A stretch of DNA of 64,000 nucleotides from Acidimicrobiaceae bacterium (lineage in GTDB: Bacteria > Actinomycetota > Acidimicrobiia > Acidimicrobiales > UBA8190). This document shows positions 1-64,000 of the stretch, one piece after another. Under the pieces are notes generated by a model. The model worked only from the letters and a program-made list of their open reading frames with translations, did no database searches and had not been told where the DNA came from. The DNA lies in contig PLXQ01000034.1 of NCBI GenBank assembly GCA_003151475.1, positions 1 through 64,000 on the forward strand. The letters run 5' to 3'. The position numbers and the translations under genes are program-made. Position 1 is the stretch's first letter. Every line of letters begins with the position of its first letter.

Positions 1-132
1 TGCGGTAAACGCTAACGGCCCGCGGCCTTCATCTTGGATTTCCCGCAAGCCGATCCCCTCGAGAGACTGGGGCTGTCCATGAAGAACGCGTCGTTCGGTA
101 TCGGATGCCCATCACCTCCCGCGACGCAGGAC

Positions 133-1581
133 TCACATGAACATGCGGTACGGGTACTCCCCGTTCGGCAGGTCCGGCACGTGCGCGATCGTCTGAGCCA
201 ACTGCTTGGAGTACCGGATCGTGACCGGCACAGGATCGTAGAGAGCGTCGTTGTTCCAGTCCATCTTCGTAAGCGCAAGCGTTTCCAGACCTGCAATCTC
301 GAGTGGCCCGGCTCCCGCATGACGCCGCAGAAGGAGTGGCCGGGGGATGCTCTTCTTGCCCTGAAAGAAGTGGTCCTGGGTGGAAACGCCTGGCGCATCC
401 CCCGCTCCCCACAACAACGCTTCGCTCCCCGAGAGGTGGATCAACGTCCCCCTCGGCACCGGGTATCTGCTGGGTTCACTCCTCCTATCACTCACCACCC
501 TCGGCGGATTGAGCCAGACGCCACGCCAGGCCACATTGGTGTTGATCTCCAGGCACTCGATTTCGTCGACCGCGCTGAGTGCGTCGGTGACTCCGGCGAG
601 CTCGTCGTTGGTGAACGCTGTGAGCTTGTGCACGGCGACGCGTCGCGGGACCGTCCCGCCGTTTCGTGATTGGTACACGCGCAGGCTCCGGGCGAGAACC
701 GCCCGCATGTCGGATCGGCTGAGGTAAGGATTCTCACTGTCCTCGACAGGATCGGTGGCCTCGTACGCCACGAACTGCATTCCTCCGCCGTCTGCATCGA
801 AGATCTGCGAGCAGCAAGTGACGAAGTGTCCCTCCTGAGGATCGCCTCTAAAGGCGTAGGCGAGCCCGATGAAGGCGGTGTCGGGCGGGTCACCAGGGAT
901 CGGCGCAAGCTTCCAGGGCACTCCGCCGGCCTTGACGTAGTGGGCGATTCCCAAACGCCATGATCGGGAGGCCAAGTAGTTGAAAGCGAAAGTTCGGTCG
1001 TTCACGACCTGAGTCGGAATGTTAGCCAACGAGGCCATGGCCTTCAGGTGGTCGTGGGCGTTGAAATCCACAGCACGGCACGCCGAGCTCCACGCGTCGG
1101 GGAGGTGAACAATCGCCACGTCGAAGGAAGCTCGGACCGACGTCAACTGCCCAATCGCCGAGCGGAACAGTTCGGCCAGGTATGGCACCGCTGTATCTCT
1201 TGTAGCGGCAAGGGCCTCTCCCCATTTGATGTGCGCCGCAGGATCGGTTGCCAGACCGATCTCGACGCCAAATACTTGAGCAAAACCAGGGTAGGTCGGG
1301 ACGTACTCTGGCCGGTCACCGGGAGGGTAGCTCCCGCTGAGGGATTGGATCAGCCTCTGTACGCTGCGTTGTCCGCTGGCTGGTCCGACCGTAGCGACGC
1401 GGATCGTGGGCGTGTACGCCGCAAATGAGACCCGGCCGAAAGGACCGTGATTCGCCAGGCCGCGAAGGGGATGGACGTCGCGCGCGGCGACATTCGTCGC
1501 GTCGAAGATCAGCACAGGCTCCTCCAACGCGGAGAATGCGGGGAGGCGAGAGGGAAGTCGCGGCGTACCCACGCTCGTCAT
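133..1581 (-). CDS. Short prokaryotic Argonaute (MID-PIWI), catalytically inactive
   Basis: The 482-residue protein has the size and ending of a short Argonaute, with MID and PIWI but no N or PAZ domain. Around residues 178-195 a K and a Q in the segment LKAMASLANIPTQVV fit the MID pocket that binds the guide 5' phosphate. The PIWI strands FIGLAY (about 237) and VAVHKLTAF (about 315) lack the catalytic aspartates, so it should bind guides but not slice. The C-terminus EYPYRMFM is hydrophobic, as in PIWI proteins. I chose the ATG at 1581 because it overlaps the stop of the SIR2 gene as ATGA, which indicates translational coupling. The open frame extends 45 bases further upstream. In known short-pAgo pairs the Argonaute senses invader nucleic acid and switches on the partner effector. 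Confidence 0.85.
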   Translation of the reverse strand: MTSVGTPRLPSRLPAFSALEEPVLIFDATNVAARDVHPLRGLANHGPFGRVSFAAYTPTIRVATVGPASGQRSVQRLIQSLSGSYPPGDRPEYVPTYPGFAQVFGVEIGLATDPAAHIKWGEALAATRDTAVPYLAELFRSAIGQLTSVRASFDVAIVHLPDAWSSACRAVDFNAHDHLKAMASLANIPTQVVNDRTFAFNYLASRSWRLGIAHYVKAGGVPWKLAPIPGDPPDTAFIGLAYAFRGDPQEGHFVTCCSQIFDADGGGMQFVAYEATDPVEDSENPYLSRSDMRAVLARSLRVYQSRNGGTVPRRVAVHKLTAFTNDELAGVTDALSAVDEIECLEINTNVAWRGVWLNPPRVVSDRRSEPSRYPVPRGTLIHLSGSEALLWGAGDAPGVSTQDHFFQGKKSIPRPLLLRRHAGAGPLEIAGLETLALTKMDWNNDALYDPVPVTIRYSKQLAQTIAHVPDLPNGEYPYRMFM

Positions 1582-3503
1582 GATGCGTTCCAGTTGGCTG
1601 AAGGGCGCGAGCCCGGTGGGCACCATCCCGACTTCTGGTAAAGGGTGAACGAAGCATCAATACCGTCCGCGGGACCGACACCAAACGCACTGATTGTGGT
1701 GTTGTCTTCGGGACAGAAAAATTTGGACCACTGGTTGATTAGGGCATCCCACTGGGCGTTGTAACGCTGCGCCCAGCGCTCGCGACGCCACGAAGATGCG
1801 GCATCGATCTCCTCTTGGGTGGGTCGGCGTGTTTGCTGGGGAGCCTTGGCATCCTCGCCAACCTCGCGTGGGTCGGCGATCCATGTCAGAGGATCGAGGA
1901 CGCACCACCAGCGTCCCAACCAGAACTCGAGCCGAACCCGTACCGCTTCGGCGAAATACCGGCCGAGCGCAGTGGCGTTGCCGTGGAGACCGGACTTGTA
2001 GGCGACCTTGAGACCCTCGAGCTTCTGTCGTTCTTCGTGAGCTATGGGGTCGTCCCGTCCCGGTTGGGGTGGTCGGAGAATGACCAGGTGGCGACCCGGA
2101 TGGGCGCGGGCGGGCCGACCCTTCGACAGTGCGTTGACGAGGGCGTCGTAAAGCAAGCCGTGCGCCCAACTTTCCGTACGCGGATCGATGGCTACCTCAC
2201 CGCTTAGAACGGGTCCGTAGGAGGAGAGACCGACAAGCAGGTCCTCGTCGCGCCCGAACGCAGCGGCACCACCGGCGATTGCCGCGATGGCCACCTGACG
2301 CCCCCGGCCGGATTCCCTGAGCGCCTCACGAAGCAACCTGGTGGTCGCGCCCTGTGAGAGCTCGATTCGCCGCGCCTTGGTGGGGATCTCGAGCACGGGC
2401 AGCGCCGACGTCCTCAGCACGGGGTACTGGTCGCCGCTCTCCGTCGGGAGTTCGACGGGCGTAACGCGAGCCGCCGGGCGAGACGCTCTGACATGGTCCG
2501 CCAGCAGCGCCGGGAAGTCTAGCTGGCGCTCTACCGCGCCCATGAGTTCATCGAAGTTCTCCGCTCCAACGACATGCACCCCCACGCCGGCATCTGCCGC
2601 TGCGTCGAGCCAGACGGATACCGCCGGCAGTAGCTCGCTCTCGGGACGAGTGACCCAGAACACTCCCCCCGGGAACGGGGAGCTTTGATCGAGCGCTGCG
2701 CTCAGGGCTTCCATGATCGACTCGTCTCGGCCGCTGTAGCCGGCGACCACCAGCCCGTATCGCCCGCAAAGAGTAATCATGACCTGGCGCAGTTCCTCGT
2801 CTTGGCTGACGAGCTCAACGGAGATGTTCTTCAAGCTGTCCGACTGGTAGTCGCCGTGGAGCTTGATCAAGAGCGGCCAATCACCCTGCGTCGAGCAGCG
2901 CTGAGCAACATCGACACGCTGGAGGTCGGCGACGTTCAATCTGGCGCGCTCTGCGGGATCGACTAGCTCGTCAGCGGTCGTGCACGACGTCTCGACGAGC
3001 TGATCGAAGTTCGTGGTCAGCGCCGTTTGTGTCTGACCGGACACGACGCACGCGGCCAGGACACGATGGCCGAAGGATGGGGACGCTCGGCTCAGCTTGT
3101 CATCGATAAAGTTCCGGCGATCCCGAGCCGTAGGATATACAGCCTCGAAGTACGCCGAGTACTCCTCTGGACTGCCCCGTGCCGGCATGATCCCCTGGTG
3201 CTCGAAGTGCCAATCGATTCTCTCGATCCAAAGAGGATCTCCGGGGTCGATCTCGCGGACGGCGAGACCGGTGTCGCGGCAGAACAAGCGGGTCTTGAAC
3301 TCAACGATCATGTCGTAGCCGGTCGGTATCCCGGCGGCGGCCGAAGTTCCTGCCCCCAGGAACCAGCTGAGCTGGCGGGTGCGTGCATTGAACATGAGCG
3401 CGAAGTCGGCGGGGCTGAGCACCTGGCTCCCCGTATAGCGCGCGGCAGGGGTCGAGGGCGCCAGCTCGGCGAAATGCGGCAATGGTTCGTCCGGCTGTGG
3501 CAC
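1578..3503 (-). CDS. SIR2-APAZ effector of a SPARSA-type short Argonaute system
   Basis: The 641-residue protein has an N-terminal SIR2 fold. It shows the NAD loop GAGTSAAAGIP (50-60), the TTNFD motif with catalytic-type Asn165, the KLHGD motif with His216, and GYSGRDESIM (255-264). The remaining C-terminal half, from about 340, fits an APAZ-type Argonaute-binding region by position and length, although APAZ is too divergent for me to prove by eye. In characterised SPARSA pairs this subunit hydrolyses NAD+ after the Argonaute recognises invader DNA, which stops the infected cell. Both catalytic residues are present, so an active NADase is expected. The start is GTG at 3503 with a weak ribosome site. 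The stop overlaps the Argonaute start. Confidence 0.87.
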   Translation of the reverse strand: MPQPDEPLPHFAELAPSTPAARYTGSQVLSPADFALMFNARTRQLSWFLGAGTSAAAGIPTGYDMIVEFKTRLFCRDTGLAVREIDPGDPLWIERIDWHFEHQGIMPARGSPEEYSAYFEAVYPTARDRRNFIDDKLSRASPSFGHRVLAACVVSGQTQTALTTNFDQLVETSCTTADELVDPAERARLNVADLQRVDVAQRCSTQGDWPLLIKLHGDYQSDSLKNISVELVSQDEELRQVMITLCGRYGLVVAGYSGRDESIMEALSAALDQSSPFPGGVFWVTRPESELLPAVSVWLDAAADAGVGVHVVGAENFDELMGAVERQLDFPALLADHVRASRPAARVTPVELPTESGDQYPVLRTSALPVLEIPTKARRIELSQGATTRLLREALRESGRGRQVAIAAIAGGAAAFGRDEDLLVGLSSYGPVLSGEVAIDPRTESWAHGLLYDALVNALSKGRPARAHPGRHLVILRPPQPGRDDPIAHEERQKLEGLKVAYKSGLHGNATALGRYFAEAVRVRLEFWLGRWWCVLDPLTWIADPREVGEDAKAPQQTRRPTQEEIDAASSWRRERWAQRYNAQWDALINQWSKFFCPEDNTTISAFGVGPADGIDASFTLYQKSGWCPPGSRPSANWNAS

Positions 3504-3544
3504 GTTCGTAGGTTAGACCCGACCATTGGGCGCCTCATCCCGGG

Positions 3545-4408
3545 TTACGTCGGAGTGCTCCACTTGGATTCAATAGTGCTGACAAGAGCACTAAGAAAGG
3601 TTGCAAGAAAGCGCACGGGAACTTTGGCGGCACAATAGGGAATGGCGTTGGTAGCAGCCGAACCACCAGTGTGAACAATCAGATGGCGGGCATTCGAGTA
3701 CGAATCGAACAGCACAGGTGACAGCTGTAGAAACTGATCGCCCGGGTCGGTTGTCGGATCATTGACGTCGACCTTCAGATCGAGGGCCGTACTTCGAAGA
3801 TTTCCAAGGACAGAGTCGTACTCGCTGGTAACAATTCGAACTTGCTGCGCTGCAAATACTCGCTCTGCCAACGCGACCCGAGCGGTGCTGGGTTCCATCA
3901 TGGCGAGCTCGGTCATTATGTCGGGACTGTCTTCGACGGCAGCTTTGATTGCTTGCTTCCAGGCACGATGCACCTTGTCTGGTGGCCTTTCAGAGAAGAC
4001 AAGATGGAGGTATTTCTCAATCGTAAAATTGCGCACATATGCATCGAATGACCCAACACCGAGCGCCAGTGCCCCTTGCCTCAAGTCCTTCACAACGCCG
4101 ACAGCTCGATCGCTTGGATCGTGCGGATCGAGTTCATAACGATCTGCCGCAGCAATGCATGAGGTGTATCGTCGCATCAACTTGTCAAAGTTGTGAGAGG
4201 CCTTTGTCTTACGGATGGTTGCCTCGGGCAGCAGCCCGTGAATCAGAGATGTGGAGCCATCATCGAGAGGCAGGCCGACGTACTTGTCGAGATTGGTTAC
4301 ACCAATGGAAAGCTCGGAGCAGACTGGTGTGCGAAATTGAAGGTCGCGAATTGCTTCCCAGTTTCGATTCAGCTTGACGACTGTGCTCCGAGACAAAGGC
4401 GTCGACAT
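3545..4408 (-). CDS. HEPN-motif protein, putative ribonuclease, upstream of the SIR2-Ago pair
   Basis: The 287-residue mostly helical protein ends with RHLIVHTGG, an Rx4H motif (Arg241, His246) with the R-polar-x3-H form typical of HEPN ribonucleases such as the RiboL-PSP-HEPN group. An earlier segment, SFDAYVRNFTIEKY, also resembles HEPN helices. The ATG at 4408 is preceded by GAGGGAAG at good spacing, so I prefer it to the longer frame. The stop lies 41 bp before the SIR2-APAZ start on the same strand, so the three genes could be one transcript. It could be an extra toxin, a sensor, or an unrelated HEPN gene. Family assignment rests on the motif only. Codon use looks less GC-biased than in the relaxase upstream. 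Confidence 0.6.
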   Translation of the reverse strand: MSTPLSRSTVVKLNRNWEAIRDLQFRTPVCSELSIGVTNLDKYVGLPLDDGSTSLIHGLLPEATIRKTKASHNFDKLMRRYTSCIAAADRYELDPHDPSDRAVGVVKDLRQGALALGVGSFDAYVRNFTIEKYLHLVFSERPPDKVHRAWKQAIKAAVEDSPDIMTELAMMEPSTARVALAERVFAAQQVRIVTSEYDSVLGNLRSTALDLKVDVNDPTTDPGDQFLQLSPVLFDSYSNARHLIVHTGGSAATNAIPYCAAKVPVRFLATFLSALVSTIESKWSTPT

Positions 4409-4579
4409 GGCTCTTCCCTCTTTCCAAAACTTGTCGGTGGATTCCTGACGGATTGAAGTGTCAATCGCCGGCCAAGCGTAACTTTCTGGCCGAATATCCA
4501 AGTGTCTCAGCTTTCCCCGAACGGGGTAGCCGGCTTCTCTGATGATGCGTCCCGCAACGCAGGTCCGCTCAGGTTGTCA

Positions 4580-7500
4580 TTACAAGCTGAAGCCATCGTC
4601 CAAGCCAGAATCGAAGTCGGGCTCGTCTGACCAGAGCGTTGCTAGCGAGGGGATTGTGCCTTCCGCGACGCTTCGGTTGTCATCTCCTTGATGGTTAGCT
4701 GTATGAATGTTCGCCCACCGCGTGGCCAGCGATGCCCGCTCGGATCCGCCTTCACGCGTGTCACCAGCAGTGAGGAACCCGGCCGTGCCCACCATGGCGA
4801 CGGTCTTGTCCCAGTGGGCACGTTGTTCGGGATCAGCCGGTTCGGGGCCGAGGGTGGCTGGGCCGTCGATGCTCCATCGGGTGCGATACGCCTCGATCGC
4901 TCCCCCAGCCCTCTGCCACCGTTCGACGTTGCCGACGCGTTCGGGGAGAGGGCCGAGCAATGCCGTGACGTGCTCGGGTTGGGTGTAGCTGGCGGCTTGG
5001 CCGAGTCGGTACTCGTAGCGCCGGACATCGCCGTCCAATCGGGCCCAGGTCGTGATCGCGTCTCGGTGGACCGCCACCCAGTCGTCATGACGGCGTTGGC
5101 CGGCGACGAGAGCTGACACGTCTGCCTCCGCACTTCGGGCGTCCCGGCCGGCGACGCGGGCCTTATGGGCCCGGTCGGATGCGGCGGCCAGCTCGTCGGC
5201 GACGTCAGGCGGAGCCTGGTCAATCAGCCATCGAGCCAGAGTGGCGTGCTGGGCGTAGTCGACGGGTGAGGGAACTGACCAATCCGGAAGATGGTCCTGG
5301 GCCATGGTCTGTTCCCGGGACCGTCCGAGGGCGTCGACGAGGGACTGGAGGGCGTCTCGCTGGGCGGTGTCGTCGGCGTGATGACCGATCTCCCACCTCG
5401 GGTTCTCGGGGGCGGCGACGTACAGGTTGTTGGACAATCGGCCCCGCGACAGCTGGGTGTAGCCGGCTTCCTGGAAGAGACTGTCGCCACCGAGGCCGAA
5501 GGTGTGGTCGACGGTAATCCCCTGGGAGCGGAACACGGTGAGGGCATAGCCCAGGTTGGTCGAGGTCTCGACGTAGGTCCGGGGGAGAACGGCACGCCGA
5601 CCGTCGTCGAGCTCGACCAAGAGAGCCGAGGCCGCCTCGGCTTGGACCTTCGTCTCCCCCAGACCGACAATGTCACCCTGGGCCCAGGGGACGTCACCCT
5701 CCCAGGTCGGAGCATTGCCGGACGGGTCGACGCCACCGACAACCGTGCCGAAGGTGCCGTTTCGCACCTGGACTCTGCCGGAGGGCCCGGCCCGGTCCGC
5801 AGCACCCGCGGCGACCACCCGCTGGTTCTTCTCGAAGAGGACCCGGTCGCCAATCCTGAACGTCTTTGTGCCGAGAGTGATCTCCGGGCCGAGCTCACCG
5901 CCGGCGTGGCGCCGGGCCCGGACCATGTCGTTCAGGGCCACCACGTCGGCCCGGCGGACAGCCAGGATGGCGGTGGTGTGGTCGTGGTGGACGGCCCACC
6001 AGTCCTCCACCAGCCGATGCCGGGCCTCGTCGATGGTGCCGGAGATCGTGACCCGGCCGTGCTCGGTATAGGCGTGGACGGCCCGCTCGGCGTCACCGTC
6101 CCTGAGTGCCACCAGGGCGTCGCGTTCCCACTGCTGGTCGGAGCCGGCCTGGCGGCGGTTGGTGGTGAGGGTGACGACGTGGTCTCCGAGCTCCTTCGAC
6201 AGCGACCGCAGGGCCCCGCCGGCGTCGATGGACGACAGTTGCCGGTTGTCGCCGGTAAGAACCAGCTTGGCCCCGGCCCCGTCGACGTGGGAGCGGAGCC
6301 GGTCGAGAGTGCGGCTGCCCACGAGCGACGCCTCGTCCACCACGATGACGTGGCGCGAGGTGAGTCCGCCTTCTTCTCTCAAGTCGGCTAGGAGCTGGGT
6401 GAGCGACGAGCTCGGGATCCCGGTGCCGGCCTCGAGGTCGGCGGCCGTCCGCGCTGCCACGGCGGTGCCGATGACCTTGTAGCCCGCCTCCTCCCAGCCG
6501 GCCCGGGCGGCACCGAGCATGGTCGACTTCCCCGTGCCGGCCTGGCCGATCACGAGGTCGTAGCCGTTGCCCGAGGTGAGTAGCGCCCGTGCACCGTCGG
6601 CCTGTTCTCCGTCGAGATGGGGATGCCGCGCCAGGACGTGGTCGACGGTGCCGAGGGCGACCCGGCCGGTTCCTTCGCCGACGCGTGCGGTGGCGGAACC
6701 GATGATGCGCTGCTCCGCCTCCAGGAGCTCTGTGGTCGTGTAGCGCCGGTCGCCGCTCGTGGCCGGCACCACCTGGCCGCTTCCGGTGCGGACATGTTCG
6801 GTGCCGGCGGTGGGATCGGCGAGAACCCGGACGACGCTCGTGCGATCGAGGAGCTTGAACGTGAGCGACAGCGCCTGATCGGGGGTGACGTCGAATGCCC
6901 TGGCCACGGCACTGATGGCCTCTCGGCGGGTGAACATCGACCCCAGCAGCGTGACGGGGATGGCCCGGCTGTCGGGAGCGAGGTGCTCGTCGATCTCCCA
7001 GTCATCCAGAGACGCACCCTTCTCCCCGGCCAGGACCCGGAGGATCGTCTCGGTGTCCTCGGGTCCGGGTGAGATGGCCGGTTCGTTGCCGAGGGCGGCG
7101 GTGATGTCGTCGACACTGGCAGGCCGGGTGCCACTGTCGCCGTCGGAAAGTTCGATGGCGGCGAGCTGAGCTGTCCAGCCTTCCTGCAGCAGAGCGGCCG
7201 GCGTCATCCCTGCCGGTTTGCGCTGCCGGGTGGCGAGAGCCGTGATCTCGGCTGCTTTGGCCGACGTGCTCCCCCGCTGCTCCATCGACGCTTCGATGTC
7301 CACCCGCCGATGGGAGAATGCCCGCAGAATCTCCTTCGAGATGTCTCGCAACTCCCCCAGGCCGTTGCGCCGTACTTGCCAGGCGAGGCCGAGGGGTCGA
7401 AGCTCGGCGCGCAGCGCCGATTGGTACAGAGTTCCGGAGGCTTTCTGCCACAGGTAGAGGTGGCGGCCGTCGGGGGCCGACCACCGGCCGTCTGCGCCCT

Positions 7501-8017
7501 GGACGAGGTTGGGGACGACGACGTGCGTGTGGAGCTGGGGGTCACCGGCCCTGCTGGTGCGGTGCCGGAAGGCGGCGCCGGCGAAGCCCTTGGCTTCGAT
7601 GAGCTGGCCGCCGCCGGCACCTCGCCGGGCGTAGCAGGCCTCGGCGGACAGGTGGTCGAGGACGCTCTCCACGGCCCGGTCGTGCGCCGCGGAGATGGCG
7701 ACTCGGACCTCGTCCGGCCCGAATGCGCCCAGAAGAGAGACGCCTTTGGGAGCCGAGAACGTCAGGTCGTAGCCGGGGCGTCGTCCCTGGGACAACCTGG
7801 CTCCCAGATGGTCCCCGGAGGCGGACCTGCCGGCAAGCAGGTTCCTGAGAGCCTCGGCGTCGACCTGGCCGACAAGTCCAAGCTGTGTAGACGTGGCGCC
7901 GATCCAACGGCCCGGTGCTTCACCGCGTCCGAGGTAGTAGTCATCGACGTTGTTGGCGACCTTGTCGAGGTAGTAGTCGGCGCCGCCAGAGCTGCCGAGC
8001 CGCCCTATCGACAGCAT
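4580..8017 (-). CDS. MobF-family conjugative relaxase-helicase (TrwC/TraA type)
   Basis: The 1145-residue protein begins MLSIGRL, as TrwC-type relaxases do. It has a tyrosine cluster in VDDYYLG (near 25) that can supply the nicking tyrosine. The metal-binding histidine triad lies in AFRHRTSRAGDPQLHTHVV (about 148-166). The second half is a RecD/TraI-like helicase with P-loop GQAGTGKST (about 490), Walker B VIVVDEAS (about 557) and a late YTQLSRGR motif. It should nick oriT, stay attached to the transferred strand and unwind it. A TTG 45 bases upstream is an alternative start; MLSIG fits the family better. Two GTCACC boxes lie upstream at 8077-8094. No coupling protein is visible in the window. 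Confidence 0.93.
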   Translation of the reverse strand: MLSIGRLGSSGGADYYLDKVANNVDDYYLGRGEAPGRWIGATSTQLGLVGQVDAEALRNLLAGRSASGDHLGARLSQGRRPGYDLTFSAPKGVSLLGAFGPDEVRVAISAAHDRAVESVLDHLSAEACYARRGAGGGQLIEAKGFAGAAFRHRTSRAGDPQLHTHVVVPNLVQGADGRWSAPDGRHLYLWQKASGTLYQSALRAELRPLGLAWQVRRNGLGELRDISKEILRAFSHRRVDIEASMEQRGSTSAKAAEITALATRQRKPAGMTPAALLQEGWTAQLAAIELSDGDSGTRPASVDDITAALGNEPAISPGPEDTETILRVLAGEKGASLDDWEIDEHLAPDSRAIPVTLLGSMFTRREAISAVARAFDVTPDQALSLTFKLLDRTSVVRVLADPTAGTEHVRTGSGQVVPATSGDRRYTTTELLEAEQRIIGSATARVGEGTGRVALGTVDHVLARHPHLDGEQADGARALLTSGNGYDLVIGQAGTGKSTMLGAARAGWEEAGYKVIGTAVAARTAADLEAGTGIPSSSLTQLLADLREEGGLTSRHVIVVDEASLVGSRTLDRLRSHVDGAGAKLVLTGDNRQLSSIDAGGALRSLSKELGDHVVTLTTNRRQAGSDQQWERDALVALRDGDAERAVHAYTEHGRVTISGTIDEARHRLVEDWWAVHHDHTTAILAVRRADVVALNDMVRARRHAGGELGPEITLGTKTFRIGDRVLFEKNQRVVAAGAADRAGPSGRVQVRNGTFGTVVGGVDPSGNAPTWEGDVPWAQGDIVGLGETKVQAEAASALLVELDDGRRAVLPRTYVETSTNLGYALTVFRSQGITVDHTFGLGGDSLFQEAGYTQLSRGRLSNNLYVAAPENPRWEIGHHADDTAQRDALQSLVDALGRSREQTMAQDHLPDWSVPSPVDYAQHATLARWLIDQAPPDVADELAAASDRAHKARVAGRDARSAEADVSALVAGQRRHDDWVAVHRDAITTWARLDGDVRRYEYRLGQAASYTQPEHVTALLGPLPERVGNVERWQRAGGAIEAYRTRWSIDGPATLGPEPADPEQRAHWDKTVAMVGTAGFLTAGDTREGGSERASLATRWANIHTANHQGDDNRSVAEGTIPSLATLWSDEPDFDSGLDDGFSL

Positions 8018-8364
8018 CGGGACGTCTCGCACGCGGTGTTCGAGGACGAGCCCATGACCCAATCGTCCGGATAGGCGTCACCTTGAGTGTCACCTTCGAC
8101 AAACAGGGCCGTCTAACCAGGAAGAACGTGACCCGGAAGCACTGGTTTTCCGCCCGGAGGGCGCCAGGGACTCGGCCGAGTGCAGTTGTGTGGAAATTCA
8201 ATGTCCAGGTCTGGCGGAGCCGATGGGTGGGTGAAGAAGGCCCCGTTCCCGAGGGGACGGGGCCTTCTTGTGGGGCTGAGGACGCGTGGGCTAAGCCGCG
8301 ATGCTCACGGGACGGGCTGGAGGCCAATCGGGAAGCGACACAACCGTGGCGTAGAACGGGCGGC
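8018..8364. other. Noncoding leader of the relaxase; possible oriT region
   Basis: This stretch between the divergent relaxase and the broken zinc-motif gene holds two GTCACC boxes 12 bp apart (8077-8082 and 8089-8094) and a strong hairpin at 8234-8269. I see no gene in it. MobF oriT sites often lie beside the relaxase gene, so this is a reasonable place to look for one, but no nic consensus can be recognised by eye. Confidence 0.35.
8234..8269. terminator. Strong GC-rich hairpin, terminator-like
   Basis: A perfect 13-bp stem (AAGAAGGCCCCGT with its complement) encloses a 10-base loop, which can itself extend the stem by a TCCC/GGGA pairing. The AAG/CTT ends resemble a bidirectional terminator. 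No obvious gene ends just before it, so a role in oriT structure is an alternative. Confidence 0.5.
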
Positions 8365-8746
8365 ATGACGGAGCACGAAGTCGCCAGAGTCGACCTGGTG
8401 GGCATCGAGGAGGTGTGCTGGCGGTGCCAAGTCGACCGTGGCTCTGATCGGCGTGCGGCCCCACCACGGCCACCGCGCCGGCGGCCTCGTGAGTTGCCAG
8501 GACGAGAACGTCCTTTCGTACGCAGCGGCGGCCCTACCGGCGGAGGCGGCAGCGCGAGTGGGTGTCGGCCCGGTCAAGCCCCGGTTCAGCCGGACCCGGA
8601 AGGGCGAATACCTGAGCAACGGGTGTGTCCACTGCGACGCCCTTCTCGGCGACTTCTACCTTTACCACGAGACGCTGCCCGAGGTCCTCGCCCTCGAGGG
8701 CTTCGGTGGTCTCATCACGATCGCCACCGTGAACGCCACGCCGTAG
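8365..8746 (+). pseudogene. Zinc-motif hypothetical protein split by a one-base frameshift
   Basis: Reading from ATG 8365 gives MTEHEVARVDLVGIEEVCWRC. The frame then becomes meaningless, while skipping one base near 8428 continues smoothly as KSTVALIGV and later YLSNGCVHCDALLGDFYLYHE to the stop at 8746. The two pieces together make a plausible protein of about 126 residues with two CxxC motifs (CWRC and CVHC), so a small zinc-binding protein has been broken by an insertion or a sequencing error. Its stop faces the ssb stop across a terminator hairpin. I do not recognise a function. Confidence 0.6.
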
Positions 8747-8760
8747 CAACCGGCGCGTCA

Positions 8761-8788
8761 GGGCCCCGGGCGTGGATGCCCGGGGCCC
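8761..8788. terminator. Bidirectional terminator between convergent genes
   Basis: GGGCCCCGGGC and its exact complement form an 11-bp stem with a 6-base loop. It lies between the end of the frameshifted plus-strand gene (8746) and the end of ssb (8811), as expected for a shared terminator. Confidence 0.7.
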
Positions 8789-8810
8789 GAAAACGTGCCG
8801 TGCCAGCCCG

Positions 8811-9218
8811 TCAGGCGGGTGCCACCTCGTCGGCAGGCTCGTGGGCACCGTTGTGGCGCTGGGCCCTTTGGACCTCAGCCGTGGCGAACCGGAGGCTGGC
8901 CCCGATGTCGTCGGCCAGGATCTCCACCTTGGTCCGGCGGTCCCCGCCTTCGGTCTCCCAGCTGTGCTGCTCGAGGCGACCGGTGACCACCACCCTCGCC
9001 CCTTTGGTGAGGCTGAGGGCCACGTTCTCGGCCAGCTCCCGCCAGCAGGAGACGTCGAAGAAGGCAGTGGCCTCCTCCCACTCCTGGGTGTCGCGGTTCT
9101 GCCACCGACGGGTCACGGCCAGCGACAGCGAGCTGTGGGCCTGGCCATCACGGGTGTAGCGGATCTCCGGGTCCCGGGTCAGGTTGCCGGCCACGGTGAC
9201 GGTGCTCATGGTTGTCAT
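8811..9218 (-). CDS. ssb: Single-stranded DNA-binding protein, plasmid/element type
   Basis: This 135-residue OB-fold SSB carries the family signatures VTVAGNLTRDPEIRYT at the start, FFDVSCWRELAENVALSLTKGARVVVTGRLEQHSWE in the middle, and KVEILADDIGASLRFA. It coats single-stranded DNA during transfer or replication. The tail ends in DEVAPA and lacks the acidic DDxxPF tip that chromosomal SSBs use to recruit partners. ATG 9218 follows AAGGAG at 8 bases; an ATG at 9209 is a weaker alternative. Its leader shares a long repeat with the leader of ardC, so the two are probably co-regulated. Confidence 0.93.
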   Translation of the reverse strand: MTTMSTVTVAGNLTRDPEIRYTRDGQAHSSLSLAVTRRWQNRDTQEWEEATAFFDVSCWRELAENVALSLTKGARVVVTGRLEQHSWETEGGDRRTKVEILADDIGASLRFATAEVQRAQRHNGAHEPADEVAPA

Positions 9219-9328
9219 GGTTGCTTCTCCTTGTGATTGATGACCGGCGGGGCGCTTGTCGCCCCGCCTGGTGCGTCATCAATCGCTGGAAGCCGATTGC
9301 CCACACCGGCGCCGGCAGTCAGGGGAGC

Positions 9329-9420
9329 GAGCGCAGCGAGAGCGAGAAGCGAAGGCCGGATGGTGAGGCGAGGCACGAGCCGACCCGTAGGGTCACCTTC
9401 CGTGCCGGCGCCTCGCAGCG
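9329..9420. repeat. Leader repeat, copy A (upstream of ssb)
   Basis: About 92 bp is nearly identical to 10739-10830. Both run from GAGCGCAGCGAG to GCCTCGCAGCG and include GTCACC at the same offset. The repeat sits roughly 110 bp before the ssb start, and the partner copy lies about 80 bp before the ardC start, which suggests duplicated control regions. Confidence 0.85.
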
Positions 9421-9552
9421 TCGACCTTGACGGCCGGCGGCGGTGTGACACGAACAAACAGAGGGAAAGGGGACGGCAGGGCTCAGCGCAGGGTGCGCTC
9501 CCCCACACCGAGCGCCGCACGGCGGCGGTGTGACCAGGGGTTCAGGTCCGAG

Positions 9553-9578
9553 GGTGACACTCGGTGCCCGAGGGTGAC
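9553..9578. promoter_or_regulatory. Pair of GGTGAC boxes 20 bp apart
   Basis: The motif CCGAGGGTGAC followed by a short CGGT tail occurs twice (boxes at 9553-9558 and 9573-9578) with a 20-bp period. The same motif recurs with the same period at 38467-38492. The pair lies in the 573-bp gene-free gap between ssb and ardC and is a candidate operator. Confidence 0.5.
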
Positions 9579-9642
9579 GTTCGGTCTTGCACACACCGCG
9601 CGCCGAACGGCGGGGAGGGGCCGCAGGAAGAGAGTCACCGCC

Positions 9643-9765
9643 CGTGCCGGCGCCCCGCAGCGACCCTTGATGCCGGAAGCGGTGGCGACATGATGAGAAG
9701 ATCCAGCAGGCCCCAGCATGCGCCAGTGCGTCGGACGGACGACTCGATGTCGGTCGGACGGCGGG
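9643..9765. repeat. Leader repeat, copy C
   Basis: This segment matches 10812-10925. Shared blocks include GTGCCGGCGC, GCCGGAAG, CATGATGA and ATGCGCCAGTGCGTCGGACG. Copies A and C together equal the single continuous copy B, but are separated by about 220 bp that begins and ends with the same 19-20 bp sequence (9401-9420 and about 9643-9661). Confidence 0.75.
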
Positions 9766-9791
9766 GCTCGAGGACCGGGCCGGTGGCCCGG

Positions 9792-10658
9792 TCATGCCGG
9801 AACCACCTCCTCGCCTGCCTGGCCGGAATCAAGAATCCTCCGGGCGCAGCGGAGCACTGTGTCGGCGGTTTCCGTGATGGCGGCAACATCACCACCGCTC
9901 CATCCGGCCAGGTACCCGGTGGAGTAGCTCGAGGTGTCGAGCCCCCAAGCGGCAGAGACGATGTAGGCGACGGACTCGGCCTCCACCTCGACCGTGCCGC
10001 GGTGCTCGTAGAGGCGGTGCTCGTGCAATAGGACGTGGGCGAGCTCGTGAGCGAGCGTCTTGCACCGTCCGGCGGGATCGGCCGTGCTCTTCACGGTCAC
10101 GGAACGCTCCGCGTAGTTTGTGCGGCCCCATGCGGCGTCGAGTGCTTCGTCGTGGGCAGGAGCACAGTGGACGGTGAAGCCTGCCTCTTCGACCCGGCCC
10201 ACCAGCGTGTCCCACATGTAATCCGGTGCGACACCCACCGGATGCTGGACGCAGGTACCGTCGTCGGGGAGATCGGCACCCTGGGTGTCGGAAACATCGA
10301 AGACGTAACCGACCCGGAACCCGGCAAGCCGGGAACGGGTGACCGTCTCGCCTGTGTCGGCATCTTCGACCGTGGCCCGTCGGACGCAGGGACAGAGGAT
10401 GGCGATGCCCTTTGCCCCCTTCTGCACGCTCCGACCCAGTGACTTCCACGTGCGGAATCCGGCCACCCGGGTGGCCCCCGGCCGCTGCACCATGATGAGG
10501 AAGGTGTTGTTGGCGCTGTACCGAGTGAACTTGGCCGCAACGGCCAGATAGGCGAGCCACTGTTCCGACGTTGTGAGTGCTTCCACGCCGGCCACTAGTT
10601 GATTGTGTGCCATCTCCGGTGTGAGCTTGGATGAACGTCGAGCGGTTGCGGTAGCCAT
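9792..10658 (-). CDS. ArdC-like antirestriction / metallopeptidase-domain protein
   Basis: The 288-residue protein starts with an ArdC-type single-stranded DNA-binding region (YSANNTFLIMVQRPGATRVAGFRTWKSLGRSVQKGAKGI). A zinc-metallopeptidase-like region follows, with HELAHVLLH (about 205-213) and a downstream EVEAESVAYIV, as in ImmA/IrrE-like peptidases. ArdC proteins on plasmids protect incoming DNA from restriction and are expressed early in the recipient, so it fits the relaxase and ssb nearby. ATG 10658 is preceded by AAGGAGG. Its leader carries repeat copy B. Confidence 0.88.
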   Translation of the reverse strand: MATATARRSSKLTPEMAHNQLVAGVEALTTSEQWLAYLAVAAKFTRYSANNTFLIMVQRPGATRVAGFRTWKSLGRSVQKGAKGIAILCPCVRRATVEDADTGETVTRSRLAGFRVGYVFDVSDTQGADLPDDGTCVQHPVGVAPDYMWDTLVGRVEEAGFTVHCAPAHDEALDAAWGRTNYAERSVTVKSTADPAGRCKTLAHELAHVLLHEHRLYEHRGTVEVEAESVAYIVSAAWGLDTSSYSTGYLAGWSGGDVAAITETADTVLRCARRILDSGQAGEEVVPA

Positions 10659-10738
10659 GTGGGCCTCCTTCGGTTGAGCGGCGGGTGCCGCTGGGTACCG
10701 ATAGGAAGGTCGCCGAGGACCCCGCCGGGGTCACGGTC

Positions 10739-10925
10739 GAGCGCAGCGAGTGTGAGAAGCGAAGGCCGGATGGTGAGGCGAGGGACGAGCCGACCCGGAG
10801 GGTCACCTTCCGTGCCGGCGCCTCGCAGCGTGCCATTGACGCCGGAAGGGGTGGCGGCATGATGAAAAAACCCAGCAGACCCCCAAATGCGCCAGTGCGT
10901 CGGACGGACGGCTCGAAGTCGTCCG
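10739..10925. repeat. Leader repeat, copy B (upstream of ardC)
   Basis: This is the continuous version of the repeat. Its first half matches 9329-9420 and its second half matches 9643-9765. It includes GTCACC at 10802-10807. The gene-free stretch 10659-11109 holds only this repeat and its flanks as far as I can see. Confidence 0.85.
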
Positions 10926-11109
10926 GACGACGGGACTATCGAGGCAGCGGGGTGGCGATCACGCAGCCGGGTTCAATTCCATGAGTGGACGACTTGAAGG
11001 TGCGAGGAGTGCGCTGACTTCGTCCGCGCGCTTCAACGTTGGAGAAACGGTTGGAACTGTTCTGCGATGTCTCGTGCTAGATGGACAAGCCCAAAGAGCG
11101 CTGGCATGA

Positions 11110-11403
11110 TGTCCCCGCCGTCAAGCACGGGGTGCGTGGCGGGCGGCCCTGAGGAGGGTCGACGGCGCCCTTGAAGAGCTTCACATCCACGATCTCCGCC
11201 GCCACGCGGCGACGAGCATGGCCAGAATGCCCGGAGTCACGACAAAGGAACCCATGTTCCGGATTGGCCACGCGTCCCCCGTAGCTGCTCTTCGCTACCA
11301 ACACGCCACCGAGGAGCGCGACCGCGCAGTTGCTGACTACCTCGACTCGCAGATCGCCGCTGTCAAGCGACCGAGGAAGGCGAGGGTCAAGCGTCTGAGC
11401 TAG
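11110..11403 (+). pseudogene. C-terminal remnant of a tyrosine recombinase (phage/ICE integrase)
   Basis: The open frame reads LEELHIHDLRRHAATS, then RIGHASPVAALRYQHATEERDRAVADYL. This is the catalytic end of a tyrosine integrase with the HxLR box, the GH box and the nucleophilic Tyr in ALRYQHAT. A stop codon at 11107-11109 cuts the frame, and no N-terminal or core-binding domain lies upstream, so only about 97 residues remain. It is a fossil of an insertion and cannot be active alone. Its last bases overlap the end of the convergent membrane-protein gene. Confidence 0.85.
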
Positions 11404-12022
11404 TCGCTGGGTCCACTGGAGGGAACAGGCCGAGGTACACCTCAAGAGCGTTCATTGCTGTACCCACGTGCGCCCGGGCCTCCGCCGACGCCTTCTCAGC
11501 CTCCTTGTCCCCGTCCTGCCGTCGGCCTGGCAAGTCCCGAGCGTTCGACATCTGAGCCAGGGAGTTGTAGGCATCGACCTTGTACGTGGCCCGCTGGATA
11601 GTCTCCTGCACGTTGACGGGTAGTGAGCTGAGGTACCGCATCGCGGTGGAATACGCATCTCGTGGCATTGGCACGTGGGCAAAGCTGACGTGAGTGGGGA
11701 GCATCGAGTGAATGTGCTTGAGCTCGGCGGCCAGAGCCATCAACGCCGATTGCCTAGCGGAATCGTCTGCGGCTTTGCGTTCCTTCTCAGCCTGGTCAGC
11801 TGCACCTCGTATCGCCCATCGTGTCGCCAACATCGTCGACCCGGCACCGATGACGGCACCGATCAATCCGCCTGCGAGGGCTTGTATCCATGGCGTCCAA
11901 GAATTCACCGAGGCAGCCAGGGCTATCCGCACGACGGCCACAGTACGGGTGCCCGCGTCCCGGCGCGCGGGACACGCGTGGGACACAACGCGACTGTCGA
12001 CGCTCCGTGCCGGCCTGGTCAC
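11387..12022 (-). CDS. Hypothetical protein with one N-terminal membrane segment
   Basis: It has up to 211 residues. A hydrophobic, glycine-rich segment WIQALAGGLIGAVIGAGSTML is followed by a charged helical stretch (RGAADQAEKERKAADDSARQ) and a soluble domain with a second helical region near the end. The start is uncertain, because in-frame GTG codons nearer the membrane segment are also possible. I do not recognise a family. It lies in a low-similarity cargo zone beside the integrase remnant. Confidence 0.55.
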   Translation of the reverse strand: MTRPARSVDSRVVSHACPARRDAGTRTVAVVRIALAASVNSWTPWIQALAGGLIGAVIGAGSTMLATRWAIRGAADQAEKERKAADDSARQSALMALAAELKHIHSMLPTHVSFAHVPMPRDAYSTAMRYLSSLPVNVQETIQRATYKVDAYNSLAQMSNARDLPGRRQDGDKEAEKASAEARAHVGTAMNALEVYLGLFPPVDPATSSDA

Positions 12023-12295
12023 AGCCCTGACCAGGAAGAACTATGCGAGGCGGCGGGCGGAATCGAATCGCCGTACGGGGCTTCGCAGGCGGAGAAGCGG
12101 GGGATCGTGGAGGACCATTGGTCCTGCTCATGGGGCGTCGGGACCGACCAGAACGGCCCTGAACGAGCCCCGGACGCGGGGCCAGCGCTGGATGGTCACG
12201 AGATGTGGTCGAGGGGATCGGGGCCTCATCTCAAGGAACGTCTGTCGTCGGTCGACAACGCAAGCAGACGCCGAGCTGGAGGACCACTGAGGGCA

Positions 12296-13042
12296 GTGTT
12301 GCAAGACGTTCTCGACGCGCTTGTCGCCTTCGGCACCATTGCGGTGGCGGGTGTAACCGCATGGCTGGCCTTTTCGTCCCGCAACACCACCAGGGAGGCG
12401 TACCGAACGAGGGTGGACGCTTCCGGTCCTCGCCTCGTGGTTGTCAGCTTCGACGTGGAGCCGCAGGCGGTTACCGTGAGGCAGCCAGCTGTCGCTGGTG
12501 CCTCTCCCGCCGATGTGGAGCCAGGCTTGGAGTGGGACATGACGCAGCATGGTCACGCGCTGCTGGGCGTGCTGGCCTTCGTGATGCTCACCAACGAAGG
12601 CGCCAGGACGGCGCTATTCCGGGTCGAGACTCCCGACGAGGTTGAGCTGACCAGACGCCCGTCGACGGGAGGCCCCGGCGAGGATCTCCAGCCGTTTCTC
12701 TTGGTGTCGGCCGGGGAGATGGGGGTCAATGGCTGGGCTCAGATCCTACCCGGAGTCCAGATGCAGCTGGGTCTGGTCTGGTGGCAGTCTGCGCTGCGGT
12801 GGGCGGAGCTCTGGAGCGAATCGAGCCCACCCACCACCACGGTCACGTTGATCGCCCGCGACACGACGGGGAGTGTCGAGGATCGCTGTGAGCTGAGATT
12901 CGGTGCACACGTGATCATGCCGAAGCCGATCGAGGACGGGTGGATGACCGCTGGCCGGAGCCTGTCGTCAGGGGTGCCCAAGCCAGCTCCAGAAGCCGTA
13001 GCCGTCACTGGCCTAACGCAGAGGTCGTACCCAGCGATCTGA
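12296..13042 (+). CDS. Hypothetical membrane-anchored protein
   Basis: It has about 248 residues from GTG 12296 (VLQDVLDALVAFGTIAVAGVTAWLAFSSRN), which gives one N-terminal membrane helix and a soluble beta-rich domain. The frame is open further upstream, but that part is low-complexity and looks noncoding. No known family was recognised. The 12023-12295 interval before it shows no gene I can support. Confidence 0.55.
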   Translation: MLQDVLDALVAFGTIAVAGVTAWLAFSSRNTTREAYRTRVDASGPRLVVVSFDVEPQAVTVRQPAVAGASPADVEPGLEWDMTQHGHALLGVLAFVMLTNEGARTALFRVETPDEVELTRRPSTGGPGEDLQPFLLVSAGEMGVNGWAQILPGVQMQLGLVWWQSALRWAELWSESSPPTTTVTLIARDTTGSVEDRCELRFGAHVIMPKPIEDGWMTAGRSLSSGVPKPAPEAVAVTGLTQRSYPAI

Positions 13043-13185
13043 GGAATCGATCAGTCCTCGCCACGGCTGCGATCAGCGCAGGTCGGGGTACAGAAGGTCG
13101 GTGAGGCGCCCCTCCGAGTCGCACACCTGTTCAGGAGGCCGACACCCGGGCCGTACAGTCGTGCAGCAGCGACAACGAGGACATC

Positions 13186-13974
13186 ATGAGCGGCATTCGC
13201 CCAGTGGGCCGCAACAGTAGGAGCAAGACAGGTACGTGCTCCTTGTGTGGGGAGGACGGCCCGCTGACGCGAGCCCATGTCCCGCCTCGAGCCGCTGGCA
13301 ACATGACACAGGCCGCACCGATGGTGACTTCCGCCGATGGCGGCCTTGACGACCTTCGCCTCGGTCGGCTGCGCGATGGAGGCACCTGGGTCCGGGAACT
13401 GTGCCGATCGTGCAACTCGGCGACCGGACGGTACGACGAGGAGTTGGCCAGGTGGTGGAAGGCACTGGTGTTGCAGTGGGATCTCCTCAGGGCCCAGCCG
13501 ATCGGCACAGAGGCGCCATTCCGGCTCGAGGACGTGAGGCCGGGCGCCTTCGTGCGATCGGTCCTCGCCGGAATGCATGCGCTGAACCGGACCCTGCGCA
13601 GCCTCTGGCCCGAGCTGGCACACGCAGTGGTGACCGGCGGCACCACCGAGGCCCCGAGCGGTCTCTTCCTCTTGCTCAGCCTGTACACGGGGGACAAGCG
13701 GTACGTCCTCGGTGGTCCCGGTGTCACCAAAGAGGTCCGTCTTCCCAACGGGACCGGGGGAATCATCCAACCCGAAGCCGAGATCGCCTGGCCTCCGATG
13801 CATCTCGTCCTCGTGTCCGAGTCCAGCCGGCTCCCGTGGCCCGACAGCATGGACGTGCTGCCATGGCTGCAAGACGCCCCCGACGACACGCGGGACGTCG
13901 CCGTTCGGACGGTCATCCTGGGCGAGGGACACCTGTTCATGGCCGAGTTCGGGATTCCAGCAGAAGGAGCATGA
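13186..13974 (+). CDS. HNH-like zinc-finger protein, possible nuclease
   Basis: The 262-residue protein has a treble-clef pattern near its start: CSLCGE (about 18-23), then LTRAHVPPRA with a central His, then CRSCNSATGRYDEE (about 73-86). This C-x2-C, H, C-x2-C-N layout matches HNH endonuclease folds, but the remaining 170 residues are unfamiliar. The stop overlaps the next gene as ATGA, so the two are coupled. A defence or unknown nuclease role is possible. Confidence 0.6.
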   Translation: MSGIRPVGRNSRSKTGTCSLCGEDGPLTRAHVPPRAAGNMTQAAPMVTSADGGLDDLRLGRLRDGGTWVRELCRSCNSATGRYDEELARWWKALVLQWDLLRAQPIGTEAPFRLEDVRPGAFVRSVLAGMHALNRTLRSLWPELAHAVVTGGTTEAPSGLFLLLSLYTGDKRYVLGGPGVTKEVRLPNGTGGIIQPEAEIAWPPMHLVLVSESSRLPWPDSMDVLPWLQDAPDDTRDVAVRTVILGEGHLFMAEFGIPAEGA

Positions 13975-14480
13975 CCATGGCGGAGTCTCACCCCGGCGAC
14001 TCGTGGGAGCGGATGTGCCCGCGCAGCTACGACAAGCCGGTGCTTCCACTCGAAGGGCGCAGAAGCATCCATGGCGCATGGCCGCCCGGGGCGGTATGTG
14101 AGAAGTGCGAAGCGGGGGCCACGAATGGCGGCGGCTATGTCGGTCCCGTGGAGGGCGACACCGTCCGCTATCCGGCACCCGAGACGAGATTCGTGTGTGA
14201 GCCATGTGCCCGCAGGATGTTGGGACTCGGGGCCAAGGAACTGACCGGACACAACTGCAACGAGCGCTGCAGGGACTTCCGCCACGTTGATCTTGTCGAC
14301 GAACTACGAGGCGAGCTCGAGAGCGCCCTCCTGACGGCCCGTGTGGCGCGGTACGAAGCTGACTATGCAGCGAGGGGCTGGCGGGTGGTCGATGTCACCG
14401 ACGCACCTTGGGCACCGGAGATCTTCGGGGTGTATTGGGCGGTGTGGTTCGAGCCAAGTCGCATCCTCCCTTGGCCATAG
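13971..14480 (+). CDS. Hypothetical protein with cysteine pairs
   Basis: It has 169 residues and carries CEKCEAG (about 42), CEPCARR (about 76) and a further NCNERC (about 93), which suggests zinc binding. Helical residues and an aromatic C-terminus (FGVYWAVWFEP) follow. It starts on the ATGA overlap with the HNH-like gene, so both are probably made together. The function is unknown. Confidence 0.55.
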   Translation: MTMAESHPGDSWERMCPRSYDKPVLPLEGRRSIHGAWPPGAVCEKCEAGATNGGGYVGPVEGDTVRYPAPETRFVCEPCARRMLGLGAKELTGHNCNERCRDFRHVDLVDELRGELESALLTARVARYEADYAARGWRVVDVTDAPWAPEIFGVYWAVWFEPSRILPWP

Positions 14481-14493
14481 ACGCACCCTTGCC

Positions 14494-14844
14494 ATGTCGA
14501 ACGACGTCATCATCCCACTGCTGCTGGTCGCAGGTCTCCTGAACGTTTTCGGAACAGTGACCGTCGCCATCAACTACGCCAACGGGGTGCGGGTGGGGCG
14601 TCTGATCAGTGACCAGCTCGCAGCGGAGGAACGGGCGCGTGAGACGGACCCTGTGAAAATCGCCCTTGAATACACGTTTGCCGGTGAGCTCAATATCCAG
14701 CCGCTTGCGGATCGTCTCAGCGAGCTTCGAGTTCGAGTCGCGACCTTCCTGAAACCACAGCCCCTGCTCATTGCCGGCATCCTCTGCTACGTGGCGGCCG
14801 CCATTCTTGACACGGCTGCCGGTGTCGGCGCTCTCCTCAGGTAG
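14494..14844 (+). CDS. Small membrane protein with two hydrophobic ends
   Basis: It has 116 residues. A first membrane segment (IIPLLLVAGLLNVFGTVTVA) and a last one (LLIAGILCYVAAAILDTAAGV) flank a charged helical middle. It starts 13 bp after the preceding gene, so it may be the third gene of that operon. No family was recognised; such small two-helix proteins occur among defence effectors, but this is speculation. Confidence 0.5.
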   Translation: MSNDVIIPLLLVAGLLNVFGTVTVAINYANGVRVGRLISDQLAAEERARETDPVKIALEYTFAGELNIQPLADRLSELRVRVATFLKPQPLLIAGILCYVAAAILDTAAGVGALLR

Positions 14845-14971
14845 AGCTGCGGTCAAGAGCAACACACCGGTGATGCACGATGGGACCTGGCCGAGATCGT
14901 GCCGCTCCTCCGCCTGAGCTCGGAGGCCCAACCGGTCCCAGCCAGGGGCGAGGCGGAGGGTGATACTTACA

Positions 14972-15041
14972 ATCCAGAAACTCGCCGCTCGAAGGAGGTT
15001 ATGGATCATCGGTATCTGTAATACCATCGATCCAGAAACTC
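14972..15041. promoter_or_regulatory. Candidate AbiEi operator: direct and inverted repeats
   Basis: ATCCAGAAACTC occurs twice (14972-14983 and 15030-15041). Between the copies is GGTAT-5 bases-ATACC, an inverted repeat (15011-15025). The site lies just upstream of the AbiEi start at 15067. AbiEi antitoxins are known to repress their own promoter through repeated sites, so this is the likely operator. Confidence 0.55.
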
Positions 15042-15066
15042 CCACCCTTGTGGAGGTGCCGGTGCG

Positions 15067-15879
15067 GTGATATCAACTCGTGGGGGAATCAGCTCGGGAG
15101 GCCGCGCCGACCTCGCAGCCGTGCTCGGCCCTGGGCGGCGTTTCGTGACGACCCACGACGTAGTCACGGCCTTGGGCGTCGATGCCGAGACCGCTAGCCG
15201 GAAGCTGTCCCGGTGGGCAGCAGAGGGCTGGCTCCGGCGTGCTCGGCGCGACCTCTATATTCCGGTCCCCCTGGACGCCTCCAATCCGGCAGCCTGGTCC
15301 GAAGACGCCCTGGTGGTCGCTACGGCCGTTTGGCCCGAGTCGTACATCACGGGGTGGACGTCGGCGAACCACTGGGCGATGACCGATCAGTTGTTCCGCA
15401 CCACCGTCGTCAAGACCGCCGGGCGGGTCCGTGCATCGTCTGTCCGTGTCCTCGATCACGACTACCTCGTGACGCACACGTCCGCCGACTCGCTGGCATG
15501 GGGGATGAAGATGGAGTGGCACGACGAGGTGCGCCTCCGCATCGCCGACCCCGCACGGACGGTCATCGACATCCTCGACACGCCACGTCTCGGTGGCGGC
15601 ATCCGGCACGCCACGGACATCCTCTCGTCGTATCTCGATAGCCACGACCCGTTAGTCCTCGTCGACTATGGCGACAGGCTCGGCAACCGCACAGTATTCA
15701 AGCGCCTCGGCTACATCGTGGAATTCCTTGGCGGGCACGGTGATCTCGTTGCCGCTAGCCGCGACCGGATTTCCACTGGAGTCTCGCCACTCGATCCCGA
15801 CGCTCCACGAAGCGGGCGGACAATCACCCGCTGGCAGCTCCGGATCAACGTCGCCCTGGCATACGCGGAGCCCGCATGA
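15067..15879 (+). CDS. AbiEi-family antitoxin / transcriptional repressor
   Basis: The 270-residue protein begins with a winged-helix region (FVTTHDVVTALGVDAETASRKLSRWAAEGWLRRARRDLYIP, about 24-64). The AbiEi C-terminal domain follows, with a WPESYITGWTSANHW segment and ADPARTVIDILD. In type IV toxin-antitoxin pairs this protein counters the AbiEii nucleotidyltransferase and represses the operon. The start is GTG 15067 after GGAGG. The stop overlaps the toxin start as ATGA. Confidence 0.88.
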   Translation: MISTRGGISSGGRADLAAVLGPGRRFVTTHDVVTALGVDAETASRKLSRWAAEGWLRRARRDLYIPVPLDASNPAAWSEDALVVATAVWPESYITGWTSANHWAMTDQLFRTTVVKTAGRVRASSVRVLDHDYLVTHTSADSLAWGMKMEWHDEVRLRIADPARTVIDILDTPRLGGGIRHATDILSSYLDSHDPLVLVDYGDRLGNRTVFKRLGYIVEFLGGHGDLVAASRDRISTGVSPLDPDAPRSGRTITRWQLRINVALAYAEPA

Positions 15880-17057
15880 TCCCCAAGCGCGAGCTGCTGG
15901 AGCTACGGACCGAGTGGGCGCTCGACGTCGGCATCATCGAAAAGGATTACCTGCTTGGGTGGCTCCTTGCCGGGATCGCCAACGATCCCGCCCTTCGTGA
16001 CACGTGGGTGTTCAAGGGCGGCACCTGCCTGCGCAAGTGCTACTACGAGACATATCGGCTCTCCGAGGACCTGGACTTCACCATCATCGACGGCGGCCCC
16101 GAGGAGCCGGAGAGGCTGGTCACAGTCTTCCGCCGGATCGCCGAGTGGGTGCGCGAGCAGTGCGGTATGGAACTTGTCATCGACGACAGGTCGTTCCGCC
16201 GGCGCCAGAATCGTCGCGGCAACCCGACCACGCAGGGCGGGATTGCCTATCGGGGGCCGACTCTTCCGACTCAATTCCCCAAGGTGAAGATCGACCTCAC
16301 GACGGATGAGGTCCTGGTCACTCAGCCAGAGATGCGTCCGATCGGCCATCAGTACAGCGACGCACTCCTCCCCGGAGATGGAGTTCGCTGCTACTCGCTC
16401 ACCGAGCTTTTCGGCGAGAAGCTCCGGGCTCTCGCCGAGCGCTGTCGCCCCCGTGACCTTTACGACGTCGTCCACATGCACCGGCATCCGGACCTCATCG
16501 GGCTTGCACCGGAGGTCGCGTCGATCCTGGCCCGAAAGTGCGCACACGCTGGGATTGACGTCCCTACCCTGAGCACGATCCACGACTCCCCTTATCGGGC
16601 GGAAGTTGAGCAGGAGTGGGAGAACATGCTCGGGCATCAGCTGCCGAAGCCGTCGCCACCTTTCGTCGATTTCTGGCGCACCCTCGACGACGTCTTCGCC
16701 TGGCTCGGCGGCGAGGCCGCTATCGTCCTGCCCAGGGCCGAGCAGGCCAAGGACGACCTCGATCCCACGTGGGTGGCACCACGAGCGATCACGTCGTGGC
16801 ACCGTGGCTTCCCATTCGAACTGATCCGCTACGCCGGGGTCAACCGGATGAAGGTCGAGATTGACTACCAAGCGATGAACGGACGCTGGGGACCTCGGAT
16901 CGTCGAGCCCTACTCGCTTCGGCTCACCAAGGCCGGGAACCTCATCCTCTACGTTGTCAACGACCGGGATCAGATTCGTGGCTACCGAGCCGACTTCATC
17001 GCCGGCGTCAGACCCACCAGCGAGACGTTCGTGCCCCGGTTCGCGGTCGAGTTCTAA
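15876..17057 (+). CDS. AbiEii/AbiGii-family nucleotidyltransferase toxin with WYL-like C-terminus
   Basis: The 393-residue protein has the nucleotidyltransferase core: FKGGTCLRK (46-54) and SEDLDFTI (63-70) with the two metal-binding aspartates, and later a lysine/arginine-rich GEKLRALAER. Relatives transfer nucleotides to tRNA ends and stop growth. Residues from about 312 (ELIRYAGVNRMKVEIDYQ then VEPYSLRLTKAGNLILYVVN) resemble a WYL domain, a ligand-sensing module not usual in this toxin. It is about 90 residues longer than typical AbiEii. It is coupled to the antitoxin gene. Confidence 0.85.
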   Translation: MIPKRELLELRTEWALDVGIIEKDYLLGWLLAGIANDPALRDTWVFKGGTCLRKCYYETYRLSEDLDFTIIDGGPEEPERLVTVFRRIAEWVREQCGMELVIDDRSFRRRQNRRGNPTTQGGIAYRGPTLPTQFPKVKIDLTTDEVLVTQPEMRPIGHQYSDALLPGDGVRCYSLTELFGEKLRALAERCRPRDLYDVVHMHRHPDLIGLAPEVASILARKCAHAGIDVPTLSTIHDSPYRAEVEQEWENMLGHQLPKPSPPFVDFWRTLDDVFAWLGGEAAIVLPRAEQAKDDLDPTWVAPRAITSWHRGFPFELIRYAGVNRMKVEIDYQAMNGRWGPRIVEPYSLRLTKAGNLILYVVNDRDQIRGYRADFIAGVRPTSETFVPRFAVEF

Positions 17058-17176
17058 CGGGTCCTACGCCGTCAGGAAATGGACGAAGGTGGCTTGACGA
17101 ACGCCGGAGAAGAAAGGTCCCGCGCCGAGCGTCACTCGAAACTGACACTCGATGCGGTCAGAAGGTCAAGTCGTGA

Positions 17177-20101
17177 TCAGAAGTCTTCTTCGTACTCGTT
17201 CCAGGTAGCCCCGGCCTGCTGTGCCTTGGTTTCGACAGTGTCCAGTGCGCCGGCGGCGGCGTTCAATTCCACCTTGATAGTGGCAACCTGCACGTCCCGG
17301 CCGGACGACGGGTCGATGACGTCGGCGAGTTCCGTGAGGAACTGGTAGAGGCTCTCCCGGGAGTTGCGATCGGTGAGGCTGCGATTCGTTAGCTGCATTT
17401 CGTGGACCAGATACTGCTTTGGCCCATCAGATGCAGTCTCGAGAGCAGGCGCCGGAGCTCCAACGCCAGCGGCGGACCCCTCGGCGCTAGAAGTCTCGGC
17501 GGCCGGGATCTCGCTGGGTTCCTCTTCGGGACGCGCCAGCCGTAGCTGCTGGTCAGGACTGTTTAGCGCCAACTGCTCCGGCGAGGCGACATGGAGCCGC
17601 TCGCCGGATGAGGTAACAAGCTCCCATGCCACGCCATCTTCGTCTGGACGGAACGTGTCGTAGATCGCTCTCCGGGCGACCGCCTCGCTCGGGATGACGG
17701 GAAATGCCGGGTCTCTCCAGAACTTCTCGACGACCTCGGCCAGCGTGTAAGGGCGGACTGAGAGATCAAGAAGGTGATGGAGATACGCGCCAGCGAGGCC
17801 GTCGGCGGAGCGCACAGCGTCGCCGCGTTTGGCGAGGTCCTCCCAAACGTCGTTGCCTGAGAGCGAACTGCACGCATCGTTCTCGAACTTAGCGAATTCA
17901 GGCCGAAGCCCTTGGTCGTCTCTCACTAGGTAGACATAATGCTGGAACGCTCGGCGGATCTCGGCGTCGAGCAGCTCGAGAGCCTCGTTTACCTCTGTCA
18001 CCATCTCCGCGTGGAGCTCGGAGTCGGGGGCCACGTCATTGTTCGCCAGCAACCAGGCGTACGCGCTTCGGGCCCGCTTGGCCATCGCGTCGCGCCGCTG
18101 GGTGTTGACGCAGGCGATCACGCAACTCGCGGCAAAGTCCACCCCCAACCGTTTCGGCCCCAGCCCGAGCACCGCCTCGATGTCGTCTCGGCTGCCACTG
18201 TCGCGGCCGTTCAAGAGGGTCCACCGTCGTGGGTCGAGGACAACCAGGCGATTCGAGCGGCGCTGGTCTACCTCCCGGAATAGGTCAGGGAGCGTCGTGT
18301 CAGCCGCCGACTGTTCAATAAAGAGCACCTTGTCGAAGGCGCTGCCCGAGGAAGCGAGCTTCTGCACCCGCTCCCACACCAGGGCGTAGTACAGCTCCGG
18401 AGTCGAGCGGTTGAGGGCGTTGCGCTGGAACATCCGCTTGTTCAGCTGGGTGACCAGCAGGTACCTGTGGGGGACGCTACCGCCGCCCCCCTGGATCACG
18501 TCGAGAGCGCCGAGACCCCGTTCGTCCTCATCGTCGGTGAGGGCATTGAAGATCTCTTCCGCGTCGCCAAGGCCGAAGATCTCGTCAGGCACGTACAAGG
18601 TGGCGAGCAGCTCCGCTTTGGTTGCACCGCGCTTGCCCTGGGCCCGCGCTGCGACCGAGTAGAGCCAGAGCGCCGAGGCAAGGCGCATCGCTGGGTGAGG
18701 TTGGACCGAGACCCAGGGCCTGCCATCGGTGAGTCGCAGATCGGCAAGGACCGCTTGACCATCGGAACGATCAGCCGAAGTGATGTCTTTCTCGGCCACC
18801 TGACGCATCCCGACAATCTGACGGTCGTTACCGTGAAGTACGCCTGAGGAGAGGACCCGGTCCGCTGCGACGTGGAGCGGGATGTCACCGACACCGATGA
18901 GCTCCGGCACCCACTGACCGGCGTGATGTTCGGTGACCCACCAGTAGGCGCTGGCCGAAAACACCTCCACGGTCGAGCGCACCCTCTGGAATCCGGTGTG
19001 CTGGGTCCAGTCGTGTTCGACGAGGTCGAGCAGGTCAGGGTGAAACGGGTAGGACCGCTCGAGACGGTCGCCGAGGCCGGCGAGCTGGCGCGCGCCAGGC
19101 AGTCGATCGAAGACATGTTCACGCCATGCGGTGCTCACCCCTTCCCTCCAGCGCTCGGCCAGAGCAGCCAACGGGAGGTCCTTGTCGGGCCGATTGAAAA
19201 TCCGGCGCCGGATGATGGCCCCGAAGTCCTGAGGCTCGTTGACGCTCACCGTCGTTCCGTTCCGTTCGAGCCTTCGCGCGATGTAACTGCGGAACTCCTG
19301 AGCTGGGCCTTCGTAGCCCTGTTCGTCGAGGTCCGAGCGGATCATCACGGCCACGAGGACGGCGCTTTCCATCTCGGCTACGGCACCGGTGAGGGCGTTC
19401 AGGAATGCCTGTTCTTCGGGGATTGTGTCACGGTGATCGGGCCCTGCGAGGGCCATGGCGTAGTCCATGATCTCGTCGAGCAGGATGAGAACGGGATGAC
19501 CGACGGCTCGGATGGCGTCCTTGATGGCCGCCTTGTCTGTCCCAGCGGTGACATGTGAGTCGTAGAGGGCGCGGTCGCCGGCGAACAGAGCCCACAGGAA
19601 GCGCTGGTGCAAATTGACCGCAGGGCCGAATTCGGGCCGGGCGGCACCCGGGCTGAAGTTGTCTGCGCACAGAACTACGGGGTGCACGTCGCGGAGTTCG
19701 AGGTCCTTCCCGGCACGCTGGCGGGCGACGCCGAGGACCTGCTGGCCGATGTCGCTCGCGTAGAACTCGTCCTGGTGCGTCGCCATGTGCCATAACCCGA
19801 CCAGGGCGTGGCTCTTTCCACCGCCCATGCCCTGATCCAGGTGGAATAGTCGGTTGCCATCGAACATCTCCCCCGCGAGGCCAGCCCCGGCCAGCAAGCG
19901 GGTGATCTCAGCCATGAACTCGACGAGCTTGGTGGTCGGCTCCGTGATGTCACACCAGTAGCTGGCCTCCCGGTAAGGGACATCAGCGGTCTGATAGGCG
20001 GCCTCGTACAACGACATCTGGAGACCCTGGGCTTGGCCATGGCGCTGTACCACCTCGGGCCGTAGCTCAAGCACGTCAGCCCAGTGCGAAACGACCATCA
20101 C
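17177..20101 (-). CDS. DUF499-family AAA+ ATPase of a defence operon
   Basis: The 974-residue protein has a P-loop LDQGMGGGKSHAL near residue 90 and Walker B VLILLDEIMDY near 204, which fits the DUF499 ATPases (COG1483). A DUF499 ATPase is recurrently encoded with a DUF1156 methyltransferase and a large helicase in defence islands, and some of these families are labelled as phage-defence associated. The start is GTG 20101, which overlaps the methyltransferase stop (GTGA); ATG 20098 is equally possible. It is the third gene of a coupled operon. Its biochemical role is unknown. Confidence 0.82.
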   Translation of the reverse strand: MMVVSHWADVLELRPEVVQRHGQAQGLQMSLYEAAYQTADVPYREASYWCDITEPTTKLVEFMAEITRLLAGAGLAGEMFDGNRLFHLDQGMGGGKSHALVGLWHMATHQDEFYASDIGQQVLGVARQRAGKDLELRDVHPVVLCADNFSPGAARPEFGPAVNLHQRFLWALFAGDRALYDSHVTAGTDKAAIKDAIRAVGHPVLILLDEIMDYAMALAGPDHRDTIPEEQAFLNALTGAVAEMESAVLVAVMIRSDLDEQGYEGPAQEFRSYIARRLERNGTTVSVNEPQDFGAIIRRRIFNRPDKDLPLAALAERWREGVSTAWREHVFDRLPGARQLAGLGDRLERSYPFHPDLLDLVEHDWTQHTGFQRVRSTVEVFSASAYWWVTEHHAGQWVPELIGVGDIPLHVAADRVLSSGVLHGNDRQIVGMRQVAEKDITSADRSDGQAVLADLRLTDGRPWVSVQPHPAMRLASALWLYSVAARAQGKRGATKAELLATLYVPDEIFGLGDAEEIFNALTDDEDERGLGALDVIQGGGGSVPHRYLLVTQLNKRMFQRNALNRSTPELYYALVWERVQKLASSGSAFDKVLFIEQSAADTTLPDLFREVDQRRSNRLVVLDPRRWTLLNGRDSGSRDDIEAVLGLGPKRLGVDFAASCVIACVNTQRRDAMAKRARSAYAWLLANNDVAPDSELHAEMVTEVNEALELLDAEIRRAFQHYVYLVRDDQGLRPEFAKFENDACSSLSGNDVWEDLAKRGDAVRSADGLAGAYLHHLLDLSVRPYTLAEVVEKFWRDPAFPVIPSEAVARRAIYDTFRPDEDGVAWELVTSSGERLHVASPEQLALNSPDQQLRLARPEEEPSEIPAAETSSAEGSAAGVGAPAPALETASDGPKQYLVHEMQLTNRSLTDRNSRESLYQFLTELADVIDPSSGRDVQVATIKVELNAAAGALDTVETKAQQAGATWNEYEEDF

Positions 20102-22893
20102 GGTGCCCTAGTCTCGTCGAAGGCGAGCGAGTCCTGATGGACCGTGGCTGCGACCCGCCTGGCCTCAGCCTCGATGGCCCGTCGATTCCGCTGGCAGGCG
20201 GTGAGAGCCACGGTCACCCGGTCGGACTCCGGCAGTTGGCGAACGAGATCGGCGACGGTCGCCCACACGTGCTGATCGTCGGCTGGCCGATTGGAGTCTG
20301 CCAAAGCCTGAGCCACGGCTTCGGTGCCGCCAGCCGGCCAGGCACCGGCGAGGGCCCGGACAATCTCGATAACTGATGACCGCTCGGTCACGACTTCTGG
20401 AACGTTGAGGGTGAGAGTGAAGCCACCCTTAGACTCCTCCAGAATGCGCGGGCGAAGCTCGTCGATACGCATATCGCTCGACTGGGCGTGGAACACGGCT
20501 TCCCCCTTGTTGACGATCGTTGTCCCGAAAGCCCGGAGCCAGAAGATGGCGAACCGGGTTTGCGGGTCGAAGGTGTCAAGGGGTAGTTCGTCCACCTTGA
20601 AGGCATGAGCGTCGACGACAGCGCGGCGGCCAATGGCTAGGAGGTACTCCAAGTTGGGTTCGGATCCGTCTGGACGTTGGATGGAGCTGTACCGCCCGAC
20701 GACTTCCATGGCCGGGCCGAAGGCTGCCATCAGCTGGTCTGATAGCGCCAACTCCCAGTGGTCCCACTCCGTGGTCCGTTTGCGTACCATCTCGGCGATC
20801 TCCCGCTCGACTTGAGCGGCGGTGGCTGATCGACGCGCCTGAGAGGCGACTCGGCATCCAATGGTGATCGTGACCCTGATTGAGGCGACGCCGGTATTTC
20901 CCGACTCGGTGCGCGCCGGCCAGGCCGAAGTCACGACGAAACCAGCGTCACGCAGTGCCCCTAATAGCCGGCGCCATGCCTCGGGATCTGAGTGCCCGAA
21001 GACTACCGTAAGCACCCCGCCGGGCTTGAGAACTCGGCGCATCTCCTCGAACGCCACAGCAAGCTGCTTCTCGTACCATTCGGCCGTGCGGTGGTCACTG
21101 GGAGCGCGGCCCTGCTTGACGACGATCTCTTCGCTCTTGTCCTGCAATCCCAAGGCGTCCCCAGGACGTCCGAACAGGTCAGGGACAATGTCGAAGAGAC
21201 AACGTCGGAGCCACACGTAGAAATAGTCCGAGACGTCCGCGTAGTTGATCATCTCGTAGTACGGAGGGTCAGTCACCACAGTGTCGACCGTTCCGTCGCG
21301 GTACGGAAGGTGTATCGCAGAGGTCTGTCTGAAGCGACCGGGCTCCGCTAGGTGTGAGAGTCCACCAAGGTGCTTATTCAGCGGCCTGAGAAGGCTGGCC
21401 GCGAGTGATCTCCACGTACCCGGGCCCGCTCCCGGACCAGTCTCGAACCAATCGAAAGCGAAGCTGATCCCGCTTTCGTTTGTGAAGAGATCGCCGATCC
21501 CGACCGCTGGACGGTCACCGTAAGCTTCCAATCGCGACCCGCGTGTGGCCCGCCGCAATCTGCGGACGAGGTTCGCCGAGGCGTAAGCCGCGAGGGCGGC
21601 AGCGTAATCCTCCGAGATGCCCGCAGCGATCGAGTCACGGTGGCAAGAACGAATCGCCCGAGCTGTTTCTACGAATAGGAGGCACTGTCGCGCGTTCATC
21701 AGACTCGCGAAGGTCTTGAACCCGTAACCAGTTGCGTCGATCGTGCTGGCATTTCCTGGCGCAATCTTCTCCGTGGGAGCTCCAGGGATGTCCCCGAACG
21801 GAAGAAGCGATTCGAGATCCACGCTTACTGCGGCGGTTAGTTCCTCCGGGCGAAGTGTCCTGAATACCTTGCGCTCGACCTGGCGGGTGCGCCCCCTCGC
21901 ACTGGGAACCTCCACGGTCGACAGATCAGCCCCTACAACTGGAGCGTCTTCGTACTGTCCTGCGAATCCCTTGGCCTTGACTGTGTCGAGAGGGTGGACA
22001 TGATCGCAGTACGGGCAGCGGGCGGATTTCCCGCGGCGACCTTCCGCGGCGGCGAACGTGGGTACCCCGCTCGGGATCCCGTCCTCAACGGTGGCCTCCC
22101 AGGTCTTGCTCCTCTGGTCGACGACGAGCAGCAGACTCTGACCTTGATCGCCCGTGGGTTGGTAGGGCTTCCGAAGAGCTAGTGAACCAAGCAGGGGGAA
22201 TCGTCCTTGGCATTCGTCGCAGGGGATCGTGATGGCCCACAGATAACCCCACGGATAGCTCCCATCAGAGTTCTTCGGGTAGTAGCTCGATACGGACGAC
22301 TCGAGGCGACGGTCCACCTCCGCGAGAAAAGGGCGCAAGTCCTGGATGAGCTTGGGCTCACCACTTGACTGGGCGAACAGCGATGCGTCGTCCGACTCGA
22401 TGGCGTGGCCGTCGGCCAGGTCGAAGGGCACGTCCGGCTCTCTTGTCCAGTCGCGCAGCGGCCAGTCCGCGAGCAGACGAGAGGCCAGCGCTGCCACCGG
22501 GGAGAGATCGAGTCCGACGGCGCGCAGGCCAATCCTGGCCGCTTCGAGCGGAATGATGCCCCGTCCGGAGAAGCAGTCGAGGACGACGGGTCGCTGGCCT
22601 TCGACATCCGGGATCAGTGATGCCAGCGCGTCCAGTGTCGCCCAGTCGCCGGTGAGGACTGCGCTCGTCACGAGTTGACGCAACTCCTCATCGCCATCCT
22701 CAGAATCCTCGATCAGTAGGGAACACAGCACAGCGGCACGTGCCTGAGCGATGGGTCGTGAGGCGAACCAGGTGAAGATGGCTTTCTCGTTCTGGCCGGA
22801 CCCGGCGGGCGAGCCGCAGGCCTGATCGACCGCTGCAACGGGGAACCAGCGCTCGATGAGCGGGGCTGTGCCGTTGGAAGGTTTGGCGGTCAT
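20098..22893 (-). CDS. DUF1156 DNA methyltransferase with zinc ribbon
   Basis: The 931-residue protein has SAM-binding motif LDCFSGRGIIPLEAAR near residue 103 and the catalytic TDPPYYEMINYADVSDYFYVW near 540, as in amino-methyltransferases that modify adenine N6 or cytosine N4. Between them lies a zinc-ribbon-like pair, CDEC (about 222) and CPYC (about 290), which matches COG1743 adenine-specific methylases with a Zn ribbon. ATG 22893 overlaps the helicase stop (ATGA). It probably marks host DNA so that the helicase/ATPase part spares it. Confidence 0.85.
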   Translation of the reverse strand: MTAKPSNGTAPLIERWFPVAAVDQACGSPAGSGQNEKAIFTWFASRPIAQARAAVLCSLLIEDSEDGDEELRQLVTSAVLTGDWATLDALASLIPDVEGQRPVVLDCFSGRGIIPLEAARIGLRAVGLDLSPVAALASRLLADWPLRDWTREPDVPFDLADGHAIESDDASLFAQSSGEPKLIQDLRPFLAEVDRRLESSVSSYYPKNSDGSYPWGYLWAITIPCDECQGRFPLLGSLALRKPYQPTGDQGQSLLLVVDQRSKTWEATVEDGIPSGVPTFAAAEGRRGKSARCPYCDHVHPLDTVKAKGFAGQYEDAPVVGADLSTVEVPSARGRTRQVERKVFRTLRPEELTAAVSVDLESLLPFGDIPGAPTEKIAPGNASTIDATGYGFKTFASLMNARQCLLFVETARAIRSCHRDSIAAGISEDYAAALAAYASANLVRRLRRATRGSRLEAYGDRPAVGIGDLFTNESGISFAFDWFETGPGAGPGTWRSLAASLLRPLNKHLGGLSHLAEPGRFRQTSAIHLPYRDGTVDTVVTDPPYYEMINYADVSDYFYVWLRRCLFDIVPDLFGRPGDALGLQDKSEEIVVKQGRAPSDHRTAEWYEKQLAVAFEEMRRVLKPGGVLTVVFGHSDPEAWRRLLGALRDAGFVVTSAWPARTESGNTGVASIRVTITIGCRVASQARRSATAAQVEREIAEMVRKRTTEWDHWELALSDQLMAAFGPAMEVVGRYSSIQRPDGSEPNLEYLLAIGRRAVVDAHAFKVDELPLDTFDPQTRFAIFWLRAFGTTIVNKGEAVFHAQSSDMRIDELRPRILEESKGGFTLTLNVPEVVTERSSVIEIVRALAGAWPAGGTEAVAQALADSNRPADDQHVWATVADLVRQLPESDRVTVALTACQRNRRAIEAEARRVAATVHQDSLAFDETRAP

Positions 22894-25800
22894 TTGGTCT
22901 CTCCCGTGAATCGACGCAGCTGGCTGACGGGGATCTGAAAGCGCTCGATGAGGCGCGGACCGCCGCTGAGCGTACCGGCGGGATCCTGAACCACGGCGGT
23001 CAAGGTCGGATCGCTGAAGCAGTGTGTAACTACATAGAGCCAGTACTCGGATCCACGCTGCATCGCCTGGGCCCACTCGTTTGATTCGAGGGTGACTGGA
23101 CCGAGGTCGGTGAGTTGCCCCTTGACCTCGACTAGGCGCTGCTCCTTGGTGGTGCGGTGTTTGGCGAAGAGGTCGTACCCGAGTCCGGCCGTCTGGCGAT
23201 CGTCCACGTCGAAGCCCTCTGAGGTGAGGCGGGCCTTGACGAGTTCGATGGCAGGGAGCTCACTGTCGGGGTCGTACCCGATGTCAGCGAGCAAGGCGCC
23301 TGGGTGTACATCGACCCAGCCGATGAGCTGAGGCGGAGACGCCGTGACCGCCTCGGCCCGCGCCAAGTCGTCGAGTCGGCTCCGACGGTCCACCTCGAAC
23401 TTCTCCCGAGCCAAGACTCGCTGCTCTTCGGGGAGCTCTCGCAACTGGCGTTGCCAGCGGGCCCGCAGCGCTTCCAGGTCGTCCCTAGCGCGGCCAACCC
23501 ACCGGGCCTGTTCGTCGGTCGCTTTGCGCTGCTGTTCGATAACGTTGGTCTCAGCTGCTTCGGCCACCGTGACCCGGGAGCCCGGTGCGGGCCGAGTGGC
23601 CACATCGGGAGTCGGGCGGAGGTTAGCGACGGCGGTCCAGTCGACTGGAAAGGCCGAACCCCCCGAGTAGCGGATGAGGAATGGGCTGGGCCGCGCCGTC
23701 TTGGTGACGCCGTCATAACTCTGGATCTCGGTGGAGAAGAGGAAGAGCGTGTAGGCGGTGGTCGAGGCCTGGTCAACGACGGCCGACCCCCTGTAGAGCT
23801 CGGGGCCGAAGCGCTCCGCACAGTAGCCAAGCAGCTGGCGAAACGAGTCCTCCGTTGGCCCGATGGTGACGATCGAGCCAAGCTCCGCTCCCGCCGCGCG
23901 CGCGGCGGCGGTGGCGCTTCCATCCACCGAGACCAGCCGGCTCACCTCACCCCCCAGGGCGGCAGGGAGCATCTGGGTCGCACGCACGGTGAGGATGCGC
24001 TCGGCAGGTCCGGGCCCTACCTGCCACCCCGCTGCGGCGGCCAAGTTGCGAAGGAAACCCTCGACCATGACGGGGTTTACGGCTTCGAGGCGGTCGACAG
24101 CGAAGCGGGCCTGGGCCTCGCTCAGGTCGGTCGGAGTACGCAGGGCATCTTCCTCGGACGCAAGTTCTCGAGCCTGCTGGACGAGGGTCTCCGTCGACGG
24201 CACCCGCTCGATGGCATCCACACCTCGGTATGCGTCGGCGAGGGCAGCTGCGAAGTCGAACCCGGCTCGTGCCGCGGTGGCGTCCATGAGGTCGAACATC
24301 CGGCCGTCGAGCGCTTCGGCCGCCGCATCCAGGTTGCGCAGCAGCACCTCCTGGACGTGTCCCTCACGGGTTGCTGGGGCCACCAAGTGGTAAATAAACA
24401 CTGGGTTTAGCTGGCCGATGCGATGCAGACGGCCAGCGCGTTGTTCGAGCCGTACCAGGCTCCACGGCACGTCCCAGTCCACCATCACGCTCGCCGATTG
24501 GAGGTCTATGCCCTCACCGCCGGCATCCGTCGAGACCAGTACCTGGTAGCGCCCGGCGAGGAAATCTTGCTGGAGCTGGTCCCGTCGGTCCTGGGCGGTG
24601 GCTCCGCTCAGCAGTTCTGTGCTGAACCCCGCGTTCAAAAAGAGCCCTTCGAGCCATTTCGCGGTGTCGGTGAACTCGGTGAAGACGAGGAGCTGCCCGG
24701 ACCCTGGACGCAGCTCATGCCGAGAGCACACATCGAGGACTGCATCCCACTTCACCGGGAGCACTCCGCTGCGGAGCCAGCGTTCGAGGCTGTCCAAAAC
24801 GTTGTCGAGGGCTTTCAACTCCCCGCGGCGGTCTCGGCTCTTCTCCGCAATGATGGAGTCCTCGGCCTGGGCCCAGGACTCGTCATCATCGACGGCGGCG
24901 TCGAGGAAGCGGGCATCATCGAACCCTTGGGGCGCGGGTGGTGCGACCTGCCCGGCTTGAGCTCCGGAGAGTGCCTCCCGCCGCCGCCGCAGCGTTTGAA
25001 CCGCGGCGGCAATGCTGGAAGCCGCCCGCTTGCCGTAGATGCTGCGTGCCAGCGTCGATCTGACGTCGTACCACTCGTCGACATAACCGAGGACCGCATC
25101 GTAACAGTCGAGCTCATCCTTTGGGAGGGTGACAGTAACCGTCTCCGAGTAACGGGGTTTGAAGAGAGGTTTACCGTCGTGGTCTCGCAGATCTTCCTTC
25201 ATTCGGCGTAGGAAATGCAGCTGCGCGGGACGAAGACGCCGCTCTGGCTCGGTGTCGCCGGGGCCGGCGGTTATGGGATACATGTCAGGGTCGAGGGTGT
25301 TGAGCAAGCACTGGAAGTACCACTCCTTGCCCCGATGCGGGGTTGCTGTGAGCATGAGCAGATGGTGGGCCACCTTCGCCACCTGCTGGGCCGCGCCGAG
25401 GTACTGCGATGTCGGGGTCAGGCGGTGCGCCTCATCGAAGATGGCCAGTGACCACGATGCTGTCGAACCCGCGACCTTGCGCAGCACGTCAGGGTTGTGG
25501 GTTAGCAGGTCGACAGAGACCACCCAAACGTCTACGTCGTCACGCAATGGCCGGGGACTGCGGGCGACTGCCGAGTCGATGCGCTCAGCGTCGATGCCGA
25601 AGTAGCGCCACAGATCTGCCAGCCACTTAGTCACAAGGTGTGCGGGCGGGACGATGAGAACCTTGCCAGGGACCACGCGCCGGCGTCGCCCTTCGGCGAT
25701 GTACATCCCCGACATGATGGTCTTGCCGGTGCCGGGCTCGTCGGCCAGCAGAAAGCGGAGCCGCGGCTGAGGCAGCATGTGGACAAAGACTGCCTCGTCC

Positions 25801-26147
25801 TGGTGGGCATACGGACGGACCGGCTTGGTGGCGGTGGCCGCCGAGCGGATGCGAGGCGTAGCCCACTCCATCCACTTTCCCCACAGGCCGGCCACCGCCC
25901 CCGCAGAGTCGCCGCCTCCGTCATTACTCGGCTGACGGGCCGCTTCGACCTCCTCCACCGAAAGCGTCACCTGGTTGAGCCCAGCGGGACCCTTCAAGAT
26001 GAGATCCACGCGGTCGGCCCGTTCATCGAGCACGCTCAGCACCTCGACGAGATCCCCGCCCCAGTAGAGGCGGTCGCCACGCTCTACCACGCTCCGCCTC
26101 CGGAGCAAGGGGCGGTGGTCGGCGTCCTGGCTGGAGTCATCGTCCAT
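22890..26147 (-). CDS. SNF2/SF2 helicase with DUF3883-like nuclease-fold C-terminus
   Basis: The protein has about 1085 residues. The helicase core shows FLLADEPGTGKTIM (about 130), the DEAH motif LAIFDEAHRLT (about 232), LTATP, a second RecA domain with QLLVFTEFTDTAKWL, and STDAGGEGIDLQ followed by EQRAGRLHRIGQ. The last 120 residues contain GLGYDLFAKHR then RLVEVKG, the DUF3883 pattern with an ExK pair like PD-(D/E)xK nucleases. It is the first gene of the helicase-methyltransferase-ATPase operon. The ATG at 26174 is an alternative start, and neither has a clear ribosome site. Confidence 0.87.
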   Translation of the reverse strand: MDDDSSQDADHRPLLRRRSVVERGDRLYWGGDLVEVLSVLDERADRVDLILKGPAGLNQVTLSVEEVEAARQPSNDGGGDSAGAVAGLWGKWMEWATPRIRSAATATKPVRPYAHQDEAVFVHMLPQPRLRFLLADEPGTGKTIMSGMYIAEGRRRRVVPGKVLIVPPAHLVTKWLADLWRYFGIDAERIDSAVARSPRPLRDDVDVWVVSVDLLTHNPDVLRKVAGSTASWSLAIFDEAHRLTPTSQYLGAAQQVAKVAHHLLMLTATPHRGKEWYFQCLLNTLDPDMYPITAGPGDTEPERRLRPAQLHFLRRMKEDLRDHDGKPLFKPRYSETVTVTLPKDELDCYDAVLGYVDEWYDVRSTLARSIYGKRAASSIAAAVQTLRRRREALSGAQAGQVAPPAPQGFDDARFLDAAVDDDESWAQAEDSIIAEKSRDRRGELKALDNVLDSLERWLRSGVLPVKWDAVLDVCSRHELRPGSGQLLVFTEFTDTAKWLEGLFLNAGFSTELLSGATAQDRRDQLQQDFLAGRYQVLVSTDAGGEGIDLQSASVMVDWDVPWSLVRLEQRAGRLHRIGQLNPVFIYHLVAPATREGHVQEVLLRNLDAAAEALDGRMFDLMDATAARAGFDFAAALADAYRGVDAIERVPSTETLVQQARELASEEDALRTPTDLSEAQARFAVDRLEAVNPVMVEGFLRNLAAAAGWQVGPGPAERILTVRATQMLPAALGGEVSRLVSVDGSATAAARAAGAELGSIVTIGPTEDSFRQLLGYCAERFGPELYRGSAVVDQASTTAYTLFLFSTEIQSYDGVTKTARPSPFLIRYSGGSAFPVDWTAVANLRPTPDVATRPAPGSRVTVAEAAETNVIEQQRKATDEQARWVGRARDDLEALRARWQRQLRELPEEQRVLAREKFEVDRRSRLDDLARAEAVTASPPQLIGWVDVHPGALLADIGYDPDSELPAIELVKARLTSEGFDVDDRQTAGLGYDLFAKHRTTKEQRLVEVKGQLTDLGPVTLESNEWAQAMQRGSEYWLYVVTHCFSDPTLTAVVQDPAGTLSGGPRLIERFQIPVSQLRRFTGETK

Positions 26148-26343
26148 ACGGTGACATCGGCCATTCGGGGACATCGGTCAAGTTCAGTGTGGCCACGCTT
26201 GGGATGGCGGTCGCCGGAAGCCGGAGGCCGCCTAGGCCGAACAAGGCTGAGCGAAGGGCGAGTCATCCTGTCGCTCGGGGCGACCTCCCGTCCGCTGAAC
26301 ATGGTGCGATGAGCCTACTGAGATAGGCGGCCACTCAGCGTGA

Positions 26344-26583
26344 CTATTTTGTACCACCCTCCGGCCTGATCCCAAGAAAGCCTGGCAGGGCGAACCCGTC
26401 GGGAAGCACTGTCTGGTTGAACGCCTGATTGGCCATGCGGTACGGGGTACTCCCTCTTCGGAAGCTTGGACGCTTCGGCGATCGTCCAGGCGAGGCGCTT
26501 CAAGTACCAAGTCGTCACGGGAACAGTGTCGTAGGGGGCATTCTTGTTCCAGCCCAACTTGGTCAGAGCAAGCACCTTCAGCG
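26344..26583 (-). pseudogene. Decayed C-terminal remnant of a second short Argonaute
   Basis: Translation gives LKVLALTKLGWNKNAPYD then TVPVTTWYLKRLAWTIAEASKLPKREYP. This parallels the Argonaute at 133-1581 (LETLALTKMDWNNDALYDPVPVTIRYSKQLAQTIAHVPDLPNGEYPYRM) over about 45 residues. A one-base shift at EYP restores YRMANQ and runs on to a stop at 26344. No MID domain or SIR2 partner is attached, so a full pAgo gene once stood here, or the fragment was copied here. Confidence 0.75.
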
Positions 26584-26967
26584 GCGGATCGGCGCTGCAG
26601 TCGAGTCGCCTTCCATCTCCATGCGAACGGCAACAGACTCGACTTCATCAACCTGTTCAAGTAGACGGCGAAAGATATCAAGCACCAGAAAAGACATGTC
26701 AGCTCCGTCAACCGGCGAGCACGAGAACCCGATCTGCCAACCCACATTGCTCACCTGCAAGGGTGGGACGAAGACGCTGTGCGGACGATTCTCAAGCGAC
26801 TGGGAAGCCGGGTCGAGGTGGTTATTGTTGGCGAACACGACGAAGTCATTCTGGCTACCGGGGTGCGGCATCGTGGTCGTCACTAAGAGGCCTGAAGCGA
26901 CCTGGCATCTCTGACACCGGCTGTCTACGACACGATCCACCGAACTAGCCGTCAGGGTCTCCGCCAA
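26576..26967 (-). CDS. Small hypothetical protein (doubtful)
   Basis: The 129-residue frame opens with TTG. It holds CQRC near its start, SGLLVTTTMPHPG, and a helical end LVLDIFRRLLEQVDEVESVAVRM. Composition looks protein-like, and its last bases overlap the Argonaute remnant. The DEVES segment faintly recalls the DEIEC segment of the Argonaute at 133-1581, so part of it may be remnant rather than a gene. Confidence 0.3.
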
Positions 26968-26996
26968 CTTGTTTAGGCAAATTTGGCAGAAGGCTC

Positions 26997-29798
26997 TTAC
27001 ACCGCTTGACGAGTGGGAATCACGGCATCGTCATTGTCTAGGACGACGACGCCATCATCAACTGGCGAAGTCGGTTTATGGAGGGCTTTGTAGAGGTCGA
27101 TAGTGGCCGTGTCCAGATCAGCGACGGGATCGCCGTCTATAGCGAGCAGCGAGTGGAGTTCCTGCCAGATCCTCTGAATACCAGGGTTGTCTCCCGCTGC
27201 CCGGAGGAGAATGCGCCAAAGACCTTGGTCGTAGCGATTGGCGAGTTGCCCTTGGCGGACGGCCCACGTGGCGAGCTGCAAATCGTCGACAGATAGGGCA
27301 TGTTCTCCGAGAGCGGCGGCGGCGTCTGTGATGTCGTCGGCGATGACGTAGGAGATTCCAGCGGCGGACGTCCACGCCTCGGGGTTAGCGCCGAACGGGA
27401 TCCCTCGGACGAGGGACAGCGCCGTCCGGAGTTCTTCGGGCTGTTTGCCGGCTGCGAGGGACCGAAACATGGTCCAGTCTGTGCCTACGCGGTCGGTGAG
27501 GGTGAATCGCTGAGTGGTGCGGTCATACGCGAGGAGGCATGGATCGCCAGTGATCGCTTCCAGGGAGCGCCGGGTTAGGAGAACGAGGTTGCGGACGTAT
27601 CCGTCGCTCAGGGCCTTGTCGGGCGAGATGTCGGTGAGCCAGTCGCCTCGGGTAGCGCTCCCGTCGTGGGCGGCGAGGTAGACGAGAAGCTCGACAACTC
27701 GTCGCGCCTTCGTCCCCGCTGTCGCGGAGACGGCGTCGAGGAGGTCTTGAGGCGCGCCGCCTCCGATAGCGATCGTAGGTTCTCCGAGTATGCCGAGGGT
27801 GATCGGCCCGGTTGGCGGGGAGTCGATCGGCGCAACCCTGGCCGTGAACTGCCCGTACGGCTCGTCGTCGGGTCGGGCGTCGGCCGGCGCTTCGGCGAGA
27901 TCGAGGAGTGCTTCGACCTGAGCGAGCGTCTCATTCGTGACGAGCGCCGGTTCGACTGTGTCGAGCTGGTGATCAGCGAGGGTCGGTGCGGCAGGGTCGA
28001 CGATGAGCCCGGCACCAGCCGGTGCGACAGGGCCAGCGGTCACCAGCCGGAGGCCCGCCGTACGGGCAGCGAGCTCGGCGAGCTGGCGGGTGACCGACGC
28101 CGCGTCGACAAGGACGACGGCGTCCTCGCCTGGCCGCAGACGAGCAAGGGCGGCGTCGAGTTCGTCGGTGACGATGCCCCTGTCGAGCCGGTCGATCACG
28201 CCGTGTCCGACACCGACGGCGACAACGGTGCCAGCCGCTGATGCTGTCGTACCGGCGAGCTCGGCGCCGATGGCGGCCAGCGTGCCTGGAACCTGCCCGG
28301 TCTCGACCCGGATGTGGAGGCTGCCGTAGTGGTCGAGGTTGACGAGCATCGTGCCGCCGATACCGGAGCCGACGGTGACGAGAGCGAGCGGCACCGGGTC
28401 GCTCACGACGGTGTCGTGCAGAGCGCCCAGTTCCGTGTCATAGGGGAGGTACCAGACGGTCGGCTCACCGGGCCGTCTCTCGAAGGGGGCGGGGGGACCA
28501 CCGGCCTCGGGGGTGACGAGGATCTCGAGCCCGTGGTCGAGGACACGCACTCCCGTGACCTGCGGCCGTGGCGCGCCAGCGCTGTCGGCACTGTGGGCGA
28601 GAAGGTCGGGAAGGCGGGTGAGCCAGAACAGGCTGTCGGCCCGGGCGTAGTGGCGGAGCCGCAGCTCGAGGTCGGCCAGCGGGCTGTGCGCTGCAGGCAG
28701 GGGAATGCGCATGCCTGGGGCGCGCCGGCCGCTCTGGCGCCGACGGCGTCGGTCGAGGGCGGCGACAAGGCCGACGGCGGCGAGGCCGAAGATCCCGGCA
28801 CCGATGGCGAGGGTGCCGATGTCGTCATCGTGCGCGACCGCTGGGGCGCGGTGGGTCCCACCGCTCGCGTGCGATCCAGCGGCGCCGTGGTGCGCCGCTT
28901 CGTGGTGGTGGACGGCCGGCGCTGTGTGTGCGGCTGGTCTCGGGTTGGTGGGGACGACGCGGGCGGCGGGACGGAGGCGGTGGTCAGCAGCCGGATGGGC
29001 CCGGACCTTGGCGGGGATGGAGCTAAGCGCGGCAGGTAACGGGCGGGCGACAGCATGGTGATCGCCACCGGCCGTGATCGGGATGACCGGTGCCGAAGCG
29101 GGCGCGCTCGCCGGTGGCGCGGGAGTGGCGGCTATCGGCGGCGCGTCCGCGTCGGGGATGACGAGGACCCAACCCGGATAGATCCAGTGGGCGTCGCCCA
29201 GCGCCCCGCCGCCGGGCTGGGGCACGCCGACGTTGGCCTGGTAGATGGCCTGCCACTTGGCGCCGTTGCCGTAGTAGGTGGTGGCGATGCCCCACAGGGT
29301 GTCGCCCTCGACCACGGTGTGAGTCACCGCCGCGGGCTGGACAGCACTGGCCGCCGTGGTGTCGGCGGCGAGCTGGATGACCGACACGGGCGCCAAGGTC
29401 CGTCCGGTCGGGGTGCCGCGGAGCTGGCCCAGGACCATGACGGCGGTGACGAGTCCGACGGCCGCCGCCTGACCAAGTCGAGGGTGCCACGTGTGCTGCC
29501 GGCCCCGGAGATGGACGACCACGGTGCTGGCGACGCAGAGAACGAAGTAGACCCAGGCCAGCCAGCCGAGGGTGGCGAAGAGGTGCGGCCAGAACGAGTC
29601 CGGGATCGGACTGCGCAGCGCGTGGCCGATCTGGTTCCCGGTGGGGACGTGATGCGGGAGGGGCCAGCCGACTGCTGCGCCCAGGGCGGCGGGGATGCCG
29701 ACGAGCCCGGTGGCGAGCACGGCGGCGGCACCGAGACCCTCGGCGATCTGCCGTCGCGTCGGTGGGCCCGCCCGGCGGGTAGCTGTGGACATCGTCAT
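26997..29798 (-). CDS. Large membrane protein with LysM and BTAD-like regions, end of Tad operon
   Basis: The 933-residue protein starts at the ATGA overlap with the preceding gene. Hydrophobic N-terminal segments (about 15-40, 60-85 and 98-113) precede a LysM cell-wall-binding module HTVVEGDTLWGIATTYYGN (about 160-215). A low-complexity Pro/Ala/His linker, another membrane segment (about 325-350) and a long cytoplasmic part follow. The C-terminal 250 residues have winged-helix plus helical-repeat style resembling bacterial transcriptional activator domains (RRVVELLVYLAAHDG then helical arrays). LysM-BTAD proteins recur at the ends of actinobacterial Tad-like loci; the role is unknown. Confidence 0.75.
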   Translation of the reverse strand: MTMSTATRRAGPPTRRQIAEGLGAAAVLATGLVGIPAALGAAVGWPLPHHVPTGNQIGHALRSPIPDSFWPHLFATLGWLAWVYFVLCVASTVVVHLRGRQHTWHPRLGQAAAVGLVTAVMVLGQLRGTPTGRTLAPVSVIQLAADTTAASAVQPAAVTHTVVEGDTLWGIATTYYGNGAKWQAIYQANVGVPQPGGGALGDAHWIYPGWVLVIPDADAPPIAATPAPPASAPASAPVIPITAGGDHHAVARPLPAALSSIPAKVRAHPAADHRLRPAARVVPTNPRPAAHTAPAVHHHEAAHHGAAGSHASGGTHRAPAVAHDDDIGTLAIGAGIFGLAAVGLVAALDRRRRRQSGRRAPGMRIPLPAAHSPLADLELRLRHYARADSLFWLTRLPDLLAHSADSAGAPRPQVTGVRVLDHGLEILVTPEAGGPPAPFERRPGEPTVWYLPYDTELGALHDTVVSDPVPLALVTVGSGIGGTMLVNLDHYGSLHIRVETGQVPGTLAAIGAELAGTTASAAGTVVAVGVGHGVIDRLDRGIVTDELDAALARLRPGEDAVVLVDAASVTRQLAELAARTAGLRLVTAGPVAPAGAGLIVDPAAPTLADHQLDTVEPALVTNETLAQVEALLDLAEAPADARPDDEPYGQFTARVAPIDSPPTGPITLGILGEPTIAIGGGAPQDLLDAVSATAGTKARRVVELLVYLAAHDGSATRGDWLTDISPDKALSDGYVRNLVLLTRRSLEAITGDPCLLAYDRTTQRFTLTDRVGTDWTMFRSLAAGKQPEELRTALSLVRGIPFGANPEAWTSAAGISYVIADDITDAAAALGEHALSVDDLQLATWAVRQGQLANRYDQGLWRILLRAAGDNPGIQRIWQELHSLLAIDGDPVADLDTATIDLYKALHKPTSPVDDGVVVLDNDDAVIPTRQAV

Positions 29799-30247
29799 CC
29801 TCCCGAGGTGGTGCCGCTCACGTCGGTGGCGGACTCGGTCACGGTGATCTGGAGGCTCCCCACGCCGATGATGCTGAGGAGCTGGGTGGGTTGGCGGTAG
29901 CGGATCTGGGCGTAGACGGTGGCGCCCACGACCCACGCCGTACCGGGGTGGCCGGAGGAAGTCATGAACGTCTCCGCCGCGGTGACAGCCGCGGCGGGGT
30001 CGAGGGCGACGGTGCCGGCGTGGAGCGCACGGATGTCGATGGAGCCGGCGCCGGCCCGAGCCGCCTGTTCGGCTTCGGAGGCGGCCGCCTGCTTGGCGTC
30101 GAGGTAGCGGCCGCCGTCGGCCACCAGGCCGGCCAGGGCCAGGAACATGGTCATGAACACCGCCGTCATGGCCAGGAACTGCCCGTCCTCACCCCGGTGA
30201 CGACGTGGCCACCAGTGGCCCCGCAGTCGGTGGCCCGTTGTATTCAC
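29795..30247 (-). CDS. TadG/TadE-like pilus assembly protein
   Basis: The 150-residue protein has RGEDGQFLAMTAVFMTMFLALAGLVADGGRYLDAKQAAASEAEQAARAGA near its start. This is the single N-terminal membrane helix followed by the helical segment typical of TadG-type minor pilins, and the rest is beta-rich and exported. It lies 52 bp after a TadE-like gene and overlaps the LysM-BTAD gene by ATGA. Confidence 0.78.
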   Translation of the reverse strand: MNTTGHRLRGHWWPRRHRGEDGQFLAMTAVFMTMFLALAGLVADGGRYLDAKQAAASEAEQAARAGAGSIDIRALHAGTVALDPAAAVTAAETFMTSSGHPGTAWVVGATVYAQIRYRQPTQLLSIIGVGSLQITVTESATDVSGTTSGG

Positions 30248-30299
30248 TATCCCGCCTTCTTGAAATTCGGTTCGAGACAGAGCCGACGTGACAATGAGT

Positions 30300-30716
30300 T
30301 CATGACGCTCCGTTCATGACACGGAAGGGATCGATGTGAGCGGTCGAGGTGGCCGAGAGAGTCTTGGATCCGGGGAGGCCGGGGACCGTCACGTCGGCCA
30401 GGCTGGTGACGCAGGTGACGGTGACCGACACCGAGCCGCCGGGGACGAAGTTCTGGGTGTCGGTGGTGACCTGCCGGGAGGGGCAGGTGAGACCGGCGCC
30501 GGCCAGGGTGCTCGTCACCGCGGCGATCGCCTGGGCCTGGGCGTCGGCCGGGTTGCTCTGGACCACGGCCGCCTGCACCGCGGCGCGGGCGGCGGACTCG
30601 ACGTCGCCCTGGGCGGAGTCGATCCGGCCCAGACCGATCATGAGAACGATGACGAGGAGGAGGACGGGGGCCACGATCACCAGCTCGGCGATGGCCTGGC
30701 CTTCTTCTGTGCGCAT
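30300..30716 (-). CDS. TadE-like minor pilin
   Basis: About 138 residues from ATG 30716 give MRTEEGQAIAELVIVAPVLLLVIVLMIGLGRIDSAQGDVESAARAAVQAAV, the TadE pattern of a glutamate-containing N-terminal motif followed by one membrane helix. A GTG at 30738, overlapping the preceding gene, is an alternative start that fits the coupled style of this operon. Confidence 0.8.
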   Translation of the reverse strand: MRTEEGQAIAELVIVAPVLLLVIVLMIGLGRIDSAQGDVESAARAAVQAAVVQSNPADAQAQAIAAVTSTLAGAGLTCPSRQVTTDTQNFVPGGSVSVTVTCVTSLADVTVPGLPGSKTLSATSTAHIDPFRVMNGAS

Positions 30717-30729
30717 GCGCCGCTGCCGA

Positions 30730-31176
30730 TCAACCACTTGGGCGGTACTCCTGGATGGGGGTGTCGCTGGTGGCCGACACGGTGAGGTCGAGCCAGGGGA
30801 TGAGGGCCTGGGTCCGTCCGGTGACGGTGACCTGGGCCACATCACCGGGCCCGGTGGTGGTCTTCACCACCGGGCCGGTGAGCGTGCCCGGTCCCGTCAT
30901 GGCGATGAACTGGTAGGCGGCCTGGGTGCCGGCGGTCTCGGTGGAGCCGTAGTCCGAGGCGAACTGGCTCCCCTGCTCGGCCGCCGCCCGGGCCAGGTGG
31001 CTGGCGTGGGACCACAGGGCGAACTGGACGCCGGCGATGACGAGAAGAAAGAAGGCGAAGAGGCAGACGACGAACTCCGCCAACCCTTCCTCCCCCCGTC
31101 TCGTCGGCACCCGCCGGTCCCACCGGTACGCGCAGAGCCGTCCTGGGCGCCGGGGTGCCCGGACCGATGGCGTCAC
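30730..31176 (-). CDS. TadE-like minor pilin
   Basis: The 148-residue protein contains RRGEEGLAEFVVCLFAFFLLVIAGVQFALWSHASHLARAAAEQG, the TadE membrane segment and helix. I chose GTG 31176 because it overlaps the pilin stop as GTGA; the frame is open further upstream but arginine-rich and unlikely. It is part of the Tad operon. Confidence 0.78.
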   Translation of the reverse strand: MTPSVRAPRRPGRLCAYRWDRRVPTRRGEEGLAEFVVCLFAFFLLVIAGVQFALWSHASHLARAAAEQGSQFASDYGSTETAGTQAAYQFIAMTGPGTLTGPVVKTTTGPGDVAQVTVTGRTQALIPWLDLTVSATSDTPIQEYRPSG

Positions 31177-31433
31177 GGGGTCTGGATGTCCTTGGCCGTC
31201 GTCGTCAGCTTGGTGGTGATGATGCCGACGATGACGATGGCGGCGGCCACCACCAGGGCGGTGACGACGACCCACGAGGCGATCTCGCCGCACTCGTCGC
31301 CCACGAGGGGCGTGAGCCGGGCCACGGCGTAGGCGCGCACGAAGCTGAGCACCGCCGCCACCCGTTCGGCGGCGGACCGGGCCTTCTTCTCGAGCGTGAC
31401 CGCCAGCTGATGGATGCGAGTCCTTGTGGGCAT
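31173..31433 (-). CDS. Flp-like pilin, major subunit candidate
   Basis: This small protein of 86 residues has a single C-terminal membrane helix ECGEIASWVVVTALVVAAAIVIVGIITTKL, with a glutamate just before the helix as in Flp-type prepilins. ATG 31433 follows AAAGGA at good spacing. Its place between tadC and the TadE genes is where the pilin is often found in actinobacterial Tad loci. Confidence 0.7.
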   Translation of the reverse strand: MPTRTRIHQLAVTLEKKARSAAERVAAVLSFVRAYAVARLTPLVGDECGEIASWVVVTALVVAAAIVIVGIITTKLTTTAKDIQTP

Positions 31434-31467
31434 GGGGTTTCCTTTCGGGGTTGTCGTGTCGGGGAGG

Positions 31468-32370
31468 TCAGATGTGGGCGCCGGTGAAGGCGGCCAGGGC
31501 GGGGTAGAAGACGAGAACGCCGTAGCCGGCCATGAGGAGCACTCCCGGCAGGAGCATCCGCTGGGTGGTGGCCTGTGCGGTGTCCTCCAGGGCGGCCGTC
31601 TCCTTGAGACGCAGCGACCGGGCCTTGGCCTCCAAGGTGTCGCGAATGCGGGCCCCGTCGCCGGCCTGGGCCATGGCCCGGGCCAGGTCGGCCAGGTCGG
31701 GCAGGGCGAAGCGGGTGGCCAGGCGGTCGAGGCCTTCCCACGGTTGTTTGCGGTAGGCCTGGGCCCACAGGAGCGACTGGGCGATCTCGGCCATGGCCCA
31801 GTCGGTGGACGACACGCCGGCCGCCACCTCGAGGGCGCTCGACCACCCCATGGCGCCGGCCATGGCCATGGAGACGAGGGAGGCGTAGGTCGAGAGCGAG
31901 TGGCAGAAGGCGCGCCGGCGGCGTTCGGCGGCCTTGTGGAGGTCGACGAACGGGGTGACCACGCCGGTGGCGCCGAGGACGAGGGTGGCCACGGCCGGGA
32001 TCTCGAGGCCGACATGGACCCGGACGGCACCGGCGGCGGCCCACAGCGCCGGGCCCAGCAGTGCCAGCCCGGTGGCGTAGCCGACGACCTTGACGGCGAA
32101 GGTCTCCGTGGCCATGCCGGTGATGGCCAGATCGGGCAGGACGATGTCGGCCAGGCGCGGCACCTTGGCCACGTTGGTGGTCACCACCTGCCCGCAGATG
32201 CGCCGAGCCCCGCCGACCCCGTGGGCGACGACGTCGGCCGCGGCCGGTGCGTGTTCGCCGGTGAGGCGGCCGAGGGCGGCCCGCAGGGTGAGCGGCGGCG
32301 GAAACAGGCCCCACAGCACGACGGCGAGGCCGGTGCCGAGACCGAGCCCGGCCACGATGACAAGAACCAT
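31468..32370 (-). CDS. TadC-like inner-membrane platform protein (T2SS F family)
   Basis: The 300-residue protein has hydrophobic segments at both ends (MVLVIVAGLGLGTGLAVVLWGLF and LLMAGYGVLVFYPALAAFTG) and around 115-160. The cytoplasmic middle carries the T2SSF-type helical bundle (LSTYASLVSMAMAGAMGWSSALEVAA and GDGARIRDTLEAKARSLRLKE). It starts directly after the tadB stop. With TadB it forms the membrane platform driven by the TadA ATPase. Confidence 0.85.
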   Translation of the reverse strand: MVLVIVAGLGLGTGLAVVLWGLFPPPLTLRAALGRLTGEHAPAAADVVAHGVGGARRICGQVVTTNVAKVPRLADIVLPDLAITGMATETFAVKVVGYATGLALLGPALWAAAGAVRVHVGLEIPAVATLVLGATGVVTPFVDLHKAAERRRRAFCHSLSTYASLVSMAMAGAMGWSSALEVAAGVSSTDWAMAEIAQSLLWAQAYRKQPWEGLDRLATRFALPDLADLARAMAQAGDGARIRDTLEAKARSLRLKETAALEDTAQATTQRMLLPGVLLMAGYGVLVFYPALAAFTGAHI

Positions 32371-33222
32371 CTACGTCCCCTCTCTGCCGGAGCCGGCCTC
32401 GCCGTCGAAGAGGCGGGGCATGGGGGCGGGACGCGACAGCCGGTTCATGGACCAGAACCCGGACGCGAAAAGTCCCGCCACGCAGAGCAGGGCCAGCTGC
32501 CCGCCAGGGCTGTCGAAGGGTCGGAAGTAGCCGTGGCCGACGAGGAGTACTCCGAGGGTAAACGTCAGCGTGACGGCCATGACCAGGCGCATGTCGCGCC
32601 GGGGTCGGGCCCGGGCCACCTCGGTGCGCTGCCACACCGCGATCTGGTCGCGGGTGTTGGCCGCCGCGGTGGCCAGCAGGCTCTGGAGGTCCGATCCGCC
32701 GAAGCGGCTGGCCAGGATGAGCGGGGCGATGGCCTCGTCGACCGCGGCGTCGCCCAACTCCAGGGCGAAGGCGTGCAGCGCCTTGTCGAGGGGCACGCCG
32801 CTCTTGATACGGGCCACGAGACGCACGACGTTGGGCTTCACCGCCGCCGGTGCGCCCGCCACCGTCGACTCGATGGCGGCCAGGAGACCCCGGTGGGCGG
32901 CGACGCTGTCGCGCAGCGCCTCGATCCAGGTGGCCAGGGCCTCCAGGCGCCCCACCACCCGGTGCGACGTGTTGGGCTGGAGGGCAGAGCGCAGCGTCCA
33001 ACCCACGGCGCCCCCGATGGCGGCGCCCACCGGCCAGTGGGTGATGAGCCCGACGACGAGAGCGAGCGCTACGGCACACAGCGCCGCCTGGCGGTTGGCC
33101 GGGTCGAGTCGCTTCACCATCGACACCCGCCGCACCGGCGAGGCGGTCGACCACAGGCCGCCGACGACGAGGGCCAGCCCGGCGCCGATGCCGGCGCCGA
33201 TGAGAACGACGACCGGGGTCAT
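32371..33222 (-). CDS. TadB-like inner-membrane platform protein (T2SS F family)
   Basis: The 283-residue protein begins with membrane segments (VVVLIGAGIGAGLALVVGGLW; ALCAVALALVVGLITHWPVGAAIGGAVGW). The T2SSF helical region follows (ALATWIEALRDSVAAHRGLLAAIEST; LDKALHAFALELGDAAVDEAIAPLILA) and two more membrane segments end it. The start overlaps the ATPase stop as ATGA. It is the partner of the TadC-like protein. Confidence 0.85.
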   Translation of the reverse strand: MTPVVVLIGAGIGAGLALVVGGLWSTASPVRRVSMVKRLDPANRQAALCAVALALVVGLITHWPVGAAIGGAVGWTLRSALQPNTSHRVVGRLEALATWIEALRDSVAAHRGLLAAIESTVAGAPAAVKPNVVRLVARIKSGVPLDKALHAFALELGDAAVDEAIAPLILASRFGGSDLQSLLATAAANTRDQIAVWQRTEVARARPRRDMRLVMAVTLTFTLGVLLVGHGYFRPFDSPGGQLALLCVAGLFASGFWSMNRLSRPAPMPRLFDGEAGSGREGT

Positions 33223-34517
33223 CGGCCGTAGACCTGGAGGGGGGCGTCGTAACCGAAGTCACTCAACCGGTCGCGCAGGCCCGGGGGCATGCCCAGGTGG
33301 TGGACGGCCGGGCCACCGCCGGCCGGCTCGGCGAAGATCTCGGTGGAGATGACGTGGGGGCCGTCGGCGTCCTCCACCACCCGTACCGACGACACGTAAC
33401 GCCGGGCCAGGCCGCTCGAGTCGGGCCGCTTGCGGACGAAGACGACGAGGTCCAAGGCCTGGGCCGTGAGCTGGGCGGCGGCGTTGTCGGTCAGGTGCTT
33501 GGGCGACTGGCCGGCGTAGGTCTTGATCTTGGAGAAGGTCCCTTGGGTCGAGTCGGCGTGAATGGTGCACATCGAGCCGGCTTTCCCCGCCGTCATGGCG
33601 TTCAGCATGGGGACGATCTCGTCGCCGAGCACCTCGCCCACGATGACCCGGTCGGCGTCGTGGCGGTTGGCCCGCTGGACGAGGTAGTCCATGGACACGG
33701 CCCCTTGGCCCTCGGTGTTCGCCTCCCGGGTCTCCCACGCCACGCAGTCGGGGTGGCGGTGACCCAGCTCGTGCAGTCCGAGCTCGTAGGACAGCTCGAT
33801 GGTGATGATGCGGTCGGCGGGGTCGGCCTCGGCCGCCAGGGCGCGTAGCAACGTGGTCTTGCCGGCGTCGGTACCGCCGGACACGATCATGTTGAGTCGG
33901 ACCCGCACCGCCGCCCGCAGGAAGCTGACCAAGTCGTCGGTGAGCGAGTCGGCCAGGTCCGAGAGAGTGGCGTCGACCAGGCGGTGACGCCGGATCGACA
34001 CGCACGGCCGGTCCGACACCTCGATCATGGCCGACAGCCGGTGGCCGCCGGCCAGATGGAGGTCGACGATGGGCTTGGCGCTGTCGATACGGCGCTCGCC
34101 ACCGGTGTGATGGGCCCTCGCCGCGCGCTGGACGAGCTCGACCAGGTCCTCGTCGGAGTCGGCCACCGCCTCGACCTGTTCCTTCACACCGTCGGCCCGC
34201 TTCACCCACACGGTGTCGCAGCCGTTGATGTTGATGTTCTCGATGTCGTCCTCGTCGAGAAGCAGCTGCAGGCGACCGAGGCCGAGCTGGGTGGCCACCA
34301 GCCGGCGCACGATCTGCTCCTCCTCCTCGGCCGTCGGGGTGGGCACGGCCCCGTCGACCATGGAGCGGGCCGCCTCGTCGATGGCTTCGCGGGCCAGCTT
34401 CTCCACGAACGAGCGGCGCTCGGCCTCGCTCATGCCGGCCACGCCGTAGCGGACGATCCCGTCGGCCACGTGCTCTGCCGCATACAGCTCCAGCTCTCGG
34501 CGTTCGCTGTCGTTCAC
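33219..34517 (-). CDS. TadA/CpaF-family secretion ATPase
   Basis: The 432-residue protein has a VirB11-type P-loop VSGGTDAGKTTLLRALAAE near residue 213, an aspartate-box region with IITIELSYELGLHELGHRHPD, and the Walker B-like DADRVIVGEVLGDEIVPMLNAM followed by GSMCTIHADS. It hydrolyses ATP to drive pilin assembly or secretion. I chose GTG 34517 for its GTGA overlap with the upstream gene; an ATG at 34532 is also open. The IELSYELGL segment replaces the more usual TIED-xEL. Confidence 0.9.
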   Translation of the reverse strand: MNDSERRELELYAAEHVADGIVRYGVAGMSEAERRSFVEKLAREAIDEAARSMVDGAVPTPTAEEEEQIVRRLVATQLGLGRLQLLLDEDDIENININGCDTVWVKRADGVKEQVEAVADSDEDLVELVQRAARAHHTGGERRIDSAKPIVDLHLAGGHRLSAMIEVSDRPCVSIRRHRLVDATLSDLADSLTDDLVSFLRAAVRVRLNMIVSGGTDAGKTTLLRALAAEADPADRIITIELSYELGLHELGHRHPDCVAWETREANTEGQGAVSMDYLVQRANRHDADRVIVGEVLGDEIVPMLNAMTAGKAGSMCTIHADSTQGTFSKIKTYAGQSPKHLTDNAAAQLTAQALDLVVFVRKRPDSSGLARRYVSSVRVVEDADGPHVISTEIFAEPAGGGPAVHHLGMPPGLRDRLSDFGYDAPLQVYGR

Positions 34518-35398
34518 GGGCGTGCCTCCCACTTCGATCCGGCTCCCACCGGCGACCGCTCGGCCGAGGGCAACTCAGGTGGTCGGGCCATGAGCTCGTC
34601 GATGGCCGGGAGCGGCTCGTCGAAGGCCACCCCCGACGGCAGCGCCTCCGGTACGGCGTCGGTGGTGGCCGACGAGGTCACGGGCAGTTCGTCGATGCCC
34701 AGCTCGGCGGCGAGGGCGGCGGCCCATCGCAGCAGCCGGGTGCGTTCGAGCTTCTTGACGCTGCGCCTGTTGCCCAGCGCGGCGGCTGCCGCGGCGTCGT
34801 CAGGCATGGCCAGGCCCACGGTGACGTCCAGCGTCCGGGCGATGTCGTCCGCCGGGTAACCGTCCGAGCCGGTGCGGACGACGAGGAGCCGGCGCCCGCC
34901 CATCCGGGCAAGGATGCCCGGGAGGGCGTCGCGAAGGTGGACGATCGACTCGAGCGTGGACTGGCTCAGGACCACCAGGACGTCGGCCACTTCGAGGACA
35001 GCCCCGACGCCGCCGGCAAACCCGGGGAGCAGGCGGCCGACGTCGGCGACCACGTCGGCGTCGAGCCCGGCCAGGGCCTGCGCCACTGGCGGCCAGGCGT
35101 TCTCGTTGGCCATGGCCTGGCGCACCCCCGTCAGACCGAACAGGACGGGAAGGCCACCGGGGAGCCGCTGCGTGTGGGCCCACACGGCGTCGGGCGTGAG
35201 GGTGCGCCGTGCCGCGGCGAAGAGCGACGCCAGGCCACCGGTCACGGTCGAGCCGTAGCGGGCGGCGAGGTCGCCGCCGAAGGGGTCGGCCTCGACGAGA
35301 AGGACATGGCGCCCGGCCGGCCAAGCGGCGGCCAGGGCCGTGGCCGCCGTGGTGACGCCGGGCGATCCCTTAACCGAAGCGAGGGCGACGACGGTCAC
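34514..35398 (-). CDS. TadZ/CpaE-like MinD-family protein with altered P-loop
   Basis: The 294-residue protein begins VVALASVKGSPGVTTAATALAAAW and continues VLLVEADPFGGDLAARYG, a ParA/MinD fold. The signature first lysine is kept, but the second P-loop lysine position is valine (GSPGVTT), so ATP hydrolysis may be lost. TadZ proteins place the pilus machinery in the cell, and many are atypical ATPases. The gene lies between the SAF-domain gene and tadA with overlaps at both ends. Confidence 0.8.
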   Translation of the reverse strand: MTVVALASVKGSPGVTTAATALAAAWPAGRHVLLVEADPFGGDLAARYGSTVTGGLASLFAAARRTLTPDAVWAHTQRLPGGLPVLFGLTGVRQAMANENAWPPVAQALAGLDADVVADVGRLLPGFAGGVGAVLEVADVLVVLSQSTLESIVHLRDALPGILARMGGRRLLVVRTGSDGYPADDIARTLDVTVGLAMPDDAAAAAALGNRRSVKKLERTRLLRWAAALAAELGIDELPVTSSATTDAVPEALPSGVAFDEPLPAIDELMARPPELPSAERSPVGAGSKWEARP

Positions 35399-36099
35399 CG
35401 GCCCCCCTCGGAGATGAGCGCCAGGCCGACCTGGTCGGCCGCTGCGTAGGAGGTGATGGTCGAGGCGTCGGCCCCGGGGACCTCCAGTGACACCGACGCC
35501 TGGTACTGGCTCTGGTCGGTCGGGGCCGGTCCCACGGCGAACACGGTGGCCGAGGCCACGAGAGTCGAGCCGATCGCTCCCCCCACGGTCGAGCCCTGAC
35601 CGGGCTGGGGGACCGCTATCACTTGGACGGTGTCACCGGCCACCAGAGGCACCGACGGCATCTGGTCGCCCTTCATCAGCATGCCGACCACCTGGTCGCC
35701 GCTGGCCAACTGAGGCCCGACCGACAGCATCTGTTTGACCATGACCTGGCCGGCGTAGACGGGGGTGTCGAGCTGCTGACCGACGAGGACCGACGACCCG
35801 GTGGCCGACATGGCCGTGATGTTCCCCGAGGCGGGGATGGAGGCCGTCCCCAGATCGCTCGGGGTGAGGACGGTTCCCGCCGGCAGCGTCTTGGCGGCGA
35901 TGACGACCGACACCCGCTTGGCCGAGGACTGGAACACCGCCCCGGCGATCGCCGCGCACACGAGCACCAGCGCGATCCCGAGGCCGACCTGCCAAGGACG
36001 GCGCTGGGTGGTGCCGGCGGACAGCCGCAGCCCGCCCCGGGTTTCTGTGATCGGCGGTGAGGAGAAGGCCGACCGTGAAGGCGCTGTCACTGTGGTCAT
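35395..36099 (-). CDS. SAF-domain pilus protein (CpaB/RcpC-like)
   Basis: The 234-residue protein has one membrane helix (WQVGLGIALVLVCAAIAGAVF). An SAF domain follows, with VVIAAKTLPAGTVLTPSDLGTASI and then VYAGQVMVKQMLS. CpaB-like proteins form the periplasmic part of Tad systems; in Gram-positive cells they face the wall. ATG 36099 follows GGGAG. The frame is open further upstream, but that part is not protein-like. Confidence 0.83.
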   Translation of the reverse strand: MTTVTAPSRSAFSSPPITETRGGLRLSAGTTQRRPWQVGLGIALVLVCAAIAGAVFQSSAKRVSVVIAAKTLPAGTVLTPSDLGTASIPASGNITAMSATGSSVLVGQQLDTPVYAGQVMVKQMLSVGPQLASGDQVVGMLMKGDQMPSVPLVAGDTVQVIAVPQPGQGSTVGGAIGSTLVASATVFAVGPAPTDQSQYQASVSLEVPGADASTITSYAAADQVGLALISEGGR

Positions 36100-36113
36100 G
36101 GGAGCTCCCGTTC

Positions 36114-37025
36114 TCAGTTGTTGACGGACTCGATCTGGGCAACGCGCAACGAGGACGATCCAACAGTGGTGAGGCTGGGCAACACACCGGCCGAGCCGTT
36201 CGGTCCCGCCCAGGCCACCGTCCACGTCACCGTGGCGGTGACCGTGAAGGCGTCGTCGTTCGGGTTTCCGTCGGGGCTGGTTTGACCCGCCGAGGTCGTC
36301 GTGTAGGTGTGCGAGCAGTTCGTCGACTGCGCTTCGGCGCTCAGAGCCGAGTTGTACGCGGTACCGGGGCCGTCACAGGTAAAGGTGGATCCGTCACCGG
36401 TGGTCCACGTGACATAGGCCGGGCTGGCAGTGGCGGCTGCAGTCACGCACCCCCCGGCGTTGCACGCCTGCGCCGAGGTCGTGACGGCGTGCCAGATCGC
36501 CGGCGCGATACCCAACCACTCGGCCAGGTTCACGTAGCCGGTGGCCGACGGGCTGAGCGCCGGTGACGGAACCGGGAGCTGGAGCTCGCTGGCCGCCTTG
36601 GCGCCCGCCGTCGCTGGGTCCGGCGGTGCGGCACCGGGAACCTGCCCGTCGCCGAACCACTGCACCCCGGTCCCCATGCCCTGGGTGCTGCCCTGGACAC
36701 AGAGGTCCACGTACCAGGCACCGGGCTGGACAGCACCGGCGGGCGGAGGGCCGCCACTGGCACCGGGGAACTCGACTGAGTAGGGGACGTAGTCGGGACA
36801 CTTCGGCTGGGTGCTTCCTCCGCCGCCGCTCGAATCCGATCCCCCGCCGCCGCTCGCCGATCCCGGATTACCACCGACCCCTGAGCCGCATGTCACGGTG
36901 GTGCCCGAATCGGTGCAGCCACCGGTACTGCCACCGGCGAAGGCCGTACCAGTCAGTACCGCCGCCGAGACGGCGGTGACAAGAACCACAATGCCGACCG
37001 CTCGACGCGCCGTCGCCGTCAGCAC
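36114..37025 (-). CDS. Secreted glycine/serine-rich protein of the Tad operon
   Basis: The 303-residue protein has a signal peptide (VLTATARRAVGIVVLVTAVSAAVLTGTAFA), a GGGGS-rich linker with cysteines, and a beta-rich part ending in TATVTWTVAWAGPNGS, which suggests a PKD/Ig-like fold. GTG 37025 overlaps the end of the lipoprotein gene, so the two are coupled. Similar secreted proteins precede Tad genes in other actinobacteria; a surface or adhesin role is a guess. Confidence 0.65.
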   Translation of the reverse strand: MLTATARRAVGIVVLVTAVSAAVLTGTAFAGGSTGGCTDSGTTVTCGSGVGGNPGSASGGGGSDSSGGGGSTQPKCPDYVPYSVEFPGASGGPPPAGAVQPGAWYVDLCVQGSTQGMGTGVQWFGDGQVPGAAPPDPATAGAKAASELQLPVPSPALSPSATGYVNLAEWLGIAPAIWHAVTTSAQACNAGGCVTAAATASPAYVTWTTGDGSTFTCDGPGTAYNSALSAEAQSTNCSHTYTTTSAGQTSPDGNPNDDAFTVTATVTWTVAWAGPNGSAGVLPSLTTVGSSSLRVAQIESVNN

Positions 37026-37657
37026 TTCGATACCGATGTCGTCTTGAAGGCGGTGACCTTCCACGAGCCATCCGCTAGCTCGAGATCCCAAGTGCCGCTT
37101 CCCCCTCCAGCGCCTCCGTCGAGAGTGGCCGGGCCGGGTTGGCCAGCGGCCGTGGTGGTACCTGAGTCGTAGATGCAGCCCGTGACAACTGCAGTGGTCG
37201 CAGTGAGGGACGAGACCGCCGGATGGCCGAGGTTGTAAGTCGTGGGGCCGTTCAGCTGACCCTGCTTCACCCCAACCAGGAACTCGTCCTCTGACTTCAG
37301 GGCAGTGCCGCTGAAGTAATCGGCGAGCTTGGGCCACAAATCGGCGCTCGTCTCGCCTGCCACCAGGTCGGCTCGGTCCTGTTGCCAAGGCCCCTGCAGG
37401 TAGCTGTAGAGCGTCTGTTGAGCGGACTCCCACGCATCGAGAACAGCCGTCTGTGCGGCGCTCACCGGTGCTGACGTGGCGGTGGATGTTCCGGTCGGCG
37501 CGGTGGTCGTGCTCGTCGAACCGGGGATGTTCGGATGGGTGTGAGGAGTGGAGGATCCCGAAGAGCAACCGGCCGTGGCCACTGCTACCGCGAGGGCCGC
37601 CACCCCAGTCACCGTCCTCCGCAGAATGGCCAGGGCCGAGGCCATTTTAGGCGTCAC
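37019..37657 (-). CDS. Lipoprotein, first gene of the Tad operon
   Basis: The 212-residue protein has a lipoprotein signal (LRRTVTGVAALAVAVATAGCSSG with the lipobox cysteine) and a Thr/Ser/Pro linker. The compact domain that follows ends in GTWDLELADGSWKVTAFKTTSVSKC, which resembles small secreted NTF2-like or DUF domains. GTG 37657 follows AGGAG. As the first gene it follows the 420-bp control region with GTCACC boxes. Confidence 0.75.
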   Translation of the reverse strand: MTPKMASALAILRRTVTGVAALAVAVATAGCSSGSSTPHTHPNIPGSTSTTTAPTGTSTATSAPVSAAQTAVLDAWESAQQTLYSYLQGPWQQDRADLVAGETSADLWPKLADYFSGTALKSEDEFLVGVKQGQLNGPTTYNLGHPAVSSLTATTAVVTGCIYDSGTTTAAGQPGPATLDGGAGGGSGTWDLELADGSWKVTAFKTTSVSKC

Positions 37658-37749
37658 CCTTGCTCTCCTCTCGTCAGCGGGTCCCGCTGGTGGGCGCCGT
37701 CAGCCCCACGTCGAGACGCGTCCTTGGAGGGGGATGATGAAGGGCCGAC

Positions 37750-37925
37750 GTCACCCTGAACGTCACCCTCCGATGCCGGACAGCGGAATTTTGAAGTTCG
37801 TCGCCGGCTGATCGAGTTCGCTCGAGTGGCGTCGAGCAACAAGCGCGAACCCAATCCCCAACTGCTCTTGTGGAGCCCCGAGATGGGCCGACGACGTCAC
37901 CCTGAGCGTCAGTTCCGTCGTCACC
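37750..37925. promoter_or_regulatory. Cluster of GTCACC boxes at 12-bp spacing before the Tad operon
   Basis: Boxes occur at 37750 and 37762 (12 bp apart), and at 37896, 37908 (GTCAGT, degenerate) and 37920 (again 12-bp steps). Two inverted copies (GGTGAC) follow at 38015 and 38048. The 37658-38077 interval has no gene that I can support, so this is the likely control region of the Tad operon. Confidence 0.55.
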
Positions 37926-38077
37926 CTCCCAGCTCAGCGGCATGATTCCAACATCCGCCTCTGGAGCCGCCCGGCCGACCACAATCCGGCCCGGCCGTGC
38001 GAAATGGTGTCCAGGGTGACGTTCGGCGCTGGCAACTTCGAGTCGCAGGTGACGAAAGGTCGCAGATTCCGACAGAG

Positions 38078-38305
38078 CTACTTCGGCTTCGTTTGATCGA
38101 CGGCCCGCCGAAGCGCCTGAGCGATGAACTGGGTCAGGCTCAAGGCACGAGCCTTGGCCGCCTCCCGGACCTCCTCTCGGAGAGTGCGTTCGAGCCAGAA
38201 CGTGACTCGAACGTGGCGCTGCTCCCACGATTCCCCTCCAGGCTCCTGAATTCCCGACTCGCCCGGTCGACGAATGCCGGACGTGCGCCTCGTCGTGTCG
38301 GTCAT
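38078..38305 (-). CDS. Ribbon-helix-helix DNA-binding protein
   Basis: The 75-residue protein has a flexible charged N-terminus and the RHH core HVRVTFWLERTLREEVREAAKARALSLTQFIAQALRRAV (about 31-69), one beta strand and two helices as in Arc/CopG-type repressors. Such proteins act as plasmid repressors or as relaxosome helpers (TrwA beside MobF relaxases). It lies among the GTCACC boxes and below a pair of palindromes, so it is the best candidate for the element's regulator. Confidence 0.75.
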   Translation of the reverse strand: MTDTTRRTSGIRRPGESGIQEPGGESWEQRHVRVTFWLERTLREEVREAAKARALSLTQFIAQALRRAVDQTKPK

Positions 38306-38386
38306 GACCGCTCCCTTTCAGCTGACGTGTTGGTTGGCAGATTCCCCCCCGCCTCGTGAGCCGCATGCTCCCCACAATAGCGCAAC

Positions 38387-38415
38387 CGCACACGGTGTGC
38401 TGCACACCGTGTGCG
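38387..38415. promoter_or_regulatory. Two adjacent 13-bp palindromes forming one larger palindrome
   Basis: GCACACGGTGTGC (38388-38400) and GCACACCGTGTGC (38402-38414) are each palindromic around the centre base. They are also mirror images of each other, which gives 14-bp arms around one T. The site is 82-110 bp upstream of the RHH gene start and looks like a double operator for a dimeric repressor. Confidence 0.7.
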
Positions 38416-38466
38416 CCAGGCGGGAACTGAACTCACGAGCTGCGGCTGTGGAGTGGTCTGGCCGGG

Positions 38467-38524
38467 GGTGACGTTGCGGATTTCGGGGTGACGTTCTGCC
38501 CTCGCTACGAATTCGAGAGGTGAC
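38467..38524. promoter_or_regulatory. GGTGAC boxes, 20-bp pair plus one
   Basis: Boxes GGTGACGTT at 38467 and 38487 are 20 bp apart, the same period as the pair at 9553/9573. A further GGTGACGT lies at 38519. They sit between the RHH gene and the AlpA-like gene; the remainder of 38306-38766 shows no gene I can support. Confidence 0.5.
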
Positions 38525-38766
38525 GTGACGGGGTGATGTTCAGGATGACGTCCGTCCGGACCATGAGAGGGGCCGGGGCACGGTGCCCTGGCACCGAACC
38601 AGGGAGGTCCCGTGCTCGCTCAACACAGGAGCGTCATATCGTGGTCGTCGCTCATCGGCGAGCGGACGCCGGGATCGCACGGGGCGCGTTCAGCCGCCCG
38701 GCGCCGAGTCGTGGGGGCTGAGACCTCCGCCACTCCCGATCGTCCCTGCATCATCGGGCAGCCAAC

Positions 38767-38982
38767 ATGAGCATCGCCTCAAGCAGCGAGAACGACAAGC
38801 TTGCCGCAACCGACTTGATTTCGATACCCGACGCCGCCGTCCGGATCGGCCTGCACGCCGACACGCTCTACCGGCTTTGCCGGACCGGTCAGTTCCCCCC
38901 AGCCATCCAGATCGGCTCTCGGTGGAGGGTGTCGGTGCCGCGGCTGGAGCGGTACCTCCACGGCGACGTCGTGGATTCGTGA
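38767..38982 (+). CDS. AlpA/excisionase-type helix-turn-helix protein
   Basis: The 71-residue protein has the MerR-like/excisionase fold: LISIPDAAVRIGLHADTLYRLCRTGQFPPAIQIGSRWRVSVPRLERYLHG, with the wing residues RWRV. Such proteins regulate integrase genes or help excise elements. No intact integrase is nearby, and only a remnant remains at 11.1 kb. It lies beside an IS30 transposase tail. Confidence 0.85.
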   Translation: MSIASSSENDKLAATDLISIPDAAVRIGLHADTLYRLCRTGQFPPAIQIGSRWRVSVPRLERYLHGDVVDS

Positions 38983-39000
38983 GAGCCGTCGGAGACCTCA

Positions 39001-39105
39001 CAAAAGAGACAGATCGAACGCATGCTCAACGGGCGACCCCGAAAGACCCTCGAATGGCTCAAGTCCTGTGAGAAGCTGGCTGAGCTAATTGCGGCGGCCG
39101 GTTGA
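39001..39105 (+). pseudogene. IS30-type transposase C-terminal remnant
   Basis: The frame reads RQIERMLNGRPRKTLEWL then KSCEKLAELIAAAG before a stop. LNxRPRKTLxW is the hallmark of the end of IS30-family transposases. Only 34 codons remain and no inverted repeat is recognisable, so it is a fragment. Confidence 0.7.
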
Positions 39106-39164
39106 ACCCGCTCCCCCATTGACTCTCGGCATCGTATGACTTCCCGACAAGCGCCGGGACTCCG

Positions 39165-39908
39165 CTACGCAAACTGCACAAATTCCGCGTGAGGACGCCA
39201 AGTAGCGTCGTAGTTGGCGAGAACATCTGCCAACCTCTGTCGATGTTGCGGCACCGGGACGATTAGGAGGAATCGACACGAGCCTCGCCGACCCACAACA
39301 GCTCCTAACGGAGTAAAGCCCGTTCCGGCGCTCAGCGTGCGGAGGCACGTTTGTACCTGGCTTGCTACCCCACCGGGCTGTCTATTTGCGTGCTGGTAGA
39401 CGATGATGCTCTGGCCTCTGGTGCTGTAGTCACTAAGCTCACTCATGAAGGCGTATTTCTCTCTTCTAGAGACCTTCGGGTCCCCGCAGACTCCGTTGTC
39501 TGGGTCGGCGAAGATCAGATCGACCTCGGCAAGGCGCTCCAACGCTTCGCGATGCCAAGCGCTTCGTTCGGCAGCTGTCCTAGCCGGCGACAGGCGACGT
39601 CGGTATGTGAGCGTACCCCCCGGTAGCGCTCCACTCTCCTCAAGTCCCTTCACGTTGCGGTTCCTCGACCGAACAAGGTTGCCGAGCCGGAGGAAAAGAT
39701 CCGGATCACATTGTTCAAGCGACGGACCATGCCTGTTTCCCGGCGACAAGTAGCCCACGTGCTGTCCGTCCGAATTGTGGAACTCGTCGGGCGCCAGATA
39801 CCAGTTTACGCCCAGTCGAATTGGCGTAGCGCCGTCGTCTGAACAAAGCCATCGGAGGAGCCCCAGTTTCAGGAAATCTCCGACGTCCCCAGCGTAGCGA
39901 TCCTCCAT
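39165..39908 (-). CDS. Uncharacterised protein with N-terminal YxGDxGDFxKxGLLR motif
   Basis: The 247-residue protein starts RYAGDVGDFLKLGLLRWL and has NWYLAPDEFHNSDGQHVGYL, CDPDLFLRLGNLV, and a central VDLIFADPDNGV that could bind a metal or nucleotide. I recall similar N-termini in unnamed bacterial families, but not a function. ATG 39908 is preceded by CGGAG. It lies 86 bp after the small kinase-like gene on the same strand and may be the last gene of that operon. Confidence 0.6.
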   Translation of the reverse strand: MEDRYAGDVGDFLKLGLLRWLCSDDGATPIRLGVNWYLAPDEFHNSDGQHVGYLSPGNRHGPSLEQCDPDLFLRLGNLVRSRNRNVKGLEESGALPGGTLTYRRRLSPARTAAERSAWHREALERLAEVDLIFADPDNGVCGDPKVSRREKYAFMSELSDYSTRGQSIIVYQHANRQPGGVASQVQTCLRTLSAGTGFTPLGAVVGRRGSCRFLLIVPVPQHRQRLADVLANYDATWRPHAEFVQFA

Positions 39909-39994
39909 CTGTCAACTCCGGCTAAGTCCAGGCAGTATCGAGCTCGAGCGAAGGTGAACCGTAGCGACCACTCGAACCGGGCTTCGAAGGTATT

Positions 39995-40537
39995 TCAACT
40001 GCGGTCACGTCGGCCAGCAATCAGGTCGACTATCGCGGCCACCGACTCTGCAACACTCAGCTCCTCTGTCGGAAGGACCAAAGTCGCGAGGCTCCGGAGT
40101 TGTCCGACAGCGCGCTCGGTCGGATGTCTACTCGCGTCCTCGAACGACATAGATCGCTTAACCAAGTCCGTCCTTGCGGAGGAGGCAAACCGACGTGCAC
40201 GGGTCTCACGACCTGCGTCCAAATAGACAAGGAAGGAATCAGAGAGTACCTCCAGGATAGGAAGCGTCTGACGTCGTGTCCTGACGGAATCCACGATCAG
40301 ACCTGGGTCGATTTCCAGGCGAGCGTCCAGATATTCGAGCAGCCAGCGCCCTCTCGTCTGTCTGTCGAGCCGAGCGCCTTGATCCTGGAGAGTCCTTCTA
40401 TCTGGTTGATGGAGTCCCAAGACATCTAAGAGGGCTTGGCGGACACTTACGACCGCCGCGTCGATAGCCGGAGCAAGTTGCTTCGCGACCGCCGACTTCC
40501 CGGCACCGATCTCTCCCGAGATGAGGACGCAGCTCAT
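39995..40537 (-). CDS. Small P-loop kinase-like protein
   Basis: The 180-residue protein opens with LISGEIGAGKSAVAKQLA (P-loop, about 5-22). It has a plausible substrate region with D-rich IDPGLIVDSVRTRRQ, and ends with a helical part containing DASRHPTERAVGQLR. This resembles nucleoside, nucleotide or coenzyme kinases, though the exact substrate cannot be read from motifs. It begins 3 bp after the AAA ATPase gene stop, so the two are co-translated. Confidence 0.65.
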   Translation of the reverse strand: MSCVLISGEIGAGKSAVAKQLAPAIDAAVVSVRQALLDVLGLHQPDRRTLQDQGARLDRQTRGRWLLEYLDARLEIDPGLIVDSVRTRRQTLPILEVLSDSFLVYLDAGRETRARRFASSARTDLVKRSMSFEDASRHPTERAVGQLRSLATLVLPTEELSVAESVAAIVDLIAGRRDRS

Positions 40538-40540
40538 CCC

Positions 40541-42784
40541 TTAGAGGCGAGACACTTCACCACTCGCCGAAACTGCGTAGCCCTGGTCCTTCAGCCATGC
40601 CGACAGGTCGTGCACCGGCGTCTCCACGCTCCAATATCCGTTCTTGAGGTCGACGATACCTTCCGGCAACCGCCCAGAGCGACGCACTTTAGCGTCAACT
40701 GGTTTCACAACTCTCAGTCTTCCATGGTCGCGCCGTTGAAAATTTGCCAACGTGCTGTAGCGCGCGATGACCTTCTCCGTGTCCATCTGACCAACGTCTC
40801 CTGACGGGTCGAGCCAGTCGCTCTCCATGAGTTCCTGGCCGAATTGCTCCAGGATCCCAAGAGCCGCCGTTCCCTTATCGAGTTTTCCATCCGCTCCGGT
40901 GACGAGGCTCGAAGCGAAGCGCTGCAGCTGTTCATAGCGGAGGAGACCTATCCAGGCGAGCCCCTCGACAGTACCGTGCTTGCCTGGGGTGAGGGCTCCG
41001 ACGACGTCCTCTTCTGTGACTTCAACGTCAACCTTCGATGTTCTGAGCGCCTTAGCCTTTGAGGCGAACGAGGGTGGCAGGGTGAAGATCAGTGCGTCGA
41101 AGCGCTGACTGCGACGCACCGCAGAGTCGACCACGTCGATTGCGTTTGTGTTTACGAAGAAGAGCACCTTCTTCTGCGCCCAAAGGCGAGCGAGCCGGGG
41201 AAGCATCGTCGTTGTGAAGAATCTCTCCATCGAGTCAGCGCGGTCATCCCGTTGCCGAATTAGTTCATCGATTTCGTCCAAAAGGACGACATGGTGATCC
41301 AGTTCCATCAGCTGCCGAAAAATCTCGTCGGCCCGCGCGCTGACTAGGTCTACCCCCCGGTCGAGAAACTGCGCGGGGGTGATTTCAATAAAACTCCACC
41401 CTAAGGCCCCGGCCAGCGCCTCGATGAGCGTCGTCTTGCCCGTTCCGGGCGGCCCGAACAGCATCGCTGATCGAGAGTGCAATTTCGTCAACACGGCCTC
41501 GTCCGGGTCGATTGAGTACTGCTTGAACGCCTCAATCGGATGGACGAAGAGACTGGCGAGTTGGAGTCCGACTGACCCGTGTTTCGCGTTCCATGTATCG
41601 CCCCGCTCTACGAATGTACTTAGGTCACCGGCCGGCTGCCGGACTCCCAAGATTTTCGCTGCTCTTTCCCGAGTCCATATTCCCAACAGTTGTCTAAGAC
41701 CTTCGAAGAAGCGGAACACGCTTGCCGTAGCCCAGCTTTCCGGTGCTGGACGATTCGGGTGATGGCCTGAGCACCAACCGAGACGATTTCCTTCTGCGTC
41801 GAGGGGCCTGGCCGTCTCGACGGCATATTCGTAGCTCCGGATGAGGTTGGGGCAGTACTGAAGTAGGTCACGACGTAGGTTGTCTCCCAACGCGTTGGCC
41901 TGCATCGCGAGCGAGAGCAGTTCGGCGAGAGTTTCGAAAACATAGCAGTAGGCGTTTCCTGCTTCGGGGTAGTGGAACAGTGCCTCCCCTCTTGGCCAGA
42001 CGCCATTTGCGTCTTGCTGTTCGAAGAATGCTTTGAGTCCGGCATTGACGAGGTCGACTCCGAAGCCGGGTCTGTCCGGGAGCGCTTCGGGGCGGGCCAT
42101 TAGATATCCGCATATTGACCATGCCAGTTGTTGCGGATCGGATCGCCTCGACTTCACCGAATGGAGGGCTATCTGTCGCCCCAAGCTCTTCTCGAACCAA
42201 AGCTCGAGAACGTCTCGTTTTTCCTTGAGGTTACTGTTGTCGATTTCCTTCGGGCTCCTGTCGAGGCTTGCTAACGCCCAATATGACAAATAGGCATTGG
42301 GTGGATACGCGGAAGCACCTACTCGCTCTTGCTCGTAAATTCCGTCGTGCCCCTTGACCGGCTCGAGCTTCGACCATGCCTCGTCAAGTAGTTTCTTGGC
42401 CACTTCCCGCTGCTTTGCGGACAGTGTTCCCGCATGACGAAATATCGGTCCTAGTGATCGCACGCGGCAATAGGTTGTCGCTGCACCTTCACTCTGCCAG
42501 TCATCTGGAAATTTGAATGCCTTCGCGGTGAAGCGTCTAAGGACCTCATGAGTGGCGACCGTGTCCTTCTCTTCGGCCATCGTTTGGTCAAGTAGAGACT
42601 CGAGACAAGTAAACGTGGTGGTGAGGCGGTCCACCTTCCGTCCTGACGGAGGTCGGGTCGAAGGACCCATCGTGCGGCTAAATGAGTCAGTTCCGCTATC
42701 GAAAAATACCATCACGCTCTGATGGTGGAAGACGGCCTGTTCTCGAACTCGAGCTCGCAGGGCGCTCAGTTCATCGAAATCCAC
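40541..42784 (-). CDS. AAA+ ATPase with N-terminal helical toroid-like region
   Basis: The 747-residue protein has a classic AAA+ module in its C-terminal half: LFGPPGTGKTTLIEALAG (about 442-459), Walker B VVLLDEIDEL, sensor FVNTNAID and arginine-finger region RRSQRFD. The first 430 residues look like alpha/alpha-barrel repeats, for example AYLSYWALASLDRSP and FFEQQDANGVWPRGEALFHYPEAGNAYCYVFE; the QQDANGVW motif recalls terpene-cyclase or lanthionine-cyclase-like barrels. The start is GTG 42784, 8 bp after the upstream gene. It probably senses or remodels something for this operon. Confidence 0.75.
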   Translation of the reverse strand: MDFDELSALRARVREQAVFHHQSVMVFFDSGTDSFSRTMGPSTRPPSGRKVDRLTTTFTCLESLLDQTMAEEKDTVATHEVLRRFTAKAFKFPDDWQSEGAATTYCRVRSLGPIFRHAGTLSAKQREVAKKLLDEAWSKLEPVKGHDGIYEQERVGASAYPPNAYLSYWALASLDRSPKEIDNSNLKEKRDVLELWFEKSLGRQIALHSVKSRRSDPQQLAWSICGYLMARPEALPDRPGFGVDLVNAGLKAFFEQQDANGVWPRGEALFHYPEAGNAYCYVFETLAELLSLAMQANALGDNLRRDLLQYCPNLIRSYEYAVETARPLDAEGNRLGWCSGHHPNRPAPESWATASVFRFFEGLRQLLGIWTRERAAKILGVRQPAGDLSTFVERGDTWNAKHGSVGLQLASLFVHPIEAFKQYSIDPDEAVLTKLHSRSAMLFGPPGTGKTTLIEALAGALGWSFIEITPAQFLDRGVDLVSARADEIFRQLMELDHHVVLLDEIDELIRQRDDRADSMERFFTTTMLPRLARLWAQKKVLFFVNTNAIDVVDSAVRRSQRFDALIFTLPPSFASKAKALRTSKVDVEVTEEDVVGALTPGKHGTVEGLAWIGLLRYEQLQRFASSLVTGADGKLDKGTAALGILEQFGQELMESDWLDPSGDVGQMDTEKVIARYSTLANFQRRDHGRLRVVKPVDAKVRRSGRLPEGIVDLKNGYWSVETPVHDLSAWLKDQGYAVSASGEVSRL

Positions 42785-42792
42785 GTGAAGTC

Positions 42793-43560
42793 CTAGGCTG
42801 CGCTGGGCCGCCGAGCAAATCGTTCAGCATTCACTTCTTCCTTCTCCGTGACGGCCGACGCCAGATCGATGCCCAGGGCATTCGCGAGGTGGACGAGGTA
42901 GAGCTGCACGTCCGCAAGTTCGCTCCCAACCGGAGACTCCCGAAATGGATCATCTCGGCGTAGTCCTTCGTTCTTGCGAACAGCGTGTGCGAGCTCGCCT
43001 ACCTCCTCGACGAGAAGCAAGAGAGTGTCGCGCGGACTTTCCCGCTCCCACCCACGCTCCTCCGCCACGCGCGCGTAGTACTGCTGAAGCCTTGCAAGTC
43101 CTGCACCTGGGTGTCGCGACAACCGAGCGGGGACCTGTTCGAAGCTGTCAACCACTTCAACAATGGAACCAAGCAAAGGATCGGTTGGCGACTGGCCTGC
43201 GAATACCGGAAGCCCAATGGCGTGCGCGTAGCCGATCTCCAGCGAGGCGCTGTGGCCCACATAGCCATCCGGACAGAAGAGCCATATGAAGTCGGAAGCC
43301 CTGAGTGCGGATAGGTGCCGAGCCTCAATCTGCTCCACCGACTCTTCGAGTTCATGAGGCAGTCTTACGTACTCACCGATCGGATCGACGAAGTCGACTG
43401 ACTTTGGAGAGAGAACGTCGAAAGTCGCTCTAAGGGAATCGTAGGCCTCTCGGAGCGCCCGAGGCGAGCGCCTGAAACTGCCGCACAGGACGACCCTGAG
43501 GCGCTCGGACTTCTCCTTGCTATTTGTCTCCAACTGACCCGGCAGCGTGGCGGTTGACAT
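42793..43560 (-). CDS. Nucleoside 2-deoxyribosyltransferase-like / MazG pyrophosphatase fusion
   Basis: The 255-residue protein has two parts. Residues about 20-150 follow a deoxyribosyltransferase-type Rossmann pattern (LRVVLCGSFRRSP, then ALRASDFIWLFCPDGYVGHSASLEIGYAHAIGLPVFAG with a Glu in the active-site position). Residues about 160-250 carry the MazG signature: LLVEEVGELAHAVRKNE, then GSELADVQLYLVHLANALGIDLASAV with the EEVxEL and ELADV metal ligands. Such a pair would cleave nucleosides or nucleotides and hydrolyse NTPs. ATG 43560 follows AGGAGACCAG. It is the first gene of the operon. Confidence 0.8.
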   Translation of the reverse strand: MSTATLPGQLETNSKEKSERLRVVLCGSFRRSPRALREAYDSLRATFDVLSPKSVDFVDPIGEYVRLPHELEESVEQIEARHLSALRASDFIWLFCPDGYVGHSASLEIGYAHAIGLPVFAGQSPTDPLLGSIVEVVDSFEQVPARLSRHPGAGLARLQQYYARVAEERGWERESPRDTLLLLVEEVGELAHAVRKNEGLRRDDPFRESPVGSELADVQLYLVHLANALGIDLASAVTEKEEVNAERFARRPSAA

Positions 43561-43571
43561 CTGGTCTCCTA

Positions 43572-44114
43572 ATGTCAATGATTAGCGTTATTGTGTCACG
43601 TCCAGCCACCGTTGTCACGGGGTTCAGCACCCCTCACGTCAGCACGCTTACCGGCGTCCCCCCATCCACATTGAGCTACTGGGTGGCGAGGGGACTCGTT
43701 TCGCCTTCTCTACGGCCATCGACAGGCCGGCGTGCAACTCGTTGGTGGTCGATCACAGACCTGATTGTCGTCAGGGCTATTAGGGCGCTACGAGAAGCGG
43801 GTTGTTCGATGCCGATGCTTCGCAAGGTCAAGGGTTTGGTCGAGGACTGGGGCGAGGACCTTTCTCAGGTTCACCTCTGCTGGACGGGAACGGACATTCT
43901 TGTAACCGAGCCCTGGGGGCAGATTCACTCATCACTGAGACAGCCTGGCCAAGGCGTCCTTCACCTCATGGTCATTCCCCTTGCAAAGTGGCATCGTGAG
44001 TTGGAGCCCGAAGGGGTTGAGGTCGACACCTTGAGACTCAAGCGCCTAGCAGCGGAGCGGAGCAAACGATTGATGACTCCGATCGAGACAGTCACGATCC
44101 GACGACGCGCCTAA
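43572..44114 (+). CDS. MerR-family HTH regulator
   Basis: The protein has about 180 residues. A MerR-type N-terminal domain, STPHVSTLTGVPPSTLSYWVARGLVSPSLR, is followed by WSITDLIVVRAIRALREAGCSMPMLRKV with its wing and helix. A C-terminal sensory part with TDILVTEPWGQ follows. It is divergent from the deoxyribosyltransferase-MazG gene with a very short gap, so it probably controls that operon. The start is uncertain; ATGs at 43572 and 43578 and a GTG at 43593 are open. Confidence 0.72.
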   Translation: MSMISVIVSRPATVVTGFSTPHVSTLTGVPPSTLSYWVARGLVSPSLRPSTGRRATRWWSITDLIVVRAIRALREAGCSMPMLRKVKGLVEDWGEDLSQVHLCWTGTDILVTEPWGQIHSSLRQPGQGVLHLMVIPLAKWHRELEPEGVEVDTLRLKRLAAERSKRLMTPIETVTIRRRA

Positions 44115-44640
44115 AGACGACCCCTCGACCTGTCCAGAAGCACGCCCAGCATCGGCACCCCCACGGCACCTGCGACCGAGACGCGACTTAGCCAGCCACA
44201 GCTTGGAGGTGATTGAACATCGGCCGATCCGCTGAGCGAGCTGGAACGAAAAGGGAGTCGTGCCACCAGGTCGGCCATCGTGGCGTCGACGTGTGGACAC
44301 ATCCGGGGTGCTCGGTACTGATCTGGATCCCAAGGAAGCCTTCTCGACGACCAATTATGGAACGGCATATCCTCGGTCCCCGATTCGTGCCAGCCGGCGA
44401 GGAGCTCGACTGGCATGCACCCTCTCGCTATCGCGAGTCCCTCGAGCACCTCGAATTCTCCAATGTCGATCACCGACAACAGCTCGACGAATGGCGCCGC
44501 AAAAAGAGGTCTTCCGTCTTCACCCTTTCCTCGATGTAACTGGCGAGGATCGGGTTGAGGCTGAATCCACCGCCGACGACCACAACCGGAAACACCGGTC
44601 GCGAGAGACCAGAGCAGTCTGTAAGCGCCTCTAGTCCCTG
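44111..44640 (-). pseudogene. Degraded coding stretch before the tRNA boundary
   Basis: One frame has GGGFSLNPILASYIEERVKTEDLF near 44600-44530. A second frame continues protein-like as FVELLSVIDIGEFEVLEGLAIARGCMPVELLAGW. The switch between frames looks like a frameshift in an old gene. No family was recognised, and the rest of 44115-44880 shows nothing else. Confidence 0.3.
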
Positions 44641-44877
44641 ACGAGGTGTTTGGCCGCCGTAGCGTCAGCATTATTGTGCGGCGCTCAGAGCAAGCTGGGC
44701 GCTCGGCTTTCACCGGCCGGGTGCCTCGGCAGTCGACTGCTGAGGCCGTCTTGCCCTACGACTTGCCCTATAAAACGCACCGTTCGCCGTCGTGGAGTGT
44801 CGTGAACCGTCATGGGCGTCCCTGGTCAGACCGCTTTCCGCCGTCTGGTCCCGTCCGGGAAAACCTTTCGGATCGGA

Positions 44878-44916
44878 TTATCAGTGCTGCGCTCTAACCG
44901 GCTGAGCTATAGCCCC
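44878..44916 (-). pseudogene. 5' half of tRNA-Ile(GAT), truncated in the anticodon loop
   Basis: Read on the minus strand from 44916: acceptor GGGGCTA, D-arm TAGCTC..GAGC, anticodon stem CAGCA and loop CTGATAA with GAT anticodon. After the loop comes TCCGATCCG, which does not pair with CAGCA, and no T-arm follows. A tRNA-Ile beside gyrA is common, and integration into an anticodon loop is a known site choice of tyrosine recombinases, so this is a likely insertion scar. Confidence 0.78.
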
Positions 44917-45170
44917 GTCTACGAGAAGCGTTCCGCCAACTTCGGATCGCACTCGAGGCCCATAGCGTAGCGTCACCTCGCCGGAACCCAGAAACGCAGA
45001 TCGGGAGCCTCTGTGGCCGCCTGTTTCACCTTCGGTGTCTGGGCCACGACCAAGACCGTGGCCGGACCTACTCGGCCGCGCCAATCCCGCAGTAGATGAC
45101 GGCCTGCCGTGTGCTTGTCAGCTCCCAGGACATCGCCGATCTGACCCCCCGCCAGAACCGAAAGGCGCGC

Positions 45171-47681
45171 TCAGTCCTCGGCTTCCTCGTCGTCGTCGGC
45201 GAAGACCGCCGCCACGGCGGCCACCGAGTGGCCGGCGTCGAGGCTCATGAGCCGGACCCCCGTGGCGTCACGCCCCTGTGCGGCGATCTCGCGCACGGCT
45301 GTGCGAATGACGACCCCGCCGGTCGAGACGAGGAGGATCTCGTCGTCGAGTCCCGCCATGAAGGCACTCACCACCCGGCCCCGCACCGCGGTCAGCTTGA
45401 TGGCACGCACGCCTTGGCCACCACGACCCTGGCGTCCGAAGTGATCGGTCTTGGTGCGCTTTCCGAATCCGGCGTCGGTCACGATGATCACGTCGGCGTC
45501 GGGCCGCACCACGTCCAGAGAAACAACCTCGTCACCGCTTCGGAGTCGCATTCCCCGCACCCCGGCGGCGTCACGCCCCATGGGCCGGACGTCGTTCTCC
45601 GAGAAACGGATTCCGCTGCCGTTGTGGCTGACCATCACGACGTCGTCATCGCCGGAGGTGGCCACGACCCAAACCAGTTCGTCACCGTCGCGCAACGCGA
45701 TGGCGATGAACCCTTCCCGGCGCGACTTGTCGTACTCAGAGAAGGCCGTCTTCTTCACCTGGCCTTGCTTGGTGGCGAAGGTGAGAAACCCTCCTGAGTC
45801 GAAGTCACGGGTGGCGACAATGGCCTGGATGGTCTCGTCGGGCGCGAGAGGCAGGAGGTTCACGACGGCGGTACCACGCGCCGTGCGCTCCTTCATCGGC
45901 ACTTCGTGGGCACGCAGTCGGTAGACGCGACCGCGGTTCGAGAAGAGAAGAAGGAAGGCGTGAGCCGAGGTGTGCACCAGCTGAGCGACGAGATCTTCCT
46001 CTTTGAGTCGCGCGCCCTGGACGCCGCGGCCACCGCGGCCCTGGGTGCGGAAAGACGCGCCCTGGACCGCTTTGATGTATCCCGCCCGCGTCATGGTGAC
46101 CACGAGCTCCTCGTCCTCGATCAGGTCTTCGACCCCCATCTCGCCCGGGTCGTGCGTAATCCGGGTCCGTCGGGGGTTGGCGTACTTGTTCTTGATGTCG
46201 GTCAGTTCCTCAGAGATGACCGCACGCAGCCTGGCCGGATCTCCCAAGATGGCCTCCAGCTCGGCGATCGTCTCGCGCAGCTTGGCCATCTCTTCTTCGA
46301 GCTCCGTACGGCCGAGGCGCGTCAGCCGCCCCAGGGTCATGTCGAGAATGTGGACGGCCTGTTCCTCGGAGAACGAGAAGGGCGCAGCCATGAGCGCTTC
46401 GCGCGCGGCAGGACGGTCGTCCGAGCCGCGGATGGCGGCAATCACGGCGTCGAGCATGTCGATGGCCTTGAGGAGCCCCTCGACGATGTGCGCCCGATCG
46501 CGTGCCTTGCCCAGCCGGTACTCGGATCGCCGGGTGACAACCTCGACCTGGTGCTCAACGTAATGGAAGATGCACTGGGCCAGGGTCAGAGTCCGAGGGA
46601 CGCCGTCGACCAGAGCGACGACGTTGACACCGAAGCTCGTCTGCATGGGCGTGTGCTTGTAGAGGTTGTTGAGGACAACGTTGGCGTTGGCGTCGCGCTT
46701 GAGCTCGATCACCAGACGCGACTTACGCCCGGCTGAGTCGTTCTGGGTCCGGCTGATCCCGTCGAGCTCGCGACCATGGACAAGGTCGGCGATCTTCTTC
46801 TCGACCACCTCGACCGACGTCTGGTACGGGAATTCGGTGACGACAATTCGCGTCGCCCCGCGCGTCTCCTCGATCTCGGCCACGGCCCGCATTTTCACGG
46901 AGCCTTTCCCCGTCCGGTAGGCGTCGAGGATTCCCTGTCGACCGAGAATGGTGGCCCCAGTCGGGAAGTCCGGCCCCTTCACGAACTGCATGAGGTCGTC
47001 CGAGGTGGCCTCGGGGTTTTGGATGACGTGCAGAGTGGCGTCGATCACTTCGCCGAGATTGTGGGGCGGGATGTTCGTGGCCATGCCCACGGCAATGCCC
47101 TGCGAGCCGTTCACGAGAAGGTTGGGGAACCGGGCGGGGAGAACGACGGGCTCCTCGTTCGAGCCGTCGTAGTTGGGAACGAAGTCGACCGTCTCTTCGT
47201 CGATGCCGGCCAACAACTCCAACGCCAGGGGGGCCAGTCGACATTCGGTGTAGCGCATGGCCGCCGGTCCCTCGTCGGGTCCCGTGCCGCCGAAGTTGCC
47301 GTGTCCGTCGATGAGGGGATGGCGCAGACTGAAGTCCTGGACCATCCGGACCAGCGCGTCGTAGATGGCCATATCTCCGTGCGGGTGGTAGGTCCCCATG
47401 ACCTCGCCCACGACCTTGGCGCACTTGGCGTGCGGCCGGTCGGGCCGGAGGTTCTGGCTGTCCATGGAGTACAGGATCCGGCGGTGCACCGGCTTCAGGC
47501 CGTCGCGTACGTCGGGGAGCGCCCTCGACATGATGACGGACATGGAGTACTCGAGGAACGAGCGCTCCATCTCCTCTTGGATCTCGATCGGCTCGATCGA
47601 TCCCGAAGGCGGATCCGGCACTTCGGTCTCCGTGCCGCCCGACCCGGAGTTTCCCGTTCCCCCCGCGCCCCGTCTGGCCAT
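45171..47681 (-). CDS. gyrA: DNA gyrase subunit A
   Basis: The 836-residue protein has the GyrA core [34 protein letters not shown]-like stretch, the catalytic tyrosine Tyr144 in AAMRYTEC, and C-terminal pinwheel repeats with the GyrA-box-like QGRGGRG. It cuts and rejoins DNA with GyrB to add negative supercoils. At the position of E. coli Ser83 it has Met104 ([10 protein letters not shown]), a change in the quinolone-binding patch; Asp108 is kept. It starts at ATG 47681, 61 bp after gyrB, in the usual origin order. Confidence 0.97.
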
Positions 47682-47742
47682 TGTCTCTCTTTATCCCTTC
47701 GATTTCCCTGCGATCAATCGCGCTTCCGGCCTTGGCCCGTCC

Positions 47743-49707
<1,965 letters not shown>

Positions 49708-49887
49708 TCAAATCCTCGAACAATGGGGGGAACCACAACGACGCAGAGCCCGGAAAAAGGCCCTTCGTCGTGCGGTACCGATGCCATTCAGTGTACCAGG
49801 AGGCTGTGCCCGCACCTCGCTCTGAGGGCCCTTCCGGGGCCACTGTGGCCCGACTCCGCAGAGTGGGATGCGCCTGCGTTCGAAGGG

Positions 49888-50226
49888 TCAGGCACGCACC
49901 CGAATTTCGAGGCGTTCGGGCGCTCCCTCACGTCCGAATTCTGTGGCCACGCGCTCGAGGATCTCGGGCGCCAAGTGCCGAATCTGCGTGGCCCACGCGG
50001 GATGGTCGGCGCTCACGACGAGGGTTCCGGCCACCAGGCGGACCGGTCGGACGTGGACGGCCATTGCCGCTCCCACGAGCTCCTCCCACCGCCCGAAGAC
50101 GACGGAGATGAGATCGGGGCGACCGAGGCCCAGCCGCCCGGCGACGGCCCCCAGGGCTTCGGACATGGGCACGGGGCCCGACGTCTTGCGCCCCCGATGG
50201 TCGGAGCGCGAACCCCCGCCCGTCAC
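49888..50226 (-). CDS. dciA: DciA-family replication protein (DUF721)
   Basis: The 112-residue protein has the DciA pattern VFGRWEELVGAAMAVHVRPVRLVAGTLVVSADHPAWATQIRHLAPEILERV. DciA is the helicase-loading factor of bacteria without DnaC or DnaI. The GTG start overlaps the recF stop as GTGA. Its place between recF and gyrB is typical for actinobacteria. Confidence 0.88.
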   Translation of the reverse strand: MTGGGSRSDHRGRKTSGPVPMSEALGAVAGRLGLGRPDLISVVFGRWEELVGAAMAVHVRPVRLVAGTLVVSADHPAWATQIRHLAPEILERVATEFGREGAPERLEIRVRA

Positions 50227-51314
50227 GACCGTCCCGCCCCGCTCGAAAGCGTTCCCGCCTCCACGTGAACGACACGATCGGCTGTCACGGCGGGGGGCGG
50301 ATCGACAGCCGTCGTCAGAAGCACCTGCCCGGCCGGCAGTTGCTCGACGAGACAGGCCGAGCGCCGGGCGTCGAGTTCCGAGAAAACGTCGTCCAGGAGC
50401 AAGATGGGCGGCTCGTCCGCGCTGCGGCGCCGCAGTTCATGGGTAGCCAGACGCAAAGCCAACGCCACACATCGCTGCTCGCCCTGGGACGCGTGGGTCC
50501 GCGCCGGGCCTGGACCCACCACGATGTCGAGTTCGTCGCGATGGGGCCCCACCGAGGTGACCTGGCGACGGAGATCCTCGGCACGGCGCGAGGTCAGGGC
50601 GTCGGACAGCTCGCCCTCCCAGGATCGCCGATAGGCCAGGGTCACGGGTTCCGACGAACCGGCCAGTTGCCCATAGGCCTCGGAGACGAGCGGGGCGAGC
50701 TCCACGACCAGAGCCTGGCGGGCGTCGGCCAATTCGGATCCGGCCGTGGCCAGGCGGTCGTCCCAGACGTCGAGCGTGGCCACGATGTCAGCGTCGAGGC
50801 GGTTGCCCGCCTGGCGCAGCACCGAAGCCCGCTGACGCAAGACCCGGTCGACCTCGGTGGTGAGGACTTCGAAGCGGGGGTGCTGGTCCATGAGCACCTC
50901 GTCGAGGTACTCGCGGCGTCCGGCGGGACCCTCTTGGACGAGGTCTAGATCCTCGGGTGAGAAGACGGTCACGCGTACGGCCTCGGCCAGATCAGCGCGG
51001 CGTCGCACCGGTTGTCGGTTGACTTGCGTGCGCGCCGATCCCGTCACGGGGAGCTCTGCTTCCACCAGGACGCGACGTTCCCCCGTCACCGTTTCGGCGC
51101 GCAGGATGGCCCTTGTGGCACCGGCTCGGACCAGAACGTCGCGCGGCGCCCCCCGCAGGGACCGTTGTGTGGCTAACCACGACACAGCTTCCAGGACCGA
51201 CGTCTTGCCCGCCCCGTTCGGGCCGCGCAACACGGTCAATCCGTGCGGATCAGGTTCGATCGACGCCTCAGTGAAACAGCGAAAATCTGTCAGCCACAGG
51301 GTGGTGATGGCCAT
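50223..51314 (-). CDS. recF: DNA repair protein RecF
   Basis: The 363-residue protein has the P-loop LRGPNGAGKTSVLEAVSWLA near its start and the signature LVQEGPAGRREYLD. The C-terminal SQGEQRCVALALRLATHE and ILLLDDVFSELDARR are its ABC signature and Walker B. It loads RecA at gaps through RecFOR. I chose ATG 51314 (MAITTLWLTDFRCF), because the longer open frame upstream is not RecF-like and overlaps dnaN. Confidence 0.95.
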   Translation of the reverse strand: MAITTLWLTDFRCFTEASIEPDPHGLTVLRGPNGAGKTSVLEAVSWLATQRSLRGAPRDVLVRAGATRAILRAETVTGERRVLVEAELPVTGSARTQVNRQPVRRRADLAEAVRVTVFSPEDLDLVQEGPAGRREYLDEVLMDQHPRFEVLTTEVDRVLRQRASVLRQAGNRLDADIVATLDVWDDRLATAGSELADARQALVVELAPLVSEAYGQLAGSSEPVTLAYRRSWEGELSDALTSRRAEDLRRQVTSVGPHRDELDIVVGPGPARTHASQGEQRCVALALRLATHELRRRSADEPPILLLDDVFSELDARRSACLVEQLPAGQVLLTTAVDPPPAVTADRVVHVEAGTLSSGAGRS

Positions 51315-51336
51315 GCGGACGTGGCGGGACTGACAT

Positions 51337-52479
51337 TTAGGAAACACGCACGGGCATGAGCAGATAGCGGTAGTCGTCGTGATCAGGGGCGCGCACCGTC
51401 GCCGGCTTGGTCGCGTCGAGGGTCTCGAGAACAACTTCGTCGCCGAGGACAGCTTCAACGCCGTCGATGAGATAGCTCGGATTGAAGGCGACGGTCAGCT
51501 CCTCGCCCTCGTAGTCGGCGTCGACATCCTCGCTGGCATGACCGACTTCTTGGGACACCACCGTGAGCTCCACACCACCGGCGCGCATGGATAACCGGAC
51601 CGGGGTCGTGTTGTCACGCACAAGCAGACGAACGCGCCGCAGCGCATCGAGAAGGGATTCTTTGCCCACACGGAGTTGGTTGGGATAGCCCGGCGGGATC
51701 AGCTGTCGGTAGTCGGGGAACTTTCCATCGAGCAGGCGTGTCATCAGCCGGACACCCGAAGCAGTGAAGGTGGCGTCGAGGTCACTCACGGAGAATCCTA
51801 CGTCGGTACCGCCCTCATCCTTGTCCTTCGCCGCGCTGTCTTTCGCCCCGGCGGCGGGCAGCAGCCGTTGGAGTTCGGTGAGCGCCCGGGCCGGGATCAA
51901 GATCTGATCGGTTCCCTCCGGCAGCGGTCCGGTGCCCGCCAGGTCCCGCAGGGCCAACCGGTACGAGTCCGTCGCCACCAGTCGTGTTCCGGACCCTTCC
52001 GCCGCCACCAGGACCCCGGTGAGAAGGGGACGGGCGTCATCGTTCGACGCGGCCCGCACCACTTGCCGCAGCGCCTCGGCCAGAGCGGCCGCCGGTAGCT
52101 TCACCTGATCCGGGCGTGGATCGGGAAGAACCGGAAAATCCTCGACGGCGAAGGTACGCACCACGAACCGTGACCGCGCCGCCGATATTTCGACTTCGTC
52201 TTCGCCGCCCTCGAAGGTGACTGCGCCCGGTTCCAGCGACCGGACAATGTCGGCCGCCAGACGCGCCGGTGTGACCACGGTGCCGTCGTCGAGTCCGATC
52301 GCCTCGCTCTCGACGCGGACGGTCAGATCGAGGTCCGTGCCCACCACCGTGAGCCGATTGCCAGCGACGTCAATCCGAATTCCCGAGAGGGCGGCCGTCG
52401 TCGAGCCGCGAGTGGTCACGGCTCGGCCAGCAGTCGTCAACGCTTCAACCAAGGTGTCGCGTTCACACCGAAACTTCAC
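51337..52479 (-). CDS. dnaN: DNA polymerase III beta subunit (sliding clamp)
   Basis: The 380-residue protein begins MKFRCERDTLVEALTTAGRAV and has the three clamp domains, with VVGTDLDLTVRV near 50, SYRLALRDL near the middle and a final DDYRYLLMPVRV. It forms the ring that tethers the polymerase. It sits between dnaA and recF. The gap to dnaA holds origin-like sequences. Confidence 0.97.
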   Translation of the reverse strand: MKFRCERDTLVEALTTAGRAVTTRGSTTAALSGIRIDVAGNRLTVVGTDLDLTVRVESEAIGLDDGTVVTPARLAADIVRSLEPGAVTFEGGEDEVEISAARSRFVVRTFAVEDFPVLPDPRPDQVKLPAAALAEALRQVVRAASNDDARPLLTGVLVAAEGSGTRLVATDSYRLALRDLAGTGPLPEGTDQILIPARALTELQRLLPAAGAKDSAAKDKDEGGTDVGFSVSDLDATFTASGVRLMTRLLDGKFPDYRQLIPPGYPNQLRVGKESLLDALRRVRLLVRDNTTPVRLSMRAGGVELTVVSQEVGHASEDVDADYEGEELTVAFNPSYLIDGVEAVLGDEVVLETLDATKPATVRAPDHDDYRYLLMPVRVS

Positions 52480-52698
52480 ACAGGGCCCCTTACTCTTTAA
52501 CTAATTGAATTCTGACAGTGACAGTAATAAGGGCTGTGGATTGTGGATGAAGGTCCATAAGCCGAGGCCAGAGCCCATCTGGCCGTCCACCCCTCGTCCC
52601 CAGTCGTCCACCGGTACGCGGCACGGTTCTTCCGCGCCGCTCCGTCATCCCCGGTGAGGGTACCCGTATCCACAACCCCTGGGATCTTGTTCACAGGG
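52480..52698. other. dnaN-dnaA intergenic region, candidate oriC
   Basis: It carries DnaA-box-like 9-mers: TGTGGATTG (52535-52543), TGTGGATGA (52542-52550), GTATCCACA (52666-52674) and TTGTTCACA (52687-52695). An AT-rich stretch at 52488-52533 could be the unwinding element. In many actinobacteria oriC lies between dnaA and dnaN, so this is the main candidate. Confidence 0.68.
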
Positions 52699-54093
52699 TC
52701 ATACACCGCTCTTGATGTGCAGGATGAGCTCGGTGACCTGGTCGTAGATCTGGCGGCGTTCCTTCATGAGAGAGGAAATTTTGTCGACGGCGTGCATGAC
52801 CGTGGTGTGGTCCCGCCCTCCGAATTCCCGGGCGATGGCTGGATAGGAGAAGTCCGTCATTTCACGGAAGACGTACATGCCGATCTGGCGGGCGATCACA
52901 AGGGGGCGTCGCCGGCTGGGGCCACACAAATCGTCGATGGTGAACCCGAAGGTGGAGGCGGTCGCGTCGAGGATCATCCCCGGGGTGATGCGACGAGGTT
53001 GGCCGGCCAGGAGGATGTCCGAGAGGACGTGTTCGGCCAGGTCACGGGATAGGGGCTGGTGGTTGAGGCTGGCGAAGGCACAGACCCGGATCAGGGCCCC
53101 CTCGAGCTCACGGATGTTGCCTTTCACGTTGGCGGCGATGAATTCGAGGACGTCATCAGGCACGGGAACAGGCTCACGTTCCGATTTCTTCTGCAAGATG
53201 GCGAGGCGGGTCTCGAGCTCGGGCGGCTGCACGTCGGTGATGAGGCCCGACAGGAAGCGGCTCCGGAGCCTGTCTTCGAGGGTGGCGATCGACTTGGGTG
53301 GCCGGTCTGAGGTCAAAACAACCTGCTTGGAGGCCCCGTAGAGATGGTTGAAGGTGTGGAAGAACTCCTCTTGGAGAGATTCCTTTCCCTCCATGAACTG
53401 GACGTCGTCGATCAGAAGGACGTCACACTCCCGGTAATGGCGTTTGAAGGCCGCCGTGGTGTTGTTCCGGATGGCGTCGACGAACTCGTTCATGAAGGTC
53501 TCGGTGGAGACGTAGCGGACGTGGCGGCCGGCGAAGTTGTCACGGACGTAGTTGCCGATGGCGTGGAGGAGGTGGGTCTTACCCAGGCCGGCGCCGCCGT
53601 GGATAAACAGGGGGTTATAGGACCGGGCCGGCATTTCGGCCACGGACAGCGCCGCTGCGTGCGCGAAGCGGTTGGAAGAGCCGATCACGAACGAGTCGAA
53701 GCCATAGCGGGTGTCGAGGCCACCGGCGTCGGCGTCGTCGGGCCACCGGCGTCGTCGCCCTGGATTGCCCGTCTGGGAGGGACCTGGGTCTGTGTGGTTC
53801 TCGGTGTCGTCCGGGACGTCGTCCATGACGGGTTCGGCCACGGCGGCCGGGGCCACGTCCAGGCGGACGGTGACTTGCTGGGCGGCGACGTCAGAGACGG
53901 CGGCGGCAATGAGCCCGAGAAATCGGTTCTCGATCCGGTCTCGGACGAGCGCGTTCGGTGCGGTCAGGACGAGGAGGCTGCCGTCGAAGTCCTGGGGAAC
54001 GAGCCCCGTCAACCACGTGCGCCAGGTGGCGTCCGACACCTGTTCCCGGAGCGCGTCTGCACAGCGCTTCCACAGGTCGTTTGTGTCGTTCAC
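52699..54093 (-). CDS. dnaA: Chromosomal replication initiator DnaA
   Basis: The 464-residue protein starts at GTG 54093 after GGAGGG ([19 protein letters not shown]). It has domain III with the P-loop [20 protein letters not shown], Walker [14 protein letters not shown] and TSDRPPKSI. Domain IV contains the DnaA-box signature near [16 protein letters not shown]. It melts the origin and helps load DnaB. DnaA-box-like sequences lie on both sides of its gene. The longer frame upstream is not DnaA-like. Confidence 0.97.
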
Positions 54094-54121
54094 CAGGCCC
54101 TCCGCCCTCCGATCGCCGGAT

Positions 54122-54153
54122 TTGTCCACAAGGAGATCCACAGGTGTGGATTG
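54122..54153. promoter_or_regulatory. DnaA-box cluster upstream of dnaA
   Basis: TTGTCCACA (54122-54130), AGATCCACA (54134-54142) and TGTGGATTG (54145-54153) lie within 32 bp just before the dnaA start. They may be autoregulatory boxes or part of a bipartite origin. The rest of 54154-54442 shows only the rpmH upstream region. Confidence 0.6.
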
Positions 54154-54442
54154 CTCGGAAGCTTCGTTCCCGGCCAGGTGGGCGGGATGTCCGGTGGCCC
54201 TGGGGAAGGAGGGCTCCTCAGCCGGGCGGATCTCGACGGGAGATTCGACCGGTGTGCCCGCACGGTACACCGCCTCCCGAGGGGCTGCTAGTGCTCATTC
54301 GAGGATCTCGGGAGCGTCGCCTGGTCGGGGTACCGGGACGCGCCTAACATCGAGGGTCACTACTCAGGGCGATTCCGTGCGAAGCCGCACGACGCCCCGG
54401 CCGGCACATCTCCCCCGCTGGCCCAGGAAGGAACGAAGGGAC

Positions 54443-54577
54443 GTGAAGAGAACTTACCAACCCAACGTCCGGAAACGGGCGAAGAACCACGGTTTCCGGC
54501 ACCGCATGTCCACGCGGGCGGGCCGTGCCATCCTCCGATCGCGCCGTCTGCGCGGCCGGAACCGCCTGTCCGCCTAG
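54443..54577 (+). CDS. rpmH: Ribosomal protein bL34
   Basis: The 44-residue basic protein [18 protein letters not shown] then [26 protein letters not shown] is the classic L34 sequence. The GTG start at 54443 follows a GGAA/GAAGGGA region. It lies directly upstream of rnpA on the far side of dnaA, the standard origin arrangement. Confidence 0.96.
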
Positions 54578-54594
54578 GGCGGGCGACCGCCGGA

Positions 54595-54927
54595 GTGGTC
54601 TGGCGCATCCGCGACCGCTCCACCTTCGAGGCGCTTCGTCGTTCCGGGCACCGTGCTCGTCGTGGGCCTGTGGTCGTGACGTACGCAATCGTGGGTGAGC
54701 CATCAAAACCCCTGGTCGCCTACGCAGTCGGGAAGCGGGTGGGCAAGGCGGTGGTCCGGAATCGGCTACGGCGAAGGCTCCGCGCGGCTGTGGACAGCGT
54801 GGCCGGCCTGGCCCCCGGTGCCTACCTGGTGGCGGCCGACCCCGCCGCACTGGCGCTTTCTTACGAGGATTTGAGGACAAAAGTGGCAACAGCGATGACA
54901 GCGGCGAGCGTGGAGAGGCGTCGGTGA
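54595..54927 (+). CDS. rnpA: Ribonuclease P protein component
   Basis: The 110-residue protein has [27 protein letters not shown] and the RNP signature [21 protein letters not shown]. It helps the RNase P RNA process tRNA 5' ends. The start is GTG 54595. The stop overlaps yidD as GTGA. Confidence 0.94.
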
Positions 54928-55190
54928 GCGCCACCGTGGCGTCGCCCGCGCCCGACACAGAGCGGCCCAGGCTGCGACCCGTTGGTCGGGTGATGGTCCG
55001 GTTAATTGGGCTCTACCAGCTTCTTCGCTCCGGGCGGCCATCGCCGTGCCGCTACCTCCCCGGGTGTTCGGATTACGCCGTGGAGGCTGTGGAGCGCCAC
55101 GGAGCCGTGCGTGGCGGCCTCCTGGCTTTGCGCCGGATCGCTCGCTGTCACCCGTGGGCGGGCCATGGCCTCGACCCGGTACCGGAGTAG
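54924..55190 (+). CDS. yidD: YidD membrane-insertion efficiency factor
   Basis: The 88-residue protein has the YidD signature [52 protein letters not shown], with its conserved cysteines and an amphipathic N-terminus. It assists membrane protein insertion and is normally found between rnpA and yidC, as here. Confidence 0.93.
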
Positions 55191-55202
55191 GGGGACGCCA
55201 CC

Positions 55203-56441
55203 GTGATCAGCCTCATTCCCGTGCTCGGGAGCACCCTGGGCAATATCTTCCACCCCCTCTACACACTCATGGGGACGCTGATTGCGTTCTTCTACTCGGT
55301 CATTCCCAACTACGCCGTGGCCATCGCCCTCCTGACGGTGGTCGTTATGGCGGTGACGGCGCCGTTGACGGTCAAGAGCACCAAGTCGATGGTGGCGATG
55401 CAGAGGCTCAGCCCCGAGCTCAAGAAGCTGCAGCAGAAATACAAGGGGGACCGGGTAACCCTCAACGAAGAGATGATGAAGCTCTACAAAGAGCACGGCG
55501 CCAATCCGGCCGGCGGATGCCTGCCGATGGTGGCGCAGTTTCCTGTATTCATCATCCTGTATGGAGTTATCAAGGGCCTCGCTAACACCGTTACACGGGG
55601 TAAGCCACTCCCCACGCCGAGCGCTCCGAACGGTATTTGTCACCAGGCTCTGTGTGCTCTCCCCCGCTATATCGGAACCAATACGAAGCTGTACACGGAT
55701 CTGGTCAAGAGTCCCGGAAAGATCAATGCTTTCGGGATAAATCTGGCCGACAAGGTGCTCGGGCACCACTCGGTGGCCGCCGCCCTCCCCTACGCGGCTC
55801 TTATCCTGATAGCGATTGGGCTGCAGTACTTCCAAATGCGCCAGCTCAATAATCGGAATCCCCAGTCTGCAGCCGCCAATCCGCAGGCTCAAATGATGCA
55901 GCGGTATATGCCGCTTATTTTCGCTGTCATTTACATTAATATCGCCGCAGGCGTCAATGTCTACTTCATCGTTTCCAGCCTCTGCCGGATCGGGATTCAG
56001 GAGGCGATCTTCCGTTCCGGAACCCTTAACAAGGCCGCCCCGGCCAAGCAAGGGGTCCTGCCGTCGAGCGGCGGGAAAGGGGGGGTACCGGGGCGTCGCA
56101 CCATGATGGAACGACTGGCCGACCTTCAGAAGCAGGCCTTGGAGCAGAAGGAAGCGCAAGAGCAGGCCAAACGAGCGCTGCCGACCGGTGAGGCGAACCC
56201 ACCGCGCGGCGACAAATCGTCGGCTCTGCCCGCCGGTGATCAAAAGGGCCCGCCGGCCAACAGGGCGCCGAAGAATCAAAGCCGGCCCCCTACGGCTGGT
56301 TCCAACGGCAACCCGAAGACCAACGGCCAGGGTGGAGCACAAAGCGCCAAGAACTCGAACGGTGCTGAAACAAACGGCTCCGGCGACAAAAAGCCGACGC
56401 ACCCCCGCTCCAAGACGAAGCGGGACAGAAAGGATCGATAG
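55203..56441 (+). CDS. yidC: Membrane protein insertase YidC
   Basis: The 412-residue protein has the YidC/Oxa1 core of several membrane helices. The first hydrophobic part is IAFFYSVIPNYAVAIALLTVVVMAVTAPLTVKSTKSM; the cytoplasmic LSPELKKLQQKYKGDRVTLNEEMMKLYKEHGANPAGGCLPM follows, then helices to about 275. The last 120 residues are a charged, Asn/Gly/Pro-rich tail. It is GTG-started after a short gap from yidD. Confidence 0.95.
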   Translation: MISLIPVLGSTLGNIFHPLYTLMGTLIAFFYSVIPNYAVAIALLTVVVMAVTAPLTVKSTKSMVAMQRLSPELKKLQQKYKGDRVTLNEEMMKLYKEHGANPAGGCLPMVAQFPVFIILYGVIKGLANTVTRGKPLPTPSAPNGICHQALCALPRYIGTNTKLYTDLVKSPGKINAFGINLADKVLGHHSVAAALPYAALILIAIGLQYFQMRQLNNRNPQSAAANPQAQMMQRYMPLIFAVIYINIAAGVNVYFIVSSLCRIGIQEAIFRSGTLNKAAPAKQGVLPSSGGKGGVPGRRTMMERLADLQKQALEQKEAQEQAKRALPTGEANPPRGDKSSALPAGDQKGPPANRAPKNQSRPPTAGSNGNPKTNGQGGAQSAKNSNGAETNGSGDKKPTHPRSKTKRDRKDR

Positions 56442-56445
56442 CGGG

Positions 56446-57483
56446 ATGGAATGGGTCGAGACGACGGGACGCACCGTCGCTGAGGCGAAAGACGCCGCGC
56501 TGGACCAGCTGGGCGTGGATGACGCGGACGCCGAATTTGTCGTCGTCAACGAACCGCGGGCCGGGCTGTTCGGCCGAATGCGCGGAGAGGCCCGGGTTCG
56601 AGCCCGCGTGCGCCCGACGAGTCCACGTCCCAAGAGGACCCGATCTCGACGCCCCGCTCCGGAACAGCGGCGCGAGGGCGGGAGCCGGGGCGGCTCAGGC
56701 CGAGGCGCCTCCCCTACCGCCTCCGTAGCTGACTCCCCCGCGTCCGAGGTTGACGGTGCGCTCACAGCCGACACGCCTTCGAAGAACGGGACGAGCGGGC
56801 AGGGGACGGCCAATCGGAGTCGCCGCCGGGGGTCGAGGGGCGGGGCGGGTCGAGGTTCTGGTGGCGGCGAACGAGGTACTCAGGGATCGACGAGTTCGGG
56901 TAAGGCCGGTGGCGAACGGGACCGGCCACCGCGTGATGGGAATCGGTCGGGACGGTCTGACGCAAACAAGGAGGAGAGCGTGGGTGAGGTCCTGTCACTG
57001 CAGGAGCAGGGGGAGTCGGCCCGTGAGTTCATCGAGGGTCTGATCGAGGAGCTCGGATTGGAAGCGAGCGTGTCCGTGCGTGAGGTCGACTCCGAGACCA
57101 TCGAAGTCGTCGTCGATGGCGCGGAGCTTGGACTCCTGGTCGGTCGCGGCGGAGCCACCCTGGGCGCTTTGCAGGAACTTGCTCGCACCGTGGTGCAGAG
57201 CCGTACGGCGGGACCGACCGAAAGGATCCTGGTCGACGTCGCCGGCTATCGGGCCAAGAGGGCCGAGGCACTGCAGCGTTTCACCAAGCAGGTGGCTGAA
57301 GAGGTCGTCGCCAGCGGCTCGGAGCAGGCTATGGAACCGATGTTGGCGCCGGACCGGAAGGTGGTTCACGACACCGTGGGCGATATCGATGGCGTCCAGA
57401 CCCGGTCGGAGGGCGAGGAGCCCCGTCGCTACGTCGTCCTTTCTCCCGAGGGAGCGCTCGTCACGTCTGACAGCGACGACTAA
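56446..57483 (+). CDS. jag: Jag/KhpB-type RNA-binding protein (Jag_N, KH, R3H)
   Basis: The 345-residue protein has an N-terminal Jag_N segment EWVETTGRTVAEAKDAALDQLGVDDADAEFVVVNEPRAGLFGRMRGEARVRARV. A long arginine/glycine/serine-rich linker and a KH domain follow (TIEVVVDGAELGLLVGRGGATLGALQELARTVVQ), then the R3H end VVHDTVGDIDGVQTRSEGEEPRRYVVLSP. ATG 56446 is 4 bp after yidC. Jag partners with KhpA and affects cell division and the membrane. The linker is unusually long. Confidence 0.9.
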   Translation: MEWVETTGRTVAEAKDAALDQLGVDDADAEFVVVNEPRAGLFGRMRGEARVRARVRPTSPRPKRTRSRRPAPEQRREGGSRGGSGRGASPTASVADSPASEVDGALTADTPSKNGTSGQGTANRSRRRGSRGGAGRGSGGGERGTQGSTSSGKAGGERDRPPRDGNRSGRSDANKEESVGEVLSLQEQGESAREFIEGLIEELGLEASVSVREVDSETIEVVVDGAELGLLVGRGGATLGALQELARTVVQSRTAGPTERILVDVAGYRAKRAEALQRFTKQVAEEVVASGSEQAMEPMLAPDRKVVHDTVGDIDGVQTRSEGEEPRRYVVLSPEGALVTSDSDD

Positions 57484-57537
57484 GAGCGACCGGACCGTTC
57501 GGTCCATGGGTAGGGATTCTGTCCACCGTTTCAAATC

Positions 57538-58242
57538 GTGAGCTCCGTGTCTGACGCTGGGCTTCCGGAGTCGTTGCTCGAGGCACTCAAGCAGTCACGG
57601 GAGTGGGGATTCCTCGGAGAGGGCCCGGTCGAGACACACATCGCCCACGCCCTGGGTTTCGCCGCCGCCGCCGAGTCCCTCACCGACGTGCCCGGAAACG
57701 GGTTCTCCCCCGGGCTTGGAATGGGCCGATGGATGGATCTGGGCTCTGGCGGGGGTATACCCGGCCTGGTCCTGGCTCACCGGTGGTCCGACAGCCAAGC
57801 GGTGCTTCTCGACAGCAATGAGCGCCGGACCAGATTCCTTTCCCAGGTGGTTGAGGACGAGGGCTGGGGTGATCGGGTCGAGGTGGTGTCCGAGCGAGCC
57901 GAGTTGGCGGGGCGGGCGGCGGGACTACGTGGTGCCTTTTCGCTGGTGGTGTCCCGCTCCTTCGGATCCCCACCCGTGACCGCCGAGTGTTCCGCTCCCT
58001 TTCTCCGGCAAGGAGGGGCACTCATCGTGTCAGAGCCTCCAATCTCAGGCTCGGCGACAACACCTGACAGCGCCCGCTGGCCCGAATCGGGCCTCGCTAC
58101 GGTCGGTTTGACGCCCTCGACTTTGTGGCGTGGGGCCTTCAGTTACGTGATCCTTCGCCAGCTCCAAGAATGTCCCGACCGCTTTCCCCGCCGGGTGGGA
58201 GTGCCCGGGAAACGGCCGATCTATCGGGTGGGCGGAGACTGA
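57538..58242 (+). CDS. rsmG: 16S rRNA m7G527 methyltransferase
   Basis: The 234-residue protein has the SAM motif MGRWMDLGSGGGIPGLVLAHRW and VLLDSNERRTRFL, then VVSRSFGSPPVTAEC. RsmG methylates G527 of 16S rRNA. The GTG at 57538 (MSSVSDAGLPESL) is the likely start. It precedes the parAB block, as in many actinobacteria. Confidence 0.9.
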   Translation: MSSVSDAGLPESLLEALKQSREWGFLGEGPVETHIAHALGFAAAAESLTDVPGNGFSPGLGMGRWMDLGSGGGIPGLVLAHRWSDSQAVLLDSNERRTRFLSQVVEDEGWGDRVEVVSERAELAGRAAGLRGAFSLVVSRSFGSPPVTAECSAPFLRQGGALIVSEPPISGSATTPDSARWPESGLATVGLTPSTLWRGAFSYVILRQLQECPDRFPRRVGVPGKRPIYRVGGD

Positions 58243-58299
58243 CGGCCACTGCGCCCCCGCTTCAGGGTGGTGACCAGGCGCTATCAGGACCCAGCCCGA

Positions 58300-58315
58300 T
58301 GTTTCACGTGAAACA
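58300..58315. other. parS site 1
   Basis: TGTTTCACGTGAAACA matches the parS consensus exactly. ParB binds it and ParA moves the origin region. It lies between rsmG and parA, close to the origin as expected. Confidence 0.93.
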
Positions 58316-58375
58316 TGCTCCCCGAAGGCCCCACGCCGTAGAAGGGGGGGACAGCGACAGAGCGTCCGAATTCTG

Positions 58376-59671
58376 ATGTTTCACGTGAAACAACCCGGAA
58401 TGCGTGCTTTAAAGCTTGACCCGGCGGGCAGGGATGGGAAGTATGGGGCAAGTGAACCCGAACCATCGCAAGAGTTGACGGTGCGCGTCCGGATCAGAGG
58501 TCGAGATCAACGCCCAGACCAGGGCGAACGTGATCCTAAGGCGGACTTAGGCCCCACTCCCACGGAAAGCGAGCCCGTTGAGGGTTCCTCAGCGGCCCCC
58601 ACCGCCGGGGTGGGCGGTCCCGAGACTGTACCGATGGCCCCAGAAATCGTCGATTCCGGCGATCAGCCGGACGGCGGTCCCACGGTCGGAGGTCAGAAGG
58701 CCGTGGACGAGGCGGGGCCCGTGGACGAGGCGGGGCCCGTGGACGAGGCGGGGCCCGTGGACGAGCAGGTCGTCGAACATGAGACTGCACCGGTCGATGC
58801 CGAAGCGTCTGACGTGAGCTCTCCCGCTGTTCTGCCCAAGAAGGACACTCTCGGGGTGGTGGCAGAAGAAGGAGAGGTCCAGAGAGGCCCTTACGTTCCC
58901 CGTCCCGTTCCCAGGATCCTGGCGGTCGCCAATCAGAAGGGCGGCGTGGGGAAGACCACGACGGCGGTCAATCTCGGCGCCGGCCTAGCCGAGCTCGGTT
59001 ATCGCGTTCTGGTGGTCGACCTCGACCCTCAGGGGAACGCCACCACCGGACTGGGGATCGATGCCCGATCTTTCGAACTGTCGATGTACGACGTCCTCAT
59101 GCGCGACGTCCCGCTGGAAGACGCCGTCGAGCCGACCAGTATGAAGAATCTGTTTGTGGCGCCGGCTACCATAGATCTGGCCGGTGCCGAGATCGAGCTT
59201 GTTCCCAGCTTCAGTCGTGAACTGAAACTGCGGAGAGCCCTCGAGGCCGTCTACGGGGACTTCGAGTTCATCCTGATCGACTGTCCGCCCTCACTCGGGC
59301 TCATCACCGTGAACGGCCTGGCTGCCGCTGACGAGGTGCTGGTGCCCATTCAGTGCGAGTATTACGCCCTGGAGGGCCTGGGCCAGCTTCTTCGTAACGT
59401 CCATCTCGTACAGGCCAACCTCAACGAAAAGCTCGAAGTCTCGACCATCGTTCTCACGATGTACGACGCCAGGACGAAGCTGGCCGAACAGGTGGCCGAC
59501 GAAGTCCGGCTGCACTTCGGGAACAAGGTCTGCCGAAACGTCATCCCCCGTACGGTGCGCATCTCCGAGGCTCCGTCGTTCGGGCAACCGATCACCGTCT
59601 TCGACCCGACGTCTCGTGGGGCCATTGCCTACCGGGAACTAGCCAAGGAGGTCAGTGGTGGCGAGGCGTAG
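58376..59671 (+). CDS. parA: Chromosome partitioning ATPase ParA with long N-terminal extension
   Basis: It has 431 residues from ATG 58376, although the N-terminus is uncertain. The ATPase begins at about residue 180: RILAVANQKGGVGKTTTAVNLGAG, then DLDPQGNATTGLG and ILIDCPPSLGLITVNGLAAADEVLVPIQCEYYALEGLGQL. It drives chromosome segregation with ParB. The preceding 180 residues are acidic and low-complexity and include three VDEAGP repeats. The ATG lies inside the second parS; a start at M9 is also open. Confidence 0.93.
   Translation: MFHVKQPGMRALKLDPAGRDGKYGASEPEPSQELTVRVRIRGRDQRPDQGERDPKADLGPTPTESEPVEGSSAAPTAGVGGPETVPMAPEIVDSGDQPDGGPTVGGQKAVDEAGPVDEAGPVDEAGPVDEQVVEHETAPVDAEASDVSSPAVLPKKDTLGVVAEEGEVQRGPYVPRPVPRILAVANQKGGVGKTTTAVNLGAGLAELGYRVLVVDLDPQGNATTGLGIDARSFELSMYDVLMRDVPLEDAVEPTSMKNLFVAPATIDLAGAEIELVPSFSRELKLRRALEAVYGDFEFILIDCPPSLGLITVNGLAAADEVLVPIQCEYYALEGLGQLLRNVHLVQANLNEKLEVSTIVLTMYDARTKLAEQVADEVRLHFGNKVCRNVIPRTVRISEAPSFGQPITVFDPTSRGAIAYRELAKEVSGGEA
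58377..58392. other. parS site 2, overlapping the parA start
   Basis: TGTTTCACGTGAAACA again, exact, 77 bp after site 1. It begins at the second base of the parA ATG, so ParB bound here could affect parA expression. Confidence 0.92.
58703..58756 (+). repeat. 18-bp tandem repeat, three copies, in parA
   Basis: The unit GTGGACGAGGCGGGGCCC (VDEAGP) is repeated three times without change, followed by a partial fourth (GTGGACGAG). It lies in the disordered N-terminal part of ParA, so copy number may vary between strains. Confidence 0.9.
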
Positions 59672-60629
59672 CGGATTGGGAAAGGGTCTCGGTGCGCTGA
59701 TACCGGCCGAGGTGTCGAGGGACCGGAGCTCGATCCTGCGTGAGGTGTCGATCTCGAGCATCCGGCCCAACCCTCTACAACCACGGACACATTTCGACGA
59801 AGAGGCGATGACCTCACTGGCCTCGTCGATACGTGAAGTCGGGGTCCTGCAGCCCGTTCTGGTGAGAGAAGCGGGGACCGACGACTACGAGCTGATCGCC
59901 GGGGAACGCCGGTGGCGAGCCGCCCGCCGCGCCGGGTTGCAGACGATGCCCGTTCTGGTTCAGACGGTGTCAGACGTGCACAGCCTCGAGCAGGCCCTCG
60001 TCGAGAACCTGCACCGGGAAGATCTGAACGCGCTGGAAGAGGCAGCGGCGTTCCAACAGTTGGTCGATGAGTTTGACTACACCCACGAACAGGTGGCGGC
60101 GCGGGTGGGTAAGAGTCGGACGACGGTCACCAACACTCTGCGTCTTCTTCAGCTTCCGGCCGGAGTACAGCGGGCGTTGGCCGACGGCACGATCAGCGCC
60201 GGACACGCACGAGCGCTTCTCGGGACGCCTGACCGAACCTTCCAGGAAGAATTGGCGAAGCGGTCGGTGGCTGAGGGCCTTACCGTCCGCGCCGTGGAGG
60301 ATTCCGTTCGTCGACACGTCCAGGACGCGCAGGCCGATTCCCTCGACACACCGAACGGGGTCGCCGCACCGCATGCCGATCCGGTGGGCCGCGAGTCCGA
60401 ATCGAAGGTTGTCGGCGCGGTCGTCGCGGTCGTCGAGACGGCGACCCGGCGACGCCTTCCGGCCCCCGGCGTTTTGGAGCTCGAAGATCTGCTGTCAAAC
60501 TACCTCAACACGCGAGTGAAGGTTGACATGGGCGCCAAAAGAGGGCGGGTCCTGGTCGAGTTCGCCACCCTGGAGGACCTTGAGCGCATCTACAAGCTCA
60601 TGTTGGGCGGGGGAGCGGTCGACCTGTAG
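59655..60629 (+). CDS. parB: Chromosome partitioning protein ParB
   Basis: The 324-residue protein begins VVARRSGLGKGLGALIPAE. It has the ParB/Srx signature ELIAGERRWRAARRAGLQTMPVLV, the LHREDLNALEEA box, and the HTH YTHEQVAARVGKSRTTVTNTLRLL. The C-terminal dimer region ends in VDMGAKRGRVLVEF. It loads on the two parS sites here. The start at 59655 follows AGGAGGT and overlaps the parA end by 17 bp. Confidence 0.95.
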   Translation: MVARRSGLGKGLGALIPAEVSRDRSSILREVSISSIRPNPLQPRTHFDEEAMTSLASSIREVGVLQPVLVREAGTDDYELIAGERRWRAARRAGLQTMPVLVQTVSDVHSLEQALVENLHREDLNALEEAAAFQQLVDEFDYTHEQVAARVGKSRTTVTNTLRLLQLPAGVQRALADGTISAGHARALLGTPDRTFQEELAKRSVAEGLTVRAVEDSVRRHVQDAQADSLDTPNGVAAPHADPVGRESESKVVGAVVAVVETATRRRLPAPGVLELEDLLSNYLNTRVKVDMGAKRGRVLVEFATLEDLERIYKLMLGGGAVDL

Positions 60630-60835
60630 ACCGCCTACGTAACCACGTAAGGTGGTTGCTCGTGCGAAATCGTGCCCAGCCAGGCCGGCACGATGACCAC
60701 GGAACGTGGGAATCTAACGCTCGATGGAACGTCCAGTGTAATCCACAACCTGTGCATGAGGCTGTGGACAGTGAGAGATCAGAGGCTCGAGTCCTCACGT
60801 CAGGGTTACCCAGCGGTGCCCGTTGACCGGAGGGA
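60630..60835. other. parB-cwlM convergent gap
   Basis: The 206-bp gap between two convergent genes includes a hairpin (GTAACCAC with GTGGTTGC-like arms, about 60639-60660) that may be the parB terminator, and two DnaA-box-like sequences (AATCCACA, CTGTGGACA, about 60740-60770). I see no gene in it. Confidence 0.45.
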
Positions 60836-61801
60836 TCAGTCGACCGGAGTGACGGCCCAGATGGTGAGGGCCTCCACGATGGCGTGGGCCAGGGCGCCCA
60901 CCCGGGCGACCACGATCGCCGGCGGCCCCATCTCGCAGATGACCGCCGGCATCCGCGTTTCACGCAGGACGGGCAGGGACATGCCCTGGACGCCGTCGGC
61001 GGGGATCCCGAGAGCGACGGCCGCCAGCGACTGCAGAAGCTCGGCCAGGGCCCGGCCGCCGGCCGACTCGTAGCTGTAGCCCGCGTAATAGGAGGCGGAG
61101 CAGCGTGACCGGTCCGGATCGAGACGAAGGCCCACGTAGGCTTCGACCTGAGCGGCATTGGCGGCCGCCGCCTGGAGCGACCCGTCAGGGTGCAGCAGGG
61201 GCACGACCTCGGCGCCGGCGGCCCCCAGTTGCCGGCGTACAGCCGTGACCAACACGTCGAGCCCGCCTTCTTCTCCGATGGCCAGACGGCGGCCGAGCAG
61301 CGTACGGGGGGCTTGGCGCCGGCGTTCGCGATCGCGTACGGAGCTGACCAGTTCAGGTTCGCTATGACGGGGCATGACCCTTTTGAGCTCACGCAACGTC
61401 GACGCACCCAGGATGCCGTCCACCGGGAGGCTCACGTTGCGCTGGAAGTCGGCCAGGGCCGAGGAGGTGAGACCGCCGAAGATGCCGTCCACCCGGCCCG
61501 TGTCGAAACCGAGGGCGGACAGGCGTTGCTGCAGGTCAGCGACGTCGTCACCGCGGAACTTGGGGGCGTGCAGATAGAGGAACCGGTCTCCCAGGCGGAA
61601 GCCCGCCTCCACCAGCGCCCCCCAGGTCTGGCGCCCGCAGACCCCGTCCACGCGCAGTCCCCGGCGGTGTTGAAACGCCTCTACGGCCGCCGCCGTGCCC
61701 ACACCGAACAGGCCGTCGGCATCGGGGGAACACGGTAGGCCCACTTCGCCCAACCGCTGTTGCAGATCGGCGACGGCAGCGCCGAGGTCGCCCGCTCGCA
61801 A
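60836..61801 (-). CDS. cwlM: CwlM-like protein: two peptidoglycan-binding domains and an amidase-like fold
   Basis: It has about 321 residues from TTG 61801. Two peptidoglycan-binding domains come first (VADLQQRLGEVGLPCSPDADGLFGVGTAAAVEAFQHRRGLRVDGVCGRQTW; VADLQQRLSALGFDTGRVDGIFGGLTSSALADFQR). An Amidase_3-like domain follows (LQAAAANAAQVEAYVGLRL; MPAVICEMGP). The zinc histidines of active amidases (IDPGHGG and SIHANA) are not recognisable, so it is probably a non-enzyme. In mycobacteria the CwlM gene has the same neighbours (trxB, trxA/C, parB) and regulates MurA. Confidence 0.8.
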   Translation of the reverse strand: MRAGDLGAAVADLQQRLGEVGLPCSPDADGLFGVGTAAAVEAFQHRRGLRVDGVCGRQTWGALVEAGFRLGDRFLYLHAPKFRGDDVADLQQRLSALGFDTGRVDGIFGGLTSSALADFQRNVSLPVDGILGASTLRELKRVMPRHSEPELVSSVRDRERRRQAPRTLLGRRLAIGEEGGLDVLVTAVRRQLGAAGAEVVPLLHPDGSLQAAAANAAQVEAYVGLRLDPDRSRCSASYYAGYSYESAGGRALAELLQSLAAVALGIPADGVQGMSLPVLRETRMPAVICEMGPPAIVVARVGALAHAIVEALTIWAVTPVD

Positions 61802-61821
61802 CGGGAGGACGGACCCCGGGA

Positions 61822-62148
61822 CTACAGGTACTCCTGCAGCTCCTGGAGAAGCTGCGCCTTGCCCCTCGCCCCCACGACCCGGAGCTGGGGCTCGCCGTCC
61901 TTGAACAGGATCATCGTGGGGATGCTCATCACCTCGTAGCGCCGCGTGATGTCCAGGTTCTCGTCGATGTTGAGCTTGGCGATCTCGATCTTCCCCTGCT
62001 GCTCCCCCGAGATCTCCTCGAGGATGGGGGCGATCATCTTGCATGGACCACACCACTCGGCCCAGAAGTCCACCAGCACCGGTGTGTCGGCTGACTTGAC
62101 ATGTTCGTCAAACGTAGCGTCGCTGAGTGTTGCGATCCCCTCGCTCAT
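61822..62148 (-). CDS. trxA: Thioredoxin
   Basis: The 108-residue protein has active site FWAEWCGPCKMIAP and the cis-proline motif YEVMSIPTMILFKDGEP. It is reduced by the TrxB encoded just upstream. ATG 62148 follows AAGGAG with good spacing; the open frame extends 54 bases further but without a better start. Confidence 0.96.
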   Translation of the reverse strand: MSEGIATLSDATFDEHVKSADTPVLVDFWAEWCGPCKMIAPILEEISGEQQGKIEIAKLNIDENLDITRRYEVMSIPTMILFKDGEPQLRVVGARGKAQLLQELQEYL

Positions 62149-62291
62149 GAGGTGCTCCTTCCACTGCGTGCCGGTTGTCGGGCACGCAAACCGAACAGAC
62201 ATGTAACCCCGGCCGCTGTCGTCGCATTCCGGGGGCCATCGATCTTCTCCCGGGATCGGCCGGGCCCGACGGTAGAGGGGTGAAAGAGACC

Positions 62292-63254
62292 TCAGCCGTG
62301 GCCCGCAGCTTCGAGCCAGCGCTCGGCGTCGATAGCGGCCATGCAGCCCGAGCCGGCGGCGGTGATGGCCTGCCGGTAGATGTGGTCCTGCACGTCGCCG
62401 CAGACGAAGACCCCCTCGACGTTCGTCCGCGAGCCTTCGGTGGTGCGGATGTAGCCGGCCTCGTCCACGTCGAGCTGGCCGTCGAACACCCCGCTGTTGG
62501 GAACGTGTCCGATGGCCACGAAGACCCCGGAGAAGGCCAGCTTGTCCTCTTCACCGGTGATGGTGTTCGTGACCGAGAGTCCCGACACCTTGGTGTCGCC
62601 CACGACCTCATTCACAACCGTGTCCCAGCGGAAGACGATTTTCTCGTTGGCGAAGGCCCGGTCCTGCATGATCTTGGACGCCCGCAATTCCTTGCGCCGG
62701 TGGATGAGGGTGACCGTCCGGGCGAAGCGAGTCAGGAAGATCGCTTCCTCGATAGCCGAATCCCCTCCCCCCACCACGGCGATGTCCTGCTCGCGGAAGA
62801 AGAATCCGTCACAGGTGGCGCAGGTCGACAGCCCGTGTCCGAGTAGTCGGCTCTCGCCCGGCACGTTGAGCATCAATGACCGTGCCCCGGTGGAGACGAT
62901 CAGCGCCCGCGCCTCGAGGTCAGCGTCGGCGTCGTGGGCGGCGTCGGTCCAGATGCGAAAGGGGCGGGAGGAGAGGTCCACCTGGGTGGCTTTGCGCGTG
63001 ACGAAGGTGGCGCCGAATCGCGCCGCCTGGTCGCGAAAGCGTTCCATCAGCTCGGGACCCATGATGCCGTCGACGAAACCCGGATAGTTCTCCACGTCCG
63101 TGGTGAGCATCAGTTGTCCGCCCGGCTGGTCGCTCGTGGAGGAGGGTTCGCCTTCCACCACCACGGGCTTCAGGTTGGCCCGGGCCGTGTAGATGGCGGC
63201 CGTGAGCCCGGCCGGCCCCGACCCCAAGATGACGACGTCGTGGATGTCGGGCAT
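62292..63254 (-). CDS. trxB: Thioredoxin reductase
   Basis: The 320-residue protein has FAD motif [21 protein letters not shown], redox motif CATCDG, NADPH motif [15 protein letters not shown], and the C-terminal [31 protein letters not shown]. It reduces thioredoxin with NADPH. The order trxB-trxA-cwlM opposite parB-parA is the usual actinobacterial origin order. Confidence 0.97.
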
Positions 63255-63256
63255 GG

Positions 63257-63598
63257 TCAGGGGGTTCCGGCGTCACGCCCAGGACGGCGTTTGGACCAGG
63301 CGAAGACCCCGGCGGCGGTCAGGAGGGCTCCGACCAGGGCGTCGGACGCCCACACGCGGTTGCCGAAGGCGTAGACGTCGAGAAGACGGACGACAGCCAC
63401 CGAGAAGAGGACGCTCACCACCAGAGCCATGGTGGCCACCAGGATCCCGAAGACGACGGCGCGGGCGACGACGAGCAGGGGACGGATGACGCGGTCATGG
63501 GCGATCGAGACGACACCCTCGACCATGTCGACGACGCGGACCTGCCACGCTCCGGCGTCGTCGGGACCCGCTGTGGCGCTCGCACCCTGGTCGTGCAT
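63257..63598 (-). CDS. Small membrane protein with two transmembrane segments
   Basis: The 113-residue protein has [56 protein letters not shown], then a second hydrophobic segment [18 protein letters not shown] and a basic tail. Its stop is 2 bp from the trxB start, so they probably form one operon. Holin-like proteins have this shape, but I do not assign a family. Confidence 0.65.
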
Positions 63599-63634
63599 GG
63601 TCCCGAGACTAGTCGGGCGCCCCCATCGCCCCGC

Positions 63635-64000
63635 CTAGCGGGCGACCTGGAAGCACACTCCGACGGTGCCCGGCCCGGCGTGGGCGGCGATGACGGGACC
63701 CAGGTCGCTCATGACCATCTCGTGCTCGCTGTGAGCGGGCTCGAGCAGAGCCCGCAACTCGTCGATGTCCCCGGCCACCCCGTTGGCCACGGCCAGGCGT
63801 TCGAGGGGACCGGCCTGCAACGCTTTTCCGGCCAGGTACTGAAGGGCGCGGGACCGGGTGCGTTGCTTGGACTCGACCTCGACCACCCCGCCGCGGATCT
63901 CGATGACCGGTTTGATGGACAGCAGAGACCCCATGAGATGGGCGGCACCGCCGATGCGCCCGCCCTTCTTCAGGAAGTCGAGGCTTCCGAGGACGCCGTA
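63635..64000 (-). CDS. DegV-family fatty-acid-binding protein, cut by the window end
   Basis: The 3' end of a gene that continues past the right edge. The visible part reads YGVLGSLDFLKKGGRIGGAAHLMGSLLSIKPVIEIRGGVVEVESKQRTRSRALQYL, the DegV C-terminal signature (GSLLSIKPVI, KxRTRxxAL), to the stop at 63635. DegV-type proteins bind fatty acids and feed fatty acid kinases. About the first half of the protein is outside the window. Confidence 0.85.
   Translation of the reverse strand, partial: YGVLGSLDFLKKGGRIGGAAHLMGSLLSIKPVIEIRGGVVEVESKQRTRSRALQYLAGKALQAGPLERLAVANGVAGDIDELRALLEPAHSEHEMVMSDLGPVIAAHAGPGTVGVCFQVAR

Follow-up and report, generated by a model that had tools for sequence, protein, structure and literature searches.

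The stretch of Acidimicrobiaceae DNA analysed here (the window, 64,000 nucleotides of contig PLXQ01000034.1) almost certainly carries a conserved, mobile and regulated operon, in which a gene for a fused deoxyribosyltransferase (DRT)-MazG enzyme is followed by those for an AAA+ ATPase and a small P-loop kinase-like protein. We propose, with a probability of about 0.48, that this operon serves to destroy nucleotides, acting against phages or competitors, its part in defence being read from its context. A sequence-only reading of this DNA had supposed that no named system has such a composition. Indeed, none of the libraries used names one, and no published description of the composition was found in the open-access literature searched.

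Gene layout of the operon

The open reading frames lie where that reading had placed them, with gaps of 8 bp between DRT-MazG and AAA+, 3 bp between AAA+ and kinase and 86 bp between the kinase and a YxGDxGDF gene, and their coordinates were confirmed. The features are as follows.

39165-39908, minus strand: YxGDxGDF protein, a neighbour outside the unit, absent from all operon relatives
39995-40537, minus strand: small P-loop kinase-like protein, 180 aa (Pfam AAA_18 8.2e-6, below the curated cut-off)
40541-42784, minus strand: AAA+ ATPase, 747 aa (PF00004 4.5e-24)
42793-43578, minus strand: DRT-MazG fusion, 261 aa in the open reading frame list
about 43198-43500 and about 42811-43101, minus strand: the DRT half and the MazG half of the fusion
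43524-44114, plus strand: divergent MerR-type regulator (Pfam MerR_1 2.2e-8)
43554-43618: possible overlapping divergent promoters of regulator and operon, TTGACA-17-AATGAT (plus) and GTGACA-17-CACAAT (minus)
44877-44918, minus strand: attachment-site scar that duplicates the 5' half of tRNA-Ile(GAT), all 42 bp matching the intact tRNA

The frames of the fusion and the regulator overlap as listed. The likelier start of DRT-MazG is the ATG at 43560, which has GGAG upstream, and the regulator probably starts downstream of 43524, for example at the GTG at 43593. Two promoter-like pairs were seen between the two genes against 1.3 expected in shuffled sequences, which is weak support for promoters there.

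The triad recurs in other genomes

Relatives were sought with a family-specific pattern search in one genome per species, and in a sample of the Nocardioides rubriscoriae family. Four complete loci were found outside the window, in N. rubriscoriae (L024), in Mycobacterium sp. 141 (L025) and in two genomes of the N. rubriscoriae family sample (G955, locus L061, and G746, locus L062). All five complete loci share one gene order, a divergent regulator and then DRT-MazG, AAA+ and kinase. Because four further loci have this order, chance association is excluded. Pairwise identities are only 48–65% for DRT-MazG, 36–63% for AAA+ and 44–57% for the kinase, so the order has been maintained across considerable divergence. 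The supposition that these three genes are linked in other genomes is thus borne out, in unrelated islands that are each associated with a tRNA gene. An incomplete locus (L026) holds only the kinase and the C-terminal part of the AAA+ gene.

Two accessory genes accompany the triad. One encodes HEAT repeats weakly similar to DNA-alkylation-repair proteins and occurs in four of the five complete loci, the window being the exception. The other is a second DRT-like gene without MazG, convergent and 3' of the kinase, in three of the five.

The sequence-only reading had counted the MerR gene as a member of the operon. A divergent regulator does recur, while MerR itself recurs in that place only once, in L062, where the protein is 42% identical to that of the window (7e-36); a different helix-turn-helix (HTH) family occupies the position in L024, L025 and L061. 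The same reading had also included the YxGDxGDF gene, which we removed, since it is absent from all five relatives (four complete, one incomplete) and has relatives of its own in other neighbourhoods.

Among the genomes sampled the operon is scarce, and its distribution is patchy. No close AAA+ relative was present in 395 other genomes of the phylum, and the DRT-MazG fusion was absent from 295 other genomes of the phylum and from 297 others of the order. The Nocardioides family has it in 3 of 295 genomes; the 301 genomes of the family of the Mycobacterium copy yielded that known copy only, and 375 genomes of the class to which the Nocardioides family belongs yielded no further one. Viral contigs and a phage collection gave no DRT-MazG match either. 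MazG-only matches in other actinomycetes were rejected as relatives, being unrelated single genes. L026 was likewise rejected as a recurrence in Planctomycetota. It lies on a contig filed under an Isosphaeraceae metagenome-assembled genome (JAJPJC010000400.1) that is probably mis-binned. We took this contig to be actinobacterial because its gyrA product is 76% identical to that of the window over 506 residues.

The fused enzyme

The fusion itself had been predicted beforehand, and the profile and fold searches agree. Pfam MazG matches it at 3.7e-6 (27.5 bits against a curated cut-off of 22). Pfam DRT matches the window protein at 0.0044, below the curated cut-off, and the Nocardioides relative at 4.7e-5. 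Profile comparison places the MazG half nearest to DCTPP1/RS21-C6 (2.5e-10); the metal-site residues of this half, EExxE...ExxD, are intact and invariant in the five complete loci. In the DRT half the same loci keep G(S/T)(F/Y)R, P-(D/E)-GYxGxS and a Glu, the putative nucleophile (E114), which is invariant even when the second DRT genes are included. The expectation that the catalytic residues would persist in relatives therefore holds for the MazG active site and for the DRT Glu. A search of the PDB with an AlphaFold2 model of the fusion (mean pLDDT 69, medium confidence) gave DNPH1/RCL as the best, albeit modest, match (8.5e-4), followed by deoxyribosyltransferases.

The DRT half shares with DNPH1/RCL and the PF05014 deoxyribosyltransferases a Rossmannoid fold, the GSxR loop and a catalytic Glu in E-x-G-x-A. 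DNPH1 hydrolyses hmdUMP with Glu104 as nucleophile and Asp80 as acid (PMC10603095). We aligned the family by hhalign with the DNPH1 sequence, entered by hand and checked against its PDB entries. The profile similarity is weak; E114 falls on Glu104, but an invariant His stands at the position of Asp80, so the substrate and mechanism of DNPH1 are not transferable. At the position of Tyr24 the fusion has Val or Thr, by manual reading of the shared CG(S/T)(F/Y)R segment. It further differs from DNPH1/RCL in a longer PDGYxGxS loop and in the attached MazG. The loss of Asp and Tyr, the weak profile similarity and the modest fold match all count against the nucleotide-destruction reading.

RS21-C6/DCTPP1 has been reported to hydrolyse 5-methyl-dCTP (PMC10742078). 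In contrast to that enzyme, MazG here makes up the C-terminal half of a fused protein whose gene shares an operon with an AAA+ gene, and the MazG match leaves the substrate of the fusion unfixed. Nonetheless, the fused enzyme very probably acts on nucleotides, and its resemblance to DNPH1 and DCTPP1 together suggests a two-step course from dNTP to dNMP to free base.

An alternative that we regard as unlikely, yet the most serious, is that the DRT half works as an NADase or as the maker of a nucleotide-derived signal, like the related TIR and DrHyd domains, with MazG or the kinase limiting or processing the signal and the AAA+ protein sensing infection or receiving the signal. TIR, DrHyd and SLOG belong to one class, whose members in immunity include NADases and enzymes that make signals (PMC9503650). 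The fusion keeps the Glu and has lost the Asp and Tyr typical of dNMP hydrolases, as this alternative would allow, and the MazG-free second DRT gene of three loci looks as if one protein acts while the other senses. However, the top folds are a dNMP N-hydrolase and deoxyribosyltransferases, not TIR, and an NTP pyrophosphohydrolase as fusion partner suggests NTP/NMP chemistry.

The AAA+ protein and the kinase

The AAA+ assignment made from the sequence is upheld by the PF00004 match and by a full set of catalytic motifs. A long N-terminal half (about residues 1–420) precedes the AAA domain (about 438–570), which has Walker A GPPGTGKT, Walker B VVLLDEID, an NTN sensor 1 and the conserved arginines R557/R560. 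Across 13 family members the two Walker motifs, sensor 1 and the arginine finger are invariant. The N-terminal ~420 residues are predicted to be all-helical (pLDDT 66, medium confidence), and no Pfam family was found in this half across the 13 members. A fold search with the same medium-confidence model was swamped by AAA domains and returned AAA matches only, none of them to this half. The toroid or closed alpha/alpha barrel that the sequence-only reading had proposed here is a putative shape.

The best PADLOC match of the AAA+ protein is IetA (6.4e-11), with which it shares only the AAA domain. Unlike IetAS, the operon has no IetS-type (subtilase) protease, no protease domain being found in its proteins, and the NCBIfam IteA model scores 26 bits against a cut-off of 510. 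Nor do the genes make up the mad1–mad8 set of MADS; the regulator and the AAA+ protein give only weak mad1 and mad8 matches. Neither the fusion nor the kinase has a convincing PADLOC match.

The small P-loop kinase gene stands as proposed, with its sub-threshold AAA_18 match and its conservation in six loci. RapZ-like, SKI and cytidylate-kinase families also match in Pfam, likewise sub-threshold. Besides the P-loop, the six loci conserve a distinctive DS-RT--QT motif.

Mobile context and defence genes

A tRNA scar and a defence-rich island had both been pointed out beside the operon, and both are real. The scar, 42 bp that repeat the 5' half of tRNA-Ile, stands between gyrA and the operon; another contig of this genome, C65, has the intact tRNA-Ile (G000:C65:52174-52249), adjoining a tyrosine integrase. 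We infer that positions 1-44918 of the window form the right-hand portion of an element integrated in tRNA-Ile, a placement across two contigs whose join was not seen. Since the attachment repeat is the 5' half, the element would restore the 5' part of the tRNA, a less usual arrangement. On the same element are an Hma-like set of helicase, methyltransferase and DUF499 ATPase (17177-26174; PADLOC 2e-86, 3e-45 and 7e-23), an AbiEi/AbiEii toxin-antitoxin pair (15067-17057) and a protein with an ArdC N-terminal domain.

Relatives elsewhere have similar settings. L024, L025 and L061 adjoin tRNA-Leu(CAG), L062 adjoins tRNA-Ile/tRNA-Ala together with a TrwC relaxase gene, and L026 adjoins tRNA-Ile with an integrase. 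PDC-S19 lies near the Mycobacterium sp. 141 copy. Defence-gene neighbours are, however, also expected for any mobile cargo.

The excluded neighbour, the YxGDxGDF gene, is itself a candidate for a defence gene, to judge from the genes beside its relatives. The window protein carries 'YAGDVGDF', the key positions of which are invariant in relatives, and the family invariants are Y5, G7-D8, D11, K14 and DPDNG; Pfam, PHROGs, NCBIfam and PADLOC held no real match. By sequence reading, its relatives (L052, L053, L054, L056) lie near McrBC-like, macro-domain and ADP-ribosylglycohydrolase-like genes, and one adjoins an Orf5-like gene (PADLOC).

A wider AAA+ family beside nucleotide enzymes

In plasmid searches, relatives of the AAA+ protein that are laid out alike turned up in Parabacteroides, Rhizobium and Sinorhizobium. 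The proteobacterial and mycobacterial relatives adjoin a DUF4406-like DRT protein, which accompanies most of the long-N-half AAA+ genes (L012, L013, L018-L020, L027-L029, L031-L033). This protein has conserved Tyr, Asp and Glu, which may be the DRT triad, and a long, highly conserved C-terminal part for which Pfam gave nothing; a PEP-synthase/ATP-grasp assignment for that part was not supported by a PDB profile search. At L018, a prophage locus, the pair sits between portal- and terminase-like genes. Elsewhere it adjoins a DUF4062 gene (L012), PDC-M30A genes (L032) and PDC-S08 (L031). The DUF4062 family consists of NADases whose antiphage role has been validated (PMC13174449).

This pair resembles the operon in its AAA+ architecture, its adjacent DRT-like gene and its defence and prophage contexts. 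It differs in that no MazG and no P-loop kinase were seen, the DRT has the long C-terminal part, and its AAA+ protein is about 20% identical to that of the operon over the full length. The libraries used hold no name for it. On a Parabacteroides distasonis plasmid (L009, 4225-9511) the AAA+ relative lies among genes for a 539-aa ThyX-annotated protein and for HIT, PRA-PH/MazG-like and DHFR proteins. The common theme of the wider family is a nucleotide-acting enzyme adjoining this type of AAA+ protein.

Proposed function

In the nucleotide-destruction reading, the MazG half would release pyrophosphate from (d)NTPs to leave (d)NMPs, and the DRT half fused to it would then separate the base of each (d)NMP from its sugar phosphate; plain rephosphorylation by salvage enzymes would no longer recover the nucleotide. 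If DCTPP1 and DNPH1 are a guide, pyrimidine nucleotides with a C5 modification, of the kind some phages use, are possible natural targets. The AAA+ protein, as a hexamer with its helical N-half as sensor or substrate arm, might hold the enzyme inactive or activate it during infection. The kinase would work on the same pool, either pulling back host dNMPs or making the trigger, and the divergent MerR or HTH protein would control expression. That the target is a phage or competitor is suggested by the Hma-like, AbiE and ArdC genes of the island, by the PDC-S19, PDC-S08, PDC-M30A and DUF4062 neighbours, by the prophage pair and by rarity. Anti-phage systems built on dCTP deaminase and dGTPase act on the dNTP pool, as the operon is proposed to do, but it contains neither enzyme and its proposed chemistry is pyrophosphate release and base removal.

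It is rather improbable that the operon instead cleans house, removing damaged or non-canonical nucleotides for the replication fidelity of element or host, with no part in defence. DCTPP1- and DNPH1-like enzymes are pool sanitisers, and the HEAT-repeat gene would suit such a task, yet an AAA+ machine, dedicated divergent regulators, rarity and the defence surroundings would be left unexplained. Finally, the tight gene coupling, divergent regulator and element-end position would fit a toxin-antitoxin-like stability module, in which DRT-MazG arrests growth under restraint by AAA+ and/or the kinase and an autoregulated MerR/HTH protein, but four to six genes with an AAA+ protein of about 750–840 residues are large for that role and no known antitoxin family was found in the operon proteins, making this very unlikely.

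If nucleotide destruction is correct, the DCTPP1 and DNPH1 steps, separate in human cells, would lie on one polypeptide under AAA+ control on mobile DNA, and nucleotide sanitation would be linked to anti-phage immunity. It is conceivable, if doubtful, that the findings outline a new immunity class, with one AAA+ family whose helical N-half senses infection and whose nucleotide-destroying partners are interchangeable. These would be, for actinobacteria, DRT-MazG with the P-loop kinase, where a single polypeptide would break down dNTPs, perhaps modified ones, by two linked reactions; for proteobacteria, mycobacteria and prophages, a DUF4406-like DRT; and for Parabacteroides, thymidylate/MazG-like enzymes. 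Should the operon work by nucleotide destruction as proposed, it would also allow one to ask directly whether bacteria target the modified nucleotides of phages and not phage DNA, and would put a name to an AAA+ family found repeatedly with nucleotide enzymes across several phyla.
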